The notes under the pieces: model-generated
Told to the model about the DNA's origin: nothing
The model's database searches: none
What the model saw: only the letters and a program-made list of their open reading frames with translations
Part shown: piece after piece, positions 1 to 48,268 of the stretch
Layout of the letters: each line of letters begins with the position of its first letter
Numbering within the stretch: position 1 is the stretch's first letter
Position numbers and translations under genes: made by a program
IMG/VR virus record: IMGVR_UViG_3300025141_000164
Span: 1 to 48,268 of that record
Reading direction: 5' to 3' (one strand)
Length of the DNA stretch: 48,268 bases
Origin: a virus

Positions 1-765
1 GGCGGAGAAGGAAAAGGAGGAGAAGGAGGGAACGAGTGTATGTCTGAAACTCCACGCGATTGGGAAGAAGGACCTCCTTCTCCTACTCAGCCTGGCTTGG
101 ACCCCATTGAAGGGAATGACCTGAGAAAGCGGGTTGCGAAAACTATCTCCGAGTCCTCAGCGGGCCGGAGTTATCAGCACACTGGAGCTTGCCAGTGGGC
201 GGAAGAGGAACTGAAGCCTCCTGCTATCGCATGGCAGGAAGTCACGCGCCGCTTTGCCCGTAGGAGTATGGAGATGGGTGTTGGTGCTGCTGACTTCACT
301 TTCAGTCGTCGGTCTCGTCGTCAGGGAGTGCTGCAAAGTAATGTAATCCTCCCTGCTTCCTTTCAGCCTCGTCTCCGGATTGGGGCTGTCATCGATACGT
401 CGGGCTCCATGTCTGATGAGGACCTCTCGTCTGCCTCCAGTGAAATCACTGGCATCGCTGCGGCGGCTGGTGGAACCTGTGTTGTAATCACGGGGGACAC
501 CGATATTGGGTGGTCAGGCAACGTGTCCAGTGGAAGGGATGTACGCTACGGTGCCCGAGGCGGAACCGATATGCGTCCTCTCATCGAGGCAGCAGCTAAG
601 TCCAATCCGCAAGTACACTGCATCATTGTACTGACTGACGGATATACGCCGTGGCCAGAGCGGGGAGAAGTCCAACTCCCGGTCTTGGTCGGACTCATTG
701 GAAGACACTGTCGTCCTGAGAGTGTGCCCGATTGGATGGCTGTTGTTGAGATTACGAGTGATTGA
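1..765 (+). CDS. VWA-like (DUF2201-type) protein, 5'-truncated by the window edge
   Basis: C-terminal half of a VWA-like metallopeptidase-associated protein of the kind that normally works with a MoxR-type AAA+ ATPase. The MIDAS metal-binding motif DTSGSMS lies near residue 120 counted from the ATG at 40, followed by a GGTDMRP segment and LTDGYTPWP, all typical of this family. The ATG at 40 has a GGAGGG nine bases upstream, but the frame is open back to base 1 and encodes a Gly/Glu-rich linker, as found in the family between an N-terminal metallopeptidase-like domain and the VWA domain. I therefore infer that the N-terminal domain lies outside the window. The MoxR partner would also be expected upstream. 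It sits 71 bases before an unknown protein that is probably in the same transcript. The domain call is firm; the true start is not. Confidence 0.8.
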   Translation, partial: GGEGKGGEGGNECMSETPRDWEEGPPSPTQPGLDPIEGNDLRKRVAKTISESSAGRSYQHTGACQWAEEELKPPAIAWQEVTRRFARRSMEMGVGAADFTFSRRSRRQGVLQSNVILPASFQPRLRIGAVIDTSGSMSDEDLSSASSEITGIAAAAGGTCVVITGDTDIGWSGNVSSGRDVRYGARGGTDMRPLIEAAAKSNPQVHCIIVLTDGYTPWPERGEVQLPVLVGLIGRHCRPESVPDWMAVVEITSD

Positions 766-771
766 CCATAG

Positions 772-817
772 GGCATCCCTTTCGAGGGGTGCCACTTGGC
801 CAGTCAATCTCGACTGG
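772..817 (+). promoter_or_regulatory. Two tandem intercistronic hairpins
   Basis: The first hairpin has stems at 772-780 and 785-793 (nine pairs, one T-G wobble) closing a TTCG tetraloop. The second has stems CCAGTC (800-805) and GACTGG (812-817). They fill the gap between the VWA-like gene and the next gene, whose GAGAGGA ribosome site follows. There is no T tract, so an RNA-stability or processing role is more likely than termination. The function is inferred. Confidence 0.55.
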
Positions 818-836
818 AAATAACAGAGAGGACAAA

Positions 837-1691
837 ATGTCTCTAATCGAAAAGAAAGTAAAGTTCAATGGCATCACCACATTCTGGAGTCTGACAGACA
901 ACACGAATAGGGAGAAACTATTACAGGGGTTGACTGGCTTAGGCCGTGCTGACCTAATCCCTTCACCTAAGAAGGATACGCAAGCTCTGCTCCGCGCACT
1001 GAATAAGCAGTTCAGCGGAAAGGAGACCGTAATCAAGTCAATCAAAGGGACCAGCGGCTATACCGTATGTGCTGGAGGTAAGACCCTCGATGGGCGAGAC
1101 CAGTACACGGAGAATCTCCGCGTGACGTTCGATGATAATGGTAACCTCGTGTTCAAGTCGGAGGAGTCATCACTGGGCTCCCTGTTTAGTTGGGCCCAAA
1201 GTAGTGTTGAGCAGGAGTTCAATCGCCAGCGGGGACTCGTGTCCAGCGCAGCACTTGGGACTATCCTATCTGAGGCAGCACGTTCCCTCTCGGGTATCGC
1301 GCTCCGACCTCGGGGCGGGTTCTATTGGATTCCTCAATCCAAGAAGGACAAGTGGGAACAGATTATATCATCTGTTGTAAGCGCGGGACTGGGGAATGAA
1401 GTCTACTGCCTCCAGACTACGACGGACAAGTCAACGGTCACGGCAGTCTGCAACTCCCTGGTTGCCCAAGTGGAGAATAAGTTAGACCAACTGGAGTCTG
1501 ACATTGAAGAGGGAGAACTCGGGAAGCGGGCGTTAGCAACGAGGAAGAAGGAGGCGTTGGAGTTAGATAGTCTCCTCCAAGAGTACGAGGGAATCCTCGG
1601 AACCACTATGACCTCCCTCCGGACCCGCGCAGAGGACGCGGAAACTGCTGCGGCAATGGCCATCTTTGATGCCATGGCGGCTGACGCATAA
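837..1691 (+). CDS. Uncharacterised 284-residue protein next to the VWA-like gene
   Basis: The start was chosen at ATG 837 because GAGAGGAC lies just upstream; an open frame reaches back to 762 but has no ribosome site. I do not recognise a characterised family with certainty. Visible features are an N-terminal region of mixed charge, a central Trp/Tyr-rich stretch with a LRPRGGFYWIP motif, a C-terminal acidic and basic helical region likely to form a coiled coil (around residues 210-265), and an Ala-rich tail. Proteins with a similar GG-Y-W-P motif occur, as far as I recall, beside MoxR/VWA pairs in phages and plasmids, so it may be the third member of such a system. That link is inference from position. 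A terminator follows 40 bases after the stop. Confidence 0.75.
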   Translation: MSLIEKKVKFNGITTFWSLTDNTNREKLLQGLTGLGRADLIPSPKKDTQALLRALNKQFSGKETVIKSIKGTSGYTVCAGGKTLDGRDQYTENLRVTFDDNGNLVFKSEESSLGSLFSWAQSSVEQEFNRQRGLVSSAALGTILSEAARSLSGIALRPRGGFYWIPQSKKDKWEQIISSVVSAGLGNEVYCLQTTTDKSTVTAVCNSLVAQVENKLDQLESDIEEGELGKRALATRKKEALELDSLLQEYEGILGTTMTSLRTRAEDAETAAAMAIFDAMAADA

Positions 1692-1730
1692 GCAGGTGGG
1701 ATTCCTATTCTATCTCCTGATATGGATGCT

Positions 1731-1807
1731 GGTGATGGGGTCTTGCTGACCCCTCACCTCGGAGGAGCCTGCTTATGTGGGCTCCTCCCTTTCCATTTCC
1801 TTTTTTT
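1731..1807 (+). terminator. Tandem hairpins with T tract, terminator of the first unit
   Basis: The first hairpin pairs GGTGA (1731-1735) and GGGGTC (1737-1742) with GACCCC (1748-1753) and TCACC (1754-1758), leaving T1736 bulged. The second pairs GGAGGAGCC (1761-1769) with GGCTCCTCC (1780-1788) and is followed by a T-rich run ending in seven or more T residues (1801-1807). The T tract is about 12 bases beyond the stem, farther than in a textbook intrinsic terminator. Placement directly after the 284-residue gene supports termination. Confidence 0.7.
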
Positions 1808-1933
1808 ATTGGGGGCTGACAACACAATGCGCTACCCAACGGCTAAGTGTCAAGCAGGGCCTATCAGGCCTTGTATCCCCTCCCTTTCTGGTATGCCCAG
1901 AAGGTAAGTACCTGAAATGTCGTCGGAGGTTCC

Positions 1934-2005
1934 AAAGGTTGACATGTAAACCTTTTATTCAGGTAAACCCCTGTAATCTCGTAAAAGGTTTACGCGTCAA
2001 CCTTT
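1934..2005. promoter_or_regulatory. Pair of 22-base palindromic operator-like sites
   Basis: Site 1 (1934-1955) and site 2 (1984-2005) both fit AAAGGTTKACNNGTMAACCT plus TT. Each is a near-perfect palindrome and one is the inverse of the other apart from the two central bases. Their centres are exactly 50 bases apart, close to five helical turns, so bound dimers would lie on about the same DNA face. Site 1 contains TTGACA (1939-1944) on the plus strand and site 2 contains TTGACG on the minus strand. Candidate binders in the window are the 122-residue winged-helix-like protein and the 82-residue HTH-like protein. Confidence 0.65.
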
Positions 2006-2092
2006 TTAGGCTAAGTACCTGTAATCACTCAGTCAAGTAACGTCTCATTGCGTCATTGACGTACTCACATGTTTGTAAGTACCTGAAATGTA

Positions 2093-2120
2093 TTGTCAAT
2101 CAATAGCTCGTAAGTACATA
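2093..2120 (+). promoter_or_regulatory. Possible sigma-70-type promoter for the replication operon
   Basis: TTGTCA (2093-2098) and TACATA (2115-2120) are separated by 16 bases, and the -10-like part overlaps the last iteron-like repeat. The first gene of the replication operon begins about 150 bases downstream. The match is only moderate and other arrangements are possible. Confidence 0.3.
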
Positions 2121-2267
2121 TGAGTTTATCCTCTTAATTAAAAAAGAACCATGTACCTTTAGGTAGGTAGTAAATATCAGAAAGTTTCTGAAACCAATAA
2201 ATAGACCTTGCTTTCCATCCCCCAATCCCCTATGTTATTAGTCACCCCAACAACAGAAGAGAAGAAC

Positions 2268-2636
2268 ATGAGCACTCCCGACTTGAAAGAAGAACTGTCC
2301 GACTTAGCCAAAGAGGTGCAGGAGCTTACGCAAGCCCCCTCCCGACTCCACGCCACCCTATGGGCTCTCCGATTACTTAGAGACCTACACACGGTCAGTA
2401 GTGGGCCCAAAGGAGCTTCCTCCAATGCCCATAGAGTAATCGAGGTTGCCCAGGAGATGGGTGGTCTTGGGTTTACTTTAGATGAACTCATTGAAGTTAT
2501 AGGCCCAGAAGTGGTATTCTATCCAAGACGCTACAAGAACAAGCTTAGTGGCTTACTTAGAGAAGCGGGGTTCCACCGGAACCAAGTTCGCCGTAATGGC
2601 AAACGCCCCCTCGTCTGGTTTACTCCTGCCCCCTAA
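2268..2636 (+). CDS. Small winged-helix-like protein, first gene of the replication operon
   Basis: A 122-residue protein. ATG 2268 was chosen because AGAAGAGAAG lies just upstream; the open frame extends to 2208 without a ribosome site. The N-terminal third is acidic and helical. The C-terminal part ends in a helix rich in Arg/Lys followed by RRNGKRPLVWF, which looks like the recognition helix and wing of a winged-helix DNA-binding domain. It lies between the repeat region and the primase-helicase, so an origin-binding or regulatory role is plausible. No family is recognised with certainty. Confidence 0.65.
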   Translation: MSTPDLKEELSDLAKEVQELTQAPSRLHATLWALRLLRDLHTVSSGPKGASSNAHRVIEVAQEMGGLGFTLDELIEVIGPEVVFYPRRYKNKLSGLLREAGFHRNQVRRNGKRPLVWFTPAP

Positions 2637-2646
2637 CCCCTAAAAG

Positions 2647-2678
2647 AAACCCCATGCTGCGATAACAACATGGGGTTT
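2647..2678 (+). promoter_or_regulatory. Intercistronic hairpin before the primase gene
   Basis: AAACCCCATG (2647-2656) pairs perfectly with CATGGGGTTT (2669-2678) around a 12-base loop. No T tract follows, and the ribosome site of the primase gene begins a few bases later. It may be a weak terminator, an attenuator or an RNA-processing site. Confidence 0.5.
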
Positions 2679-2695
2679 ACAAGAGAGATAAAGCA

Positions 2696-4900
2696 ATGAT
2701 GAGCTTGCCTTGGAAGTTCTCCCTCTTTATGGGAGGCTTTACTACTGTACAACCGTCCAGTGCTTCTGTCAAGGAAGACTACCAACTCGAACAGTTCTTC
2801 CGGAAGCCTCAACGGAAGCCCGCTGACTTCAGTAAGAAGAAGCTGGACTGCTGGAGCCCCTCCTTATACGCTCCGGGCACTACACGTTCCAACAAGAACG
2901 TGGGTACGATTACTGCAATCGTATTCGACTATGACGAACCGAAGTGGGGGCCCGGACAAATAGCAATGCAGTTAGACACGGCTGGATTCGCTTACGCCGT
3001 CTATACAACTTGGTCCCACACGGTCGAGGCCCCCCGTTATCGGGTAGTCCTGTTCTTGGATAGGCCCTTGGAAAGATCGGAATTCACAAAAGCACGCCAA
3101 GCCGCACTCGCTTTGGTAGGCTACACAGAAGGAGTAGATACTCAGTGTAATGACCTCGCACGCCACTATGCCCTCCCGGTTGAACGGATAGGCTACCCGT
3201 ATGAGAGCTTCCTGAATACCTCACCTCCCCTCTTGTGTGTGGATACATTGATGAAAAGTAAAGAAGCCTCCGATAAGGAAGACGAGACCCCACTATCTCC
3301 GGGCATAAAGCTCACGGTGAATGAGTGGGGAGAAGAGAAAACAGTAGAGGACCTCGTTGAAGAGGGCCCAGGTAAGTACAAGTGTGCTTGTCCATTTAAG
3401 GAGGGTTCCTCCTATGGTAGTGCTTTCCTCCGTGTCTGTAAGGATGGGCGGACCTTCCTCCAGTGTACGAGTGAAGGGCACAAGCATGACCAATCCCAGT
3501 TCTGGTTAGGGAGCAAGAAGAAGGAGAAGAAGCCCAAGAGAGTTAGGTCTTTACAGGATAGAAAGGAGACCCTGACTGAAATCTCCGACGCCTTCCTCGG
3601 ATATGTGGAGAACAACCTGTGCTTCAACTTCCCTCAAGGAGTATTCTACCGGAGAGAGCGGGGAGCTTGGCAGATTCAAAGCCCACTTAGAAAGGATACC
3701 GTAGTAAACCATCTCATCGGACGGCTCCAACAGAGTGAGTTAGGGATGAAGCATGTTCAAGCCCTCGTTGACCATGTACTGTCCCGCCAAGTATACGGAT
3801 TTGATTGCGTTTCTTCTCAAGGGCCTGTTGTGCCCAGTGAAGATGGACCTCTCTTGAACTTGTATGCGCCACCGGAGATTGAACCTGCCGCAGGCAAGTT
3901 CCCTCGCATCGAGAAGATTCTATCTGTCCTTAGTGGTGAGGATGAAGAGGTACAGGATTGGCTCATCCACTGGAGTGGAGCCATTACCCAACACCCTGAA
4001 CGCCGTTCAATGGTAGCAGTCCTCTGCCTTTCTCCACAACAGGGTATTGGTAAGTCTATGTATGGGAGGCTCCTTGCCCACATTATTGGAGAGAGGAACT
4101 CAGCTATCGTATCCAACCGTTCCCTCCGAGACTCCTTCAATGCGAACTTCGTTACCAAGCTCCTTGTCCTTGCAGATGAAGTAGGAATCGGAGGAAGGGA
4201 CAATGACGTTATCGCTTCACTGAAAGCCTACATCACGGACGACCGTGTTCCTTGCCGAGCACCTTACGCCGCCCGCACGGAAGTACAGAACCGAATGACT
4301 TGGTGGATGACATCCAATGAACGCCGCCCTCTTATGATTGAAGAGGACGACCGTAGGTTCACGGTCTTAGTGCCCAAAGGAGTGACCGCCGAATACCGGA
4401 AGATGCTCTCCCAATGCTTCAACTCAAAGACTGGGAAATACTCTAAGTCTTTTGAAGATGAAGTAAAAGCCTATGCCCACCACCTGCACAGCCTTGCAGT
4501 AGATTACCGTTCGGTCGCAAGACCATACTCTACTCGGGCACGGAGGCTTCTCCAACAAGCGTCCCGTTCTTCAGTAGATGAGTTTGTTCAGATTACAGAA
4601 AAGCATGGGGCTGCTGCTGTGCTTACTGATTACCCTGCTCCTCCTGAATTTCTCCGAGTGGGAGAAGCTCTCATTAAAAGGACTGTCCCCTGCGAACTCC
4701 TCTATGGTTCCTATGTGACTTGGTGCTCTCGGAGAGGAAGAAGAGACGTAAGACAGGAAGCAAACCTTCGACTCGCTTTCCAGCAGATAGAAGGAGTAAT
4801 CACTAAACGTATGCTGATTGGAGGCAAGGGCATTGACTGCTACCTCGGCCTCCCCTCTGCCCAGAAGAAAGAAAATAATGTCGTAGAACTCGCACTCTAA
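2696..4900 (+). CDS. Primase-helicase (PrimPol-like N-terminus, SF3-like DUF5906-type helicase)
   Basis: A 734-residue replication protein. The N-terminal part resembles an archaeo-eukaryotic primase: acidic motif FDYDEP at residues 77-82 and a WSH...RYR segment at 107-116. Residues about 220-265 carry Cys/His clusters (KCAC, QCTSEGHKH) that may bind zinc. The C-terminal half is a superfamily 3-like helicase with Walker A QGIGKS at 449-454 and Walker B LLVLADE at 489-495, then a WWMTSNE segment typical of phage helicases of the DUF5906 type. A combined primase and replicative helicase would start and drive replication. The start is the first of two ATGs (2696, 2699), with AGAGAG upstream. A 24-base gap leads to the SF2 helicase. 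Confidence 0.85.
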   Translation: MMSLPWKFSLFMGGFTTVQPSSASVKEDYQLEQFFRKPQRKPADFSKKKLDCWSPSLYAPGTTRSNKNVGTITAIVFDYDEPKWGPGQIAMQLDTAGFAYAVYTTWSHTVEAPRYRVVLFLDRPLERSEFTKARQAALALVGYTEGVDTQCNDLARHYALPVERIGYPYESFLNTSPPLLCVDTLMKSKEASDKEDETPLSPGIKLTVNEWGEEKTVEDLVEEGPGKYKCACPFKEGSSYGSAFLRVCKDGRTFLQCTSEGHKHDQSQFWLGSKKKEKKPKRVRSLQDRKETLTEISDAFLGYVENNLCFNFPQGVFYRRERGAWQIQSPLRKDTVVNHLIGRLQQSELGMKHVQALVDHVLSRQVYGFDCVSSQGPVVPSEDGPLLNLYAPPEIEPAAGKFPRIEKILSVLSGEDEEVQDWLIHWSGAITQHPERRSMVAVLCLSPQQGIGKSMYGRLLAHIIGERNSAIVSNRSLRDSFNANFVTKLLVLADEVGIGGRDNDVIASLKAYITDDRVPCRAPYAARTEVQNRMTWWMTSNERRPLMIEEDDRRFTVLVPKGVTAEYRKMLSQCFNSKTGKYSKSFEDEVKAYAHHLHSLAVDYRSVARPYSTRARRLLQQASRSSVDEFVQITEKHGAAAVLTDYPAPPEFLRVGEALIKRTVPCELLYGSYVTWCSRRGRRDVRQEANLRLAFQQIEGVITKRMLIGGKGIDCYLGLPSAQKKENNVVELAL

Positions 4901-4924
4901 GAACTCTCACTAAAGGACAAACTC

Positions 4925-6544
4925 ATGGACCGCCCGTTCATTTTTACAAGCGTGGTGCCCGAAGGCGCAGACGACCTCCCAGGTGTCTGGAAGAATAAGA
5001 ACTCCTCCGGATATCGTGTGCCACTGAACGCCCATTCAGTTTTAGGCTACTCAACTTCCGAGCCGGAAGTCCAGGAAGCTCTCGTTTCCCGCGCACTCTC
5101 TGGCCCTCTTATGCGGGGGGACCTGTCGGACTTCGCTAAACCACACCAGAAGCGGATGATTGCAAAGGCGCTCGCACTATCCGGCTCACACTGCTGGGCT
5201 CCCCCCGGAGCGGGGAAAACCCTTGTCGGTCTCGCGTTTGCCTCGGCATGTGCGGGACCGAGGGTAGTCGTAACGAAGGCCGCTGCCCGAGGGACTTGGG
5301 TAGAACAATGCGAAAGGTACACACACTTAGAGCCTACACTTCTTCTTGGGCAATCAGCGCCTGATATAGATCCTTCCTCCTCCAAGCTCTACATCACTGC
5401 GTGGGAAACCCTGCGGTTCTGGGTTGAGCCCCTCCGGGCACTCATGCCCGGGGTGATTATATGGGATGAGATTCACTGGCTCCGGCGTCCGAAGCATACC
5501 AAGGCAATCATCCAACCCGATGGCTCTGTAAAGTTCCAGGGACTCGGGAATAGCTTAGATGCTGCACGGCAGATTGCCCAGAAGAGTGGACGCAAGTTGG
5601 GGCTGACAGCAACGCCTATCCCAGGGAGGGTGCGCGACCTCTGGACTCAACTGGATTTGGTTGAGCCCTGGCAGTGGGGAACCTTCCATCAGTTTGGGAT
5701 GAGATACTGCCAAGGAATGCACAATGGGTATGGATATTCCTATGATGGACTAAGCAACGCCCAGGAACTCCGGTCACGTTTATCCTATGTAAAGGTACGA
5801 GTGAAGAGGGAAGAGGTGAACAAACACCTGCCCAAGAAGAGAAGGGAAGTCGTTCGCCTATCCCATGCCGAGCAGAACAAGCCCGCCGCAATGAAGAGGG
5901 AGATTCGGAAAGCCCAGAAGGAAGGAGAAGACAGTTACTTCGAGGCGCTGCTCATGGAAGCTGCTTCGCGTAAGCATAAATACGTTGAAGACAGAGTTAT
6001 TGAGGCGCTTAAGTCATCCCAGAAAGTCGTCATATTTACTGGCCGCCGAGCGGACTGCGATAGACTCTCCCTTAGAATACGAAAAGTAGCGGAGAAGATA
6101 AAAGGGTGCGATGTCTGGTCTGCCCATGGGGGTGTTGACCCGTCAATCCGAGATGGGATTCGGCATGAATATATGGATCACCCCGGACCCTGTTTATTGA
6201 TTGGAACTGGAGATGCTTGGGGCGAAAGTATTGATTTGCAGGACACTGACCTTGCGTTGATTACTATGCTCCCTTGGACTCCAGATAAAGTAATCCAGTG
6301 GGAAGGAAGATTCTCTCGACTTGGGCAAAAGAGACCAGTGCTTGTCTCTTATGTTGTCGCAAGAAATACAGCAGACGAGCACGTTGCTGACTTGCTTCTT
6401 GAGAAGCTACCCCACGTTGGAGAGATTGGAGAAGACGCCGCAGCGGAAGAAATCGAAGGCGTGCTCGCTGGCGTAGACAATACAGAAGGTGCTGGTCAAA
6501 GACTTTTAGACCGTATCTCTAAAATAGCGAAAGAAAGTGCTTGA
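4925..6544 (+). CDS. SNF2/DEAD-like superfamily 2 DNA helicase
   Basis: A 539-residue SF2 helicase. Visible motifs are Walker A PPGAGKT (residues 93-99), Walker B WDEIH (180-184), motif III LTATP (227-231), an SAHGG segment in the second RecA lobe, and motif VI QWEGRFSRLGQ (458-468). The QxEGRxxRxGQ form is characteristic of SNF2-type enzymes. Such phage helicases remodel DNA in replication, recombination or repair. It follows the primase-helicase by 24 bases and precedes the nuclease. The helicase call is firm; the exact job is not shown. Confidence 0.9.
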   Translation: MDRPFIFTSVVPEGADDLPGVWKNKNSSGYRVPLNAHSVLGYSTSEPEVQEALVSRALSGPLMRGDLSDFAKPHQKRMIAKALALSGSHCWAPPGAGKTLVGLAFASACAGPRVVVTKAAARGTWVEQCERYTHLEPTLLLGQSAPDIDPSSSKLYITAWETLRFWVEPLRALMPGVIIWDEIHWLRRPKHTKAIIQPDGSVKFQGLGNSLDAARQIAQKSGRKLGLTATPIPGRVRDLWTQLDLVEPWQWGTFHQFGMRYCQGMHNGYGYSYDGLSNAQELRSRLSYVKVRVKREEVNKHLPKKRREVVRLSHAEQNKPAAMKREIRKAQKEGEDSYFEALLMEAASRKHKYVEDRVIEALKSSQKVVIFTGRRADCDRLSLRIRKVAEKIKGCDVWSAHGGVDPSIRDGIRHEYMDHPGPCLLIGTGDAWGESIDLQDTDLALITMLPWTPDKVIQWEGRFSRLGQKRPVLVSYVVARNTADEHVADLLLEKLPHVGEIGEDAAAEEIEGVLAGVDNTEGAGQRLLDRISKIAKESA

Positions 6545-6573
6545 CATCTGGGCCACAGGTGGTATTTACTATA
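6541..6573 (+). promoter_or_regulatory. Possible internal promoter overlapping the helicase stop
   Basis: A perfect TTGACA (6541-6546) overlaps the helicase stop codon, and TATTTA lies 16 bases later (6563-6568). A better -10 hexamer, TATAAC (6570-6575), is too far away. The -10 match is poor, so this is a weak call. It would serve the nuclease and the genes after it. Confidence 0.3.
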
Positions 6574-6591
6574 ACAAGAAGGGACATTATC

Positions 6592-7407
6592 ATGGCTAAA
6601 CTACTCGATGCCGGACGCTCTGAGCGCGGATGGCACAGAATACAAAACGTAATCCGGTGCCCGCGACTTTTCGCGTGGAGGGAGATTGAGGACATTCCGT
6701 TCAAGATCTCTCCTCCCCTCGTGAAGGGTTCGCTTCTGCACATTGCGCTCGCTCACCATTACCAGCGGATAAAAGAAGTACAGACGGGGGGTGACCCAGA
6801 AGACTGGCTCTCTCCTGAAGACGCGGTGTTCGCTCTTGCCCAGAAGAATAGAGAAGAGTCTCCCCTGTGGGAGGAGTGCGCTCCTCAGATTGTAGATGCC
6901 TACTTTGCCTACCGGAACAACTGGATGCGGGAGGACTGGAAGGTACTCGATGTTGAGTTCGAGTTGCGTGCCCGGATCGGTAAGCAGAAACATTTATACA
7001 CCCAGCGGGCAGACCTCATCATTGAGGACCACAACGAGCGGGTGTGGATTGTTGACCACAAGAGCGCGTATAGGATTTCATCAAAGACGCTACGCCAGCA
7101 CATCCTCGATGGGCAGTTCATCGGATACCAGATGTTCGGCTATGCAAAGTACGGGGCCCGGTTCGCTGGGGTGCTTGTCAATCGGGTGAAACTCTCTACT
7201 CCCTATGAGTATGACCGCCGTTCCCTTGAACCTGCTCCCGCAGCAATCGAAGACTTCGTGAGTGTAATCGAAGAAGCGGAAGCTCGGATTGCTCGGTACG
7301 AGGGGAAGCCTACCCGAGAGTGGCCAATGGCCCTGAACAACCAGACCTGTTTTGGCAAGTACGGACAGTGCTCTGCCTATGAGCTTTGCCGCTTTGGAGG
7401 TGAGTGA
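6592..7407 (+). CDS. PD-(D/E)XK nuclease with Fe-S cysteines (Cas4/RecB/AddB-like)
   Basis: A 271-residue nuclease of the RecB/Cas4 fold. Active-site elements are a His in SLLHIAL near residue 49, D141 in RADLII, D155-H-K157 as the D-x-K motif, and QFIGYQMFGY as motif QxxxY. One cysteine near the N-terminus (C23 in RCPRLF) and three at the C-terminus (C253, C260, C266) match the layout that holds a 4Fe-4S cluster in Cas4 and AddB. ATG 6592 follows AAGAAGGGA; the frame is open upstream to 6541 without such a site. Together with the Sak4-like ATPase and SSB-like protein it probably forms a recombination module, making 3' single-stranded ends. Confidence 0.88.
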   Translation: MAKLLDAGRSERGWHRIQNVIRCPRLFAWREIEDIPFKISPPLVKGSLLHIALAHHYQRIKEVQTGGDPEDWLSPEDAVFALAQKNREESPLWEECAPQIVDAYFAYRNNWMREDWKVLDVEFELRARIGKQKHLYTQRADLIIEDHNERVWIVDHKSAYRISSKTLRQHILDGQFIGYQMFGYAKYGARFAGVLVNRVKLSTPYEYDRRSLEPAPAAIEDFVSVIEEAEARIARYEGKPTREWPMALNNQTCFGKYGQCSAYELCRFGGE

Positions 7408-7601
7408 TGATTCTGCTCAAAGTTACGGAGAAAGAACAGCCAGTTATCCTGGAAGCCCTTCACTTCTTTGGAGCGGAAATCCAAGCTCGAATGAAGTCAA
7501 TGGGCGAGGACAATGACCTGGAGTCCTGGGCAGAGATGCTCACGACAATTGACCAAATCATCGATGTAATCAAGTTGACCGATCAGAAACCCGTGTGTTA
7601 G
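7407..7601 (+). CDS. Small uncharacterised protein
   Basis: A 64-residue protein whose ATG overlaps the stop of the nuclease gene by one base (TGATG), with GGAGG seven bases upstream; a GTG at 7404 is an alternative start. The sequence is acidic and mostly helical, with no motif I recognise. Tight coupling to the nuclease supports a real gene and a role in the same process. Confidence 0.65.
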   Translation: MILLKVTEKEQPVILEALHFFGAEIQARMKSMGEDNDLESWAEMLTTIDQIIDVIKLTDQKPVC

Positions 7602-7634
7602 TTTTACCAATCAAATGTGTGTGAGGAAAAATCA

Positions 7635-8579
7635 ATGGCTAAAAATGGAAGCAATGGCGGAAGCCATCAGGCTGCTGGGGGCGTATTCATCTGTCTCTAC
7701 GGCCCAAGTAAAGCAGGAAAGACTGTCGCGTCAGCAGCGGCTGGAGCAACCGGGGTCTTCATTGGAGACCCGGCAGGACTTATGTCCGCCTCCCGATTCC
7801 TCGGAATAGATAATCTAAATATCCTCCCGGCCAAGACAGTGCCGGAGGCGATTGCCCAGATTGAGAAAGTAGTGAAGAAGGGGAACTGCCCTTCCATCGT
7901 AATCGATGACTTCTCTCTAATCGTCGAGGCGACCATCAATGAATACGAGAGCAGTAAGGGACGAGCAGGAATGTGGTCTGCCCTAACGAGAGACGTACTC
8001 GCTGCCCGAGACGCTGCCCGCGCAGCTACCTCTCAGGGCACGGTCGTTATCTTCAACTGCCATGAACAACCTCCAAGGACCAGCAGTGGTAAGTTTATTC
8101 GCGGGGGCCCTTCACTACCTGGCCAGCTTCCAGAAAAGTTTAGTGGCATGGTCGATGTGATTGGCCGTGCGATGTTCGAGCCTACTGCTGCTCCTTGGAA
8201 ATACCAACTCTGCTTTGAGCCCTTAGCAGATTATGTCTCCGGAGACAGGCTCTCTGTATTCCCGGGCCGAGCGCCCATGAATATAGCGGAGGGCCTTCGG
8301 GCAGCAGGCTTTGTAATCCCTTACCCCAAAGGACTGGAGTGGATTGACAAGGCGGCGGAAGGGCTGAGCCAGAAGATATTAGAAGTCGGAATCGAGAACT
8401 GGTCCGAAGTTTTAAAGGAAGCCTCGGAGAAAATGAGGGGAAAGCGGAAGCTCCCCCATATCCGCTGGGCCCTACAAGATGGGCTTCACCGCGCCACTAT
8501 CTACCACTACACAGCGGTCGATGCTCTCCGAGCATTCGCTGGCCCAATAGATGGAGAAGAAGAAGGATTATTCGTTTAG
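7635..8579 (+). CDS. Sak4-like RecA-fold ATPase, probable recombinase/annealing factor
   Basis: A 314-residue P-loop ATPase. Walker A is YGPSKAGKT near residues 22-30 and Walker B is SIVIDDF near residue 94, in a short RecA-like core with a conserved FNCHEQP segment after it. This resembles phage Sak4-type (AAA_24) ATPases, which help single-strand annealing and recombination together with an SSB. ATG 7635 was chosen for its GAGGA site; a more upstream ATG (7617) has none. The neighbouring SSB-like gene is exactly the partner expected for Sak4. No catalytic residue appears lost. Confidence 0.75.
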   Translation: MAKNGSNGGSHQAAGGVFICLYGPSKAGKTVASAAAGATGVFIGDPAGLMSASRFLGIDNLNILPAKTVPEAIAQIEKVVKKGNCPSIVIDDFSLIVEATINEYESSKGRAGMWSALTRDVLAARDAARAATSQGTVVIFNCHEQPPRTSSGKFIRGGPSLPGQLPEKFSGMVDVIGRAMFEPTAAPWKYQLCFEPLADYVSGDRLSVFPGRAPMNIAEGLRAAGFVIPYPKGLEWIDKAAEGLSQKILEVGIENWSEVLKEASEKMRGKRKLPHIRWALQDGLHRATIYHYTAVDALRAFAGPIDGEEEGLFV

Positions 8580-8580
8580 T

Positions 8581-8642
8581 GGATTGGGGGCTGAGACACC
8601 TTGCGTTTCTTGTCCTTTCTCTTGGAGTCTCGCCTCCAATCC
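8581..8642 (+). promoter_or_regulatory. Long hairpin in the leader of the SSB-like gene
   Basis: GGATTGG (8581-8587) pairs with CCAATCC (8636-8642), and GAGAC (8593-8597) with GTCTC (8627-8631), with a short imperfect middle including G-T pairs and one bulge. The loop is 29 bases and pyrimidine-rich. It starts one or two bases after the upstream stop codon. It could be an attenuator, a processing site or an autoregulatory binding site. Confidence 0.5.
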
Positions 8643-8675
8643 CAACCCCTCGCATGTGTGAGTAAATAACAAAAA

Positions 8676-8692
8676 GCCCGAAAGGGCAGGAG
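8676..8692 (+). promoter_or_regulatory. GAAA-tetraloop hairpin abutting the ribosome site of the SSB-like gene
   Basis: GCCC (8676-8679) and GGGC (8684-8687) close a GAAA loop, a stable GNRA form. The AGGAG ribosome site (8688-8692) starts at the next base and the ATG is at 8701. A hairpin just 5' of an open ribosome site can protect mRNA and help initiation. Confidence 0.5.
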
Positions 8693-8700
8693 ATAAGAAG

Positions 8701-9249
8701 ATGAGCATTGTAACTATCGAACTTGACTTTACCGGAAAGACCCCCGCAGGTGGTGCTGGCCTCGGCTACCTCACCAGTGGTATGCATAAGGCTTCCATTC
8801 TGGAGTTCAAGCACTATGAAGAGTCCAACCGTCTGTATGTCTACATGGCAACTGACGGTATTCGCCACCGGGAGAGTTTCTCCTTGAGTGAACGAGCAAT
8901 CCCTTTCATCATGGGCTTTCTCGTTTCCGCTGGCGTCTCGGAGAAGAAGCTCCAGGGCAAGGTAAACTTCCCATTCAGTAAGCTGGCAGGAAAAACCGTG
9001 TATTTCAACTACACCGCACCCACCATGGGCGCGAACGGTCAACCTGTTGAGGGAAGCTATCCGGAATACCGCTTCGTGAAAGAAGCGCATTATGCCCAGA
9101 TGGAGAAGGTAGCAGCAGCGCAAGTTGCCGCATCCCAGACCGTGGCTACGGACGAAGCCCCGGCTCCCGCGAAGGCCACGAAGAAGGCCGCACCCGCCAA
9201 CAACAAAGTCGCGGCCTCCGATGACGATCTCGGTTTCCTTTTGGACTGA
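8701..9249 (+). CDS. Probable single-stranded DNA-binding protein with acidic tail
   Basis: A 182-residue protein. Residues 1-130 are beta-rich (for example TIELDF, RLYVYMATDG, TVYFNY), consistent with an OB-fold-like core. A flexible Ala/Pro/Lys-rich linker follows, ending in the acidic tail ASDDDLGFLLD, which resembles the DDD-x-PF-type tail by which SSBs recruit partner proteins. Its place between a Sak4-like ATPase and DNA polymerase supports an SSB role. The family is not recognised by sequence alone. The ribosome site AGGAG is directly preceded by a tetraloop hairpin. Confidence 0.6.
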   Translation: MSIVTIELDFTGKTPAGGAGLGYLTSGMHKASILEFKHYEESNRLYVYMATDGIRHRESFSLSERAIPFIMGFLVSAGVSEKKLQGKVNFPFSKLAGKTVYFNYTAPTMGANGQPVEGSYPEYRFVKEAHYAQMEKVAAAQVAASQTVATDEAPAPAKATKKAAPANNKVAASDDDLGFLLD

Positions 9250-9325
9250 GTGGCCTGCCGGCTTGCCGGAAAACGACAGCGCAGGGAGGCATGGCTGTGG
9301 TCAAATAGATGCCTCAACTTTTCCC

Positions 9326-9402
9326 GGAGGGTGGTGGGATTCACAAAACTTAGGGGTATCCAATCCCCGAATGATTCGTGTACCGGCCCCCCGCCACCCT
9401 CC
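9326..9402 (+). promoter_or_regulatory. 13-bp long-range stem in the polymerase leader
   Basis: GGAGGGTGGTGGG (9326-9338) pairs with CCCGCCACCCTCC (9390-9402) with one T-G wobble. The 51-base loop holds a smaller hairpin, GGGG (9353-9356) with CCCC (9365-9368). It fills most of the 175-base gap before the polymerase gene, which has only a weak ribosome site. This suggests translational control, for instance by the polymerase or a small RNA. No gene is seen in the gap. Confidence 0.55.
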
Positions 9403-9424
9403 ACCCTCTTAGCCCAACAAGAAC

Positions 9425-11935
9425 ATGTCCAACTTCTGCCCAAAATGTCCCATGCGTTCCGCTGGGGGTGACGACCCTGTAGGTTCTGAATCCCATGCGG
9501 ATGACCGCGTCATCCTTTTAGGGGATGTGCCTGGAATGCACGAAACTATTGAAGGGAGACCCTTCGTAGGTCCCGGGGGCATGGAACTTCAACGGGCATT
9601 GAACGCGATTGGTGTGCGCCGGGACGAATGCTACATCACGAATACTATTCGTTGCCGCCCTCCAAGGAATGACCTCGAAGCCTTGAACATAAAGATTTCC
9701 CGGCAGAACAAGAGCAGACAGAAGAGAGCCCGAGAAGAGAAGACGGAAGCCTGCTTAATTAAAAAGCCCTTAGAGGCTTGCGGTGGAAGACTCTACGCAG
9801 AACTCAAGGCTACGGGAATCACAGACATAATCTGCCTGGGCAAAGCAGCGGCGAAAATGATTCGCGGGGGTGACCCCTCTATTATGGGACTACGGGGAGG
9901 GTGCGAACTACTGCCCGCTCCTTGGGACCCCGACACTCTTTTACGGGTTGCCTATGTGATGCACCCCTCTATGGTCCTACGTCAGATGGCGTACCAGGAT
10001 GTCTTCCGCCATGACCTGTCCAAGGCATTCCGCTTTTTCCAGGGAAAATTAGAGTGGGAAGACCCACTTATTGTGCGGCTTTCTAAGTACGAGGACATTG
10101 CAGAATATCTTGAGAAGTTCAAGCGGGAGGGGAAGCCACTTGCGTATGACCTTGAAACCGATGGCATCAACCCACTTACTGCGAATGTCCGGTGCGTCGG
10201 AATCGGAAACGAGGATGAAGCCCTAATCATTGAGATTCGGAGCATTCACGGGCATCTGCTCATAGAGCCCGAGGATGAAGGGAGAATCAAGAATCTTATC
10301 CGTAAGTTCTTTGACTCTCCAGGTGTCCCCATCCTCGGACATAATGCAGGCCAGTATGACCGGCTCGTAATGGAGCAGTGGTTGGGTGCCACGCCTACCC
10401 TGACTTGCGATACTATTATCCTACATCTGCTCGCTGACAACGAACTTCCGCATAATCTTGGGTTCGTCGGGTCTTTTTACACAGACAATCCAGAAGCCTG
10501 GAAGGCAAACCATACTGCTGTACAAGCCAAGACTGATGAAGAACTCCATATCTATTGTGGGAAAGATGTTGCCGTCACCGCGAGAATCGCTCGGCCGCTT
10601 GCCCAAGATGTGAAAAGCCGTAAGCAGCTACACTTAGTTTCCAGAGAGCATACGCTACAGTCTTTGGGCTCTGCCATGCAGACGAATGGCATCGCTGTTG
10701 ACCTCGACCGGGCGACAGAGCACTTGATTTCCCTGGATAGTGAGGCGAAGAAGCACTTAGCTATCTGCCGGGAGATCACCTCCGAGAAGTTCAATCCCCA
10801 GAGTACCCGACAGATGGCAGGGCTCCTGTTCAAGGACTGGAAGCTGGCTCCTCACCACTACTCTGAGAAGACAGGCGACCCCTCTACGGACGATGAAACT
10901 TTGCGGACGATGATTGTCCATTATGGTTTGAGTGCAGACAGGGTGACCTTTCTTCGGTCTGTCCGAATCTACCGTAAGATGACTAAGCTCTTGGGCACCT
11001 ATGTCCGACCGCTGGTGGAGAACAAGACTCTCCGGATTCATCCCTCATATAATAGGCTGCCTGCCACGGGAAGGTACTCCTCTTCCAACCCAAATGCCCA
11101 GAACATTCCTTACCTTCTTCGGGATATTTATGTCGCTAAGGAAGGACATGTCCTTATTGGGGCAGACATGGATCAACTTGAACTCCGGCTGATTGCGGAA
11201 GAGGCTAAAGCACAGCATTCTATTCGAGTCATCCGAGATGGGCTTGACCCCCACAACGAGACAATGGAGATTGTATATGGGAAAGGAATCTGGGAACTCG
11301 CAGGAGCGCCCAAAGATCGTAAGGAGAAGGGAAAAGGCAACTTCAAAGCCACCCGAGACATTACAAAAAACACCCGATACGCTTGGCAGTACGCTGCCTC
11401 CACTAAGCGGATTCACGAGCAAATCTGCTCAGTAGAGGACGATAGTGGGAACCTCATCTACGCGCATCTTTCTGTTGAAGATGTTCGTCAGGTAGTAGAG
11501 GGACTCAAGCGGGCTGACCCGGAGATCCCCCGTTGGTGGAGAATGATTGAGAGCAGGTACCGGAGAGAGGGGTTTATAGGAGACTCCCTCTGGGACAGGC
11601 GTAGGTACTTCAGAAATGAGGACAAGATTAATGAGCTTGTGAACCACCCCATCCAATCAGGGGGGGCTGTCATCGTGAATGAAGGAATGATTGAACTCAT
11701 TTATGGCGCTCAGCCCTGGTTCTCGACGGAGGCTATTTCTTCTACAGGAGAGACTCTCCCAGTAGAGTGGCTCATTAACCATGGACATGACGCGCTTTAT
11801 CTTGAGGTGCCTGAAGACACGGCAGAAGAAGCAGCCAAGATTCTTGAGGGTGCGATGAACAGAAGACGGAAAAAGAATCCCCTCCTTGACTACACAGCAG
11901 GAGCGGAGATTGGACACAGGTGGAATGAAGTATGA
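9425..11935 (+). CDS. Fusion of uracil-DNA-glycosylase-like domain and family A DNA polymerase
   Basis: An 836-residue replicative polymerase with three parts. Residues 1-205 resemble family 4 uracil-DNA glycosylase: motif GDVPGMHE...GRPFVG (33-49), NTIRCRPP (73-80), HPS (180-182), and cysteines C5, C8, C77 and C119 placed as for a 4Fe-4S cluster. Residues about 238-395 are a DEDDy 3'-5' exonuclease (D242, E244, HNAGQYD, Y377, D381). The rest is a family A polymerase: motif A D581-MDQLE586, motif B R644...K648...Y652, motif C H788-D789. No 5'-3' exonuclease domain is present. Motif B has Tyr where E. coli Pol I has Phe762, and motif C has Ala where most have Glu. The start lacks a strong ribosome site. 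Confidence 0.9.
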   Translation: MSNFCPKCPMRSAGGDDPVGSESHADDRVILLGDVPGMHETIEGRPFVGPGGMELQRALNAIGVRRDECYITNTIRCRPPRNDLEALNIKISRQNKSRQKRAREEKTEACLIKKPLEACGGRLYAELKATGITDIICLGKAAAKMIRGGDPSIMGLRGGCELLPAPWDPDTLLRVAYVMHPSMVLRQMAYQDVFRHDLSKAFRFFQGKLEWEDPLIVRLSKYEDIAEYLEKFKREGKPLAYDLETDGINPLTANVRCVGIGNEDEALIIEIRSIHGHLLIEPEDEGRIKNLIRKFFDSPGVPILGHNAGQYDRLVMEQWLGATPTLTCDTIILHLLADNELPHNLGFVGSFYTDNPEAWKANHTAVQAKTDEELHIYCGKDVAVTARIARPLAQDVKSRKQLHLVSREHTLQSLGSAMQTNGIAVDLDRATEHLISLDSEAKKHLAICREITSEKFNPQSTRQMAGLLFKDWKLAPHHYSEKTGDPSTDDETLRTMIVHYGLSADRVTFLRSVRIYRKMTKLLGTYVRPLVENKTLRIHPSYNRLPATGRYSSSNPNAQNIPYLLRDIYVAKEGHVLIGADMDQLELRLIAEEAKAQHSIRVIRDGLDPHNETMEIVYGKGIWELAGAPKDRKEKGKGNFKATRDITKNTRYAWQYAASTKRIHEQICSVEDDSGNLIYAHLSVEDVRQVVEGLKRADPEIPRWWRMIESRYRREGFIGDSLWDRRRYFRNEDKINELVNHPIQSGGAVIVNEGMIELIYGAQPWFSTEAISSTGETLPVEWLINHGHDALYLEVPEDTAEEAAKILEGAMNRRRKKNPLLDYTAGAEIGHRWNEV

Positions 11936-12222
11936 AAAAGAGAAGTAAATGGGTGGAGACCGAGGTCGAGTGTGATGGGAGAGTCTTTCTTCTCCCTGTG
12001 CGTTGCCGTATTGAGACTCAGCGCGGTAGGCTGCGAACCTGCATCCAGCGGAGGAACTCCCTTACTAAAAAGTGGCACGCGGACCATACAACAAGGTGGC
12101 TCCCCACTGTTGGGGCCAGCCGAGTCACGGTCGAGTTCTTGGATGTCATGGCTCAGAGAATGGCGGATAAGCTCGTCAAAGATATTGAGTCTGGGCCTAT
12201 GCACTCTGATTGGAGAATCTAA
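11932..12222 (+). CDS. Uncharacterised basic protein
   Basis: A 96-residue protein that overlaps the polymerase stop by four bases (ATGA). It is basic, with a beta-rich first half (CDGRVFLLPVRCRI) and a helical second half. No family is recognised. Coupling to the polymerase suggests a replication-linked job. Confidence 0.65.
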   Translation: MKKRSKWVETEVECDGRVFLLPVRCRIETQRGRLRTCIQRRNSLTKKWHADHTTRWLPTVGASRVTVEFLDVMAQRMADKLVKDIESGPMHSDWRI

Positions 12223-12428
12223 TGCCAATCTATGATTACGAGTGCAAGCTATGTGGCGAGCAGACAGAAGTTATCCAGCGTCATATGGACCCTCCCCCAA
12301 AGTGCTGCGGTAAGCTGACTAAGCGGAAGATTTCCAGAACCTCCTTCTCTTTGAAGGGGGATGGTTGGTATCGGGATGGGTATGGATTGCAACCAGCCAA
12401 GAGCCCGAAAGGGGAATCCGATGGATAG
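12222..12428 (+). CDS. FmdB-type zinc-ribbon protein
   Basis: A 68-residue protein beginning MPIYDYEC, the hallmark start of the FmdB/CxxC regulatory family. Cysteine pairs C8-x2-C11 and KCC near residue 28 could hold zinc. The ATG overlaps the previous stop by one base (TAATG). Family members are small zinc-ribbon proteins of mostly unknown role, found in bacteria and phages. A second protein of this type lies at 39161-39586. Confidence 0.8.
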   Translation: MPIYDYECKLCGEQTEVIQRHMDPPPKCCGKLTKRKISRTSFSLKGDGWYRDGYGLQPAKSPKGESDG

Positions 12429-13098
12429 TCCTAAGCTACTCCGATGTATTCGTGAGGCGATGCCTCATGTGTACAGGCAGCAGGGCCACGGCAAACACGA
12501 GCAAGATCGTGTGGATGCCGAGGCGTGGTGGGCAAAGTGGCGGGAGGTCCGCCAGTATTGCGGGAGACTGGACGATTTAAAGCAGAAAGAGAGAGCGATA
12601 GATGTCTTCGGACAACCAACACAAGAAAAGGATACTGAGATGAGCAAGAATATACGAGTTTTCTTTGGGCACCCGTCAGGCGCAGACGCCAAGGCGATTG
12701 CCCAAGGATGTAGAAAGATAAGAGAGATTATCCACGCCAAGGGAGAAAACGCGGGTAAGAGTCTGAGAGTGTCAGTCATTTCGGGAAGGGATGACTTTCA
12801 GATTCATTGCCGAGGTGATTGGTCTGCTTGGGCAAAGAGCGTCGTAAGTCGGGAACATGCGATGACTCGGGTCCCATACTACGATTTATTCGTAGTCCCC
12901 AGCCAATACGTCGGAAGGGCGACCGCCCAGATTGTAGACCTCGCAACGCGAGGCGGTCGTCCTGTTTTCCTCCTAAAGGGAGAACGCCTCGAACGTATCT
13001 CCTCTGTCTACCCCTATGACCCAGATGATTGGCAAGGAGGGTTCAAGTGTGAGCCCAAAGAGTCAAGCACCCCCCAACAGGAGAAAGAAGATGAGTGA
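12421..13098 (+). CDS. Rossmann-like protein resembling nucleoside 2-deoxyribosyltransferases/SLOG
   Basis: A 225-residue protein. ATG 12421 follows AAGGGGAA and overlaps the previous stop; ATG 12640 with AAAAGGA upstream is a credible alternative that would drop the first 73 residues. From residue 74 the sequence runs RVFFGHPSGAD, a helical stretch, then DLFVVPSQYVGRATAQ and GGRPVFLLKG. This spacing resembles nucleoside 2-deoxyribosyltransferase and related TIR/SLOG folds, in which such loops bind a nucleotide. It could serve nucleotide metabolism or counter a nucleotide-signal defence. Fold call is moderate, function is inference. Confidence 0.5.
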   Translation: MDSPKLLRCIREAMPHVYRQQGHGKHEQDRVDAEAWWAKWREVRQYCGRLDDLKQKERAIDVFGQPTQEKDTEMSKNIRVFFGHPSGADAKAIAQGCRKIREIIHAKGENAGKSLRVSVISGRDDFQIHCRGDWSAWAKSVVSREHAMTRVPYYDLFVVPSQYVGRATAQIVDLATRGGRPVFLLKGERLERISSVYPYDPDDWQGGFKCEPKESSTPQQEKEDE

Positions 13099-13339
13099 AG
13101 AGAACATTACCCCCGAAGAGAGGCAGAAGGCTCGGCTAAATGCCCCGCAGTATCTGACCGAACTGCGGGACCTTGGCCTCAGTTTTGAGCGGATTTCAGT
13201 CAGTATGGGTGAAGTGCTCGGAGGAGCAGACCCAAGCGTGACGAGTATCAAACGGTGGAAAGCGGGGAAGAACCTGCCTTCTATAGCGTTCAGTTTTGCC
13301 CTTGCAACAGTTTATAAGAAGGAGAAAGGAAATGAGTAG
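13091..13339 (+). CDS. Small HTH-like protein
   Basis: An 82-residue protein overlapping its neighbours by eight bases on both sides. Residues about 25-68 read LRDLGLSFERISVSMG...PSVTSIKRWKAGKNLPS, which fits a Cro/XRE-like helix-turn-helix where SIKRWKAG would be the recognition helix. The pattern W-x-x-G after the recognition helix is common in such regulators. It is a candidate binder of the palindromes at 1934-2005, though no direct evidence links them. Confidence 0.6.
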   Translation: MSEENITPEERQKARLNAPQYLTELRDLGLSFERISVSMGEVLGGADPSVTSIKRWKAGKNLPSIAFSFALATVYKKEKGNE

Positions 13340-14663
13340 TTATGCAGTCGAGGTCGTTTCGACCCTAAAGAGCCCAGACGGGATGCCCTATACGGTTCCC
13401 TTGGGTAAGAACACAATCCTTATTGGAGACAATGAGTCGGGGAAGAGTGCTATTGCTGAATCCCTTCAGCTTGCACGGACGGGAAGTGCCTTTGGCCTCC
13501 TGTACCGGGATAAGCCTGTAAAGGCTGGTACTCTTCTCTCGGCTCTCATCCCCTTGGGGGCTGACAACGCTCAAGCAAGTGCGCTGTTGGAGAGTGGAGA
13601 AACCTGTACTTGGAATCTAAAACGTGGGTCTTCCACAAAACAGGAGGGTCCTGTAGGAACCTCGCTCTCTATTGCAGAACTACACGCTGTAATGGCCGCC
13701 AGCCTGGAAACGAAGGTGAAGTTCTTCTGGGAGCGTATCTTCTGGAAGATAGAGTACCAGGAACTCTTCGACCAACTTGAGCCTCCCATGCAGGAAGCTC
13801 TCCTCCTCGTTTGCCCAGTAGGGAAACCAGTCGACCTCTCGGAACTCTTGGGGAAGATTGGAAAGCTTCAACGAGAGCAGTCTAATACAGTGAAGGCAGG
13901 ACAGATCGCCTTAGAATCCCTGGGCTCAGTGAGAAAGTTCTCGGACGATGAACTCCGGGGAGTCTGGGATACGATGAATCGAGGACTCATTCGGGACATC
14001 GTTAAGGTGATGTACCGAGATAATAAGTCTGATCCCTCTTTGCAGCTCGGAGCTGGAATAGACTATTTAATTGACTATTTAGGAGGAAAGGATGCTCTAA
14101 GACGCGTGAGGTCCACAGAAGAAGCGGGAGCAGACCTTTCTGAGGTCCTCTTACATCGGAGACTTAATCGAGCCGCAGTCGCTGCAAAGAACGGAGAGAT
14201 TCGAGCAGGAGACCTGCGTGAGTCCCTAAAGGCCCTGCGTACTGCCATCCTCAACGTGATGATTGCGGCCGTGAGTGCTGCTTCTGATGAGTTCATCCGG
14301 AAAATCAGCGCCTTCTTGCCCAAAGAAGAAGGGTTCATTTTCGAGCCGGGGAGCCCCGGATTTCCTATCGGGCTGAGCCGAGAGGAGGAGACGCATACCG
14401 CTCTTTCTGGGAGCACGGAAGCTCGACTCCTCGCAGCGATTGCTGCTGGACTTTCTGACGAGAGCGACCTCATCATAGTAGATGACCGGATGTGGGACCC
14501 TGCTACTTTGCGTAGGACTATGATTGCCCTGGAGAAAGCTCCAGCACAAGTAGTCATTATGTCTACCATAGAGCCCAAGGGCAGAAAACGGGGCGCATGG
14601 ACCTATGTGAAGGTTTCCCGGGAATCCGGAGAGCCTTTAGACATTGAGAACATCAGTAAATAG
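13332..14663 (+). CDS. RecF/SMC-type AAA ATPase
   Basis: A 443-residue ABC-class ATPase. Walker A is GDNESGKS at residues 32-39. Near the C-terminus lie a signature-like ALSGSTEA, Walker B DLIIVDD and a switch-like VVIMSTIE segment. The middle is helical but lacks the long coiled coil of SMC or Rad50, so it is closer to RecF or compact phage ATPases. It probably works on recombination intermediates or replication forks. The ATG follows AAGGAA and overlaps the previous gene. It is the last gene of the plus-strand operon. Confidence 0.75.
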   Translation: MSSYAVEVVSTLKSPDGMPYTVPLGKNTILIGDNESGKSAIAESLQLARTGSAFGLLYRDKPVKAGTLLSALIPLGADNAQASALLESGETCTWNLKRGSSTKQEGPVGTSLSIAELHAVMAASLETKVKFFWERIFWKIEYQELFDQLEPPMQEALLLVCPVGKPVDLSELLGKIGKLQREQSNTVKAGQIALESLGSVRKFSDDELRGVWDTMNRGLIRDIVKVMYRDNKSDPSLQLGAGIDYLIDYLGGKDALRRVRSTEEAGADLSEVLLHRRLNRAAVAAKNGEIRAGDLRESLKALRTAILNVMIAAVSAASDEFIRKISAFLPKEEGFIFEPGSPGFPIGLSREEETHTALSGSTEARLLAAIAAGLSDESDLIIVDDRMWDPATLRRTMIALEKAPAQVVIMSTIEPKGRKRGAWTYVKVSRESGEPLDIENISK

Positions 14664-14667
14664 AGAC

Positions 14668-14742
14668 GCGGTGAGGGAGACAAAGGATTCTGAGAAGAAG
14701 GCACATTATCCACCGGGCCCAACGCCGGGTCTTCCTCACCGC
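14668..14742. terminator. Hairpin between converging transcription units
   Basis: GCGGTGAGG (14668-14676) pairs perfectly with CCTCACCGC (14734-14742), closing a 57-base loop that includes short CCGG inverted repeats. On the plus strand a T-rich stretch follows (TTATTCTATTCTA). It sits between the last plus-strand gene and the last minus-strand gene, where a terminator for both directions is expected. The long loop makes the call moderate. Confidence 0.45.
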
Positions 14743-14747
14743 TTATT

Positions 14748-14942
14748 CTATTCTACGTCGATAACTACTTCTGGGGCCTCCTCTTTGGGGGCCTCCTCTA
14801 CTTTTGCCTCTTCTACAACCTCGGGCTCTTCCTCGCCACCAGCAAGATGGCAAGTGCCCAGGGAGGTTGAGACCACAACGATGCCGCCGATGATGGCAAC
14901 TTTAGGGTTGAGTTTCTTCCAGAGTTCTTTTAGTTTTTCCAT
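14748..14942 (-). CDS. Small membrane protein with acidic tail, possible spanin-type protein
   Basis: A 64-residue protein; ATG 14942 fits the GGAG site, and a GTG at 14951 is an alternative. A short charged N-terminus precedes one hydrophobic segment (VAIIGGIVVVSTSLG, about residues 16-30) and a cysteine, then a Glu/Pro/Ala/Val-rich acidic tail. The Cys after LGT only loosely resembles a lipobox. Being the last gene of the lysis cassette, right after the lysin, it may be a spanin-like or accessory lysis protein. This is inference. Confidence 0.6.
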   Translation of the reverse strand: MEKLKELWKKLNPKVAIIGGIVVVSTSLGTCHLAGGEEEPEVVEEAKVEEAPKEEAPEVVIDVE

Positions 14943-14944
14943 TT

Positions 14945-15550
14945 CTACCACTCCGTAATAAGGGTGTATGTGAAGGTAGGAGCCCAGTTAGGGTGAAAGG
15001 AGATTTGCTTTCGGCACAAAGAAATTAGCTCCGCAAAATCAGACTCTCTCTTAAAAACTTGGCATCCAGCAGACCACTTATCCACGTTCGATGAGTCTGC
15101 GCCAGCTTTATGGATGTTGCACCCAAAGTATCCATTCTGAATGGTACCCGGGTCCATGTCTACTTTGTCATCTCGGTTGCCGTCTCGGTAGACATTTATC
15201 GCCCCATTCCGTTGGCAAAGCGCAGTGTATTTCCCACGATGGAGGTCCAGTTTGTATGCGCTACGGTACTGGCCCTCGGCAATAATAGCCGTCCCCGCCT
15301 CTGTTCCATAGACCTCTGGGTTCTCAAGACAGAAGACGCCCGGGTCTGTGGTCGCGGCCCAGTATTTGATAACAAAGGGCCCATCAAGGTGCTCTCGATA
15401 GGCACAGCACAGGAGATCATCGAACTTGTTCGGCTGGGGATTAGCTGAACGGATTCCAATGATGTTCAAGTCATAGGGCTCTGGCCCATCAAAGACTTTG
15501 TGCCCAAGAGATTTGACCTGGAGCAGGAGAGGTGGGAGCATATCGCTCAT
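14945..15550 (-). CDS. LD-transpeptidase-like lysin
   Basis: A 201-residue protein with a C-terminal FGCNIHKAG...WSAGCQVF segment: H147, S160 and C163 resemble the His and Ser-x-Gly-Cys elements of the YkuD/LD-transpeptidase fold. Many phages carry proteins with this IHxAG...SAGCQVF signature near holin genes, so it is the best candidate endolysin here. No other muralytic domain is seen in the cassette. It overlaps the upstream gene by four bases (ATGA). No signal peptide is evident, which fits release through a holin. Confidence 0.65.
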   Translation of the reverse strand: MSDMLPPLLLQVKSLGHKVFDGPEPYDLNIIGIRSANPQPNKFDDLLCCAYREHLDGPFVIKYWAATTDPGVFCLENPEVYGTEAGTAIIAEGQYRSAYKLDLHRGKYTALCQRNGAINVYRDGNRDDKVDMDPGTIQNGYFGCNIHKAGADSSNVDKWSAGCQVFKRESDFAELISLCRKQISFHPNWAPTFTYTLITEW

Positions 15551-15918
15551 TTCTTACGCCTCCAGTTCTTTGTTTTCCCATCTACAGTTGTCTGGGAGGC
15601 TGTGGGCGAGGGCAAGTATCCTCCCCCCGGAACCTTCATCGGGTGCCTCTGGTCCCACGAAACCGCAGTTGAGGTGTTCTCGCCCCCCTTTTGTGTCCGG
15701 GCCTGAGTCTGCATCTTGCCTTTGTAGTTTGGATTAGACCTGTCGGTTTGACGGGACAGCATAGAAGAGGTCGCCGTGGGGGTGCCGTCCGTACTTCTAT
15801 CTTGAGTCTTAGTAGAGCGGACTCGGTGGGCTCCTCCAGAGGCAGCATAGGCATCGGATTTCAGGAGAGCCTTATGCGCTGCCTCTTCTCGTCTCTTTTT
15901 TATTTCTTCAAGGGTCAT
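15547..15918 (-). CDS. Uncharacterised polar protein in the lysis cassette
   Basis: A 123-residue protein with AAGGAG six bases before ATG 15918 (a GTG lies one codon upstream). It starts with a charged helix (LEEIKKRREEAAHKA) and continues with a low-complexity region rich in Ser, Thr, Gln, Arg and Gly. It has no membrane segment and I recognise no domain. Tight coupling on both sides supports expression. Confidence 0.6.
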   Translation of the reverse strand: MTLEEIKKRREEAAHKALLKSDAYAASGGAHRVRSTKTQDRSTDGTPTATSSMLSRQTDRSNPNYKGKMQTQARTQKGGENTSTAVSWDQRHPMKVPGGGYLPSPTASQTTVDGKTKNWRRKK

Positions 15919-15921
15919 CAC

Positions 15922-16140
15922 TCACTCCTTGTGCAGGCGATCAAAGATGATCTCACACAGGATGTCCACGGCGAATCCAATCACTCGGGCTTCCTGCCGT
16001 TCATTCAAGAGGGGCATATTCACATGCTCATTGATGAACGTGACTACCCACTCCCTTTTCTTCTTTCCCATCTTGGGTCCGGGGAAGATGTCTTCCGCGA
16101 GTACGATGGCTTTCTTCATTATCTTTGCGCGATTCTTCAT
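15922..16140 (-). CDS. Small lysis-cassette protein, holin-LLH-like or associated
   Basis: A 72-residue protein: KKAIVLAEDIFPG, then GKKKREWVVTFINE and MPLLNERQEARVIGFAVDILCEIIF. Similar short proteins with AE-x-x-F, KK-x-WVV and PLLNE segments lie beside holins in other phages. The C-terminal helix is hydrophobic but carries acids, so it is amphipathic rather than a clear membrane span. The ribosome site GGAG overlaps the stop of the BhlA-like gene. Confidence 0.65.
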   Translation of the reverse strand: MKNRAKIMKKAIVLAEDIFPGPKMGKKKREWVVTFINEHVNMPLLNERQEARVIGFAVDILCEIIFDRLHKE

Positions 16141-16149
16141 GTTGGGCTC

Positions 16150-16308
16150 CTATTCGATTGATTTTAGTACACGTTCAAACAGTTCTTCATATTTCTTGGT
16201 CATCGAGTTGAGTTGAGCGCCATACTTCTTGTTCTGAAAGATCAAGTACCCGATGAACAGGCCGGTAATGCCCAGATCGATCAGTTGCGCGATGAACTCC
16301 GACTCCAT
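16150..16308 (-). CDS. BhlA/UviB-like holin peptide (52 residues)
   Basis: A short gene read directly from the minus strand: it starts MESEFIAQLIDLG, continues with a hydrophobic segment ITGLFIGYLIF (residues 14-24), and ends with a charged helix containing KKYEELFERVLKS. This layout, an acidic N-terminus, one membrane helix near residue 20 and a charged tail within about 50-70 residues, is that of BhlA/UviB holin-like peptides. The ATG overlaps the stop of the XhlA-like gene by one base (TAATG). It would permeabilise the membrane to release the lysin. Confidence 0.75.
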   Translation of the reverse strand: MESEFIAQLIDLGITGLFIGYLIFQNKKYGAQLNSMTKKYEELFERVLKSIE

Positions 16309-16517
16309 TAGCCTAAGAACTCAATGAGGATGGGCATGACAATTACCAGAACCAGGGTAGCACCCTGCATCTTGAACAGGAGACGGCTGTGGTACTTCAC
16401 CTCTACCTCCAAGTCTGAGATTCGATTCTCACTGACCTTGCCTTTGTTTTCCAGCACGGCTGTGCGAACGTCTAAATCAGATGTCCGTTCCTCTAATTTT
16501 GATACCCGTCTTTCCAT
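16308..16517 (-). CDS. XhlA-like coiled-coil membrane protein
   Basis: A 69-residue protein: residues 1-45 form a charged heptad pattern (RRVSKLEERTSDLDVR, ISDLEVEV), and residues about 51-67 form one hydrophobic helix (ATLVLVIVMPILIEFLG). This is the layout of XhlA-type holin partners. ATG 16517 follows the previous stop by one base; the open frame extends to 16559 but would overlap the previous gene. It is the first of the lysis genes. Confidence 0.65.
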   Translation of the reverse strand: MERRVSKLEERTSDLDVRTAVLENKGKVSENRISDLEVEVKYHSRLLFKMQGATLVLVIVMPILIEFLG

Positions 16518-16518
16518 T

Positions 16519-16803
16519 CTACAGTTTTCCCCGGAGAAACCAAGCCTTTGATACTTCATCCGCTTCAGTAAATGAATCAGGCGTTGAAATGCTATAGCCT
16601 ATATTGTAAGTTTCACCCACGGGGCAAGCGTCAATCAGGGCAAGGTTTCTTGTGTTTGTGCATTCAATCAAAACATGATCAGAATAGGTCGATGCTCGCG
16701 AGGTCGTGCCCATGTCCACGCCCCAAAGCTCACCGGCTTCAACGGCTGAAACCGCCGCTTGTGCTGAAGTCGGGCTGCTGCAGTCAATAGTAATAATAGT
16801 CAT
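16519..16803 (-). CDS. Uncharacterised 94-residue protein
   Basis: The ATG overlaps the stop of the poly-glycine protein by four bases (ATGA). The sequence is beta-rich with several cysteines (IDCSS, IECTN, DACPVG) and lacks a membrane segment. It could be a small partner of the preceding structural protein. No family is recognised. Confidence 0.6.
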   Translation of the reverse strand: MTIITIDCSSPTSAQAAVSAVEAGELWGVDMGTTSRASTYSDHVLIECTNTRNLALIDACPVGETYNIGYSISTPDSFTEADEVSKAWFLRGKL

Positions 16804-17771
16804 AGCGTTGCCCTATTTTGTACGGGCTGAAGATACATGCGGATTTTCTTAATCCGAATCTCGCCCATGCCTGCTGTGTTGGTATGCGTGCCGAACCAAA
16901 GCGCCACATGCCAGAAAGGAGTCAAGGTCTGATCACTAAATTTTGTAGAGTTATCAAACAATTGTTGGTTCAGCATACACATTCCAGCGAATGGAGTGGT
17001 GTTGTCATAGCTACCCGCCTGGATGTTGCATCGCCCGTAAGGCCCAGAGCCTGCTTCTTTTCGCAATGGCGAGGTGGCATAGACAATTGCGTTATGCGCC
17101 CCTGCGCCGCCGCCGCCAGCCTGATTCTTCCACATCATGGTGCCTTGCATTCCAGAATTCGTATCATAGGACTTATAGCCCGACGTATACATGTTGGTGC
17201 GGGTAGACGTTGACGGATCTCCACCATAGTTTTTCGCCACTTGAGCGGCAGACCATTTCACGCTCGATGAATGAACGGGGTTTCCGCCTTGATCGCTCGG
17301 AAAGCCTGCCAGCCCTGCCAGGCATGTCAGGTATGTGCCTTCGGCACCCGGTACTGATCCGCCGGAGATAGGACCGCCGTTCGATGTCGCAAATTCTACC
17401 TCTATTTTGAACTGAATCGCTTCCGGTTCAAACTGATTATCGGTGGCCCCAGCCGGCTTCGAAATGCCCGCATCTTCCCACGGTTTAATGTGGATGTTTC
17501 GAGCCATGAAAAGACCTTTCATTTGTGAGCCCTGGATTCGCATGCCTGCGTTGGCCGTCACAAAATGAAGCTCATCGCCTACTTTTGAAAGCGTAGATCC
17601 CACGGCTGCCGCGCCGCTTCCTGTACTGATGGTCCAGCCATCCGTCGGGTCCAAGGGCAAATCAATCCACTCTTTCCACTCATTCCCGCCGCCTCCGCCG
17701 CCTCCGCCTCCGCCGGCATCTCTTGTGGGAAAAGTCCTCGTTGAAGTTGTTGCTGGGGATGTTCTTGCCAT
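16800..17771 (-). CDS. Probable virion or receptor-binding protein with poly-glycine hinge
   Basis: A 323-residue protein. A short Ser/Thr/Arg-rich N-terminus is followed by ten consecutive glycines (about residues 20-29) and then a Trp-containing, beta-rich domain (WKEWIDLPLD, GWTISTG, FWHVALWFG) ending in MYLQPV. The layout of a short anchor, flexible hinge and jelly-roll-like domain fits a receptor-binding or fibre tip protein, but no family is recognised. Codon and base use look different from the neighbouring late genes (more A/T at third positions), which suggests recent acquisition. It lies between an HNH gene and the lysis cassette. Confidence 0.6.
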   Translation of the reverse strand: MARTSPATTSTRTFPTRDAGGGGGGGGGGNEWKEWIDLPLDPTDGWTISTGSGAAAVGSTLSKVGDELHFVTANAGMRIQGSQMKGLFMARNIHIKPWEDAGISKPAGATDNQFEPEAIQFKIEVEFATSNGGPISGGSVPGAEGTYLTCLAGLAGFPSDQGGNPVHSSSVKWSAAQVAKNYGGDPSTSTRTNMYTSGYKSYDTNSGMQGTMMWKNQAGGGGAGAHNAIVYATSPLRKEAGSGPYGRCNIQAGSYDNTTPFAGMCMLNQQLFDNSTKFSDQTLTPFWHVALWFGTHTNTAGMGEIRIKKIRMYLQPVQNRATL

Positions 17772-18085
17772 TATGCTTTCCTCGATAATTTCTTAGATAC
17801 CTTCTTCCGCATCTTCTTTAGGGGAGTGTCATCGTCGTCCCAATGGTTTCTATTCTGCTTAGTAGATTGTACAGAAAGGTTCTTCAAGCTGTTGTTCCTG
17901 GGATTCCCATCTTTATGGTGGATGTCCTTACCATCCCCCTTATGGGCACGCCCCTCTTTTATCATTCGACGGCGAGCCTTGACCCGCCCTGCGCGGCGCT
18001 TTTTCTCTTTAGGCTTAGAGGCGAACTCCCTATTCTCACATTTATAGTCACGCTTTTTCGGATCTTTGTGGCTTGGACAACTCAT
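17771..18085 (-). CDS. HNH-type endonuclease-like protein
   Basis: A 104-residue very basic protein. The core DIHHKDGNPRNNSLKNL (residues 54-70) matches the beta-beta-alpha metal HNH motif, with H56/H57 and N64/N65 as candidate catalytic and metal residues. C3 and C16 could support a small zinc site. Such short HNH proteins in phages may be homing nucleases or packaging partners. Here it is inside the late operon, far from the terminase, so homing is more likely. It overlaps the upstream gene by four bases. Confidence 0.7.
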   Translation of the reverse strand: MSCPSHKDPKKRDYKCENREFASKPKEKKRRAGRVKARRRMIKEGRAHKGDGKDIHHKDGNPRNNSLKNLSVQSTKQNRNHWDDDDTPLKKMRKKVSKKLSRKA

Positions 18086-18969
18086 TTTTCTTCTTCCGAT
18101 GTTGGAGCAAAGTCCATCCCAGGTCCAACCAGGCCCCGGAGTCGATTTTCATACTGATCTCGTGTCCTTTCCCCCGCCCCAAAGCGAGAACCCGCATCCT
18201 GTAACTGCGCAAGGCCGATAGAATCTGTACGGGCAATCTCGTGTCTGGCTTCTGCTACTCCAAGACGGCGTGCGTGCTCTTGGTCTGCCGCTTTCCCCAC
18301 ACGCGTTGGGACTTTCTGGTTTAGGGGCCATGTCGCTTTCCCTCCCCGGCCAGCCCAGGTATCCCAGTAATCATGGGGATTTACTTGGAGTTCGGAAAGC
18401 TCGCCCTTCGTAGCATCTGTATGTAAAATCTCTCGATCACTTCGGGGCTGAGCAGCCAAACGGTCAACCTCTCCTGCGTAGGCATTCCGGTACGAATCCC
18501 CACTCCGGACCCGGGCGAGTGCGTCTTGGGCAAGAGCGTCTGCCCTTTCTTGCCTCCAGTCCCGTTGTTTTCGGTAAGGCCAAGTACCAGCCCGCCACCC
18601 TTTGTAGAGCCAAGAGTATGGTGGTGACTTTAAGCCCTGTACGAAGCCTTTGCCTGCGTCAAGCCATTTATTCGGGCGGGGAGTGTTTGGAACTTCCCAC
18701 CCCTCGAATGGGTCTTGCCCGGACTTGATCTGAGCAGCCTGCTCTCGGGTCAGATTTGTCCAGGATTGGGGGAGGGTGTCCCCATAATACTCGCGTGCGA
18801 GGTTACCAAGCACTGTTGGGCCATTCTCTGCTGTAAGTGCCGGAAATCCATTGTCGGCTAATTGGGCTGCAATCTCTTCCGGACCAAGCCCAGACTCAGC
18901 ATATTGGGCCATAATCTTATTATAAAGGGATGCCCCCGCCAGCGTGAAGATCTCGTCTTCCGTGAACAT
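18082..18969 (-). CDS. Uncharacterised 295-residue late protein
   Basis: No family is recognised. The N-terminal third is helical and acidic (EEIAAQLADNGFPAL). The middle is rich in Trp, Tyr and Arg (SWLYKGWRAGTWPY, WRQERADALAQDALAR). The rest is polar with repeated short basic helices. It follows two small beta-rich proteins and may be a minor virion component. The ribosome site is AGGGGG. Confidence 0.65.
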   Translation of the reverse strand: MFTEDEIFTLAGASLYNKIMAQYAESGLGPEEIAAQLADNGFPALTAENGPTVLGNLAREYYGDTLPQSWTNLTREQAAQIKSGQDPFEGWEVPNTPRPNKWLDAGKGFVQGLKSPPYSWLYKGWRAGTWPYRKQRDWRQERADALAQDALARVRSGDSYRNAYAGEVDRLAAQPRSDREILHTDATKGELSELQVNPHDYWDTWAGRGGKATWPLNQKVPTRVGKAADQEHARRLGVAEARHEIARTDSIGLAQLQDAGSRFGAGERTRDQYENRLRGLVGPGMDFAPTSEEEK

Positions 18970-18977
18970 GGAGCCCC

Positions 18978-19328
18978 CTAATTGGCAGGCTCAATATCAA
19001 GTTGGACGCTGATTACGCCTGCTCCCGTTACGTCCAGGAAGATTGTTCCCTGGGACCCAGCAGTATCAGTAGGCGCTACTTGGTAGAAGATTCCGGGATC
19101 TTCTTCCTCATCCAGGGGAGTCGCGGTAGCTCCATATGCAAGAACAATAGCGAACGCCGCCCCAGCCGAAGTTTCTCCGACAGTAAGGGTAACATTCCCT
19201 CCTCCTGCTGCACTACAACGGGCACGGCGGACCCACCCTCGAATAGGGGCGGAGACAGAAATCTCGCCATTCCCAGTTCGAGAGCCGACAACTCGGACCC
19301 ATGTCTTCTTATTAGTAGCTCCGGCCAT
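18978..19328 (-). CDS. Small beta-rich virion-like protein
   Basis: A 116-residue protein composed almost entirely of short strands (TWVRVVGS, GNVTLTVGETS, GTIFLDVTGAG) and without long helices. This suggests a small beta-sandwich, for example a decoration or fibre cap. It follows the second decoration-like gene by 12 bases. The sequence TAGG-GGGG-CCTA directly before the ATG could place the ribosome site in a hairpin loop. Confidence 0.65.
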   Translation of the reverse strand: MAGATNKKTWVRVVGSRTGNGEISVSAPIRGWVRRARCSAAGGGNVTLTVGETSAGAAFAIVLAYGATATPLDEEEDPGIFYQVAPTDTAGSQGTIFLDVTGAGVISVQLDIEPAN

Positions 19329-19340
19329 TAGGCCCCCCTA

Positions 19341-19802
19341 TTAGTTCTGGGCAGCCATCATGGTTGGGCAGCAAAATACGCGCCCTGTCGTTAAGCTCTG
19401 CTCGAACACAACCCCAACAAATCGAGCGTTAGCTGGTGCGCCTGCGGTAGTTTTAATCACTCCCTGGTTTGCGGTAGCAGCGAGATAGACGGAGGTTCCG
19501 ACAGCAAAGGCATTAGTGTTTTGGCCCGTGAGCATCATCCAGGGCAGACAGACACCGCGTTTTCCAACTGGAATCGCGTGCTTAGTGATGAGGAGGGGGT
19601 TGTTGGCTCGGGCAGCAGAGGAAGCATCGGCAAGCTCAACAGTCAGGGTAGCGCCGGAAGTAGCCGTCGTTCCCACAGTGCGCTGAAAAGTTACCATACG
19701 ACCGGCGGGAATGACAGCGGCCGTATTGTTAACCACCAGGATTCCTTCTGCGTAAGGGACATTGGTGGCTGGCTTAATGGACTTTTGTTTCAAGACGGGC
19801 AT
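19341..19802 (-). CDS. Capsid-decoration-like protein (DUF2190-type)
   Basis: A 153-residue beta-rich protein with an AEGILVVNNTAAVIPAG start, a long Ala/Thr-rich middle and YLAATANQGVIKT then VGVVFEQ near the end. This resembles DUF2190-type capsid decoration proteins. A second decoration-like gene lies beside the major capsid gene (36146-36667), so this may instead decorate the tail or stem from duplication. An AAGGAG ribosome site precedes the ATG and lies in a five-pair hairpin. Confidence 0.6.
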   Translation of the reverse strand: MPVLKQKSIKPATNVPYAEGILVVNNTAAVIPAGRMVTFQRTVGTTATSGATLTVELADASSAARANNPLLITKHAIPVGKRGVCLPWMMLTGQNTNAFAVGTSVYLAATANQGVIKTTAGAPANARFVGVVFEQSLTTGRVFCCPTMMAAQN

Positions 19803-19906
19803 CGTACTCTCCTTAGAGTCTTCTCAACTATCTTCAGTGAGGCCTCGACATCTTCGTCGAAGTTATTGGAATCTTACTGTGTATTTTAGATTTTGTCGAG
19901 CTTGGA
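19803..19906 (-). promoter_or_regulatory. Gap before the second decoration-like gene with a ribosome-site hairpin
   Basis: On the minus strand, ACTCT (19819-19815) and AGAGT (19810-19806) close an AAGG loop that carries part of the AAGGAG ribosome site, three bases before the ATG. The rest of the gap is AT-rich and has a short palindrome CTTCGTCGAAG near 19852-19862. No convincing promoter is seen. Confidence 0.5.
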
Positions 19907-22900
19907 TTATTTATTTCGTCGATGACGGAATGCCTCGCCCGGTACTGGGGGAGGAAGCTCTTTGTCTCCATGTTCGCGGATAAGACGTTCTCTGGTTTTC
20001 AATGCCATCTCTATCTGCTTCGGAACGTCGATTGGGACCTCTCTCCCGAAACCCGTAATCTCCCTTATCTGTTTCCCGAACCCACCCCCAACTCGGGGGT
20101 CTGTTGCGCGTTTTTGGAAACCGCGAAGCCAAGAGCCTACCTGCGTGCTCGCAATCGGGAGAGCCTGGTAAGCTAAGTAGTTCCCCAAAGGCATCGAGTA
20201 TTTTCCCGTTTCCTCATCATACTCAATGGAGTTCTTGAAGAACTGTGAGAGTCCTGGGGTTTTCGTAAGAATGAGGAGGTCTAAGTTATTGAGCGTCCGC
20301 ATATTACTTCGAATCTCGTAATCAAGATCCGCCCCAGCGGAAGTGAGGAACAACCGCGATCCGTGCTCCATGAAAGGATTCATGGTTCCGAGCATAGGCT
20401 CAAAGAATCGAGCCTCAGCGTCTTCTGCGAACTGGGTGTCTACTCCTGGGACATCGATTCCCAAGAGTTCCCCTACCTTGTTCCCGAAGAGGACCATCCC
20501 AAAGATGCCCGCGAAGGTGAGTTCAGAGGAGTCGAGTGCCGTAATCTGGGGAAGGGTCCATGTAGAGTGAGTATATCTCTTCCCCTCTTCCATCTCATAG
20601 AACTCCCGAGCGGAGAGGTCATAGGGTCGAGTGCCCGTAGTTGCCCGAGTTGAGAGATACCGAGGGTGTGTGAGGGGGGCAAGACGGGAGAGGAGGTCGT
20701 GCCTTTCTATCCCGGCATTGACATTATCCTGGAACACAATGTCTGGGAGGTTTGGCCAGATAAAGAGTTGCTGACGGAGCCTCGCCATCCGAGTGTTCCC
20801 AAGCATCGCGTCTTTGAGTAGTTTCCCCGAGGGTTGGGTAAAGGGAGTGAGGAGAGACTCTGCGATTTGTCGGGTCGAGACTCTCCAGAATCGATAAAAT
20901 GGGATCATCTTTGCGAAGTACGCGGCTTCTAACTTCGTAATCCCATGTTTCCAATCATAGAGAGCGCGGAGAGTTCTCTTCGCCGCTTCTTCTCGGGATG
21001 CTCCTTTCCGGAGAAGCTCACAATACATACCCATCCGCTGTCTATGCTGGATGATGCCTGCATTTAGCTCCCGGTGCCGAGCCCATTCCTTATTAGAAAG
21101 GCCGATCTTGTTCCTCAAATAGAGATGATCATCATCCATCTTAGCCATCAGGCCGATGATGTCCTCCGCGACGAAGTCACTGATGATCCCATCTTCCAGG
21201 GCCCACTTACGAACGTCCTTATATTTAACGACTTGATTGGCTTTCGTAGTAAAGACTCCGGCCTCTCCCCGGAAGATTTGGCCCAAGAAAGGATTGAATA
21301 GGGTGTCCATGATCCCCGGGAGAGCTTCCCGACCCTGTTTATGGGCCCAAGCATTCATCCTAAGCTGCCAATCCTGGGCTCTCCGTCCAATAAAAGGGAG
21401 ATTCGTGGGGAGATTCGAGAAAGTACGGGTTCCTCCTGTCCAGAATCCTGCTTCCAACCATATCTGGCTGAAATCACCGAAGATATTATTGACGTAATAG
21501 CGGGGGTTTGGGATGAGGAGCCCAGTGGTGGCTGATGCTTTCCAGAGGTTTATCCACTCGGTAGTGGCTGAATCAAACCCCGTGGCTGCGTTTGAGAATT
21601 TCCCCCCACGGGTAGCCTCTAACTCTTTCGTGATCTTACCCGCTGCCGCTTCGATCTCGTCGATGAGATTCTTCGGAGTAAAGGCTGCTTTGTGCCCGAC
21701 TGTTCCTGTCTGGATTAGCTCTTTCGTGGCATTGCTCATCTTATTGGCAAGGCCCTTTATGGCAGGAGCCATTAGTGTCAATGCCCGGCTCTCAGAGAGT
21801 GGGAGGCCAAGCATCGCTGCTCCTTCAAGAGCAGCCGCAATATCGTCTACCCCCTCCAGTTCTCCTGAGAATACCCGATTGATATTCCGTGCCGTATTGG
21901 CATCGATGGAGCCCATAGTGGACCGAACCATAAGAGTATTGAAGGCTCCGAGGTTCGCTGCGAGGCCAATGTTTGCTGCTGCGATTGCATGGGACTTAGC
22001 TGCGTTATCCGTCCCTCCAATAACTGCGCGAGTTATCCTCTCCATCTGATCAGCGAACTTCTTATAGCTCATCCCCGGTTTCTTGAGGGTCCGATGCGCT
22101 ACAGCGAGGAGAACGGCGGCTTGAGCCGAGGTAATCGTCCCTGAGTCTGAGCGAATCCACATACGAGAGAGGCCGACAAGGGCCTTCGAGACCCCGACTT
22201 CTCCGGATTGCTTTGCGAGGTTAGGGAGGGCAGACACAAGCTGGTCAGGGAGTTCTTCTAAAATCCGGGCAAGGTCTTCTCCCCCGATCCCCGCCTCAAG
22301 CAGTTCATCTGAACGTGTACCAAGGAGCCTACTAAACTCCTTCTCCATTCTTAGGCGAACAACCTGCGCTTCATTAGCGAGGTCTTCCGCTTTCGCGGGA
22401 TTAACTCGGGTGTCTCCTATTATTTGGCGAACAGCTTTTATGAAGGGAGAGCCAGCCCCCGTAGCAGCCTGCCATTCGCTCGGGATTCCTGGGGAAGAAG
22501 TAATCTTGGGCGAAAGTCTCGTCTTCCCCTCTACGGTTTCTCGGAGGAACTTCTTATTCTGGGTGAGCATAATCCCACCCTTCTTAGCGGCGTTCCAGTC
22601 AAGATAGGTAACCACCCTCTCGATGGTGTCTTTTCCGAGATGCTTTGCATGAGCGATATCAAGCATCTCAGAGCTAAACCGAGTCATAAGATGCTCAGTG
22701 CTCTTAAAGATTGCTGCCTGTTTCTCCCCGATATTCCCCAAACGAGAGAGGATAGGATCTCCAAAAGTCCCCATCCGACGGCGGTTCCACCAGTTGGTGA
22801 GCCCAGCAGTAGTAGGGACTATGGGAAGGAATACGTCCTTATCTTTTCCCTTCTTTCCGTCTTCTCCAATCTTCCCCTTTCTCGTCCACAACTTGTTTCG

Positions 22901-25894
22901 GGAGTAAGAGGGGTGGAAGTTTGAGACGCTTTTCCAGGAGGAAATAAACTGGGCACCCCAATCGGCCCCTGTTCCGAGAGACTTCGAGGCTTCCCCATAG
23001 CGAGTAAACTGGCGAAGAGCATTCTGGAAATCCGCTACTTCCTCCCCCTTCTTTATTCCTCCCCTTAGATAGGAAAGGAACCGGGGATTGTCCTTCGTGA
23101 ACTTCTTTAGGACATCAGCACCATAGGACTCTTTGAGGTCCTGAAAAATAGCTTTCCCATTGATCCGAGACTTTCCAGTAGCCTTGTCCAGGATTTGAAT
23201 GTGTGCCTTAGAGAGAGCACGGGCCTTCTCAGTCGCGGGAATCTCATGGGCAGCGGAGCTAAACGCGGCTTCAATCCGGGCTTTCCCCGCTTTCCTCGTC
23301 GCTTTTCGTGCTGCCCAGAGAGTCGTCCCTCCCTCTTCCATGCCCAAGGAGCGTAAACCCCTGTCCCGAAAGGCAAGGATTCCCCGGGCTACCTCATCCA
23401 TAGCGTCCGCGATTATCTCGGGCGTCTTCTCTAAGGTATCGGCAGATAACTTCTTCCTGCCCGCCTGTATGGTCTTGTTCGCAGCCAACACAAGGTTCTT
23501 GTTTGCGCGGGCCATCGCTTTCCCCGCTTTCTTCTGCACCGCTTCCAAGGCTTTTTTAGATCCGGCTGCCTTTTTTCGGGCCAGAACATAAAGTTTAAGA
23601 GCTTCGTGGGTAGGGCCTCCGTCTGCGAGAGATTCTGAGATTTCCCGGGCGGCTTTAAGTTTTGCCGCCGAAGCTGCCGTTCTTTTATTTAGGAGGAGAG
23701 CATCTACGCGGCGCTCATAAACCTCATGAGCAAGATCGTTAAGTCCTCGACTGTCCCGCCGAGCGATATTGTGTTCTTTTCCCTTGAGCCTGCTTGCAAG
23801 CTTCAGTTCTACTTCCTCTCCATTCTCTAAAAGAACGGTAACTCGGACCCGAGCACCCGCTGGGCCAGATCGTTTACCTCGGGGAATCGTTTGTCCGGTC
23901 TTCGCATCGACAACGCGTATAGAAACTACTTTCCCTCCGACTGTCCCTGTGGCCCCTACGGGAGGAGCTTCCCCAACCAGCCTTGTGGCGAGGTCTTCCC
24001 GAAAAAAGACACGGTGTGTCCCTTCATGTACCCAGCCTGGGACATGGCTCCGGGCAAGCCGCATCTGGTATGCCTCGTTGGCTTCCCGAAAAGCGTCCCG
24101 GACCTCTTTCCCCTCTACGAACTCAAGGTCTTTGAGTTCCTTTTCGAGGCGCGTGACCTCAGAGTTGACCCGGGTTCGGATAGTCTTGTCTCCCCGAGTG
24201 AGTTGCCCAACCTTGGTGATGTCCGCAGCTTCCTCTGCGGAAAATCCAGCCGCAATGAGGAGGCGGTCTTTACGGGCTTCTACCGCTGCAAGCGTAAAGG
24301 CGTCCGCGATGGCGGACTCCGCCTGAGCGTCTAATAGTATCTTCTGGGCCTTGACCCGGTCTCCGGAGTTTATGGCCTTTGCCAGGAGCGCATCGGCGGA
24401 AGCGCGGAGCTTCTGGGCTTGAATCCGGTGGGCAGCGCCTGTCTTGAGGAGATCATCTGCGGTGTGGGCAAAGTTCGAAGCACTGGCCCCTAACTTGGGA
24501 GCGGCATTCAGGGTTACCAGATTACTGAAAGCGTTTCCTACACTCTTATCTGTCCTATAAGAGATGTCCCGGAGCATCTGATAGGCTTTCTTAGTGTTGA
24601 TTTCCCCGGCGCGAAGGCTGGCAGAAATCTCCAACATCTTCTCTGCCCGAGAGAGCCTTCCGGATATCCGAGCAATCTTTGCTGCCTTTGTGAGCTTCCC
24701 AGCGGGAAGGAGCCCAAGAGTGACGAGGTCTATATCGAAAAGAGTAATCCCGACCATCAGCCCGCCTGCTGCGGCTTTCGCTTTCCAGTCGGCTACTTCT
24801 CCTTTCCCATGTACAGGATCGATGGCGAGTGCAAGATCCCCGATTCGATCAAAATAGTTCGCGCCCCGTCGCATCGTTTCAATGTGGGGCCGATGGCCCC
24901 AATCTCCCGACCGGAAAGCAGATTCGACCATATTAAAGAACGAAGCCCGAGCGAATTGGCTCAGGGGACCTTCGCCTCGGAGCCCAGCAGGAGAAGCCAT
25001 TAGTTGTGCGCGGCGGCCTAATCCGCCCTCTTCAATAGGAATGTCTCCCGGCCCACCAAACTTGGTAGGAGAAAACATGGCACGGAAAGGGGAGAGAGGC
25101 CCCCACTTTAGGATCTTGTCCGTGAGATCGTAGTCGTAGGGGTCTACTACCCAACGGCCTGTCGCTGACTGGTGGAACTTAGCCAGCATCCGAGCGGCCA
25201 TCCGGGAGGCTTCGTGCTTATACTCAGTAAGTTGTTCTTCAGACAAGTCTCTTATACTGACTTCGTCATTATCGAGTAGCTTCTGGAGTGCCCTCTGCTC
25301 GAACTTGCCCCGGGCCTCATGGATATTCGACATGTATTTGCCGTGGACAAGCTCTAAACGGATGTCTCCGAGGGCCGAATCATAAATCTCGGTCGCTCCC
25401 CGGGCCTCATCTAAGAGTCTATCTTGAAGCTGTTCTTGCCCGAGCCGCCTGGCTTTGGATGCGGCTCCAGCCCTTCGGGGCCTCGTCTGTGGAGGCGCGG
25501 GAGAAGTTGGAGGCGCTGTCGTGCCCGGAGTAGGTTCGGGAGTCTGGGCTGGGGATGTTTGAGGCTTCGCTCCGGACACAGTAGGTGTGGGGATTGGAAC
25601 ATTCGGAGCGGGAGCGGCCCAGGAACCCCTTCGAGGAACGGGGGGCGGCAGAGTCTCTTGGACGAACTTTTGGAGGCCCCTCTCTGGCTGGGGGAGCCCT
25701 TTTTCGTATGACTTGTGGTACCGGGCCCGGGGAGAAGCCCCAAAAACAGGACCAGTAGACTCCGTAGGTGCGACCGGCGGGGGTACAGCCTGTTGCTGCC
25801 GAGCACGCTCATCAGTCAAGCGTTTCCACTCCTCCTCCCCAAGCTGGGCTCGGAGAGGGTCATCTGGGACTTTAGGGAGGGGCGTCTCAGCCAT
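19907..25894 (-). CDS. Giant 1995-residue probable virion/ejection protein
   Basis: The largest gene in the window. Residues 1-150 are Pro/Ala/Thr-rich and probably disordered. A long helical, Ala/Lys/Arg-rich body follows, with many short charged helices. The last 600 residues contain a more ordered region with LLIPNPRYYVNNIFGDF and several Trp/Phe-rich helices. I see no transglycosylase, protease or RNA polymerase signature (in particular no HDSFG). Its size, helical nature and place downstream of the tail genes fit a large internal or ejection protein of a podovirus. Codon use matches its neighbours. Function is inferred from position. Confidence 0.7.
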   Translation of the reverse strand: MAETPLPKVPDDPLRAQLGEEEWKRLTDERARQQQAVPPPVAPTESTGPVFGASPRARYHKSYEKGLPQPERGLQKFVQETLPPPVPRRGSWAAPAPNVPIPTPTVSGAKPQTSPAQTPEPTPGTTAPPTSPAPPQTRPRRAGAASKARRLGQEQLQDRLLDEARGATEIYDSALGDIRLELVHGKYMSNIHEARGKFEQRALQKLLDNDEVSIRDLSEEQLTEYKHEASRMAARMLAKFHQSATGRWVVDPYDYDLTDKILKWGPLSPFRAMFSPTKFGGPGDIPIEEGGLGRRAQLMASPAGLRGEGPLSQFARASFFNMVESAFRSGDWGHRPHIETMRRGANYFDRIGDLALAIDPVHGKGEVADWKAKAAAGGLMVGITLFDIDLVTLGLLPAGKLTKAAKIARISGRLSRAEKMLEISASLRAGEINTKKAYQMLRDISYRTDKSVGNAFSNLVTLNAAPKLGASASNFAHTADDLLKTGAAHRIQAQKLRASADALLAKAINSGDRVKAQKILLDAQAESAIADAFTLAAVEARKDRLLIAAGFSAEEAADITKVGQLTRGDKTIRTRVNSEVTRLEKELKDLEFVEGKEVRDAFREANEAYQMRLARSHVPGWVHEGTHRVFFREDLATRLVGEAPPVGATGTVGGKVVSIRVVDAKTGQTIPRGKRSGPAGARVRVTVLLENGEEVELKLASRLKGKEHNIARRDSRGLNDLAHEVYERRVDALLLNKRTAASAAKLKAAREISESLADGGPTHEALKLYVLARKKAAGSKKALEAVQKKAGKAMARANKNLVLAANKTIQAGRKKLSADTLEKTPEIIADAMDEVARGILAFRDRGLRSLGMEEGGTTLWAARKATRKAGKARIEAAFSSAAHEIPATEKARALSKAHIQILDKATGKSRINGKAIFQDLKESYGADVLKKFTKDNPRFLSYLRGGIKKGEEVADFQNALRQFTRYGEASKSLGTGADWGAQFISSWKSVSNFHPSYSRNKLWTRKGKIGEDGKKGKDKDVFLPIVPTTAGLTNWWNRRRMGTFGDPILSRLGNIGEKQAAIFKSTEHLMTRFSSEMLDIAHAKHLGKDTIERVVTYLDWNAAKKGGIMLTQNKKFLRETVEGKTRLSPKITSSPGIPSEWQAATGAGSPFIKAVRQIIGDTRVNPAKAEDLANEAQVVRLRMEKEFSRLLGTRSDELLEAGIGGEDLARILEELPDQLVSALPNLAKQSGEVGVSKALVGLSRMWIRSDSGTITSAQAAVLLAVAHRTLKKPGMSYKKFADQMERITRAVIGGTDNAAKSHAIAAANIGLAANLGAFNTLMVRSTMGSIDANTARNINRVFSGELEGVDDIAAALEGAAMLGLPLSESRALTLMAPAIKGLANKMSNATKELIQTGTVGHKAAFTPKNLIDEIEAAAGKITKELEATRGGKFSNAATGFDSATTEWINLWKASATTGLLIPNPRYYVNNIFGDFSQIWLEAGFWTGGTRTFSNLPTNLPFIGRRAQDWQLRMNAWAHKQGREALPGIMDTLFNPFLGQIFRGEAGVFTTKANQVVKYKDVRKWALEDGIISDFVAEDIIGLMAKMDDDHLYLRNKIGLSNKEWARHRELNAGIIQHRQRMGMYCELLRKGASREEAAKRTLRALYDWKHGITKLEAAYFAKMIPFYRFWRVSTRQIAESLLTPFTQPSGKLLKDAMLGNTRMARLRQQLFIWPNLPDIVFQDNVNAGIERHDLLSRLAPLTHPRYLSTRATTGTRPYDLSAREFYEMEEGKRYTHSTWTLPQITALDSSELTFAGIFGMVLFGNKVGELLGIDVPGVDTQFAEDAEARFFEPMLGTMNPFMEHGSRLFLTSAGADLDYEIRSNMRTLNNLDLLILTKTPGLSQFFKNSIEYDEETGKYSMPLGNYLAYQALPIASTQVGSWLRGFQKRATDPRVGGGFGKQIREITGFGREVPIDVPKQIEMALKTRERLIREHGDKELPPPVPGEAFRHRRNK

Positions 25895-25909
25895 TGGGGC
25901 CTCTTGTGA

Positions 25910-28900
25910 TTATTGGGCGGGCTGGCTCTGTTGGCTATTACTATTAGCTTCCATCTGTTTCCGGGCCTGTTCTGCTATCAACCCCGCAATCTTCTTCGCC
26001 GCAAGATCCTTAGAATTGGGCCCGAGACCTGTATTCCCTGGAGTCTCAGCCCCTGAGATATTGGGCGGGGCCATGATTCCTGCCCCCGGACGAGCGTGGG
26101 GAACGGCAATTCCCATCTTATTCTGCTCGAACTGGGTTGCCTCCGGAGCGTTGACGGGAGCCTGATACTGGCTACCACCAGGCATGTGCTGGGGTGGGGC
26201 GTTCCCTCTGGGGGGTCTCCCTCCATAATCAGGCCGCTCTTCCGGTTCTTTCGCTGGCTCCTTTTTCGGGGCAGCCTTCTTCTCTCCGGCTCCCGCGCCT
26301 CCCCTGGCCTCTTGGGGTTCCGCTTTCGGGGGCTCCTCTATGGGCTCCTCGGGAGCATCAATGTCAATCTCAAGCTCTTCTTCTCCTACCCAATCATCCT
26401 TGAAGGGATCTCGGGAAGAGGGATCTGCGACTACTCGTATGGGTTCTCCCCCCATTAGGTCAACGGGCTCTTCTCCCTCCACTGTCTCTGGTATTGGAGG
26501 ACGACTCTCTTGAGCAGCAACCTCTTCTTCTGCGGCCTGTCCTTGCGGATACGCCTCATTCCAACGAGAAAGGAGATCTTGAATGATATGCTCTGGTGCT
26601 CCTTCCGCTGTTAGTTTGTCTAAGAGCCTCCGAGCTTGACGAAGAGTAAGGCCCTCGACAGAAGATCCGATTGCCTCAAGCACCTCATCCAAAGATTTGG
26701 GAGGACCCGCCCTGAATGCCTGCAATTGTTTTTCTGTGCCTTCCGGGAAATCCTCTTCAATCTGAGATAGTGCCTCAGCTTGAGCATCGCCTTCCGCTCC
26801 CTGTGGGTCGTTCGCATCGAGGTTTCCGAATCGAAGAGCGTCTAACTGCTCGTCTGATCCTTCGGGCATTGTCGCCGCAGCAACCTCAGCCTCTAATGCG
26901 GCCTTCCGAGAAGCTGCCTCTTTCCGGAGCCGGTCATAGTGCCCGGGCTCAACGCGAGCAGCATTTCGCCCTTCTACTTGAGAATCTCCTCTCAGCCCTT
27001 GGGGGTCATTTGCGCTGAGGTCCTCTCCTGCGAGTGGGTCTACAAGGGGAGAAGCCTCCATTGGAGGGGGCTCTACCTCTGGCGCATCTCCTGATTCATC
27101 GGGCATCTGATCTACGAGAGCTTGCTTCTGCGTTGGAGCCAGGGCCCCTTCGGAGGGTAGCCTGGTTGGTGGCGCTCCCAAATCTTCCTCTACCGGGAGA
27201 GGAGCTTCTTTTGCTGCTCTCTCTGCGTGGCGACGAGCCCGGGCGTCTCTTGCTCGTTGACGCGCCTCCTCGCGGCGACGTTCTTTTTCGGCCTCGTCGG
27301 GAGTATCGTCTTCTTCTCCGGCTCTGCCTCCGAGGATATTCCCAACAATTCCGCCCACTGTTCCCGGATCTGCCCCCTGCACCCCCGGCTGCCCGGCTGG
27401 TGCTTGAGGATCTCCGGCAAGCTCCTCGGGCGTGTACCCGAAAATATCCTGGGCAATAGCCTCGAATCCACGCTCGCCGCTGCCTACTCGGACAAGTTGG
27501 CCGGTTTCTGGGTGAATGAAACCAACGGTCCCGTCCTCCCACTCGGCATAGGGACCAAAATCATCTCCAGCGGGAGAAGGAACAACAGTCGTCGCTCCGC
27601 CTGCCCTAAGTTGTTCGGTACGCCCTTCGGGAGTGAGGAAAGGTTGTGCTCCTGGCGCAGCCTCTTCTCCGGGGGCTTGGGGTAGGCCACGGCCCCCCGC
27701 AACATAAGCATCCCGCTCTTCTTTTCCCTGGAGTTTCGTTATGTCTTGGTATGGGTGGTCGCCTTCGAGCCCCTCCATCCCAACAACCTCAAGATTAGGC
27801 GTGGGCCGGGTGTCATCAATTCGTTCGTCTTCAAGGCGGGTGACGGCTCTGGGCTCAGCCGCATCTTCCTCTCCTTCCTTTTTCTTGAACCACTGTGCGT
27901 CTTCTTTGCCTTCTTTCTTGAAAAGAAATCCGGGACGACGACGGATTGCCTCTCGGATAATCTTGGCTGGGTGGAGGGTGGAATAGAGGAGGGATTCCAG
28001 CAGATCAGCAGGATCGGGTTCTTCTCCCCCTGGAATCATATCGGAGAAAGCATCAAATGCCGCGAGGGTTCGGGTGTACATCCCCTTTTGTCGCGCGTCT
28101 TTCGCTCCTTTATGGATCGTGGCATCAAGGATTTCTCGTTTCTGGCCGACACTCATCCCTGCTGGATCAAGACCCTGTGCCTTAATAAAGTCCTCTAACT
28201 CCCCCCCTCGGAGGAGCAGATCGTAGATCTCTTCCCCGGTAAGGTCATTGGCCATGCCTTCAATCCGCTTAATCAAACCATCTGCGATCCCGCGTGCCTG
28301 GCTTACAATCTCGTCTTCAGGCATCCCGGGCGAAAGCTCAACCCCCAGCGCCCTGGATATCTCTTCGGGGGTCCCCCCACGCGCTTGGGCGCGTAGATCC
28401 TGTATGAATGATCGGCCCGCGCCGGACATCCCAATAAGTCGAGATCCCTCATCGTGCGCCCTCTCTGCCTCCATGAAGGCCCGGTCGGCGTTGTCGAATG
28501 CGTTCTCGGATCTCCGACGATAGTCTCGAAACGAGTCCTGAAGTGCTTGGTCGTTAGCGTGCATCGTCGCTCTTTCGATATTCGCCATGACTTGTTCAGG
28601 GGAATCCCCTGTGTCCAGAGAGATCTCAGCGATAACCCCAGGCCAGTTCTCTCGGATAGCCGCTTGATTCTTCACCAAAGCCATAATGAACGCGGAATCG
28701 TCCTGAGTCGCATAGTGGATGGCGGCCCCTGAGATCTCCGTCTGGAGTTTAGGCTCTAAAGGATTTAACTGGCTGACGCTCCGAACTTCCTCAAGACCAC
28801 GGTCCAGGTACCTCGTTTCCCGATTTCCCGCGCTGGTAATACGGCCCCTATTTTGGCCCCCCAGCGAGGTCGTCTCAGTAGACAGCATTCCTGCTATTAT

Positions 28901-29173
28901 TTTATTGATCTCAGTTTGAACGGCATTCCTCTCCTTCATGGTGAGAGACTCTCCCTTCAATCGTTTAGCAGTTGCCTCTTGGAGTTTCGTGAGGGCACCT
29001 ATTGTACTAAGCTCAAGGTCTGCCTTATCCGCATCGGTCACGCGTATCCGAGGTGGACGAGGAGCCCGCTCTCCCCACTTTTCCGCCATAGCGCGGTCAT
29101 TTTCAGTGAGGTATCGGTCAATCCCAGAGCGAAGGCCCTGGCTAACATTCCGGTCATAACGTGATTCGGGCAT
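25910..29173 (-). CDS. 1087-residue probable virion/ejection protein with internal repeats
   Basis: The first 400 residues are helical and charged. A long low-complexity part rich in Glu, Pro, Ala and Gly follows, and the tail is Gln/Ser-rich. Two diverged repeat units occur around residues 715-825: ANDPQGLRGDSQVEG with MPEGSDEQLDALRFG, then ANDPQGAEGDAQAEA with FPEGTEKQLQAFRAG. No enzyme motif is visible. It precedes the 1995-residue gene by 15 bases, and both probably act together in the particle or during ejection. Confidence 0.65.
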   Translation of the reverse strand: MPESRYDRNVSQGLRSGIDRYLTENDRAMAEKWGERAPRPPRIRVTDADKADLELSTIGALTKLQEATAKRLKGESLTMKERNAVQTEINKIIAGMLSTETTSLGGQNRGRITSAGNRETRYLDRGLEEVRSVSQLNPLEPKLQTEISGAAIHYATQDDSAFIMALVKNQAAIRENWPGVIAEISLDTGDSPEQVMANIERATMHANDQALQDSFRDYRRRSENAFDNADRAFMEAERAHDEGSRLIGMSGAGRSFIQDLRAQARGGTPEEISRALGVELSPGMPEDEIVSQARGIADGLIKRIEGMANDLTGEEIYDLLLRGGELEDFIKAQGLDPAGMSVGQKREILDATIHKGAKDARQKGMYTRTLAAFDAFSDMIPGGEEPDPADLLESLLYSTLHPAKIIREAIRRRPGFLFKKEGKEDAQWFKKKEGEEDAAEPRAVTRLEDERIDDTRPTPNLEVVGMEGLEGDHPYQDITKLQGKEERDAYVAGGRGLPQAPGEEAAPGAQPFLTPEGRTEQLRAGGATTVVPSPAGDDFGPYAEWEDGTVGFIHPETGQLVRVGSGERGFEAIAQDIFGYTPEELAGDPQAPAGQPGVQGADPGTVGGIVGNILGGRAGEEDDTPDEAEKERRREEARQRARDARARRHAERAAKEAPLPVEEDLGAPPTRLPSEGALAPTQKQALVDQMPDESGDAPEVEPPPMEASPLVDPLAGEDLSANDPQGLRGDSQVEGRNAARVEPGHYDRLRKEAASRKAALEAEVAAATMPEGSDEQLDALRFGNLDANDPQGAEGDAQAEALSQIEEDFPEGTEKQLQAFRAGPPKSLDEVLEAIGSSVEGLTLRQARRLLDKLTAEGAPEHIIQDLLSRWNEAYPQGQAAEEEVAAQESRPPIPETVEGEEPVDLMGGEPIRVVADPSSRDPFKDDWVGEEELEIDIDAPEEPIEEPPKAEPQEARGGAGAGEKKAAPKKEPAKEPEERPDYGGRPPRGNAPPQHMPGGSQYQAPVNAPEATQFEQNKMGIAVPHARPGAGIMAPPNISGAETPGNTGLGPNSKDLAAKKIAGLIAEQARKQMEANSNSQQSQPAQ

Positions 29174-29181
29174 GAGAAATC

Positions 29182-29994
29182 CTACGCGAGATGCGATTGA
29201 AGTTTAATAAGCTCAGGATTCTGGGCAGCCATCTTTCGTCCTCGCCAAGCGAAGTATCGGAACAGAGGACGAAGAGGCACTTTTGCCCAGGGGTGAGCAC
29301 GAAGCCATTCGGCGGCCCGTTCTCCATTCTCGGAATACCACTTGCAGAACCAGCGGGGAGAACCGAAAAGAATATAGGTACGGCAGTCTTTCCAGCGGCT
29401 TGGAAGAACTTCTCGGGCGACCCAGCAGACGAGCCCAAGCCTTGCTGCCATGAGGGCGGCCTTGAGTACGTTTCCAGTAAGTTTTTGGACCCCCCCTTTT
29501 GCGCCCACGACCTTTCCCTTAGCAATAGCCTTGTCTAAATTGTCGTCCACGCCCCCGAGCACATCCGAGATCATCTGTTTGTTCGCCATGCGCTCTTCTT
29601 GGAGGGACTTTTGGGCCTGCGCCTTATTGGCCATCGCGATGTCTACAGCCTGCTTTCCAACCTCTAATCCACCCTTAGCGGCCGCTCCAGCAACCTCACC
29701 CGCCATAGTTCCGGCCAGCTTGAAAGCATTACCCTGGGGGTTAGCTCCGCCCTGAGCAGCCATCCCCTCTAAGAGGTTCTCGGAAGCGGCATCTACCTGC
29801 TTGTGAATGTCCGAGCCCATTGTGGCTTTCTGGGCCTGTTCCCAGCCTTTTCCTGGACCAAAAGCTCCCAGGTCTCCTTCGCGGAGTTTCTTCGCGCTAT
29901 CCTGTAGATGCCTTGCATAAGATCCGAACCCAGGAGCAGCCGCTTTATCACTGACCCAGTTGCCTACTGCCCTTGCGTTATCACCGAAAGCCAT
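29182..29994 (-). CDS. 270-residue probable minor virion protein with C-terminal CxVARE motif
   Basis: The first two thirds are Ala/Gly/Lys-rich and helical (GTMAGEVAGAAAKGG). The last 85 residues contain VCWVAREVLPSRW, then several Trp-rich helices (WFCKWYSENGERAAEWL, FRYFAWRG). A C-x-VARE segment followed by W...GERxA...W is a recurring C-terminal element of phage minor structural proteins. The protein starts the block of large virion proteins, with AGGAG upstream of its ATG. Confidence 0.6.
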   Translation of the reverse strand: MAFGDNARAVGNWVSDKAAAPGFGSYARHLQDSAKKLREGDLGAFGPGKGWEQAQKATMGSDIHKQVDAASENLLEGMAAQGGANPQGNAFKLAGTMAGEVAGAAAKGGLEVGKQAVDIAMANKAQAQKSLQEERMANKQMISDVLGGVDDNLDKAIAKGKVVGAKGGVQKLTGNVLKAALMAARLGLVCWVAREVLPSRWKDCRTYILFGSPRWFCKWYSENGERAAEWLRAHPWAKVPLRPLFRYFAWRGRKMAAQNPELIKLQSHLA

Positions 29995-30003
29995 GCTGTT
30001 CTC

Positions 30004-30660
30004 CTATCTAAAGTAGACGTAATCGAAACGCTTCACTCTCACATTAGCGAGATCAGCGGAAATAGCCAGCCCTAAACCAGCAGAATGCCAGCCTTTCACC
30101 AACCCGGGCCCTGAGTTCCAGAAGTAGTGTCCTGCCCAGTGGCGAGAAAATTCAAACTCATCTCTCCCCCTGGTTGTAAGCTCTGGGGCAATTTTATGGC
30201 CGATTCGGGCCCCATCAATAAAAAGCCGGAGCTTAGATTTCGTGACTCCATTGCTGGAGGGGACGACTGCTGAGCTATCAGGGAGCCCAGAAAAGATAGA
30301 CCATGTAAACACTACGAGGGAGGGGGTAAAGGGGAGGTAGAAGGTCTGTGCCGCTCCCGGAATAATCTGGTAGTAGCTGTTCTTATCCTCTGTGGTGGGG
30401 TCCCACCCCTTGAAGTTTTCTTCGAAATAGGTGTGATTCGTTGTGGAGCCAATCGTTCTACCAGAGGAGAGGGCCCCCCGTTGGATATGCTGACGCTCAA
30501 TATCCCAACCTGCTTGACGATTATTATTGTCTAAACGCCCGTTTATGACACTTAGGGAAGTAGGAGGGGTCACTTCTGCCCGGAAGATGTTCTCTTCTAT
30601 TTGGCTGGCATTGGTAACAGTCGTGTCTATGAAAGTATGGGGAAGAGTAATATCCGGCAT
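30004..30660 (-). CDS. Beta-rich virion protein, third of a fibre-like trio
   Basis: A 218-residue protein; ATG 30660 was chosen because it overlaps the previous stop by one base (TAATG) and follows GGAG. It opens with THE-like short strands and an INGRLDNNNR segment comparable to the LNE(H/N) segments of the two preceding genes, then a beta-rich C-terminus with several Trp (FSRHWAGHYFW, KGWHSAG). I infer a fibre or tail-associated role. No family is recognised. Confidence 0.6.
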   Translation of the reverse strand: MPDITLPHTFIDTTVTNASQIEENIFRAEVTPPTSLSVINGRLDNNNRQAGWDIERQHIQRGALSSGRTIGSTTNHTYFEENFKGWDPTTEDKNSYYQIIPGAAQTFYLPFTPSLVVFTWSIFSGLPDSSAVVPSSNGVTKSKLRLFIDGARIGHKIAPELTTRGRDEFEFSRHWAGHYFWNSGPGLVKGWHSAGLGLAISADLANVRVKRFDYVYFR

Positions 30661-31331
30661 TATGTCTCCGAGGACCTCAAAACAATAGCAGAAAGCCAGC
30701 ATTCCCGGAGTTCTAAAGTCTGGGCTGGGCCTGGGGTCGTGACCTGGACAGAACCACGAATCTTCTGGACGGCCACGGAATCAGCGGATGTAATGAGGGT
30801 CTGAGTAGACATGACGATCCGCTGGGGAGAACCGTCAAAGGAGGCTGCATACCCCGCAAAACCTCCTGCCATATAGCGGTAAGTACGCTGAATTCCAGTA
30901 AAGACACCAGCACCCGTAGGATCGTATTCTATGCGGGAAAAAGCCTTGGCGGATGCTGTAGTCGCTGGGGGTGCCCCTCCATCCGAGAGCCTAACCACGA
31001 AAACTTCCATGAAAACAAGGATTCCCCCCACCCCAGTCCCAGTCCCAATAGAGATGGGAGATCCAAAATCAATCTCTAAGTCCGTTCCTCCCCGGGTAAT
31101 AACGGTGTAGGTGCCCGAAGTGTAAGAGTGTTGGTTCGCGAGGGATCCAACCCGAACAGAGTTTTGAGCAACAACCATCGAGGGGAGATGATTCTCATTC
31201 AAGGCCCCTGTTGCAGGAGCACCTTCTGGGAGATCATTGATTCCATCTCGAATGGTGGCGAAGGGCCCGTTGAGAGAAGCCGCATTTAGTCCATCGGGCT
31301 CCTCAATGGGGGTGTAGGTAATCTCAGCCAT
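30660..31331 (-). CDS. Beta-rich virion protein, second of a fibre-like trio
   Basis: A 223-residue protein. The N-terminal segment NGPFATIRDGINDLPEG...ALNENHLPS is typical of short-tailed phage fibre-like proteins, and a beta-sandwich-like domain of about 150 residues follows (VFMEVFVVRLSDG, RIVMSTQTLI). It resembles the preceding gene in layout, which suggests duplication. The start follows GGAGATAGG. Confidence 0.6.
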   Translation of the reverse strand: MAEITYTPIEEPDGLNAASLNGPFATIRDGINDLPEGAPATGALNENHLPSMVVAQNSVRVGSLANQHSYTSGTYTVITRGGTDLEIDFGSPISIGTGTGVGGILVFMEVFVVRLSDGGAPPATTASAKAFSRIEYDPTGAGVFTGIQRTYRYMAGGFAGYAASFDGSPQRIVMSTQTLITSADSVAVQKIRGSVQVTTPGPAQTLELRECWLSAIVLRSSET

Positions 31332-31332
31332 C

Positions 31333-31992
31333 CTATCTCCGCATCTCTAAGCAAATAAGTTCTCGGGATCTTACAACTACGGGGGTGGTCGAGGGCGCGA
31401 TCCCCACCCCAGAAGTCTTGAAAACGAGTTCTACCTTGTGCGTTCCAGAAACAACGGGAAGGAGGAAGGAGGTAGAAAGGGGGTGGTAAAGCCAGAGAGG
31501 GCCGGAAACCTCATCGTTATCATTTTCCGCCCCCCCTGTAATAGAATCGGTAAGAATCTGGCCATCCACTCGAATAGCCAATCGAACCATCGAAGAGACG
31601 AATAGCCCCCCTAAAGCCTGATCTACCTGGCAAGAGCCATGGATCCAGAGGAGGGTCTGGGGGCAAGTAAAGTCCAGGGTAATATTATCTAAAGGGACCC
31701 AGCCTGACCAGAGTTGAATTTCCTGGTCTGCGACATTCAGTGGGGCGGTGTGTAAGTCTGAGTAAGCAGAATATACCCCAGCGGAGTGGTATACAAAGGC
31801 GGCGTCCTCTGCGATGGCAGTAATCGGGATCGCAGCCCCCCCGTTGGCAACAGCCTGGGTGGAAGAAGCCCAGTTGTGCTCATTCAATTGCCCGAACGTC
31901 TCCTCTGTTGCTGGCTTGAGGGCGTTGTTTATGTCCTCTACGTCAGTAACGGCGTTGGCTTTAATCGGGGCTCGTGGGTATTTCCAACTCAT
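31333..31992 (-). CDS. Beta-rich virion protein, first of a fibre-like trio
   Basis: A 219-residue protein whose ATG overlaps the nozzle-like gene stop by four bases. The N-terminal part VEDINNALKPATEETFGQLNEHNW precedes a beta-rich domain with an Ig-like or jelly-roll look (LDFTCPQTLLWIHGS, HKVELVFKTSG). The LNEHNW element matches LNENHLPS of the next gene. Probably a short fibre or tail-associated subunit. Confidence 0.6.
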   Translation of the reverse strand: MSWKYPRAPIKANAVTDVEDINNALKPATEETFGQLNEHNWASSTQAVANGGAAIPITAIAEDAAFVYHSAGVYSAYSDLHTAPLNVADQEIQLWSGWVPLDNITLDFTCPQTLLWIHGSCQVDQALGGLFVSSMVRLAIRVDGQILTDSITGGAENDNDEVSGPLWLYHPLSTSFLLPVVSGTHKVELVFKTSGVGIAPSTTPVVVRSRELICLEMRR

Positions 31993-34157
31993 TTAGGGGC
32001 ACTCCTCAACGTGTCCGTCTTGGGCACCTCGTCAAAGGCGAGCCCCAAGAACTCCCATGAAACAGTATTCGTAAGCTTGAGACGGAAGACTTCAGCGGAA
32101 GGGGCATGAATATCTACCCGAGTCCAATAAGGGCGGCGGCTCTTCCAGGTAAGGGGGTCTCCGGAAGAGTCCAACTCTCCCCATTTAGCTACATCCCAAA
32201 AAGGGGGGATATCATCTGTAGGGTGGAGAGTAGCTGTCGTTGTTTGAACGATTCCGGCTCTCCAGTCCCGCTCTACTTCTACAGTAAGTGTGCCTGAGCC
32301 TGCTTCGCGGAGCCACAAATAAACCGTCATGGGGGACCCCCGCCCCTCCGAGCGGAGAACTCGCATCCAGGATGTCTGGATGATTGAAGCCCGTGCTTGG
32401 GGTTCCCAAGATTGAACTTGGTGGTCGAGAAGCCATACTCCGTCATTGAAAGGCTGTCCGCTCTTTTGGGCCTCTCCCACTGCGAGCATGTATGATCGGT
32501 GGTCCTGAGTAACGCAAACGGCAGAAGCCATAACATCTGTCCGTCGAGTCCAGCCCTCACCGTCGTATTCCCAACAGACATTATTCTTCCGGGAACCGTT
32601 TGTTGGAACCCAGCAACGGTATTTCTGTTCCCGAACATCGAACGCGGCTGTCGCTTGGATAGTTCGTGCAGTATTGAATTCCGCGACCTCTTTATGAATA
32701 ACCTGGGAGATTAGCTGGATTGCGCCCTCTTTATAGGCATAAAAACCCTCTTTCCCTAACCAAATAGCCGCCCCGGAAGGCGTCATTGATATAGAAGAGG
32801 GAGCGACACACCCAATCCGAGGGTGAATCGTTTTCGATTGAAAACCCTCTCCGCCGTAGGAGACCGACACCAAGAAAGTAGAGGTATTCGTAAACGCGAG
32901 AAGACCGTCTGGGACCTGAAGCATTCCCGTAATCGCTGCGCCTCGGGGGTCAGGATAGATCTCTTCATTCTCCAGGAATGTCCCCCACCGTCCGGGCATC
33001 GTAGGGTGAATTTTCCCCGGCTCATCAGCGAAGTTCGCTGCCCAGCCCCGGCCAAAGGCGAGGGTATAGAGCTTAAAGGGAGACACAGCTACTACCTCTT
33101 TGGGCTGGAGGATGAGCGTATCGTCTGGAATATTATCCGGAAATGTCGTAGTAATGTTGTCTGGAATAGAGGTAAATCCAAGCTGGACAGTAACGTCTGG
33201 GGCAGTAGCATTCAGGGGAGACCTACCCACAATCCCAGCAGGCACCCGAAACATTTCTACAGTGCCCGAGTTGAGGGTGTCTTTTGTTCGACAGAAAACT
33301 CTCCCCACCGTCCCATCAGGTCCTGGCTCTATCCCCTCCCAAAAAAGCAAATATCTTTTATCCTCAATCTCAGTCAAGGAGGGGGAACTGGGAGTGGCTA
33401 CCGCTGCCGATCTGCCCGAAAGGGGAGAGAGATTACCCCAAATATCAATCCACTGATATGCCCCATACCAGGCTCCCGCAGAAAGCCTTCCCCGATCAGA
33501 AGTTACGATTGAATCAAGGCTCACAGAACCAATTCGAGCAAATCCGGCTTTTGACCCCGCAACCCCCCCTGGAATCCCAATCGCGCCTCGGTGGTCGTAC
33601 TCCCTATCCCCTTTCGTAGTAGGCCCGTGGCCAACAGGAGCGCCGGGGGCACTCGTATAGCCCAGGGGAAGAATCGTGCGTCCATCATAGAAGTAAGGGC
33701 GGGCGTTATCTCCGGAGGGAATGATGACTACGCCTGTAGGGGTAGACTCAAACTGAGTGGGGAATCGGGGTCGATCATCAGCACCAAACTCTGCTTTGAT
33801 GTCTGAAGCGCCTACTGGAGCGATTAGATTACGCCAGACTGTTCCGCCGCCGCCAGGACCCGCGTTCCAGCCTTCGAACACTTTTAGGGTGTCTGCTTCT
33901 TGAACAAGAAGGATCTCACGGCTGAGGTCTTCCCCAACTACTGCATGGAAGATTCCATAAAGAGTTGCGTAGAGAGGACCCCCGGTAGAATACTCAGGAA
34001 CATATGGAAGGGGGCCCCAGACAGACCGGAGCGTCCCCTCCATCGTTAAGTACATGTTCTCAATCTTGGACCCGATTTCTTCGGGAACAATGAGGTCACC
34101 AGACTCAACGCGGATAGGGAGCGTATTCGATTTTATTCTAAGCCGAGTAGAGGCCAT
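31989..34157 (-). CDS. Nozzle-like tail protein (T7 gp12 / P22 gp10-like role)
   Basis: A 722-residue protein made of repeated beta blades: the middle has LLAFTNTSTFLVSVSYGGEG, IGCVAPSSISMTPSG, AAIWLGKEGFYAYKEG and VCWEYDGEGW. This pattern of short strands with W/Y/G turns fits a beta-propeller, as in podovirus tail-nozzle and DNA-stabilising proteins. Its position, two genes downstream of the adaptor-like gene, agrees. An SD-containing GGAGCA sits between TTGG and CCAA just before the ATG. The role is inferred from fold pattern and order. Confidence 0.6.
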   Translation of the reverse strand: MASTRLRIKSNTLPIRVESGDLIVPEEIGSKIENMYLTMEGTLRSVWGPLPYVPEYSTGGPLYATLYGIFHAVVGEDLSREILLVQEADTLKVFEGWNAGPGGGGTVWRNLIAPVGASDIKAEFGADDRPRFPTQFESTPTGVVIIPSGDNARPYFYDGRTILPLGYTSAPGAPVGHGPTTKGDREYDHRGAIGIPGGVAGSKAGFARIGSVSLDSIVTSDRGRLSAGAWYGAYQWIDIWGNLSPLSGRSAAVATPSSPSLTEIEDKRYLLFWEGIEPGPDGTVGRVFCRTKDTLNSGTVEMFRVPAGIVGRSPLNATAPDVTVQLGFTSIPDNITTTFPDNIPDDTLILQPKEVVAVSPFKLYTLAFGRGWAANFADEPGKIHPTMPGRWGTFLENEEIYPDPRGAAITGMLQVPDGLLAFTNTSTFLVSVSYGGEGFQSKTIHPRIGCVAPSSISMTPSGAAIWLGKEGFYAYKEGAIQLISQVIHKEVAEFNTARTIQATAAFDVREQKYRCWVPTNGSRKNNVCWEYDGEGWTRRTDVMASAVCVTQDHRSYMLAVGEAQKSGQPFNDGVWLLDHQVQSWEPQARASIIQTSWMRVLRSEGRGSPMTVYLWLREAGSGTLTVEVERDWRAGIVQTTTATLHPTDDIPPFWDVAKWGELDSSGDPLTWKSRRPYWTRVDIHAPSAEVFRLKLTNTVSWEFLGLAFDEVPKTDTLRSAPK

Positions 34158-34174
34158 TGGTGCTCCCCAACCGG

Positions 34175-34492
34175 CTATTTCGCTTCAACGATCTTTTTCG
34201 GATTTTTCTTAGACTTCGTAGGGGTTTTCGGCGCGTTTGCCATTTTCATGTCTTCGGCGTCTTTTCCCGGGTACCAGATCATCTTCCAGGAACTCAACTC
34301 TTCTCCGATCTCTTCGAATCGCTCAAAGGTGATTCCGAGGCGACGAAAGAGCCCAGTGGTGGTGCCGCGCTCATTTACAACACGGGCAAGACAAACCATC
34401 TGCTCGGTTCCGCCGATTGGGCGCTCCCTCTCGTAAATGGCTCCTGTGATAATCTTTGGGGGATCTATTTTCGTATCGTCTGTATCCAACAT
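34175..34492 (-). CDS. Uncharacterised 105-residue protein between adaptor and nozzle genes
   Basis: A compact N-terminal alpha/beta segment (IITGAIYERERPIGG, MVCLARVVNERG) is followed by a helix and a Lys/Pro/Thr-rich basic tail. The ribosome site AGGAG is present. Its place between two tail genes suggests a small tail or assembly protein, without family evidence. Confidence 0.6.
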   Translation of the reverse strand: MLDTDDTKIDPPKIITGAIYERERPIGGTEQMVCLARVVNERGTTTGLFRRLGITFERFEEIGEELSSWKMIWYPGKDAEDMKMANAPKTPTKSKKNPKKIVEAK

Positions 34493-34503
34493 GCTGGGCT
34501 CTC

Positions 34504-36072
34504 CTATGAGGTCGGAAGGTTATACCAACGACGCCAGGCTCGGCGCGTATTGGTGATTTTACCAGCCCGAGCAGGCTTCTTCATAAGAAGTTGTCCGGGA
34601 TAGCGTAAGTCTCCATAACGCTTTGTCAGCGTAAAGAGGAGGTCCTTGTATCGAATAAGGGCTCGATCAGCGAGGTCGATATTCCCCTGTGCCTCGTAAA
34701 GGGCAGCGATTGCCCGATAAAGAACGAGGCTCATTGCGTCTGGGTGGACGAGAGGGGCATCGCTATCGTCTTTTAGCGCAGGAGGGCGACGGATACAGCG
34801 GATGTCTACTTCGTAACGGCGATTAGGACGAGGATACATCCGAAGTGCCTGGTACCCGTTTACTTCTCGAAGTCGTCGATGATAGTCCGGGAGGATTTGT
34901 CCATTGTCTACAAAAGTCGTAGTAAACCCATCGACCTCTGCCATTAGAACGAATGCGTCCGGAGTCTCCTGCTCAACCGCTCCCGTTAGCTGCTGAGGGA
35001 TTGCTCCATAATTTACCGCATCGACTGTGACCCGCCGTCGATAGATCCGTTTTCGCCAGCCAGAATGGTGGTAACGACGGTCAGCATTTCGACCGAATCC
35101 CTGCATGTAATCGATATCCGGAGTGATGATATTTATCAGTGCTCCATTGTAAACTACGGGGTCCTCAGCCCGATTGCTGGTCGTGACTGAGAGAGTAGGA
35201 CTCGGCGCAGATTCCCAAAGAGGCTCCAATCGAGAGGGAGTAGTTTGGGCTGCGCTATAGGGCCCCTCTGGGCCGAAGTCTCGGAAATCTCCGTCTCGAT
35301 GTCCCCAGCAATAGGTGAAGCAGTATTCAAATTGCCCGGCGGGTTCTGGTCCAACCCAGGAGTTTGCTCCACCATAAGAGGAAGTAGGCGCTTTCGTGGG
35401 ACTCTCGATCTGTTTGTGGGGGCGACGAAAGGCAGCGCGTGGAGTGCCTTGGGCGATTTGGCTGGGAGTATCTGCAAACGACAGATTCTCTGCCTCTAAC
35501 TGCCCAAGAATCTCCAAGGGCCATGCCTGGTTATTCTCGAATAACTTGAGGGAGGTGACCTCTTGAACGTCATCTGGGAGGTAATAGTCCTCCGTATAGA
35601 TACGCCAGTCCATTAGGGTATCTGTCAGATTATTCCAGGGTCTATAAAGTGTAATGTACTGGACATGTGTATCTGTCCAAATATCTCGGATTCTTCTACG
35701 ATGTTGGACTCCGTTTGGGTCTGTCACGAGGAGCATCCGTCCTCTGCTCGTGCCCGTAGTGTCCCAAGGAGTAAGACCTCCAGTCGTAGTGGGGAGATCG
35801 CGTTGGAGAACCCAAGCGTCTAAGGGAACACGGGAGATCGTATCAGCAGCGGACGCGGGGTTCAAGTCTTGAATCGCATCCGTATCTGGGGTGTCGTCCG
35901 CCTGTGTGACAAAACCCAACCGACTCTCAAAGAAGAGGAAAGGGGCTTCTTGGGCAATCTGGGAATATGCCCGATTGATAAACCGATTAGCCCGGTCAAT
36001 CGCATCTTGGGATTGTTTAGGAGCCCAGTCAGCCTGGGAAAACATGGCCGTTCTGATTTCTCCAAGATTCAT
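34504..36072 (-). CDS. Head-tail adaptor-like protein (podovirus type)
   Basis: A 522-residue protein. The N-terminus MNLGEIR...AIDRANRFINRAYSQIAQEAPFLFFE is the helical signature of phage adaptor proteins that follow the capsid genes. The C-terminus returns to helices (AMSLVLYRAIAALYEAQG, DLADRALIRYKDLL), also seen in adaptors. A beta-rich insertion of about 250 residues lies between, making it longer than T7 gp11-like adaptors. It would join portal to nozzle. Confidence 0.6.
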   Translation of the reverse strand: MNLGEIRTAMFSQADWAPKQSQDAIDRANRFINRAYSQIAQEAPFLFFESRLGFVTQADDTPDTDAIQDLNPASAADTISRVPLDAWVLQRDLPTTTGGLTPWDTTGTSRGRMLLVTDPNGVQHRRRIRDIWTDTHVQYITLYRPWNNLTDTLMDWRIYTEDYYLPDDVQEVTSLKLFENNQAWPLEILGQLEAENLSFADTPSQIAQGTPRAAFRRPHKQIESPTKAPTSSYGGANSWVGPEPAGQFEYCFTYCWGHRDGDFRDFGPEGPYSAAQTTPSRLEPLWESAPSPTLSVTTSNRAEDPVVYNGALINIITPDIDYMQGFGRNADRRYHHSGWRKRIYRRRVTVDAVNYGAIPQQLTGAVEQETPDAFVLMAEVDGFTTTFVDNGQILPDYHRRLREVNGYQALRMYPRPNRRYEVDIRCIRRPPALKDDSDAPLVHPDAMSLVLYRAIAALYEAQGNIDLADRALIRYKDLLFTLTKRYGDLRYPGQLLMKKPARAGKITNTRRAWRRWYNLPTS

Positions 36073-36145
36073 GGCGCACTCCTACAAGGGTAAGCACCCC
36101 CCCGAAAGGGGGTGCCACCTTTAGTTTACTACAGATTCAGCCGGA
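36073..36145 (-). terminator. Hairpin after the capsid-decoration block
   Basis: GCACCCCC (minus 36115-36108) and GGGGGTGC (36101-36094) close a six-base loop. No T tract follows, so it is likelier a partial terminator or mRNA-stabilising end after the abundantly made capsid and decoration proteins. It leads directly to the ribosome site of the adaptor gene. Confidence 0.5.
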
Positions 36146-36667
36146 TCAGGTTCCGCCGCAATCAATCCAGCAGGTCGATTGCGCAGTAGCGAGTCCAGTC
36201 ACCGAACACCAGGCGATAATACAGCCTGGGGCGACGTTACCCGCAGCGAAATCGAGTCCGCGACCGAGGTTACCACCACCGGCACCGCCGGGAGTGACAG
36301 CTCGATCTGCTCCGATTGGAGCACTTCCTGCTCGGATATTCCCACGACCTTTGGTCAAGATAAATCCGAAGCCATTGTCTCCAATAGCGTGCTGGGCAAC
36401 ACCGACAATACCTGCCTTTTGGACAAGAGTAGCGACTGCTGTGGGTTGGACCTCCGTCTGGGCGGCTGCGTTGACGAGTTGGCAGATTTCTCCCACTCCC
36501 AAAGCGCCAGCGGCTTTGACGTAGGTCCAAATCTGATCACCATTATTCGCAGTAGGAACGACCAACTGGAACCCCAGAGGAGCCAATTGAGACGCATCGT
36601 CCAGACCGGCTCCGCTCTCGTTTGTGACTGTGTCGTAAGCAACACCAGCCGCAGTTGTAATAGCCAT
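36146..36667 (-). CDS. Capsid decoration-like protein
   Basis: A 173-residue beta-rich protein located directly after the major capsid gene. It has Gly/Ala-rich strands (QIWTYVKAAGALGVGE, KAGIVGVAQHAIGDNGFGF) and ends with several Cys (PGCIIAWCSVTG, CWIDCGG). Position and composition fit a head decoration or minor capsid protein. Codon choice is biased towards C- and T-ending codons, as in the capsid gene, consistent with high expression. Its TAAGG ribosome site lies in a six-pair hairpin loop. Confidence 0.65.
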   Translation of the reverse strand: MAITTAAGVAYDTVTNESGAGLDDASQLAPLGFQLVVPTANNGDQIWTYVKAAGALGVGEICQLVNAAAQTEVQPTAVATLVQKAGIVGVAQHAIGDNGFGFILTKGRGNIRAGSAPIGADRAVTPGGAGGGNLGRGLDFAAGNVAPGCIIAWCSVTGLATAQSTCWIDCGGT

Positions 36668-36687
36668 GATAAGTCTCCTTAAGACTT
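36665..36687 (-). promoter_or_regulatory. Ribosome-site hairpin of the decoration gene
   Basis: On the minus strand AAGTCT (36687-36682) pairs with AGACTT (36676-36671) around loop TAAGG, so the AAGGAG ribosome site begins in the loop. The ATG follows after three bases. This is the clearest of several similar arrangements in front of late genes. Confidence 0.55.
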
Positions 36688-36694
36688 TAGAAGT

Positions 36695-37780
36695 TTATGG
36701 GGTTCCGCCACCGGTAACAACACCGTTAGCGCGAAGTTGGTCACAGTACATACCCATGTTGAGGACGTACTCATAACGCCACATGTCTTGCTCAGGAATC
36801 CGGATAGGGCCACGAATAGCGAAATCGCCTTTCGTTTCCATGCCAGAATCATGTCCAAGCGTGTACATGTGCCAAGTGTCAGTCTTCATCATGTAGATGA
36901 CGCCATTAGCGGAGCCACCAGTGGTGAAGTTAGCGGCACCGTCAGTGATCGATTGCTCCAAGAAGAAGTCTGCTTCGAGGAATGGAATTCCTTGACGCAT
37001 AGCCTTGGGAGCTTTGTCGCCTTCGACGCGCATAACACGGACCTGATCATCAAGATCATCGATGTAGTTGAGGTACGAAGCCTCATCACCGAGGAGCAGA
37101 TCAACAGGGCCGCTGGCCTTCGAGCCTTGACGGCTGGCAGCATAGTAAGTCTGACGCATCGTCGCACGACCATCGGTCGCGAAAGATGAGATTTGACCAT
37201 ACTGGTTGTACCAACCAGAAGGACCACCCGCACCGGCTTTAGCAATACCAAATACGGTATCGGTCTGAGCGGCAGGAGCAGCATACTCGAACACGCCATC
37301 GCGGTTCGTGCCTTGGGGATTATAGGTTTGATCACCGTTCAAGGTGAGGAAACCGCCAACACCTGTGGTGGAGTTACCAGAGGCCATTTGACCTGCGATA
37401 CGCTCGTGGAAGTCGGACAGAGCCAACTCTGGATAACGCTTAATGATTTTGGCGAGATCGTTCTCACCATTAGCTTCAGCGAGATCCTTGCCGGGAACGT
37501 CAAATGCATAAATCATACGAGGAGCATAAGCATCACCTCGTTGAGCATTTTGACGGCGTCCGCCGGCAATGATTTCTGAGCCTGTCAGAACCTGGGTAAC
37601 GGTTCCTGGGCCGTCTGAGACGACGACAAACTCTCGGTAAGGGCCTTTTAAGGTTGCTCGATCCGTATTTCCCCGCTTGAGGACCCGCTCCATGAGCGGA
37701 TGCCAGAGGGTAAATAGTTCCGAGTAACCGGGGGCCAGATCTTGCAACGCGGTTGCGACTACATCAGGGCTAATTGCCAT
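36695..37780 (-). CDS. Major capsid protein
   Basis: A 361-residue protein of the HK97-like major capsid class, judged by length, order (directly after scaffold, before decoration) and layout: an N-terminal helix (MERVLKRGNTDRATLKG), a Gly-rich middle, a long spine-like helix (DEASYLNYIDDLDDQVRVMRVE) and C-terminal strands (NGVIYMMKTDTWHMYTLG). Codon use is strongly biased, as expected for the most abundant virion protein. A four-pair hairpin CTGA/TCAG with loop GGAT carries the ribosome site just upstream of the ATG. The family was not confirmed by search. Confidence 0.8.
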   Translation of the reverse strand: MAISPDVVATALQDLAPGYSELFTLWHPLMERVLKRGNTDRATLKGPYREFVVVSDGPGTVTQVLTGSEIIAGGRRQNAQRGDAYAPRMIYAFDVPGKDLAEANGENDLAKIIKRYPELALSDFHERIAGQMASGNSTTGVGGFLTLNGDQTYNPQGTNRDGVFEYAAPAAQTDTVFGIAKAGAGGPSGWYNQYGQISSFATDGRATMRQTYYAASRQGSKASGPVDLLLGDEASYLNYIDDLDDQVRVMRVEGDKAPKAMRQGIPFLEADFFLEQSITDGAANFTTGGSANGVIYMMKTDTWHMYTLGHDSGMETKGDFAIRGPIRIPEQDMWRYEYVLNMGMYCDQLRANGVVTGGGTP

Positions 37781-37806
37781 TTTTCTGAATCCTCAGTGGT
37801 GTGAAA

Positions 37807-37819
37807 GGGGGAAACCCCC
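37807..37819 (-). promoter_or_regulatory. Hairpin between scaffold and capsid genes
   Basis: On the minus strand GGGGG and CCCCC close a TTT loop, followed by TTTC. It lies 27 bases before the capsid ATG. It may be an RNA-processing or weak termination site that sets the ratio of scaffold to capsid. Confidence 0.45.
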
Positions 37820-37825
37820 GGCTTG

Positions 37826-38722
37826 CTATCTGCCCCCACCATGAACCCGAAGGGCCCGGCGAGCAGCGAGATTTCTCAAATCGTCTAATGAATGCGCGTC
37901 ACCCATGCCACCTTTTGCAACCCGAGGGCTGGAAGAGGTAGTTGCGCCGTTGGTGATTTTCGCACCTTGGCGTGGGCGCTTCGCTTTCGCCACAGCTTTG
38001 GCCTTAATTTGGGCGGCCTTGACTTCTTTGGGGGAAGGCTGTGATTGGACTTCTTCGAGTTGAGCATGTGCCTTGGCCAACTTGAGTGCGTAAACGTCAG
38101 AAACACCATCTTTCTTCGCTTCGAAGGCGATGGCTTGGGCCCCTTCAGGGAGCCCGAGGAGTTCAGCGGCGATGTATCCATCCCAGCGTCCTCCATAGTT
38201 ATTCTCTTCATCGATAAGATCAATAAGGACCGAGAGCTTCTCGGAGTCTTTTGAAAGCTCTTCGTGGTCTTTCCAAAAACGATCTACATAATCGCCTGCG
38301 GAACTGTCCAGAAATCCATCATACTCTTTCTGGAGAGTCTCAAACTCTGTATTCCGGGCCTCATGCTGCTTCTGGAGAGCCTCATATTTATCCAAGGATT
38401 CTTTAATCCGAGGATCTTCCTCTTCGCTCAACATAGCAGCATACATTGAACGGAGAGAGTCAAGCTCTTCTTCTCGGTCTTTGTATCCGTCTTCAAAGTG
38501 TTGGGATAAACGAGAGTAGGCGTCTTGGTGTTCTTCGGGAATTTCAGAAGATCCATCCCAGGAAGACCATGCGAAGGCTGGAGCCTCAGAAGTCTGTGTG
38601 GGAGCGGGGCTCGCTTCCGTGGGTGCGGGCGCAGAAACGGGAGCAGAAACCGCCGCAACAGGAGCAGGCGCTGGGGCAGACGCTGGGGCAGCGTAGCCTA
38701 CGCTGGCAACTTCTACGCTCAC
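37826..38722 (-). CDS. Scaffolding protein
   Basis: A 298-residue protein. Residues 1-50 are Ala/Pro-rich and probably disordered, 60-190 form an acidic coiled-coil-like region (EELDSLRSMYAAMLSEEE, YEALQKQHEARNTEFETLQKEY written in parts), and the C-terminus is basic (AKAVAKAKRPRQ). An acidic helical body with a basic C-terminus that binds capsid is the standard layout of phage scaffolds. It directly precedes the major capsid gene. It overlaps the acidic 116-residue gene by four bases. Confidence 0.75.
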   Translation of the reverse strand: MSVEVASVGYAAPASAPAPAPVAAVSAPVSAPAPTEASPAPTQTSEAPAFAWSSWDGSSEIPEEHQDAYSRLSQHFEDGYKDREEELDSLRSMYAAMLSEEEDPRIKESLDKYEALQKQHEARNTEFETLQKEYDGFLDSSAGDYVDRFWKDHEELSKDSEKLSVLIDLIDEENNYGGRWDGYIAAELLGLPEGAQAIAFEAKKDGVSDVYALKLAKAHAQLEEVQSQPSPKEVKAAQIKAKAVAKAKRPRQGAKITNGATTSSSPRVAKGGMGDAHSLDDLRNLAARRALRVHGGGR

Positions 38723-39069
38723 TTCTCTCTCCCGAGCATAGGACCAAGTTTCTCGACTACAGAAGTACGAAGACCAACAAGATCAGGAGGGCCTTCCATT
38801 TCTCCCTCTTCTGCTCCGGCTTCTCCCGTAGAGACAAGCTCATAGCCATATTCTTGGAACCAATCCATCAAAGCTTGAGGGTCTGCGCCGTGCTCGTCAA
38901 GAGCAGCGCTGAGGGCATCAAGGGGAGATTCAAACTCAGCGGCAAGCTCTTCTCCTGCTTCCTCTTCTACGCCCTCTTCTAATCCCTCATCAAACTCTTC
39001 TTCCGCCACATCCCCTTCCAGATCAATTTCTTCTTCTTCAGCAAAGGGATTTTTATTCTCGTCTTGCAT
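38719..39069 (-). CDS. Very acidic small head-assembly-region protein
   Basis: A 116-residue protein with about 30 percent Glu and Asp, concentrated in the first half (FAEEEEIDLEGDVAEEEFDE). The C-terminal half is helical. It sits just upstream of scaffold, so it might be a scaffold accessory or a DNA mimic. No family is recognised. Loop AATAAAG between two GATC sequences carries part of its ribosome site. Confidence 0.6.
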   Translation of the reverse strand: MQDENKNPFAEEEEIDLEGDVAEEEFDEGLEEGVEEEAGEELAAEFESPLDALSAALDEHGADPQALMDWFQEYGYELVSTGEAGAEEGEMEGPPDLVGLRTSVVEKLGPMLGREK

Positions 39070-39160
39070 GTTGGATCCTTTATTGATCTCTACCTTGGGA
39101 GAGGGTGACTCGTCAAGGCAAGTCTATAGCATTCTGAGACTTTTGCCCAGGGAAGTAAAG
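39070..39160 (-). promoter_or_regulatory. Gap upstream of the head-assembly genes, possible promoter
   Basis: On the minus strand TTGACG is followed 18 bases later by TAGAGA, a weak promoter-like pair, about 60 bases upstream of the acidic protein gene. No terminator is seen after the zinc-ribbon gene. An internal promoter here would boost scaffold and capsid expression; the support is slight. Confidence 0.25.
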
Positions 39161-39586
39161 TTAGATTTGTATTTTTCTATCACCGAGGGATAAAGCCTTT
39201 CGGTGTGCGATCTCTTTGCGTTGGTGCTTTTTGCGGTCTTCATGGTCTCGAAAACCCTGTTTTCGGGCAGTCGCATCGACCTGATTCCGGACTTGATCTC
39301 GGTGCTCTTTGAATGAAGAATCATTCGCGCTGACGAGCCGACGGTCTTTCCTCCGGGCAAAGTACGCTTTCTGCTCTTCAGGAGAAGAGAAGGTTTGTCC
39401 AATCTGGTCTATTTTTAGAGAAGAGGAGACCCTTGGACCGATGAACGCGGGGGCATTCCGGATAACCGTAGCAGCCTTTGTCTTGCAATAAGGGCAAGAA
39501 AGGCCACCGAGATTTAGGTACTCAGTCGCCCGCATAACTTCTTCGAACTCTCCGCAGGCCGCACATCGCCCAGTATAAGTAGGCAT
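39161..39586 (-). CDS. Zinc-ribbon protein, FmdB-like
   Basis: A 141-residue protein starting MPTYTGRCAACGEFEEV, with a second pair SCPYCKTK (C8, C11, C31, C34), as in FmdB-type zinc ribbons. A long, very basic C-terminal part rich in Arg, Lys, His and Gln follows, perhaps binding nucleic acid or the prohead. It overlaps the portal stop by one base. It is the second FmdB-like protein in the window. Confidence 0.75.
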   Translation of the reverse strand: MPTYTGRCAACGEFEEVMRATEYLNLGGLSCPYCKTKAATVIRNAPAFIGPRVSSSLKIDQIGQTFSSPEEQKAYFARRKDRRLVSANDSSFKEHRDQVRNQVDATARKQGFRDHEDRKKHQRKEIAHRKALSLGDRKIQI

Positions 39587-41436
39587 TACTGATTCCTCGG
39601 AATACCAGGGCCAGTATCAAAAGGGGCCCCACCGAACCCTGTCAGAGGACTTTGTCCTCCGCCAGCGCCTCCGCCCCCGGGTAGGGGAGGCATCACGGGT
39701 TCAGTGCCCGGGGGAAGAGCGCCACTCGCGATAGTATCGTTCGTTTGGCCAACCGGGGGCATTCCGCCCTGCGCTTGGGCCTGCGCTTCTTGGGCCTGTT
39801 GGTCTGCCGCCTGGGCCTCCTGTTCAAGCTGTTGCCTGTCTTTCAGGATGTCTTCCATTTGGAGAAGTTCTGTTAGTTTCCGGACGAGCCGTTTCTGGTC
39901 AATCTGTTCTGATTGTGCGAGGAGTTCAAAGTATTGACTCAAGTTCCGAAGCTGAACCAGGCGATTATTCTCAGTCGGAGAGTAGGGGACAGCGGAATAG
40001 TCATACTCCAGAGGCTCCTCTCCCTGAGCGGATAAGATTTCCCGAGCAAGCATAGATGCTCGTGTGATCTCGACAACCTCGGAGTCGCCTCCCATACGAA
40101 CAGGGAGGACTTCATCATCAGCGAGGAACTCTTCATAGAGACCTACAATGCTTTGGGATTGCCAAGAGATGAGATCATATACTTCTTGTTGGCGTCGGCC
40201 GTTCCGGGTCCGGGTCGCTGTATCAGCAAGAGCTACTTCTGTAGCAACATCGCTAACCCCGACGACTCCCCGAGAGTATTGGGGGATGCCCAGGATGAAC
40301 TCGATGACTTGAATACATCGGTCCCGAGCGGCAACGAACTCCGGTGACAAGCTCGGGGTCATTGTATGACCAACGATGTCCTGCATCGAAGCTCCGGATT
40401 TTCCTGCAACCTCAACGATAGAACCGGGAGAGGTAGCATCGCGTAGCTGCGAACGAATCCGTTCTGGATTGTCTACGAGGCCCGTGTTGAGCATCGTGAT
40501 TGGAATCGCCGTTTGAGCGAACCAAAGCATAAGCGTATCCAACTCATTGAGGCGCTCAAGCACTGGGGCAATAAGAGATACATCGCTAAGTCCTCCGATA
40601 TTCTCCAAGTTATCATTGAAGGTTAGTCGGTAGAAAGGATTACGGATGAACCGATAGGGGAGTTCTCCTGAGAAGAGGGGCTCCTCTTGGTCTTCCAAGT
40701 AATGAAAATATCGACCATCGCCTGAGAAGTCATAGACCTCATAAACGGTCACCCACTCGAAGACCTCTTTTGAGGACTCATTCATAAGGGAGCGATCACG
40801 CTGCTGGTCCTTGAGCCATTCAGGGTATCCACCAAACTGCGCTTTCTCAGCGACTTCAGCGGAATAAACCTTACTCTCATCGGAAGAATTCTTCTCCCGT
40901 TTGATGCGAGACTCGAAATCCTGTCGGGTGAGTACAGTAACCTCAATGGTGTATCGGATGTCTTCCCAGCGATCTACGGACATGTCGTACCAGACATAGC
41001 GAGGATCTACGACGAGGAAATCGGGGGAGCGCCTCTTGAAGTTCCAGACCGTTTTTACGAATGACCGAGGATAAACGCTGGACATCGTGGCTGCACGCCA
41101 GAGAATCCGGTGTGTCCGAACCCGCCGCAGCGTGTCATTGATGAGAGCTTCTCGGTATTTCGCAGGCTCGTGGAGCCCCTTTCGACGGGCATTTACCGTA
41201 ACTTCAGGATTATTGGGGCAGATATTCGCTACCATCGTGTCCACAAAAGCGTAAGGATAGTTTGTCTGAAAAGACAGGTCCTCATCGGCCTGGGCATCCG
41301 CGCTCCCCTGCGGCCCTCCGACTCCTGTAGACTGGCTGGTATACCAGGAGCGGACTTCGTCCCACCCCTTTTGGTCGATATGGGACTTGGCCTTATGGGT
41401 TTCGATCAAGCCCTTGATCTGGGATTTAGTCAACAT
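39586..41436 (-). CDS. Portal protein
   Basis: A 616-residue protein. Residues 40-110 (YAFVDTMVANICPNNPEV, RTHRILWRAATMSSVYPRSF) and the central block (FRLTFND-like, SLIAPVLERLNELDTLMLWFAQ, IQVIEFILGIPQYSRGV) fit phage portals: a wing, a long stem helix and a clip. The C-terminus is Gln/Ala/Gly/Pro-rich. Size and place after the terminase support the call. It would form the dodecameric DNA channel and bind the terminase and adaptor. Confidence 0.85.
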   Translation of the reverse strand: MLTKSQIKGLIETHKAKSHIDQKGWDEVRSWYTSQSTGVGGPQGSADAQADEDLSFQTNYPYAFVDTMVANICPNNPEVTVNARRKGLHEPAKYREALINDTLRRVRTHRILWRAATMSSVYPRSFVKTVWNFKRRSPDFLVVDPRYVWYDMSVDRWEDIRYTIEVTVLTRQDFESRIKREKNSSDESKVYSAEVAEKAQFGGYPEWLKDQQRDRSLMNESSKEVFEWVTVYEVYDFSGDGRYFHYLEDQEEPLFSGELPYRFIRNPFYRLTFNDNLENIGGLSDVSLIAPVLERLNELDTLMLWFAQTAIPITMLNTGLVDNPERIRSQLRDATSPGSIVEVAGKSGASMQDIVGHTMTPSLSPEFVAARDRCIQVIEFILGIPQYSRGVVGVSDVATEVALADTATRTRNGRRQQEVYDLISWQSQSIVGLYEEFLADDEVLPVRMGGDSEVVEITRASMLAREILSAQGEEPLEYDYSAVPYSPTENNRLVQLRNLSQYFELLAQSEQIDQKRLVRKLTELLQMEDILKDRQQLEQEAQAADQQAQEAQAQAQGGMPPVGQTNDTIASGALPPGTEPVMPPLPGGGGAGGGQSPLTGFGGAPFDTGPGIPRNQ

Positions 41437-41729
41437 TATGCTTGCTCCACTTGTGCTCCTGGACGAGCAAGCTCATCCAGTTCTTCTTCAAGTTCTTCTT
41501 CTCTTTGCTTTCTTTTAGGCGAAGGGTCAATGTTCCCGACAGAAACGGCCCCGTCTGAAGGGGCAATACCCGCTTCCTTAGTCGCATCCCGAGTACCCTT
41601 AAGGATATTCTGGATGAGTTGATCGCGGAGGGATCTAAGGGGAGTTGCCATTCTCTCTACCAAGTAGTTCACCAAGCGGCGTTCCGCCATGCGGCGCAGT
41701 GCCCAAGGTGAGTAGTCCATAAATCTCAT
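41436..41729 (-). CDS. Small uncharacterised helical protein
   Basis: A 97-residue protein if started at ATG 41729, which has GGAGGG nine bases upstream. The frame also opens at 41774, and ATG 41651 would avoid most of the overlap with the next upstream gene. The sequence is helical, with Arg-rich (LRRMAERRLVNYLVERM) and Glu-rich (QREEELEEELDELA) segments. Its stop overlaps the portal start. Confidence 0.55.
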   Translation of the reverse strand: MRFMDYSPWALRRMAERRLVNYLVERMATPLRSLRDQLIQNILKGTRDATKEAGIAPSDGAVSVGNIDPSPKRKQREEELEEELDELARPGAQVEQA

Positions 41730-41883
41730 CGAGTGCTCCCTCCAACCTTGTCCAATCAGCGTGGATAGGTCCATGCTGAGAAACGAGGGTCATTGGGATT
41801 GACATCCGAAGAAAAGGTCCAAGCTCTATAACCGCCGTATCCTGGGTTGGATGACGATAAATCTTAGGGTCTGAGTCTGTCAC
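41635..41883 (-). CDS. Small uncharacterised protein, GTG start
   Basis: An 82-residue protein with GTG overlapping the previous stop (GTGA). The first half is beta-like (DTAVIELGPFLRMSIPMTLV) and the second helical (WTRLEGALDEIYGLL). It overlaps the next gene by 95 bases in another frame if that gene starts at 41729. Both frames look protein-like, so one start may be wrong. Confidence 0.5.
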   Translation of the reverse strand: MTDSDPKIYRHPTQDTAVIELGPFLRMSIPMTLVSQHGPIHADWTRLEGALDEIYGLLTLGTAPHGGTPLGELLGRENGNSP

Positions 41884-42188
41884 TCCTGGTCACCCACCGC
41901 GCCTTTGATGTGTAGGTCTGGTTGCCGGACAAACTTCTTTTTCTTCTTTTTCCCGGCTTTCTTGACAGCATCGATTTCGGAGCCCCCCGCATCAATAGCA
42001 GCGTTGAGACTTTCCATCTTCTCTTCTGTCATTCGGCCTGGATCATTCGGGTCCTTCTCCGTACTGAATGCACGAGAAGCAGCCATCTTTCCGAGGGCGG
42101 CAGCCGGGAACATCCCGGGCATGGCCTTCTGGGCAGCGGCAACAGTAAGGCGTCCTGCTTTTTTAGCGGTATTATTCTTGTCAGGCAT
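41880..42188 (-). CDS. Small basic protein after the terminase
   Basis: A 102-residue protein with a basic N-terminus, a helical acidic middle (MTEEKMESLNAAIDAGG) and a run of six lysines (GKKKKKKFVRQ). It probably binds DNA or RNA. Coupled to the terminase by a TAATG overlap. No family is recognised. Confidence 0.6.
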   Translation of the reverse strand: MPDKNNTAKKAGRLTVAAAQKAMPGMFPAAALGKMAASRAFSTEKDPNDPGRMTEEKMESLNAAIDAGGSEIDAVKKAGKKKKKKFVRQPDLHIKGAVGDQE

Positions 42189-43891
42189 TATTTTCTCCGT
42201 TTCCGCACTGAGCGGTAAGAAAAGCGTTTTCTTTTCGTGGGTTTATCTGCCGAGAGTTTCTCTCGGTACATCTCTTGGTCATCGTAGCTCATTCCCGTAA
42301 ACATTACGACATTCGTATCCTTCACAGGAGCCCCCGGTTTATCTCTCTTAGGGAGATAGCGAGCGGCAACGATTGCCATGATAAGGGCTGAGACTTTATC
42401 CCAGTGATGTCGATCTCGGCGCTTTCCGCTGGTCTTTCCTCGGAGGATCTCAGCGCTGGCGCTTTCTTCGACGCGTTTGTCATTTTTATACGTCTGGAGT
42501 TGTTGTACGGTGTCGTGATCATTGAAAACCATAGTGTCGAGCAATGAATCTACCAACCAACCCGTTGCTTCGTCAAGGGACTTTGATGTAGAGGTAAATC
42601 CGGGCCTCAAACGCCCCTCACAGAAGACATTTGGGTATCCGCGCTCTTGGAGGAGAGAAAGCACAGCCTGGCCCACACCATTCGACTCAACAGTCAATAA
42701 GGCCTTATTGTAGCGGATTCCAGCCTTAATTAGAGCATCTGTGAACTTCAGGGGGTCTACATGGTCCGCGAACACAGCAACTTGCGTCCACTCGCCTCTC
42801 CAACACTTCAAAATCTGGAAGGAGGCGTGATCTCGGGCAGCATAACCCGCCGGATCGACTCCAATCGCGTATACCGCGCCCGCTTGTGGCGCTTCATATT
42901 CCATATAGGGCCCGGTCCAGTGCTGAAGACGCCCTTTTAGGTGCTTTTTGAGTGCGTGCTCGGGAATCGCGGCGTTTGTGCTGGCAATCCAGCAGCTTAG
43001 GTCGTCAAAGGGGTACATCACCCCGAACATTTCGGGATTCCGGCGAATCTCGGGGTCTGTGTCGAGGAGAAAACGCCTAAAAATAAGGTTCTCTTCTCGC
43101 AGACCCTGCTGGCCATACCTATTTAGGAGGTCGATCTCCTCATTCGTAGGCTGAAACCCATTGGGTACTGGACGGGCGTTCAGTTTTCCGTCCCAGAAGG
43201 GGAAGAACTTTGCCCGATGACGACCCGAGCCCCTTTTTGCCATCACATAGTGCTCATGCCAAGCGCAGTTCCGCTCCCAGGGAGTAGCCTCAAAAACGAC
43301 AAGAGCTTCCTGCCTATTGATCAGCGAGGGGTTGATGAGGAACATTGAGCCCGAGAAGTCAGACCATAAATGGCACTCTGAGGCATGAAATGAGTCGGGG
43401 GACTGCCCAACACCGACTGCTCCAGACTCAGCAGAAAGGACGCGCATCTTCCCCCCTTGGAGGGGGTCAAAGGTAAGCTGCCTGCTTTCTCGGGTCGCCA
43501 TCGACTTAGATTGCAGTGTCTTAGGCCAGCGTTGGTGAAGATAATGGACCCTCTTATGGAGGTAGTCCGCACGGTCACGATTATCTGCGATACAGACATG
43601 GTCCCAGCCCGGGATGAATGCAGCTTTACAGTACGCAGCATACTCAATCGAAAGGCTCTTTCCTGCTTGTCGATACCCTAAGAGAGTGAGGAAAGTCGTC
43701 TCGCCTGTGGGCAAACGCGGAGGATTCGACATGTAGTCCAGGACAGTATTCTGGAGTTCATAGGTGATCGCTGTTGGATCATACTTTACGAATCTACCTG
43801 TCTTCTGGTCATGCACTTCCCCGAAAGCCTGGAGGGCGTGCATCGGAGATCGAAGCGTATTGAGCAGTTGGGAGGCATTCTTCTGGCTCAC
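42188..43891 (-). CDS. terL: Terminase large subunit
   Basis: A 567-residue packaging motor. Walker A GYRQAGKS (residues 72-79) lies in the N-terminal ATPase, with FHASECHLW (168-176) as the Walker B region, where E172 is the candidate catalytic Glu. The C-terminal RNase H-like nuclease has D346 in GVDPAG, E402 in TVESNG and D498 in HHWDKVSA. The GTG start overlaps the previous stop (GTGA). It would cut and pump DNA into proheads through the portal two genes further on. A small terminase was not recognised; the two proteins encoded just before are candidates. Confidence 0.92.
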   Translation of the reverse strand: MSQKNASQLLNTLRSPMHALQAFGEVHDQKTGRFVKYDPTAITYELQNTVLDYMSNPPRLPTGETTFLTLLGYRQAGKSLSIEYAAYCKAAFIPGWDHVCIADNRDRADYLHKRVHYLHQRWPKTLQSKSMATRESRQLTFDPLQGGKMRVLSAESGAVGVGQSPDSFHASECHLWSDFSGSMFLINPSLINRQEALVVFEATPWERNCAWHEHYVMAKRGSGRHRAKFFPFWDGKLNARPVPNGFQPTNEEIDLLNRYGQQGLREENLIFRRFLLDTDPEIRRNPEMFGVMYPFDDLSCWIASTNAAIPEHALKKHLKGRLQHWTGPYMEYEAPQAGAVYAIGVDPAGYAARDHASFQILKCWRGEWTQVAVFADHVDPLKFTDALIKAGIRYNKALLTVESNGVGQAVLSLLQERGYPNVFCEGRLRPGFTSTSKSLDEATGWLVDSLLDTMVFNDHDTVQQLQTYKNDKRVEESASAEILRGKTSGKRRDRHHWDKVSALIMAIVAARYLPKRDKPGAPVKDTNVVMFTGMSYDDQEMYREKLSADKPTKRKRFSYRSVRKRRK

Positions 43892-44547
43892 AGTCCGGTA
43901 TCCCCAGTGTCTCCAGTGTCTTTTTCAAGTCCAACCTTCTCTGGGTCTGGATCAACATCCTCGGTAGAGTAGGCTTCCTCCTCCGGATCATGCCAGACAT
44001 GCTCTCCGGAGGATTGCTCCACAGAAACCTTCTGTCCAGTATCGAGGTCTTCATAGATTAGCTCAAAACTGGGGGTCTGCTCTATGAGTTGCCAGTTCCC
44101 CTGATCTCCTTCCTGAAGCTGTTTCAACCATCCATGGGCATTATTCGTATCCTCTTGGGACCAGGGCTCCTTTTGATTAACTGGATGTCCCCCTCCCCCC
44201 GCGATCTGATTGATCCGGTCGTGGTCGTATTGTCCCTTAAATCGGTCCCGATCTTTATCTAAATAATCGTCATCATCCTTTTTGACCAAGCCTTCCAGGA
44301 ACTGCCGCGCTCTGTCTCCGATGGGGTTGTTGGAGGACCAATCATAAAGGGCCTTTCCGGCAGCGGCATTTCGGTGGTCTCGGAGCGCCTCTGGTCCTTT
44401 CTTTTCAGAAGGAGTCAGGCCCTCCCAAAGCGGGGTTGCCCCCCCGATTCCGGAGAGGGGAACTCCTGTCCCCGGAGAAGACTCCGGGCCTGCTACGAGA
44501 GATTCGCCAGCAAGGGGCCAGCGTTCCTTATCTTTAGGGTATGCCAC
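43888..44547 (-). CDS. Uncharacterised acidic protein before the terminase
   Basis: A 219-residue protein with a GTG start overlapping the previous stop (TAGTG). It is acidic and polar, with Asp runs (KKDDDDYLDKDRDRF) and a C-terminal GDTGDTGL. Position just before the large terminase is where small terminase genes often lie, but the sequence shows no clear HTH. Function unknown. Confidence 0.55.
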   Translation of the reverse strand: MAYPKDKERWPLAGESLVAGPESSPGTGVPLSGIGGATPLWEGLTPSEKKGPEALRDHRNAAAGKALYDWSSNNPIGDRARQFLEGLVKKDDDDYLDKDRDRFKGQYDHDRINQIAGGGGHPVNQKEPWSQEDTNNAHGWLKQLQEGDQGNWQLIEQTPSFELIYEDLDTGQKVSVEQSSGEHVWHDPEEEAYSTEDVDPDPEKVGLEKDTGDTGDTGL

Positions 44548-46280
44548 TATAGCGCCGTAGCGGGCTGAGGAGCTTGGCTCATGCGGAAAGCATCCTTAGC
44601 GGCATCATCTCGGCTTTTGCGGAGAGGCGTAGGAGGAAACTCTTCGGGCTCGTCTTCAAGGCCCAGATCGATATCGTCTAATCCTTCGAATTCTCCCCTG
44701 GCCTGCATTTCAGCTATTTCCTTCCCGGCTTCCAGCGGAGCGCGTTCTCCGATCCACCAGCGTCCTCCTTTTTTAATACCTCGGCCTGCTTTCTGAATCC
44801 CCCTGCCTGCCGCGCTTATGGCTCGACCTCCGAGTTCTAATGGCAGGGAAGCGCTGGACATCTGTTGCATTTCGGGAGGCAAGCCCTCTCCTGCTCTCTG
44901 GCCCAAGTTTCCTATTGACTCAACAAGGCCGCCAGTCTCGCCCACGATATCGCCCACGGTCTTCGCACCCCCAGTGACGACTCCCTGCGCCGCACCATCG
45001 TCTTTCATAGCCCTCCCCAGGTTGCCGATTGCTCGGCCCCCTTCGTATCCGAGAGCAGCGCCTCCAGCGATCTTTCCGGCAGTCTTCACGCCTTTCCAGG
45101 CCATCGCTCCAGCGCCTTTCAGGGCTTTCTTTGGTTTGGGGGTTGAAGGCCCTGCGGAGTATCCATAATCAGGAGCATCCTCCAAACGACCAGGGACGCC
45201 CCTTAGTCCCGTGGTGGGCGCTTCAGTAGGAACACTGGGGGCTTTGGGGGGAGCGCCGGATGGAGCCTCCCCAAGAACGATTGGGGCAGGAGTCGATTGA
45301 GAGGGGATCGTCATTCGCTCGGGGGGAGCGGGAACCTTTCCTCTCGGGTTCATTACCACCTCACGGGCACTTACCCCACGTTGATGGTCTATGGGGGCAG
45401 GAGTCTTAGAGACTACGGGAGCAGACTCAGGAGTGGCCCTGAAGCCAAAAGAGGGCTCGTTGAGTGCCCCCGATCTATTTAGGGCTTGCCTCTCCGTTGT
45501 CCTCTGGTGGAAACTGGGGTCCTCTTTTGGTCGGATCTCCTTGGGGATAGACTCTTCCGTAAAGGGAGTACGATAATCTTGGGGAGCGGAAGGGTCTGCC
45601 CCAAGTGCGGCTCGTAAGTCTCTCGGCATATGGTCCCGAGGAGATATCCTCCCGAGTTCGGGAGAGGACCTCTCTGGTACAGCGCCAAAAGAGGAGCGGC
45701 TATCCTCAAGGGGAGATGAGAGAGGGCCCTCTGGTGGGAACCCAAGCTTTTCTCGCGCAGCCCGCTTAAGCTCTTGTGCCCTTCGCTGAGACTCCCGTGC
45801 CTTATACTCAGCGGGAGGGACCCTCTCCGCTGGAACCATCTCGGGAGTAGTAAGGGGAGTCTCCTCAACCAGTGCTTCTGCGGAAGCACCCTTCCATTGG
45901 GGATCTTTCGTCGGTGTTTTTGCTGCCTCTGGGGCAGGAGAGGGGGCTCCGGGGGCGGCCTCTCTGGGATTTCCCACCCAATCAAAATTCTCCGAGAGAG
46001 AAGCCAGTCGGTCCGCAGACTCTTGCTCTATCCGAGCAAACGCCGCCTTGCGATCTCTTCGGGCCTCTATGGCACTATAGGAACCGTTGCCGTGAAGGGC
46101 CTCATCAAATTGGGCTTGAAGAGCCTTTTGGACGGCGGCCTTCTCCTTAGCAACACGGTCCAATTCCCAGAGCCCCGCCTCTCTCTTCCTGAGTTTCGAG
46201 GTTATCCCATGCGCGATCCCCCCGCCAGATGCGGCTCCTGCCGCCATTATGGCAGCGTCTTCTTTTGAAATATCAGCCAT
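44547..46280 (-). CDS. Pro/Ala/Gly-rich 577-residue late protein
   Basis: The N-terminal 110 residues are helical and charged. The middle (110-380) is Pro/Ser/Ala/Glu-rich and looks disordered. Residues about 385-520 contain Gly/Ala-rich segments that could be amphipathic or membrane-active (GAMAWKGVKTAGKIAGGAALG, AISAAGRGIQKAGRGIKKGG written in parts). Such traits occur in ejection proteins and disordered head proteins. No family is recognised. Confidence 0.6.
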   Translation of the reverse strand: MADISKEDAAIMAAGAASGGGIAHGITSKLRKREAGLWELDRVAKEKAAVQKALQAQFDEALHGNGSYSAIEARRDRKAAFARIEQESADRLASLSENFDWVGNPREAAPGAPSPAPEAAKTPTKDPQWKGASAEALVEETPLTTPEMVPAERVPPAEYKARESQRRAQELKRAAREKLGFPPEGPLSSPLEDSRSSFGAVPERSSPELGRISPRDHMPRDLRAALGADPSAPQDYRTPFTEESIPKEIRPKEDPSFHQRTTERQALNRSGALNEPSFGFRATPESAPVVSKTPAPIDHQRGVSAREVVMNPRGKVPAPPERMTIPSQSTPAPIVLGEAPSGAPPKAPSVPTEAPTTGLRGVPGRLEDAPDYGYSAGPSTPKPKKALKGAGAMAWKGVKTAGKIAGGAALGYEGGRAIGNLGRAMKDDGAAQGVVTGGAKTVGDIVGETGGLVESIGNLGQRAGEGLPPEMQQMSSASLPLELGGRAISAAGRGIQKAGRGIKKGGRWWIGERAPLEAGKEIAEMQARGEFEGLDDIDLGLEDEPEEFPPTPLRKSRDDAAKDAFRMSQAPQPATAL

Positions 46281-46282
46281 TT

Positions 46283-46819
46283 CTATTCTCCTTGGGCTTT
46301 CTTACGAGGAAGTGCATCCAGAACAGGAGTAATATCCTTAGAAGGAGAGGGCAAAGCCTCTGTTCCACCAGCAAGTTGGATCAGTTGTTCAACGTAGTTC
46401 ACTTGTACTCCCGCTTGCTGAGGCTCATTTGCGATAATGCAAGTATACATGATCTCGGCCCATCTACGGAGTTCTGCACTTTGTGAAGTTTTCAGCTTGC
46501 CTTCTGCGACTGCAATACATACAGTAGTGGCGAAGTCAATAATAGCATCCGTCCGGTGAAGGTGTCCGGCGGCTTGTTTTAGGAACGTAGCAGGTAAACC
46601 ATCCGGCCCCTCGGCCAGTTTCTGGAGGAGTTCTGTGGACAGCATAGAAGGACTATCAGAAGGTGGTTTAGGTAGGCTCGCTGATAACCCAGGTTGAACC
46701 TGGCTTTTCGCCAGCACCTCTTTCCCGCCCCCGTCTTGCCCGTTGGTAGTGTCTGTCTCTAATCCTTCGGATTCATCGAAAACATCCATCCAATCATCCA
46801 TATCCTCTGGTCCGCTCAT
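46283..46819 (-). CDS. Uncharacterised 178-residue late protein
   Basis: ATG 46819 was chosen for its GGAGGGAAGA site and four-base overlap (ATGA) with the upstream gene. The first 70 residues are acidic and disordered. The rest is a helical domain (LLQKLAEGPDGLPATFLKQ, IIDFATTVCIAVAEGKLK) and a short tail. A small terminase or assembly role is possible; there is no family evidence. Confidence 0.6.
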   Translation of the reverse strand: MSGPEDMDDWMDVFDESEGLETDTTNGQDGGGKEVLAKSQVQPGLSASLPKPPSDSPSMLSTELLQKLAEGPDGLPATFLKQAAGHLHRTDAIIDFATTVCIAVAEGKLKTSQSAELRRWAEIMYTCIIANEPQQAGVQVNYVEQLIQLAGGTEALPSPSKDITPVLDALPRKKAQGE

Positions 46820-47814
46820 TCTTCCCTCCAAGGTAAACCCGGGTGCGGGTTCTTCTCTATTAATAGGTCTATCACATCCTCCGTCCGGAGTATATTCCCT
46901 GGCCTCGATTCCGGTACCCAGCCCTTCGGACGCCCTAAAATCCGGGCCCCCTCTGACCGTACTTTCCTTAACGGCGCTCTATACCTCCCATCCTCCTCCC
47001 AGAACAGTCGCTCATCGAGAGTATGCCACAGAGGCCGGTACTCGGGAAGCCATCTCTTCGCCCCCTTCCCCCTTGAGCCCGTAGCAAAGAGACTCCTCAC
47101 ATACATCGATTCCCTCATTTCCTTGAGCGCCTCCCTCATCGGAACGCCCCTCGGAGTATGAAATAAGAGCGCCCGGGCCCTTGCTGGCCTTATAATCACG
47201 GGCCTCATATCCGCGCCCAGAGCCCAGAGTGAGAACTTCGGCGTCTCCATCATCTGTCGGATGGCGAGCGCCGCTTCCTCCTCCCAATCCGGGTGGAGTT
47301 CTGCGAGCTTCACCGAACTGATCCCCGCCAACCACCAAAGCAGGAAACTGTATCCCCACTTTCCCCCCCGTCGCCCCCTGAGGGGTGCCCAGTGGAATAG
47401 GACACATGCGAGTTCGTAGGGACTCGGCGGATCTTTTAGGTTGAACGCCGAGAATAAGGCTTCCGGGTACTCCTTCTGCGCTACCGCGAACGTCTGACTC
47501 AGTGCCTCTTCCCCGAACGGAGTAGCGAGAATCCGGTGCCTCGACCTCTTCTGCCTGTCCTTCGACCCGAAATACTTCGGCATCAGCATCTTCTGGGGCA
47601 GGTTGTCCCTCTTCTCCGTGGCATTCTTGTACTGCTTCTTCACGGCGAACCATATCACCGGGTGCGATACGCCCAACGAAAGCAGCGTCAGCTTCCACTC
47701 CAGCGTCTTCACCGAGAAGTGAGTTTGCTCATATGCGTCCGGAATACCCGGGTGATGCAACGCATGGACGAAGTTCTTCAACTCATGGTGGCCTTTTACC
47801 CTAATCCTCTTCAT
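46816..47814 (-). CDS. Uncharacterised 332-residue protein, first gene of the late operon
   Basis: A basic protein with many Trp and Arg residues (WGYSFLLWWLAGISS, RPARARALLFHTPRG, KGWVPESRPGN). It is compact and appears to be globular rather than disordered. As first gene of the late operon it may be a packaging or late regulatory protein. I do not recognise it. GC content is higher than in downstream genes. A weak AGAAGA ribosome site precedes the ATG. Confidence 0.6.
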   Translation of the reverse strand: MKRIRVKGHHELKNFVHALHHPGIPDAYEQTHFSVKTLEWKLTLLSLGVSHPVIWFAVKKQYKNATEKRDNLPQKMLMPKYFGSKDRQKRSRHRILATPFGEEALSQTFAVAQKEYPEALFSAFNLKDPPSPYELACVLFHWAPLRGRRGGKWGYSFLLWWLAGISSVKLAELHPDWEEEAALAIRQMMETPKFSLWALGADMRPVIIRPARARALLFHTPRGVPMREALKEMRESMYVRSLFATGSRGKGAKRWLPEYRPLWHTLDERLFWEEDGRYRAPLRKVRSEGARILGRPKGWVPESRPGNILRTEDVIDLLIEKNPHPGLPWREE

Positions 47815-47877
47815 AATGGTCTTCTAACATCTAAGTCCTTATGAGTACAGGGTAAAAATGGTCTCACATGGAAGAGG

Positions 47878-47886
47878 TGGTATAAA
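47878..47886 (+). promoter_or_regulatory. Extended -10 promoter-like site reading into the hairpin array
   Basis: TGGTATAAA is an extended -10 element (TG-n-TATAAA). No good -35 hexamer lies 16-18 bases upstream, which extended -10 promoters can tolerate. Transcription would start near 47893, 24 bases before the first hairpin. Confidence 0.45.
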
Positions 47887-47916
47887 GAGAAGCGGGATTG
47901 CGCAGCAGGGGATGGC

Positions 47917-48084
47917 CCCGGCGAGCGCAGCTCGCCGGGAATCGCCGTCCCCGACGGCAAAAGAGCGCACCCGCTTTAGCGGGTATCGCCTAACGAGTGG
48001 GTGCAACCCACGAGTCTTCCGCGCCAGCGGAAGCCCCCCGGGGGGGACACGGGGGGGCAGGATGCCCCCCCTTGCCAAAGGCAA
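47917..48084. repeat. Array of eight consecutive small hairpins
   Basis: Perfect stems with their loops: 47917-47939 (10 bp, GCA), 47944-47958 (6 bp, CCC), 47969-47984 (6 bp, TTTA), 47997-48011 (6 bp, GCA), 48016-48033 (7 bp, GCCA), 48034-48046 (C6/G7 palindrome), 48051-48071 (9 bp, GGA) and 48072-48084 (5 bp, AAA). About 80 percent of 168 bases are in these elements. The stems differ in sequence, so this is not a repeat family; what is shared is the geometry of short stem and 3-4 base loop. Confidence 0.8.
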
Positions 48085-48231
48085 CTCGGTGTGCTGCTGA
48101 GGAAGACGACCCTTCGGTCCTGTGCCGCGTGCGGTGCGGTCCAAAGGGGTGGGTAACTCCCTCGATGGAGCAGGGCGTAGTCGAGTGCGGTTCCTCCAAG
48201 CGAACCCAGGGGGTGAGTGCCGGATGCAAGG

Positions 48232-48263
48232 AACGCGATTTTCCCGTAAGGGGAAATCGCGTT
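48232..48263. promoter_or_regulatory. 14-bp hairpin with GTAA loop at the right edge
   Basis: AACGCGATTTTCCC (48232-48245) pairs with GGGGAAATCGCGTT (48250-48263), with one T-G wobble, around GTAA, a stable GNRA loop in RNA. No T tract is visible before the window ends. It could terminate or cap the RNA from 47893, or be a terminal or packaging signal. Confidence 0.65.
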
Positions 48264-48268
48264 ATGAC

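Follow-up and report, generated by a model that had tools for sequence, protein, structure and literature searches.

A conserved cis block bordered by a sequence-variable tract of small hairpins in the divergent gap of an uncultured phage group

Gene layout of the window and its relatives

The window, that is, the whole stretch of DNA analysed here, is a single viral contig of 48,268 bases from an uncultured phage, with late genes running leftward from 47814 and early genes rightward from the contig start. The late genes include those for the capsid (36695-37780, leftward), the portal (39586-41436, leftward) and the large terminase (42188-43891, - strand), the last matching annotated terminase large subunits (T4-like phages, CRP-7) at 21-28% identity. 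The first late gene, g332 (46819-47814, - strand), is conserved in position and of unknown fold, its structure search returning matches to unnamed viral models only. The adjacent g182 (46286-46819, - strand) encodes a helical protein, a candidate small terminase by position only; its structure search, with a low-confidence model (pLDDT 60) and middling Z, gave no informative fold. The early genes encode a primase, an SNF2 helicase, a nuclease and a PolA-type DNA polymerase, and the phage has its own primase-helicase and PolA. The polymerase (9425-11935, + strand) carries a uracil-DNA glycosylase domain at its N-terminus, and a few other phages match across both parts.

Relatives were gathered with a portal search, followed by terminase alignment and a DNA pattern, and they share the same gene order. 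Searches for relatives with g332 and with a 577-aa protein found none, no similar DNA was found among phage records, and a search of 398 genomes from the phylum of the L030 MAG recovered only that MAG itself. The gap between late and early genes is spanned by 11 genomes, while a twelfth contig (G007) is cut within the conserved block described below. In all relatives found, the position of the hairpin array corresponds to this divergent gap at the late/early boundary. Two of the genomes, G001 and G002, appear to be complete and circularly mapped, at about 54 kb each; G001 has a terminal repeat of 123 bases located away from the block, and the ends of G002 are similar, not identical. A further relative of the group, with a terminase 67% identical, lies inside a bacterial chromosome assembly, the Myxococcales MAG CP070713.1 (L029), which gives a hint as to the phage host.

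The conserved block and the hairpin tract

Within the gap, a cis block of about 60 bases (47853-47914) lies immediately left of the array. Its main part (47853-47881, + strand) reads CAAAAATGGTCGCGCRTGAAAGAGGGGG in the relatives, the window copy being the most divergent, and it is found as a single copy per genome at the same place in 11 genomes. The block ends with GGGGATG (47908-47914, + strand), which 11 relatives all have unchanged, 27-30 nt away from the main part. Even the distant relatives L029 and L076 keep both AAACGGAA and GGGGATG. Over the same genome set, the neighbouring g332 has only 23-53% identity to the window copy, and the block is therefore under strong constraint. Protein coding was among the readings rejected; the reading frame of GGGGATG, for one, varies between relatives. 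On sequence comparison, then, the block is the feature that shows the marks of clear selection, and it was not flagged in an earlier note made from the letters of the window alone. In L030, a second partial copy, AATAGTCTCGCGTGAGAGAG, lies about 40 bases left of the block as a direct repeat resembling an iteron pair.

To the right of the block, the earlier note had described an array of eight short hairpins in non-coding DNA, without common stem sequence, and these points are confirmed. Specifically, eight non-overlapping perfect hairpins with stems of 5-10 bp and loops of 1-4 bases cover 134 of the 168 bases (80%) between 47917 and 48084. All given on the + strand, they comprise a 10-bp stem with loop GCA (47917-47939, containing a GCGCAGC heptamer), 6 bp with loop CCC (47944-47958), 7 bp with loop TT (47969-47984), 6 bp with loop GCA (47997-48011), 7 bp with loop GCCA (48016-48033), a C6/G6 palindrome (48034-48046), 9 bp with loop GGA (48051-48071) and 5 bp with loop AAA (48072-48084). 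An extra hairpin, with loop GTAA and a 14-bp stem holding one G.T (93% complementary), lies at the contig end (48232-48263, + strand). The comparison with shuffled sequence proposed in the note leaves little room for chance: over 1000 dinucleotide-preserving shuffles the mean coverage was 17.6 +- 13.3 and the maximum 61, so that 134 was reached in none. Nowhere else in the window do 168 bases come close in density (0.36 for the runner-up vs 0.79 for the array); when folded as single-stranded DNA, the array scores z -5.9 on the + strand and -5.4 on the - strand. An alternative pairing joins the conserved GGGGATGGC (47908-47916) with GCCGTCCCC (47944-47952), enclosing the first hairpin and competing with the second. 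A coding function was rejected, as the 80-aa ORF on the + strand and the 101-aa ORF on the - strand lack counterparts among the relatives (tblastn E 0.05 at best) and no reading frame is shared; a search for tRNA and tmRNA found none.

Comparison of the relatives shows that a structure class persists at the gap in most, not all, of them, while the hairpin sequences turn over. Right of the block, the + strand fold has z of -5.9 in the window, -7.5 in L030, -7.3 in L013, -6.0 in L016, -5.3 in L006, -4.6 in L005, -3.9 in L003 and -2.9 in both L023 and L025; L004 (z -1.2) and L008 (z -0.7) have no significant structure there. In six gap-holding genomes, hairpins are denser just right of the block than anywhere else on the contig. 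No stem sequences shared between relatives were found. Accordingly, the check across relatives proposed in the earlier note gives a divided answer, in that most relatives have a tract rich in hairpins at this position but no individual stem is conserved. Other repeats occupy the same gap in some genomes, namely tandem GCGGAGAATTTC repeats in L008 (1-362) and operator-like TGAACA-NN-TGTTCA palindromes in L004 and L006.

The tract is polarised by strand. When hairpins with a stem of 5 bp or longer and a loop of 3-5 are counted, the rightward (+) strand of the gaps has G..A loops in 23 of 52 cases and the reverse-complement T..C loops in 2 of 52. The window, L013, L016 and L030 contribute most of this signal, and 3 of the 23 G..A loops are L016 tandem copies. 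The rest of the same genomes has 135 G..A and 165 T..C loops among 1511 hairpins, and shuffles of the gaps predict 10% and 7%, respectively. Similarly, the GCGNAGC heptamer occurs in the gaps 25 times on the + strand and three times on the - strand (3.2 and 1.8 in shuffles). As the G..A loops are biased to the + strand, this would therefore be the folding strand; its loops include G..A, GNRA and UUCG types.

Rival readings of the tract

The same phages provide an example of what a conserved RNA looks like. A hairpin element on the - strand (window 19798-19862), at the same place in 10 relatives, lies just 3' of a 1995-aa late gene and before the next gene, and consists of stem-loops in tandem whose GAAGA(U)-type loop is conserved. 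In stem 1 (19862-19843), all 63 cells are paired, 6 of 7 pairs have changed on both sides and the only wobbles are G.U, as counted in nine of 11 genomes aligned by hand with the sixth loop base dropped; stem 2 (19841-19823) has a re-paired version in G014. The element has no match in Rfam. Its loop resembles lambda boxB, and by this analogy it is perhaps an antitermination or translational control RNA. The array is unlike this element.

The possibility that the tract is a structured phage RNA or a long structured 5' leader, running rightward from the block and evolving fast in sequence, has to be weighed against this example. Such an RNA would fit the G..A, GNRA and UUCG loops on the + strand, the better folding of this strand than of the other in L030, L013 and L006, and the capacity of GGGGATGGC to pair downstream in both the window and L003, with G.T in one and A-T in the other. 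Nevertheless, the conserved phage RNA offered as an option in the earlier note finds no support in the covariation and database evidence. At the gathering score, Rfam has no match in the window and nine relatives, the best sub-threshold match reaching 18 bits vs the 56-100 needed. A CsrA-type sponge, suggested by a weak rsmX match (18 bits), was rejected since its GGA is merely part of the G..A loop class. Consensus folding of the block and flank with RNAalifold gives four pairs, none covarying, and the array itself is not alignable, so that covariation within it is limited to two pairs in the L016 tandem units. An RNA under selection would be expected to have G.U in preference to A.C in stems with one mismatch. 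Near-perfect stems of this kind have G.T in 13 cases and A.C in nine, against 3.9 in shuffles; as both exceed the shuffles, the picture resembles once-perfect DNA stems eroding through transitions on one strand or the other. In bulk the mismatches have no RNA-type bias, although the excess of G.T over A.C, which is not significant, is still compatible with a weak RNA constraint. The extended -10 site noted earlier does exist in the window (TGGTATAAA, 47878-47886) but the relatives have TCAACC, TACACC or CATAGA at this position; it is therefore not a conserved promoter, and the putative sigma-70-like early promoters of the relatives, where recognisable, lie mostly right of the array. With no kept stem, two unstructured relatives (L004 and L008) and, in the same genomes, a true RNA element with conserved loop and covariation, an RNA reading is unlikely.

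Far less probable still is that the hairpins are promoters for a virion RNA polymerase of the N4 type, an option also raised in the earlier note. The likeness is real at the level of geometry, as N4 promoters have 5-7 bp stems and a C-GNA-G loop with a sheared G:A pair described as a source of stability, and the N4 template hairpins share the C-GRA-G loop (PMC4496689); the early promoters recovered from the N4 record, written on the template strand, are GTTGC-GAA-GCAAC and GAAGC-GGA-GCTTC. In the window, however, GCGNAGC occurs in the first hairpin only, with C at the centre where N4 needs a purine, and the window hairpins do not have the purine and G required at the contacted positions. The array has far more hairpins, with many different loops and with loops and stem tops unrestricted to the contacted bases. 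As the note had already remarked, no polymerase of this kind is recognised: phmmer (--max) and tblastn with the N4 enzyme found nothing in the window and relatives, hhalign gave a probability of 0.1, and the Pfam models of the enzyme, four of which recognise N4's own in a control, matched none of the window proteins scanned. Neither a virion nor a T7-type polymerase was found in the relatives, the genome-wide PF21894 search among these having been run without a positive control. What the array has in common with N4 is the chemistry of the hairpins and not the system.

A more plausible but still doubtful reading is a functional initiation or loading zone, in which the + strand hairpins would serve during replication as binding sites for primase, SSB or some other protein of the phage. 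As DNA, the heptamer d(GCGNAGC) folds into a hairpin of exceptional stability. The N4 hairpins have the same sheared G:A loop (PMC4496689). Such a zone could make do with any hairpin that is stable and has a loop of this type, leaving the stems free to change; the polarity of the G..A loops, the recurrence of the tract beside a conserved block in most relatives and the primase-helicase and PolA of the phage itself all agree with it. Against it, L004 and L008 do without hairpins, no binding protein has been identified, and mutation alone on an exposed strand also gives polarity. Initiation hairpins of single-strand or primosome type are known at phage and plasmid origins (G4, phiX174, RSF1010 ssi), and they resemble the array in being small and stable, on one strand of a non-coding gap, with stable G..A loops and a conserved site adjoining; unlike the array, whose many stems differ in every relative, they are few, conserved and sequence-specific. 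By extension, interchangeable mini-hairpins of one polarity may form a single-strand platform for primase, SSB or terminase loading next to an origin, with selection on the class and not on individual hairpins, a proposal to be held as speculative. The opposite extreme, that the hairpins are neutral debris of an unconstrained spacer that gathers palindromes, unrelated to the nearby site, would account for the unrelated sequences between relatives and for the two relatives without a tract. This is improbable, since the hairpins are strand-polarised and lie at one place per genome, not across all gaps. Organelle genomes have mobile double-hairpin elements that likewise crowd short, GC-rich palindromes into spacers; those are shared units copied across the genome, whereas the array units differ and sit at one place.

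A probable control site and proposed template switching

The reading we tentatively prefer, while granting it somewhat less than an even chance, combines a cis control site, of origin or packaging type, with a + strand DNA hairpin tract renewed by template switching. In this model, the gap would hold a conserved cis DNA element (47853-47914) with, to its right, a + strand that folds into many small hairpins. These would act or arise while the + strand is single-stranded, as it may be if a fork leaves the block rightward and copies it as the lagging-strand template. Template switching by the polymerase could then both create the stems and keep them perfect, and the structure class would outlast any particular sequence. 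This process has been described as a source of perfect stems and of their repair, with multi-base compensatory changes (PMC8794818), which is why the selection on structure claimed in the earlier note is not demonstrated by the array: such mutation can produce and mend perfect stems without selection. The hairpins attributed to it are similarly perfect, compensated over several bases and not conserved in sequence, but they were inferred in RNA genes, while the array is a dense, strand-polarised tract at one phage site (PMC8794818). A pattern of this sort is seen in L016, whose three tandem units have the same flanks and loop but inner arms altered on both sides (GTTGC/GCAAC, GCCGC/GCGGC, GGCGC/GCGCC), a comparison of three sequences only and weak by itself. 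A strain-level pair spanning the array was looked for and none was found, so that template switching has not been seen happening. The lack of significant structure in L004 and L008 also counts against the model. Density, position and polarity of the hairpins, the conserved block, the unshared stems and the lack of an RNA-type mismatch bias are observations, whereas the role of the block, the exposure of the + strand and the making of the stems by template switching are inferred.

The block itself most probably serves as a site of origin or packaging type, which phage proteins would recognise. In four of six genomes (G000, G001, G002 and G013, not G012 and G014), cumulative GC skew bottoms out no more than about 210 bases from the block, a measure confounded by the divergent gene orientation at this point. 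No origin-binding protein or iterons were identified, the block being single-copy save for the partial copy in L030. The large terminase is about 4 kb downstream of it. Within 415 bases to the right of the block, four contigs (G000, G004, G006 and G007) come to an end at different points, either because assembly broke at hairpins or because these are physical ends; a cos site with a fixed cut is not supported, since the ends do not coincide.

Perfect hairpins are usually read as proof of RNA or of selection. In these phages, hairpin class, position and strand persist while the stems all change, which makes them a natural case for asking if such tracts can arise by template switching alone. If the tract is functional, it would be an origin or loading zone of a type to which sequence comparison is always blind. 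The conserved block, in turn, can be targeted directly in a search for the control site of this uncultured phage group.
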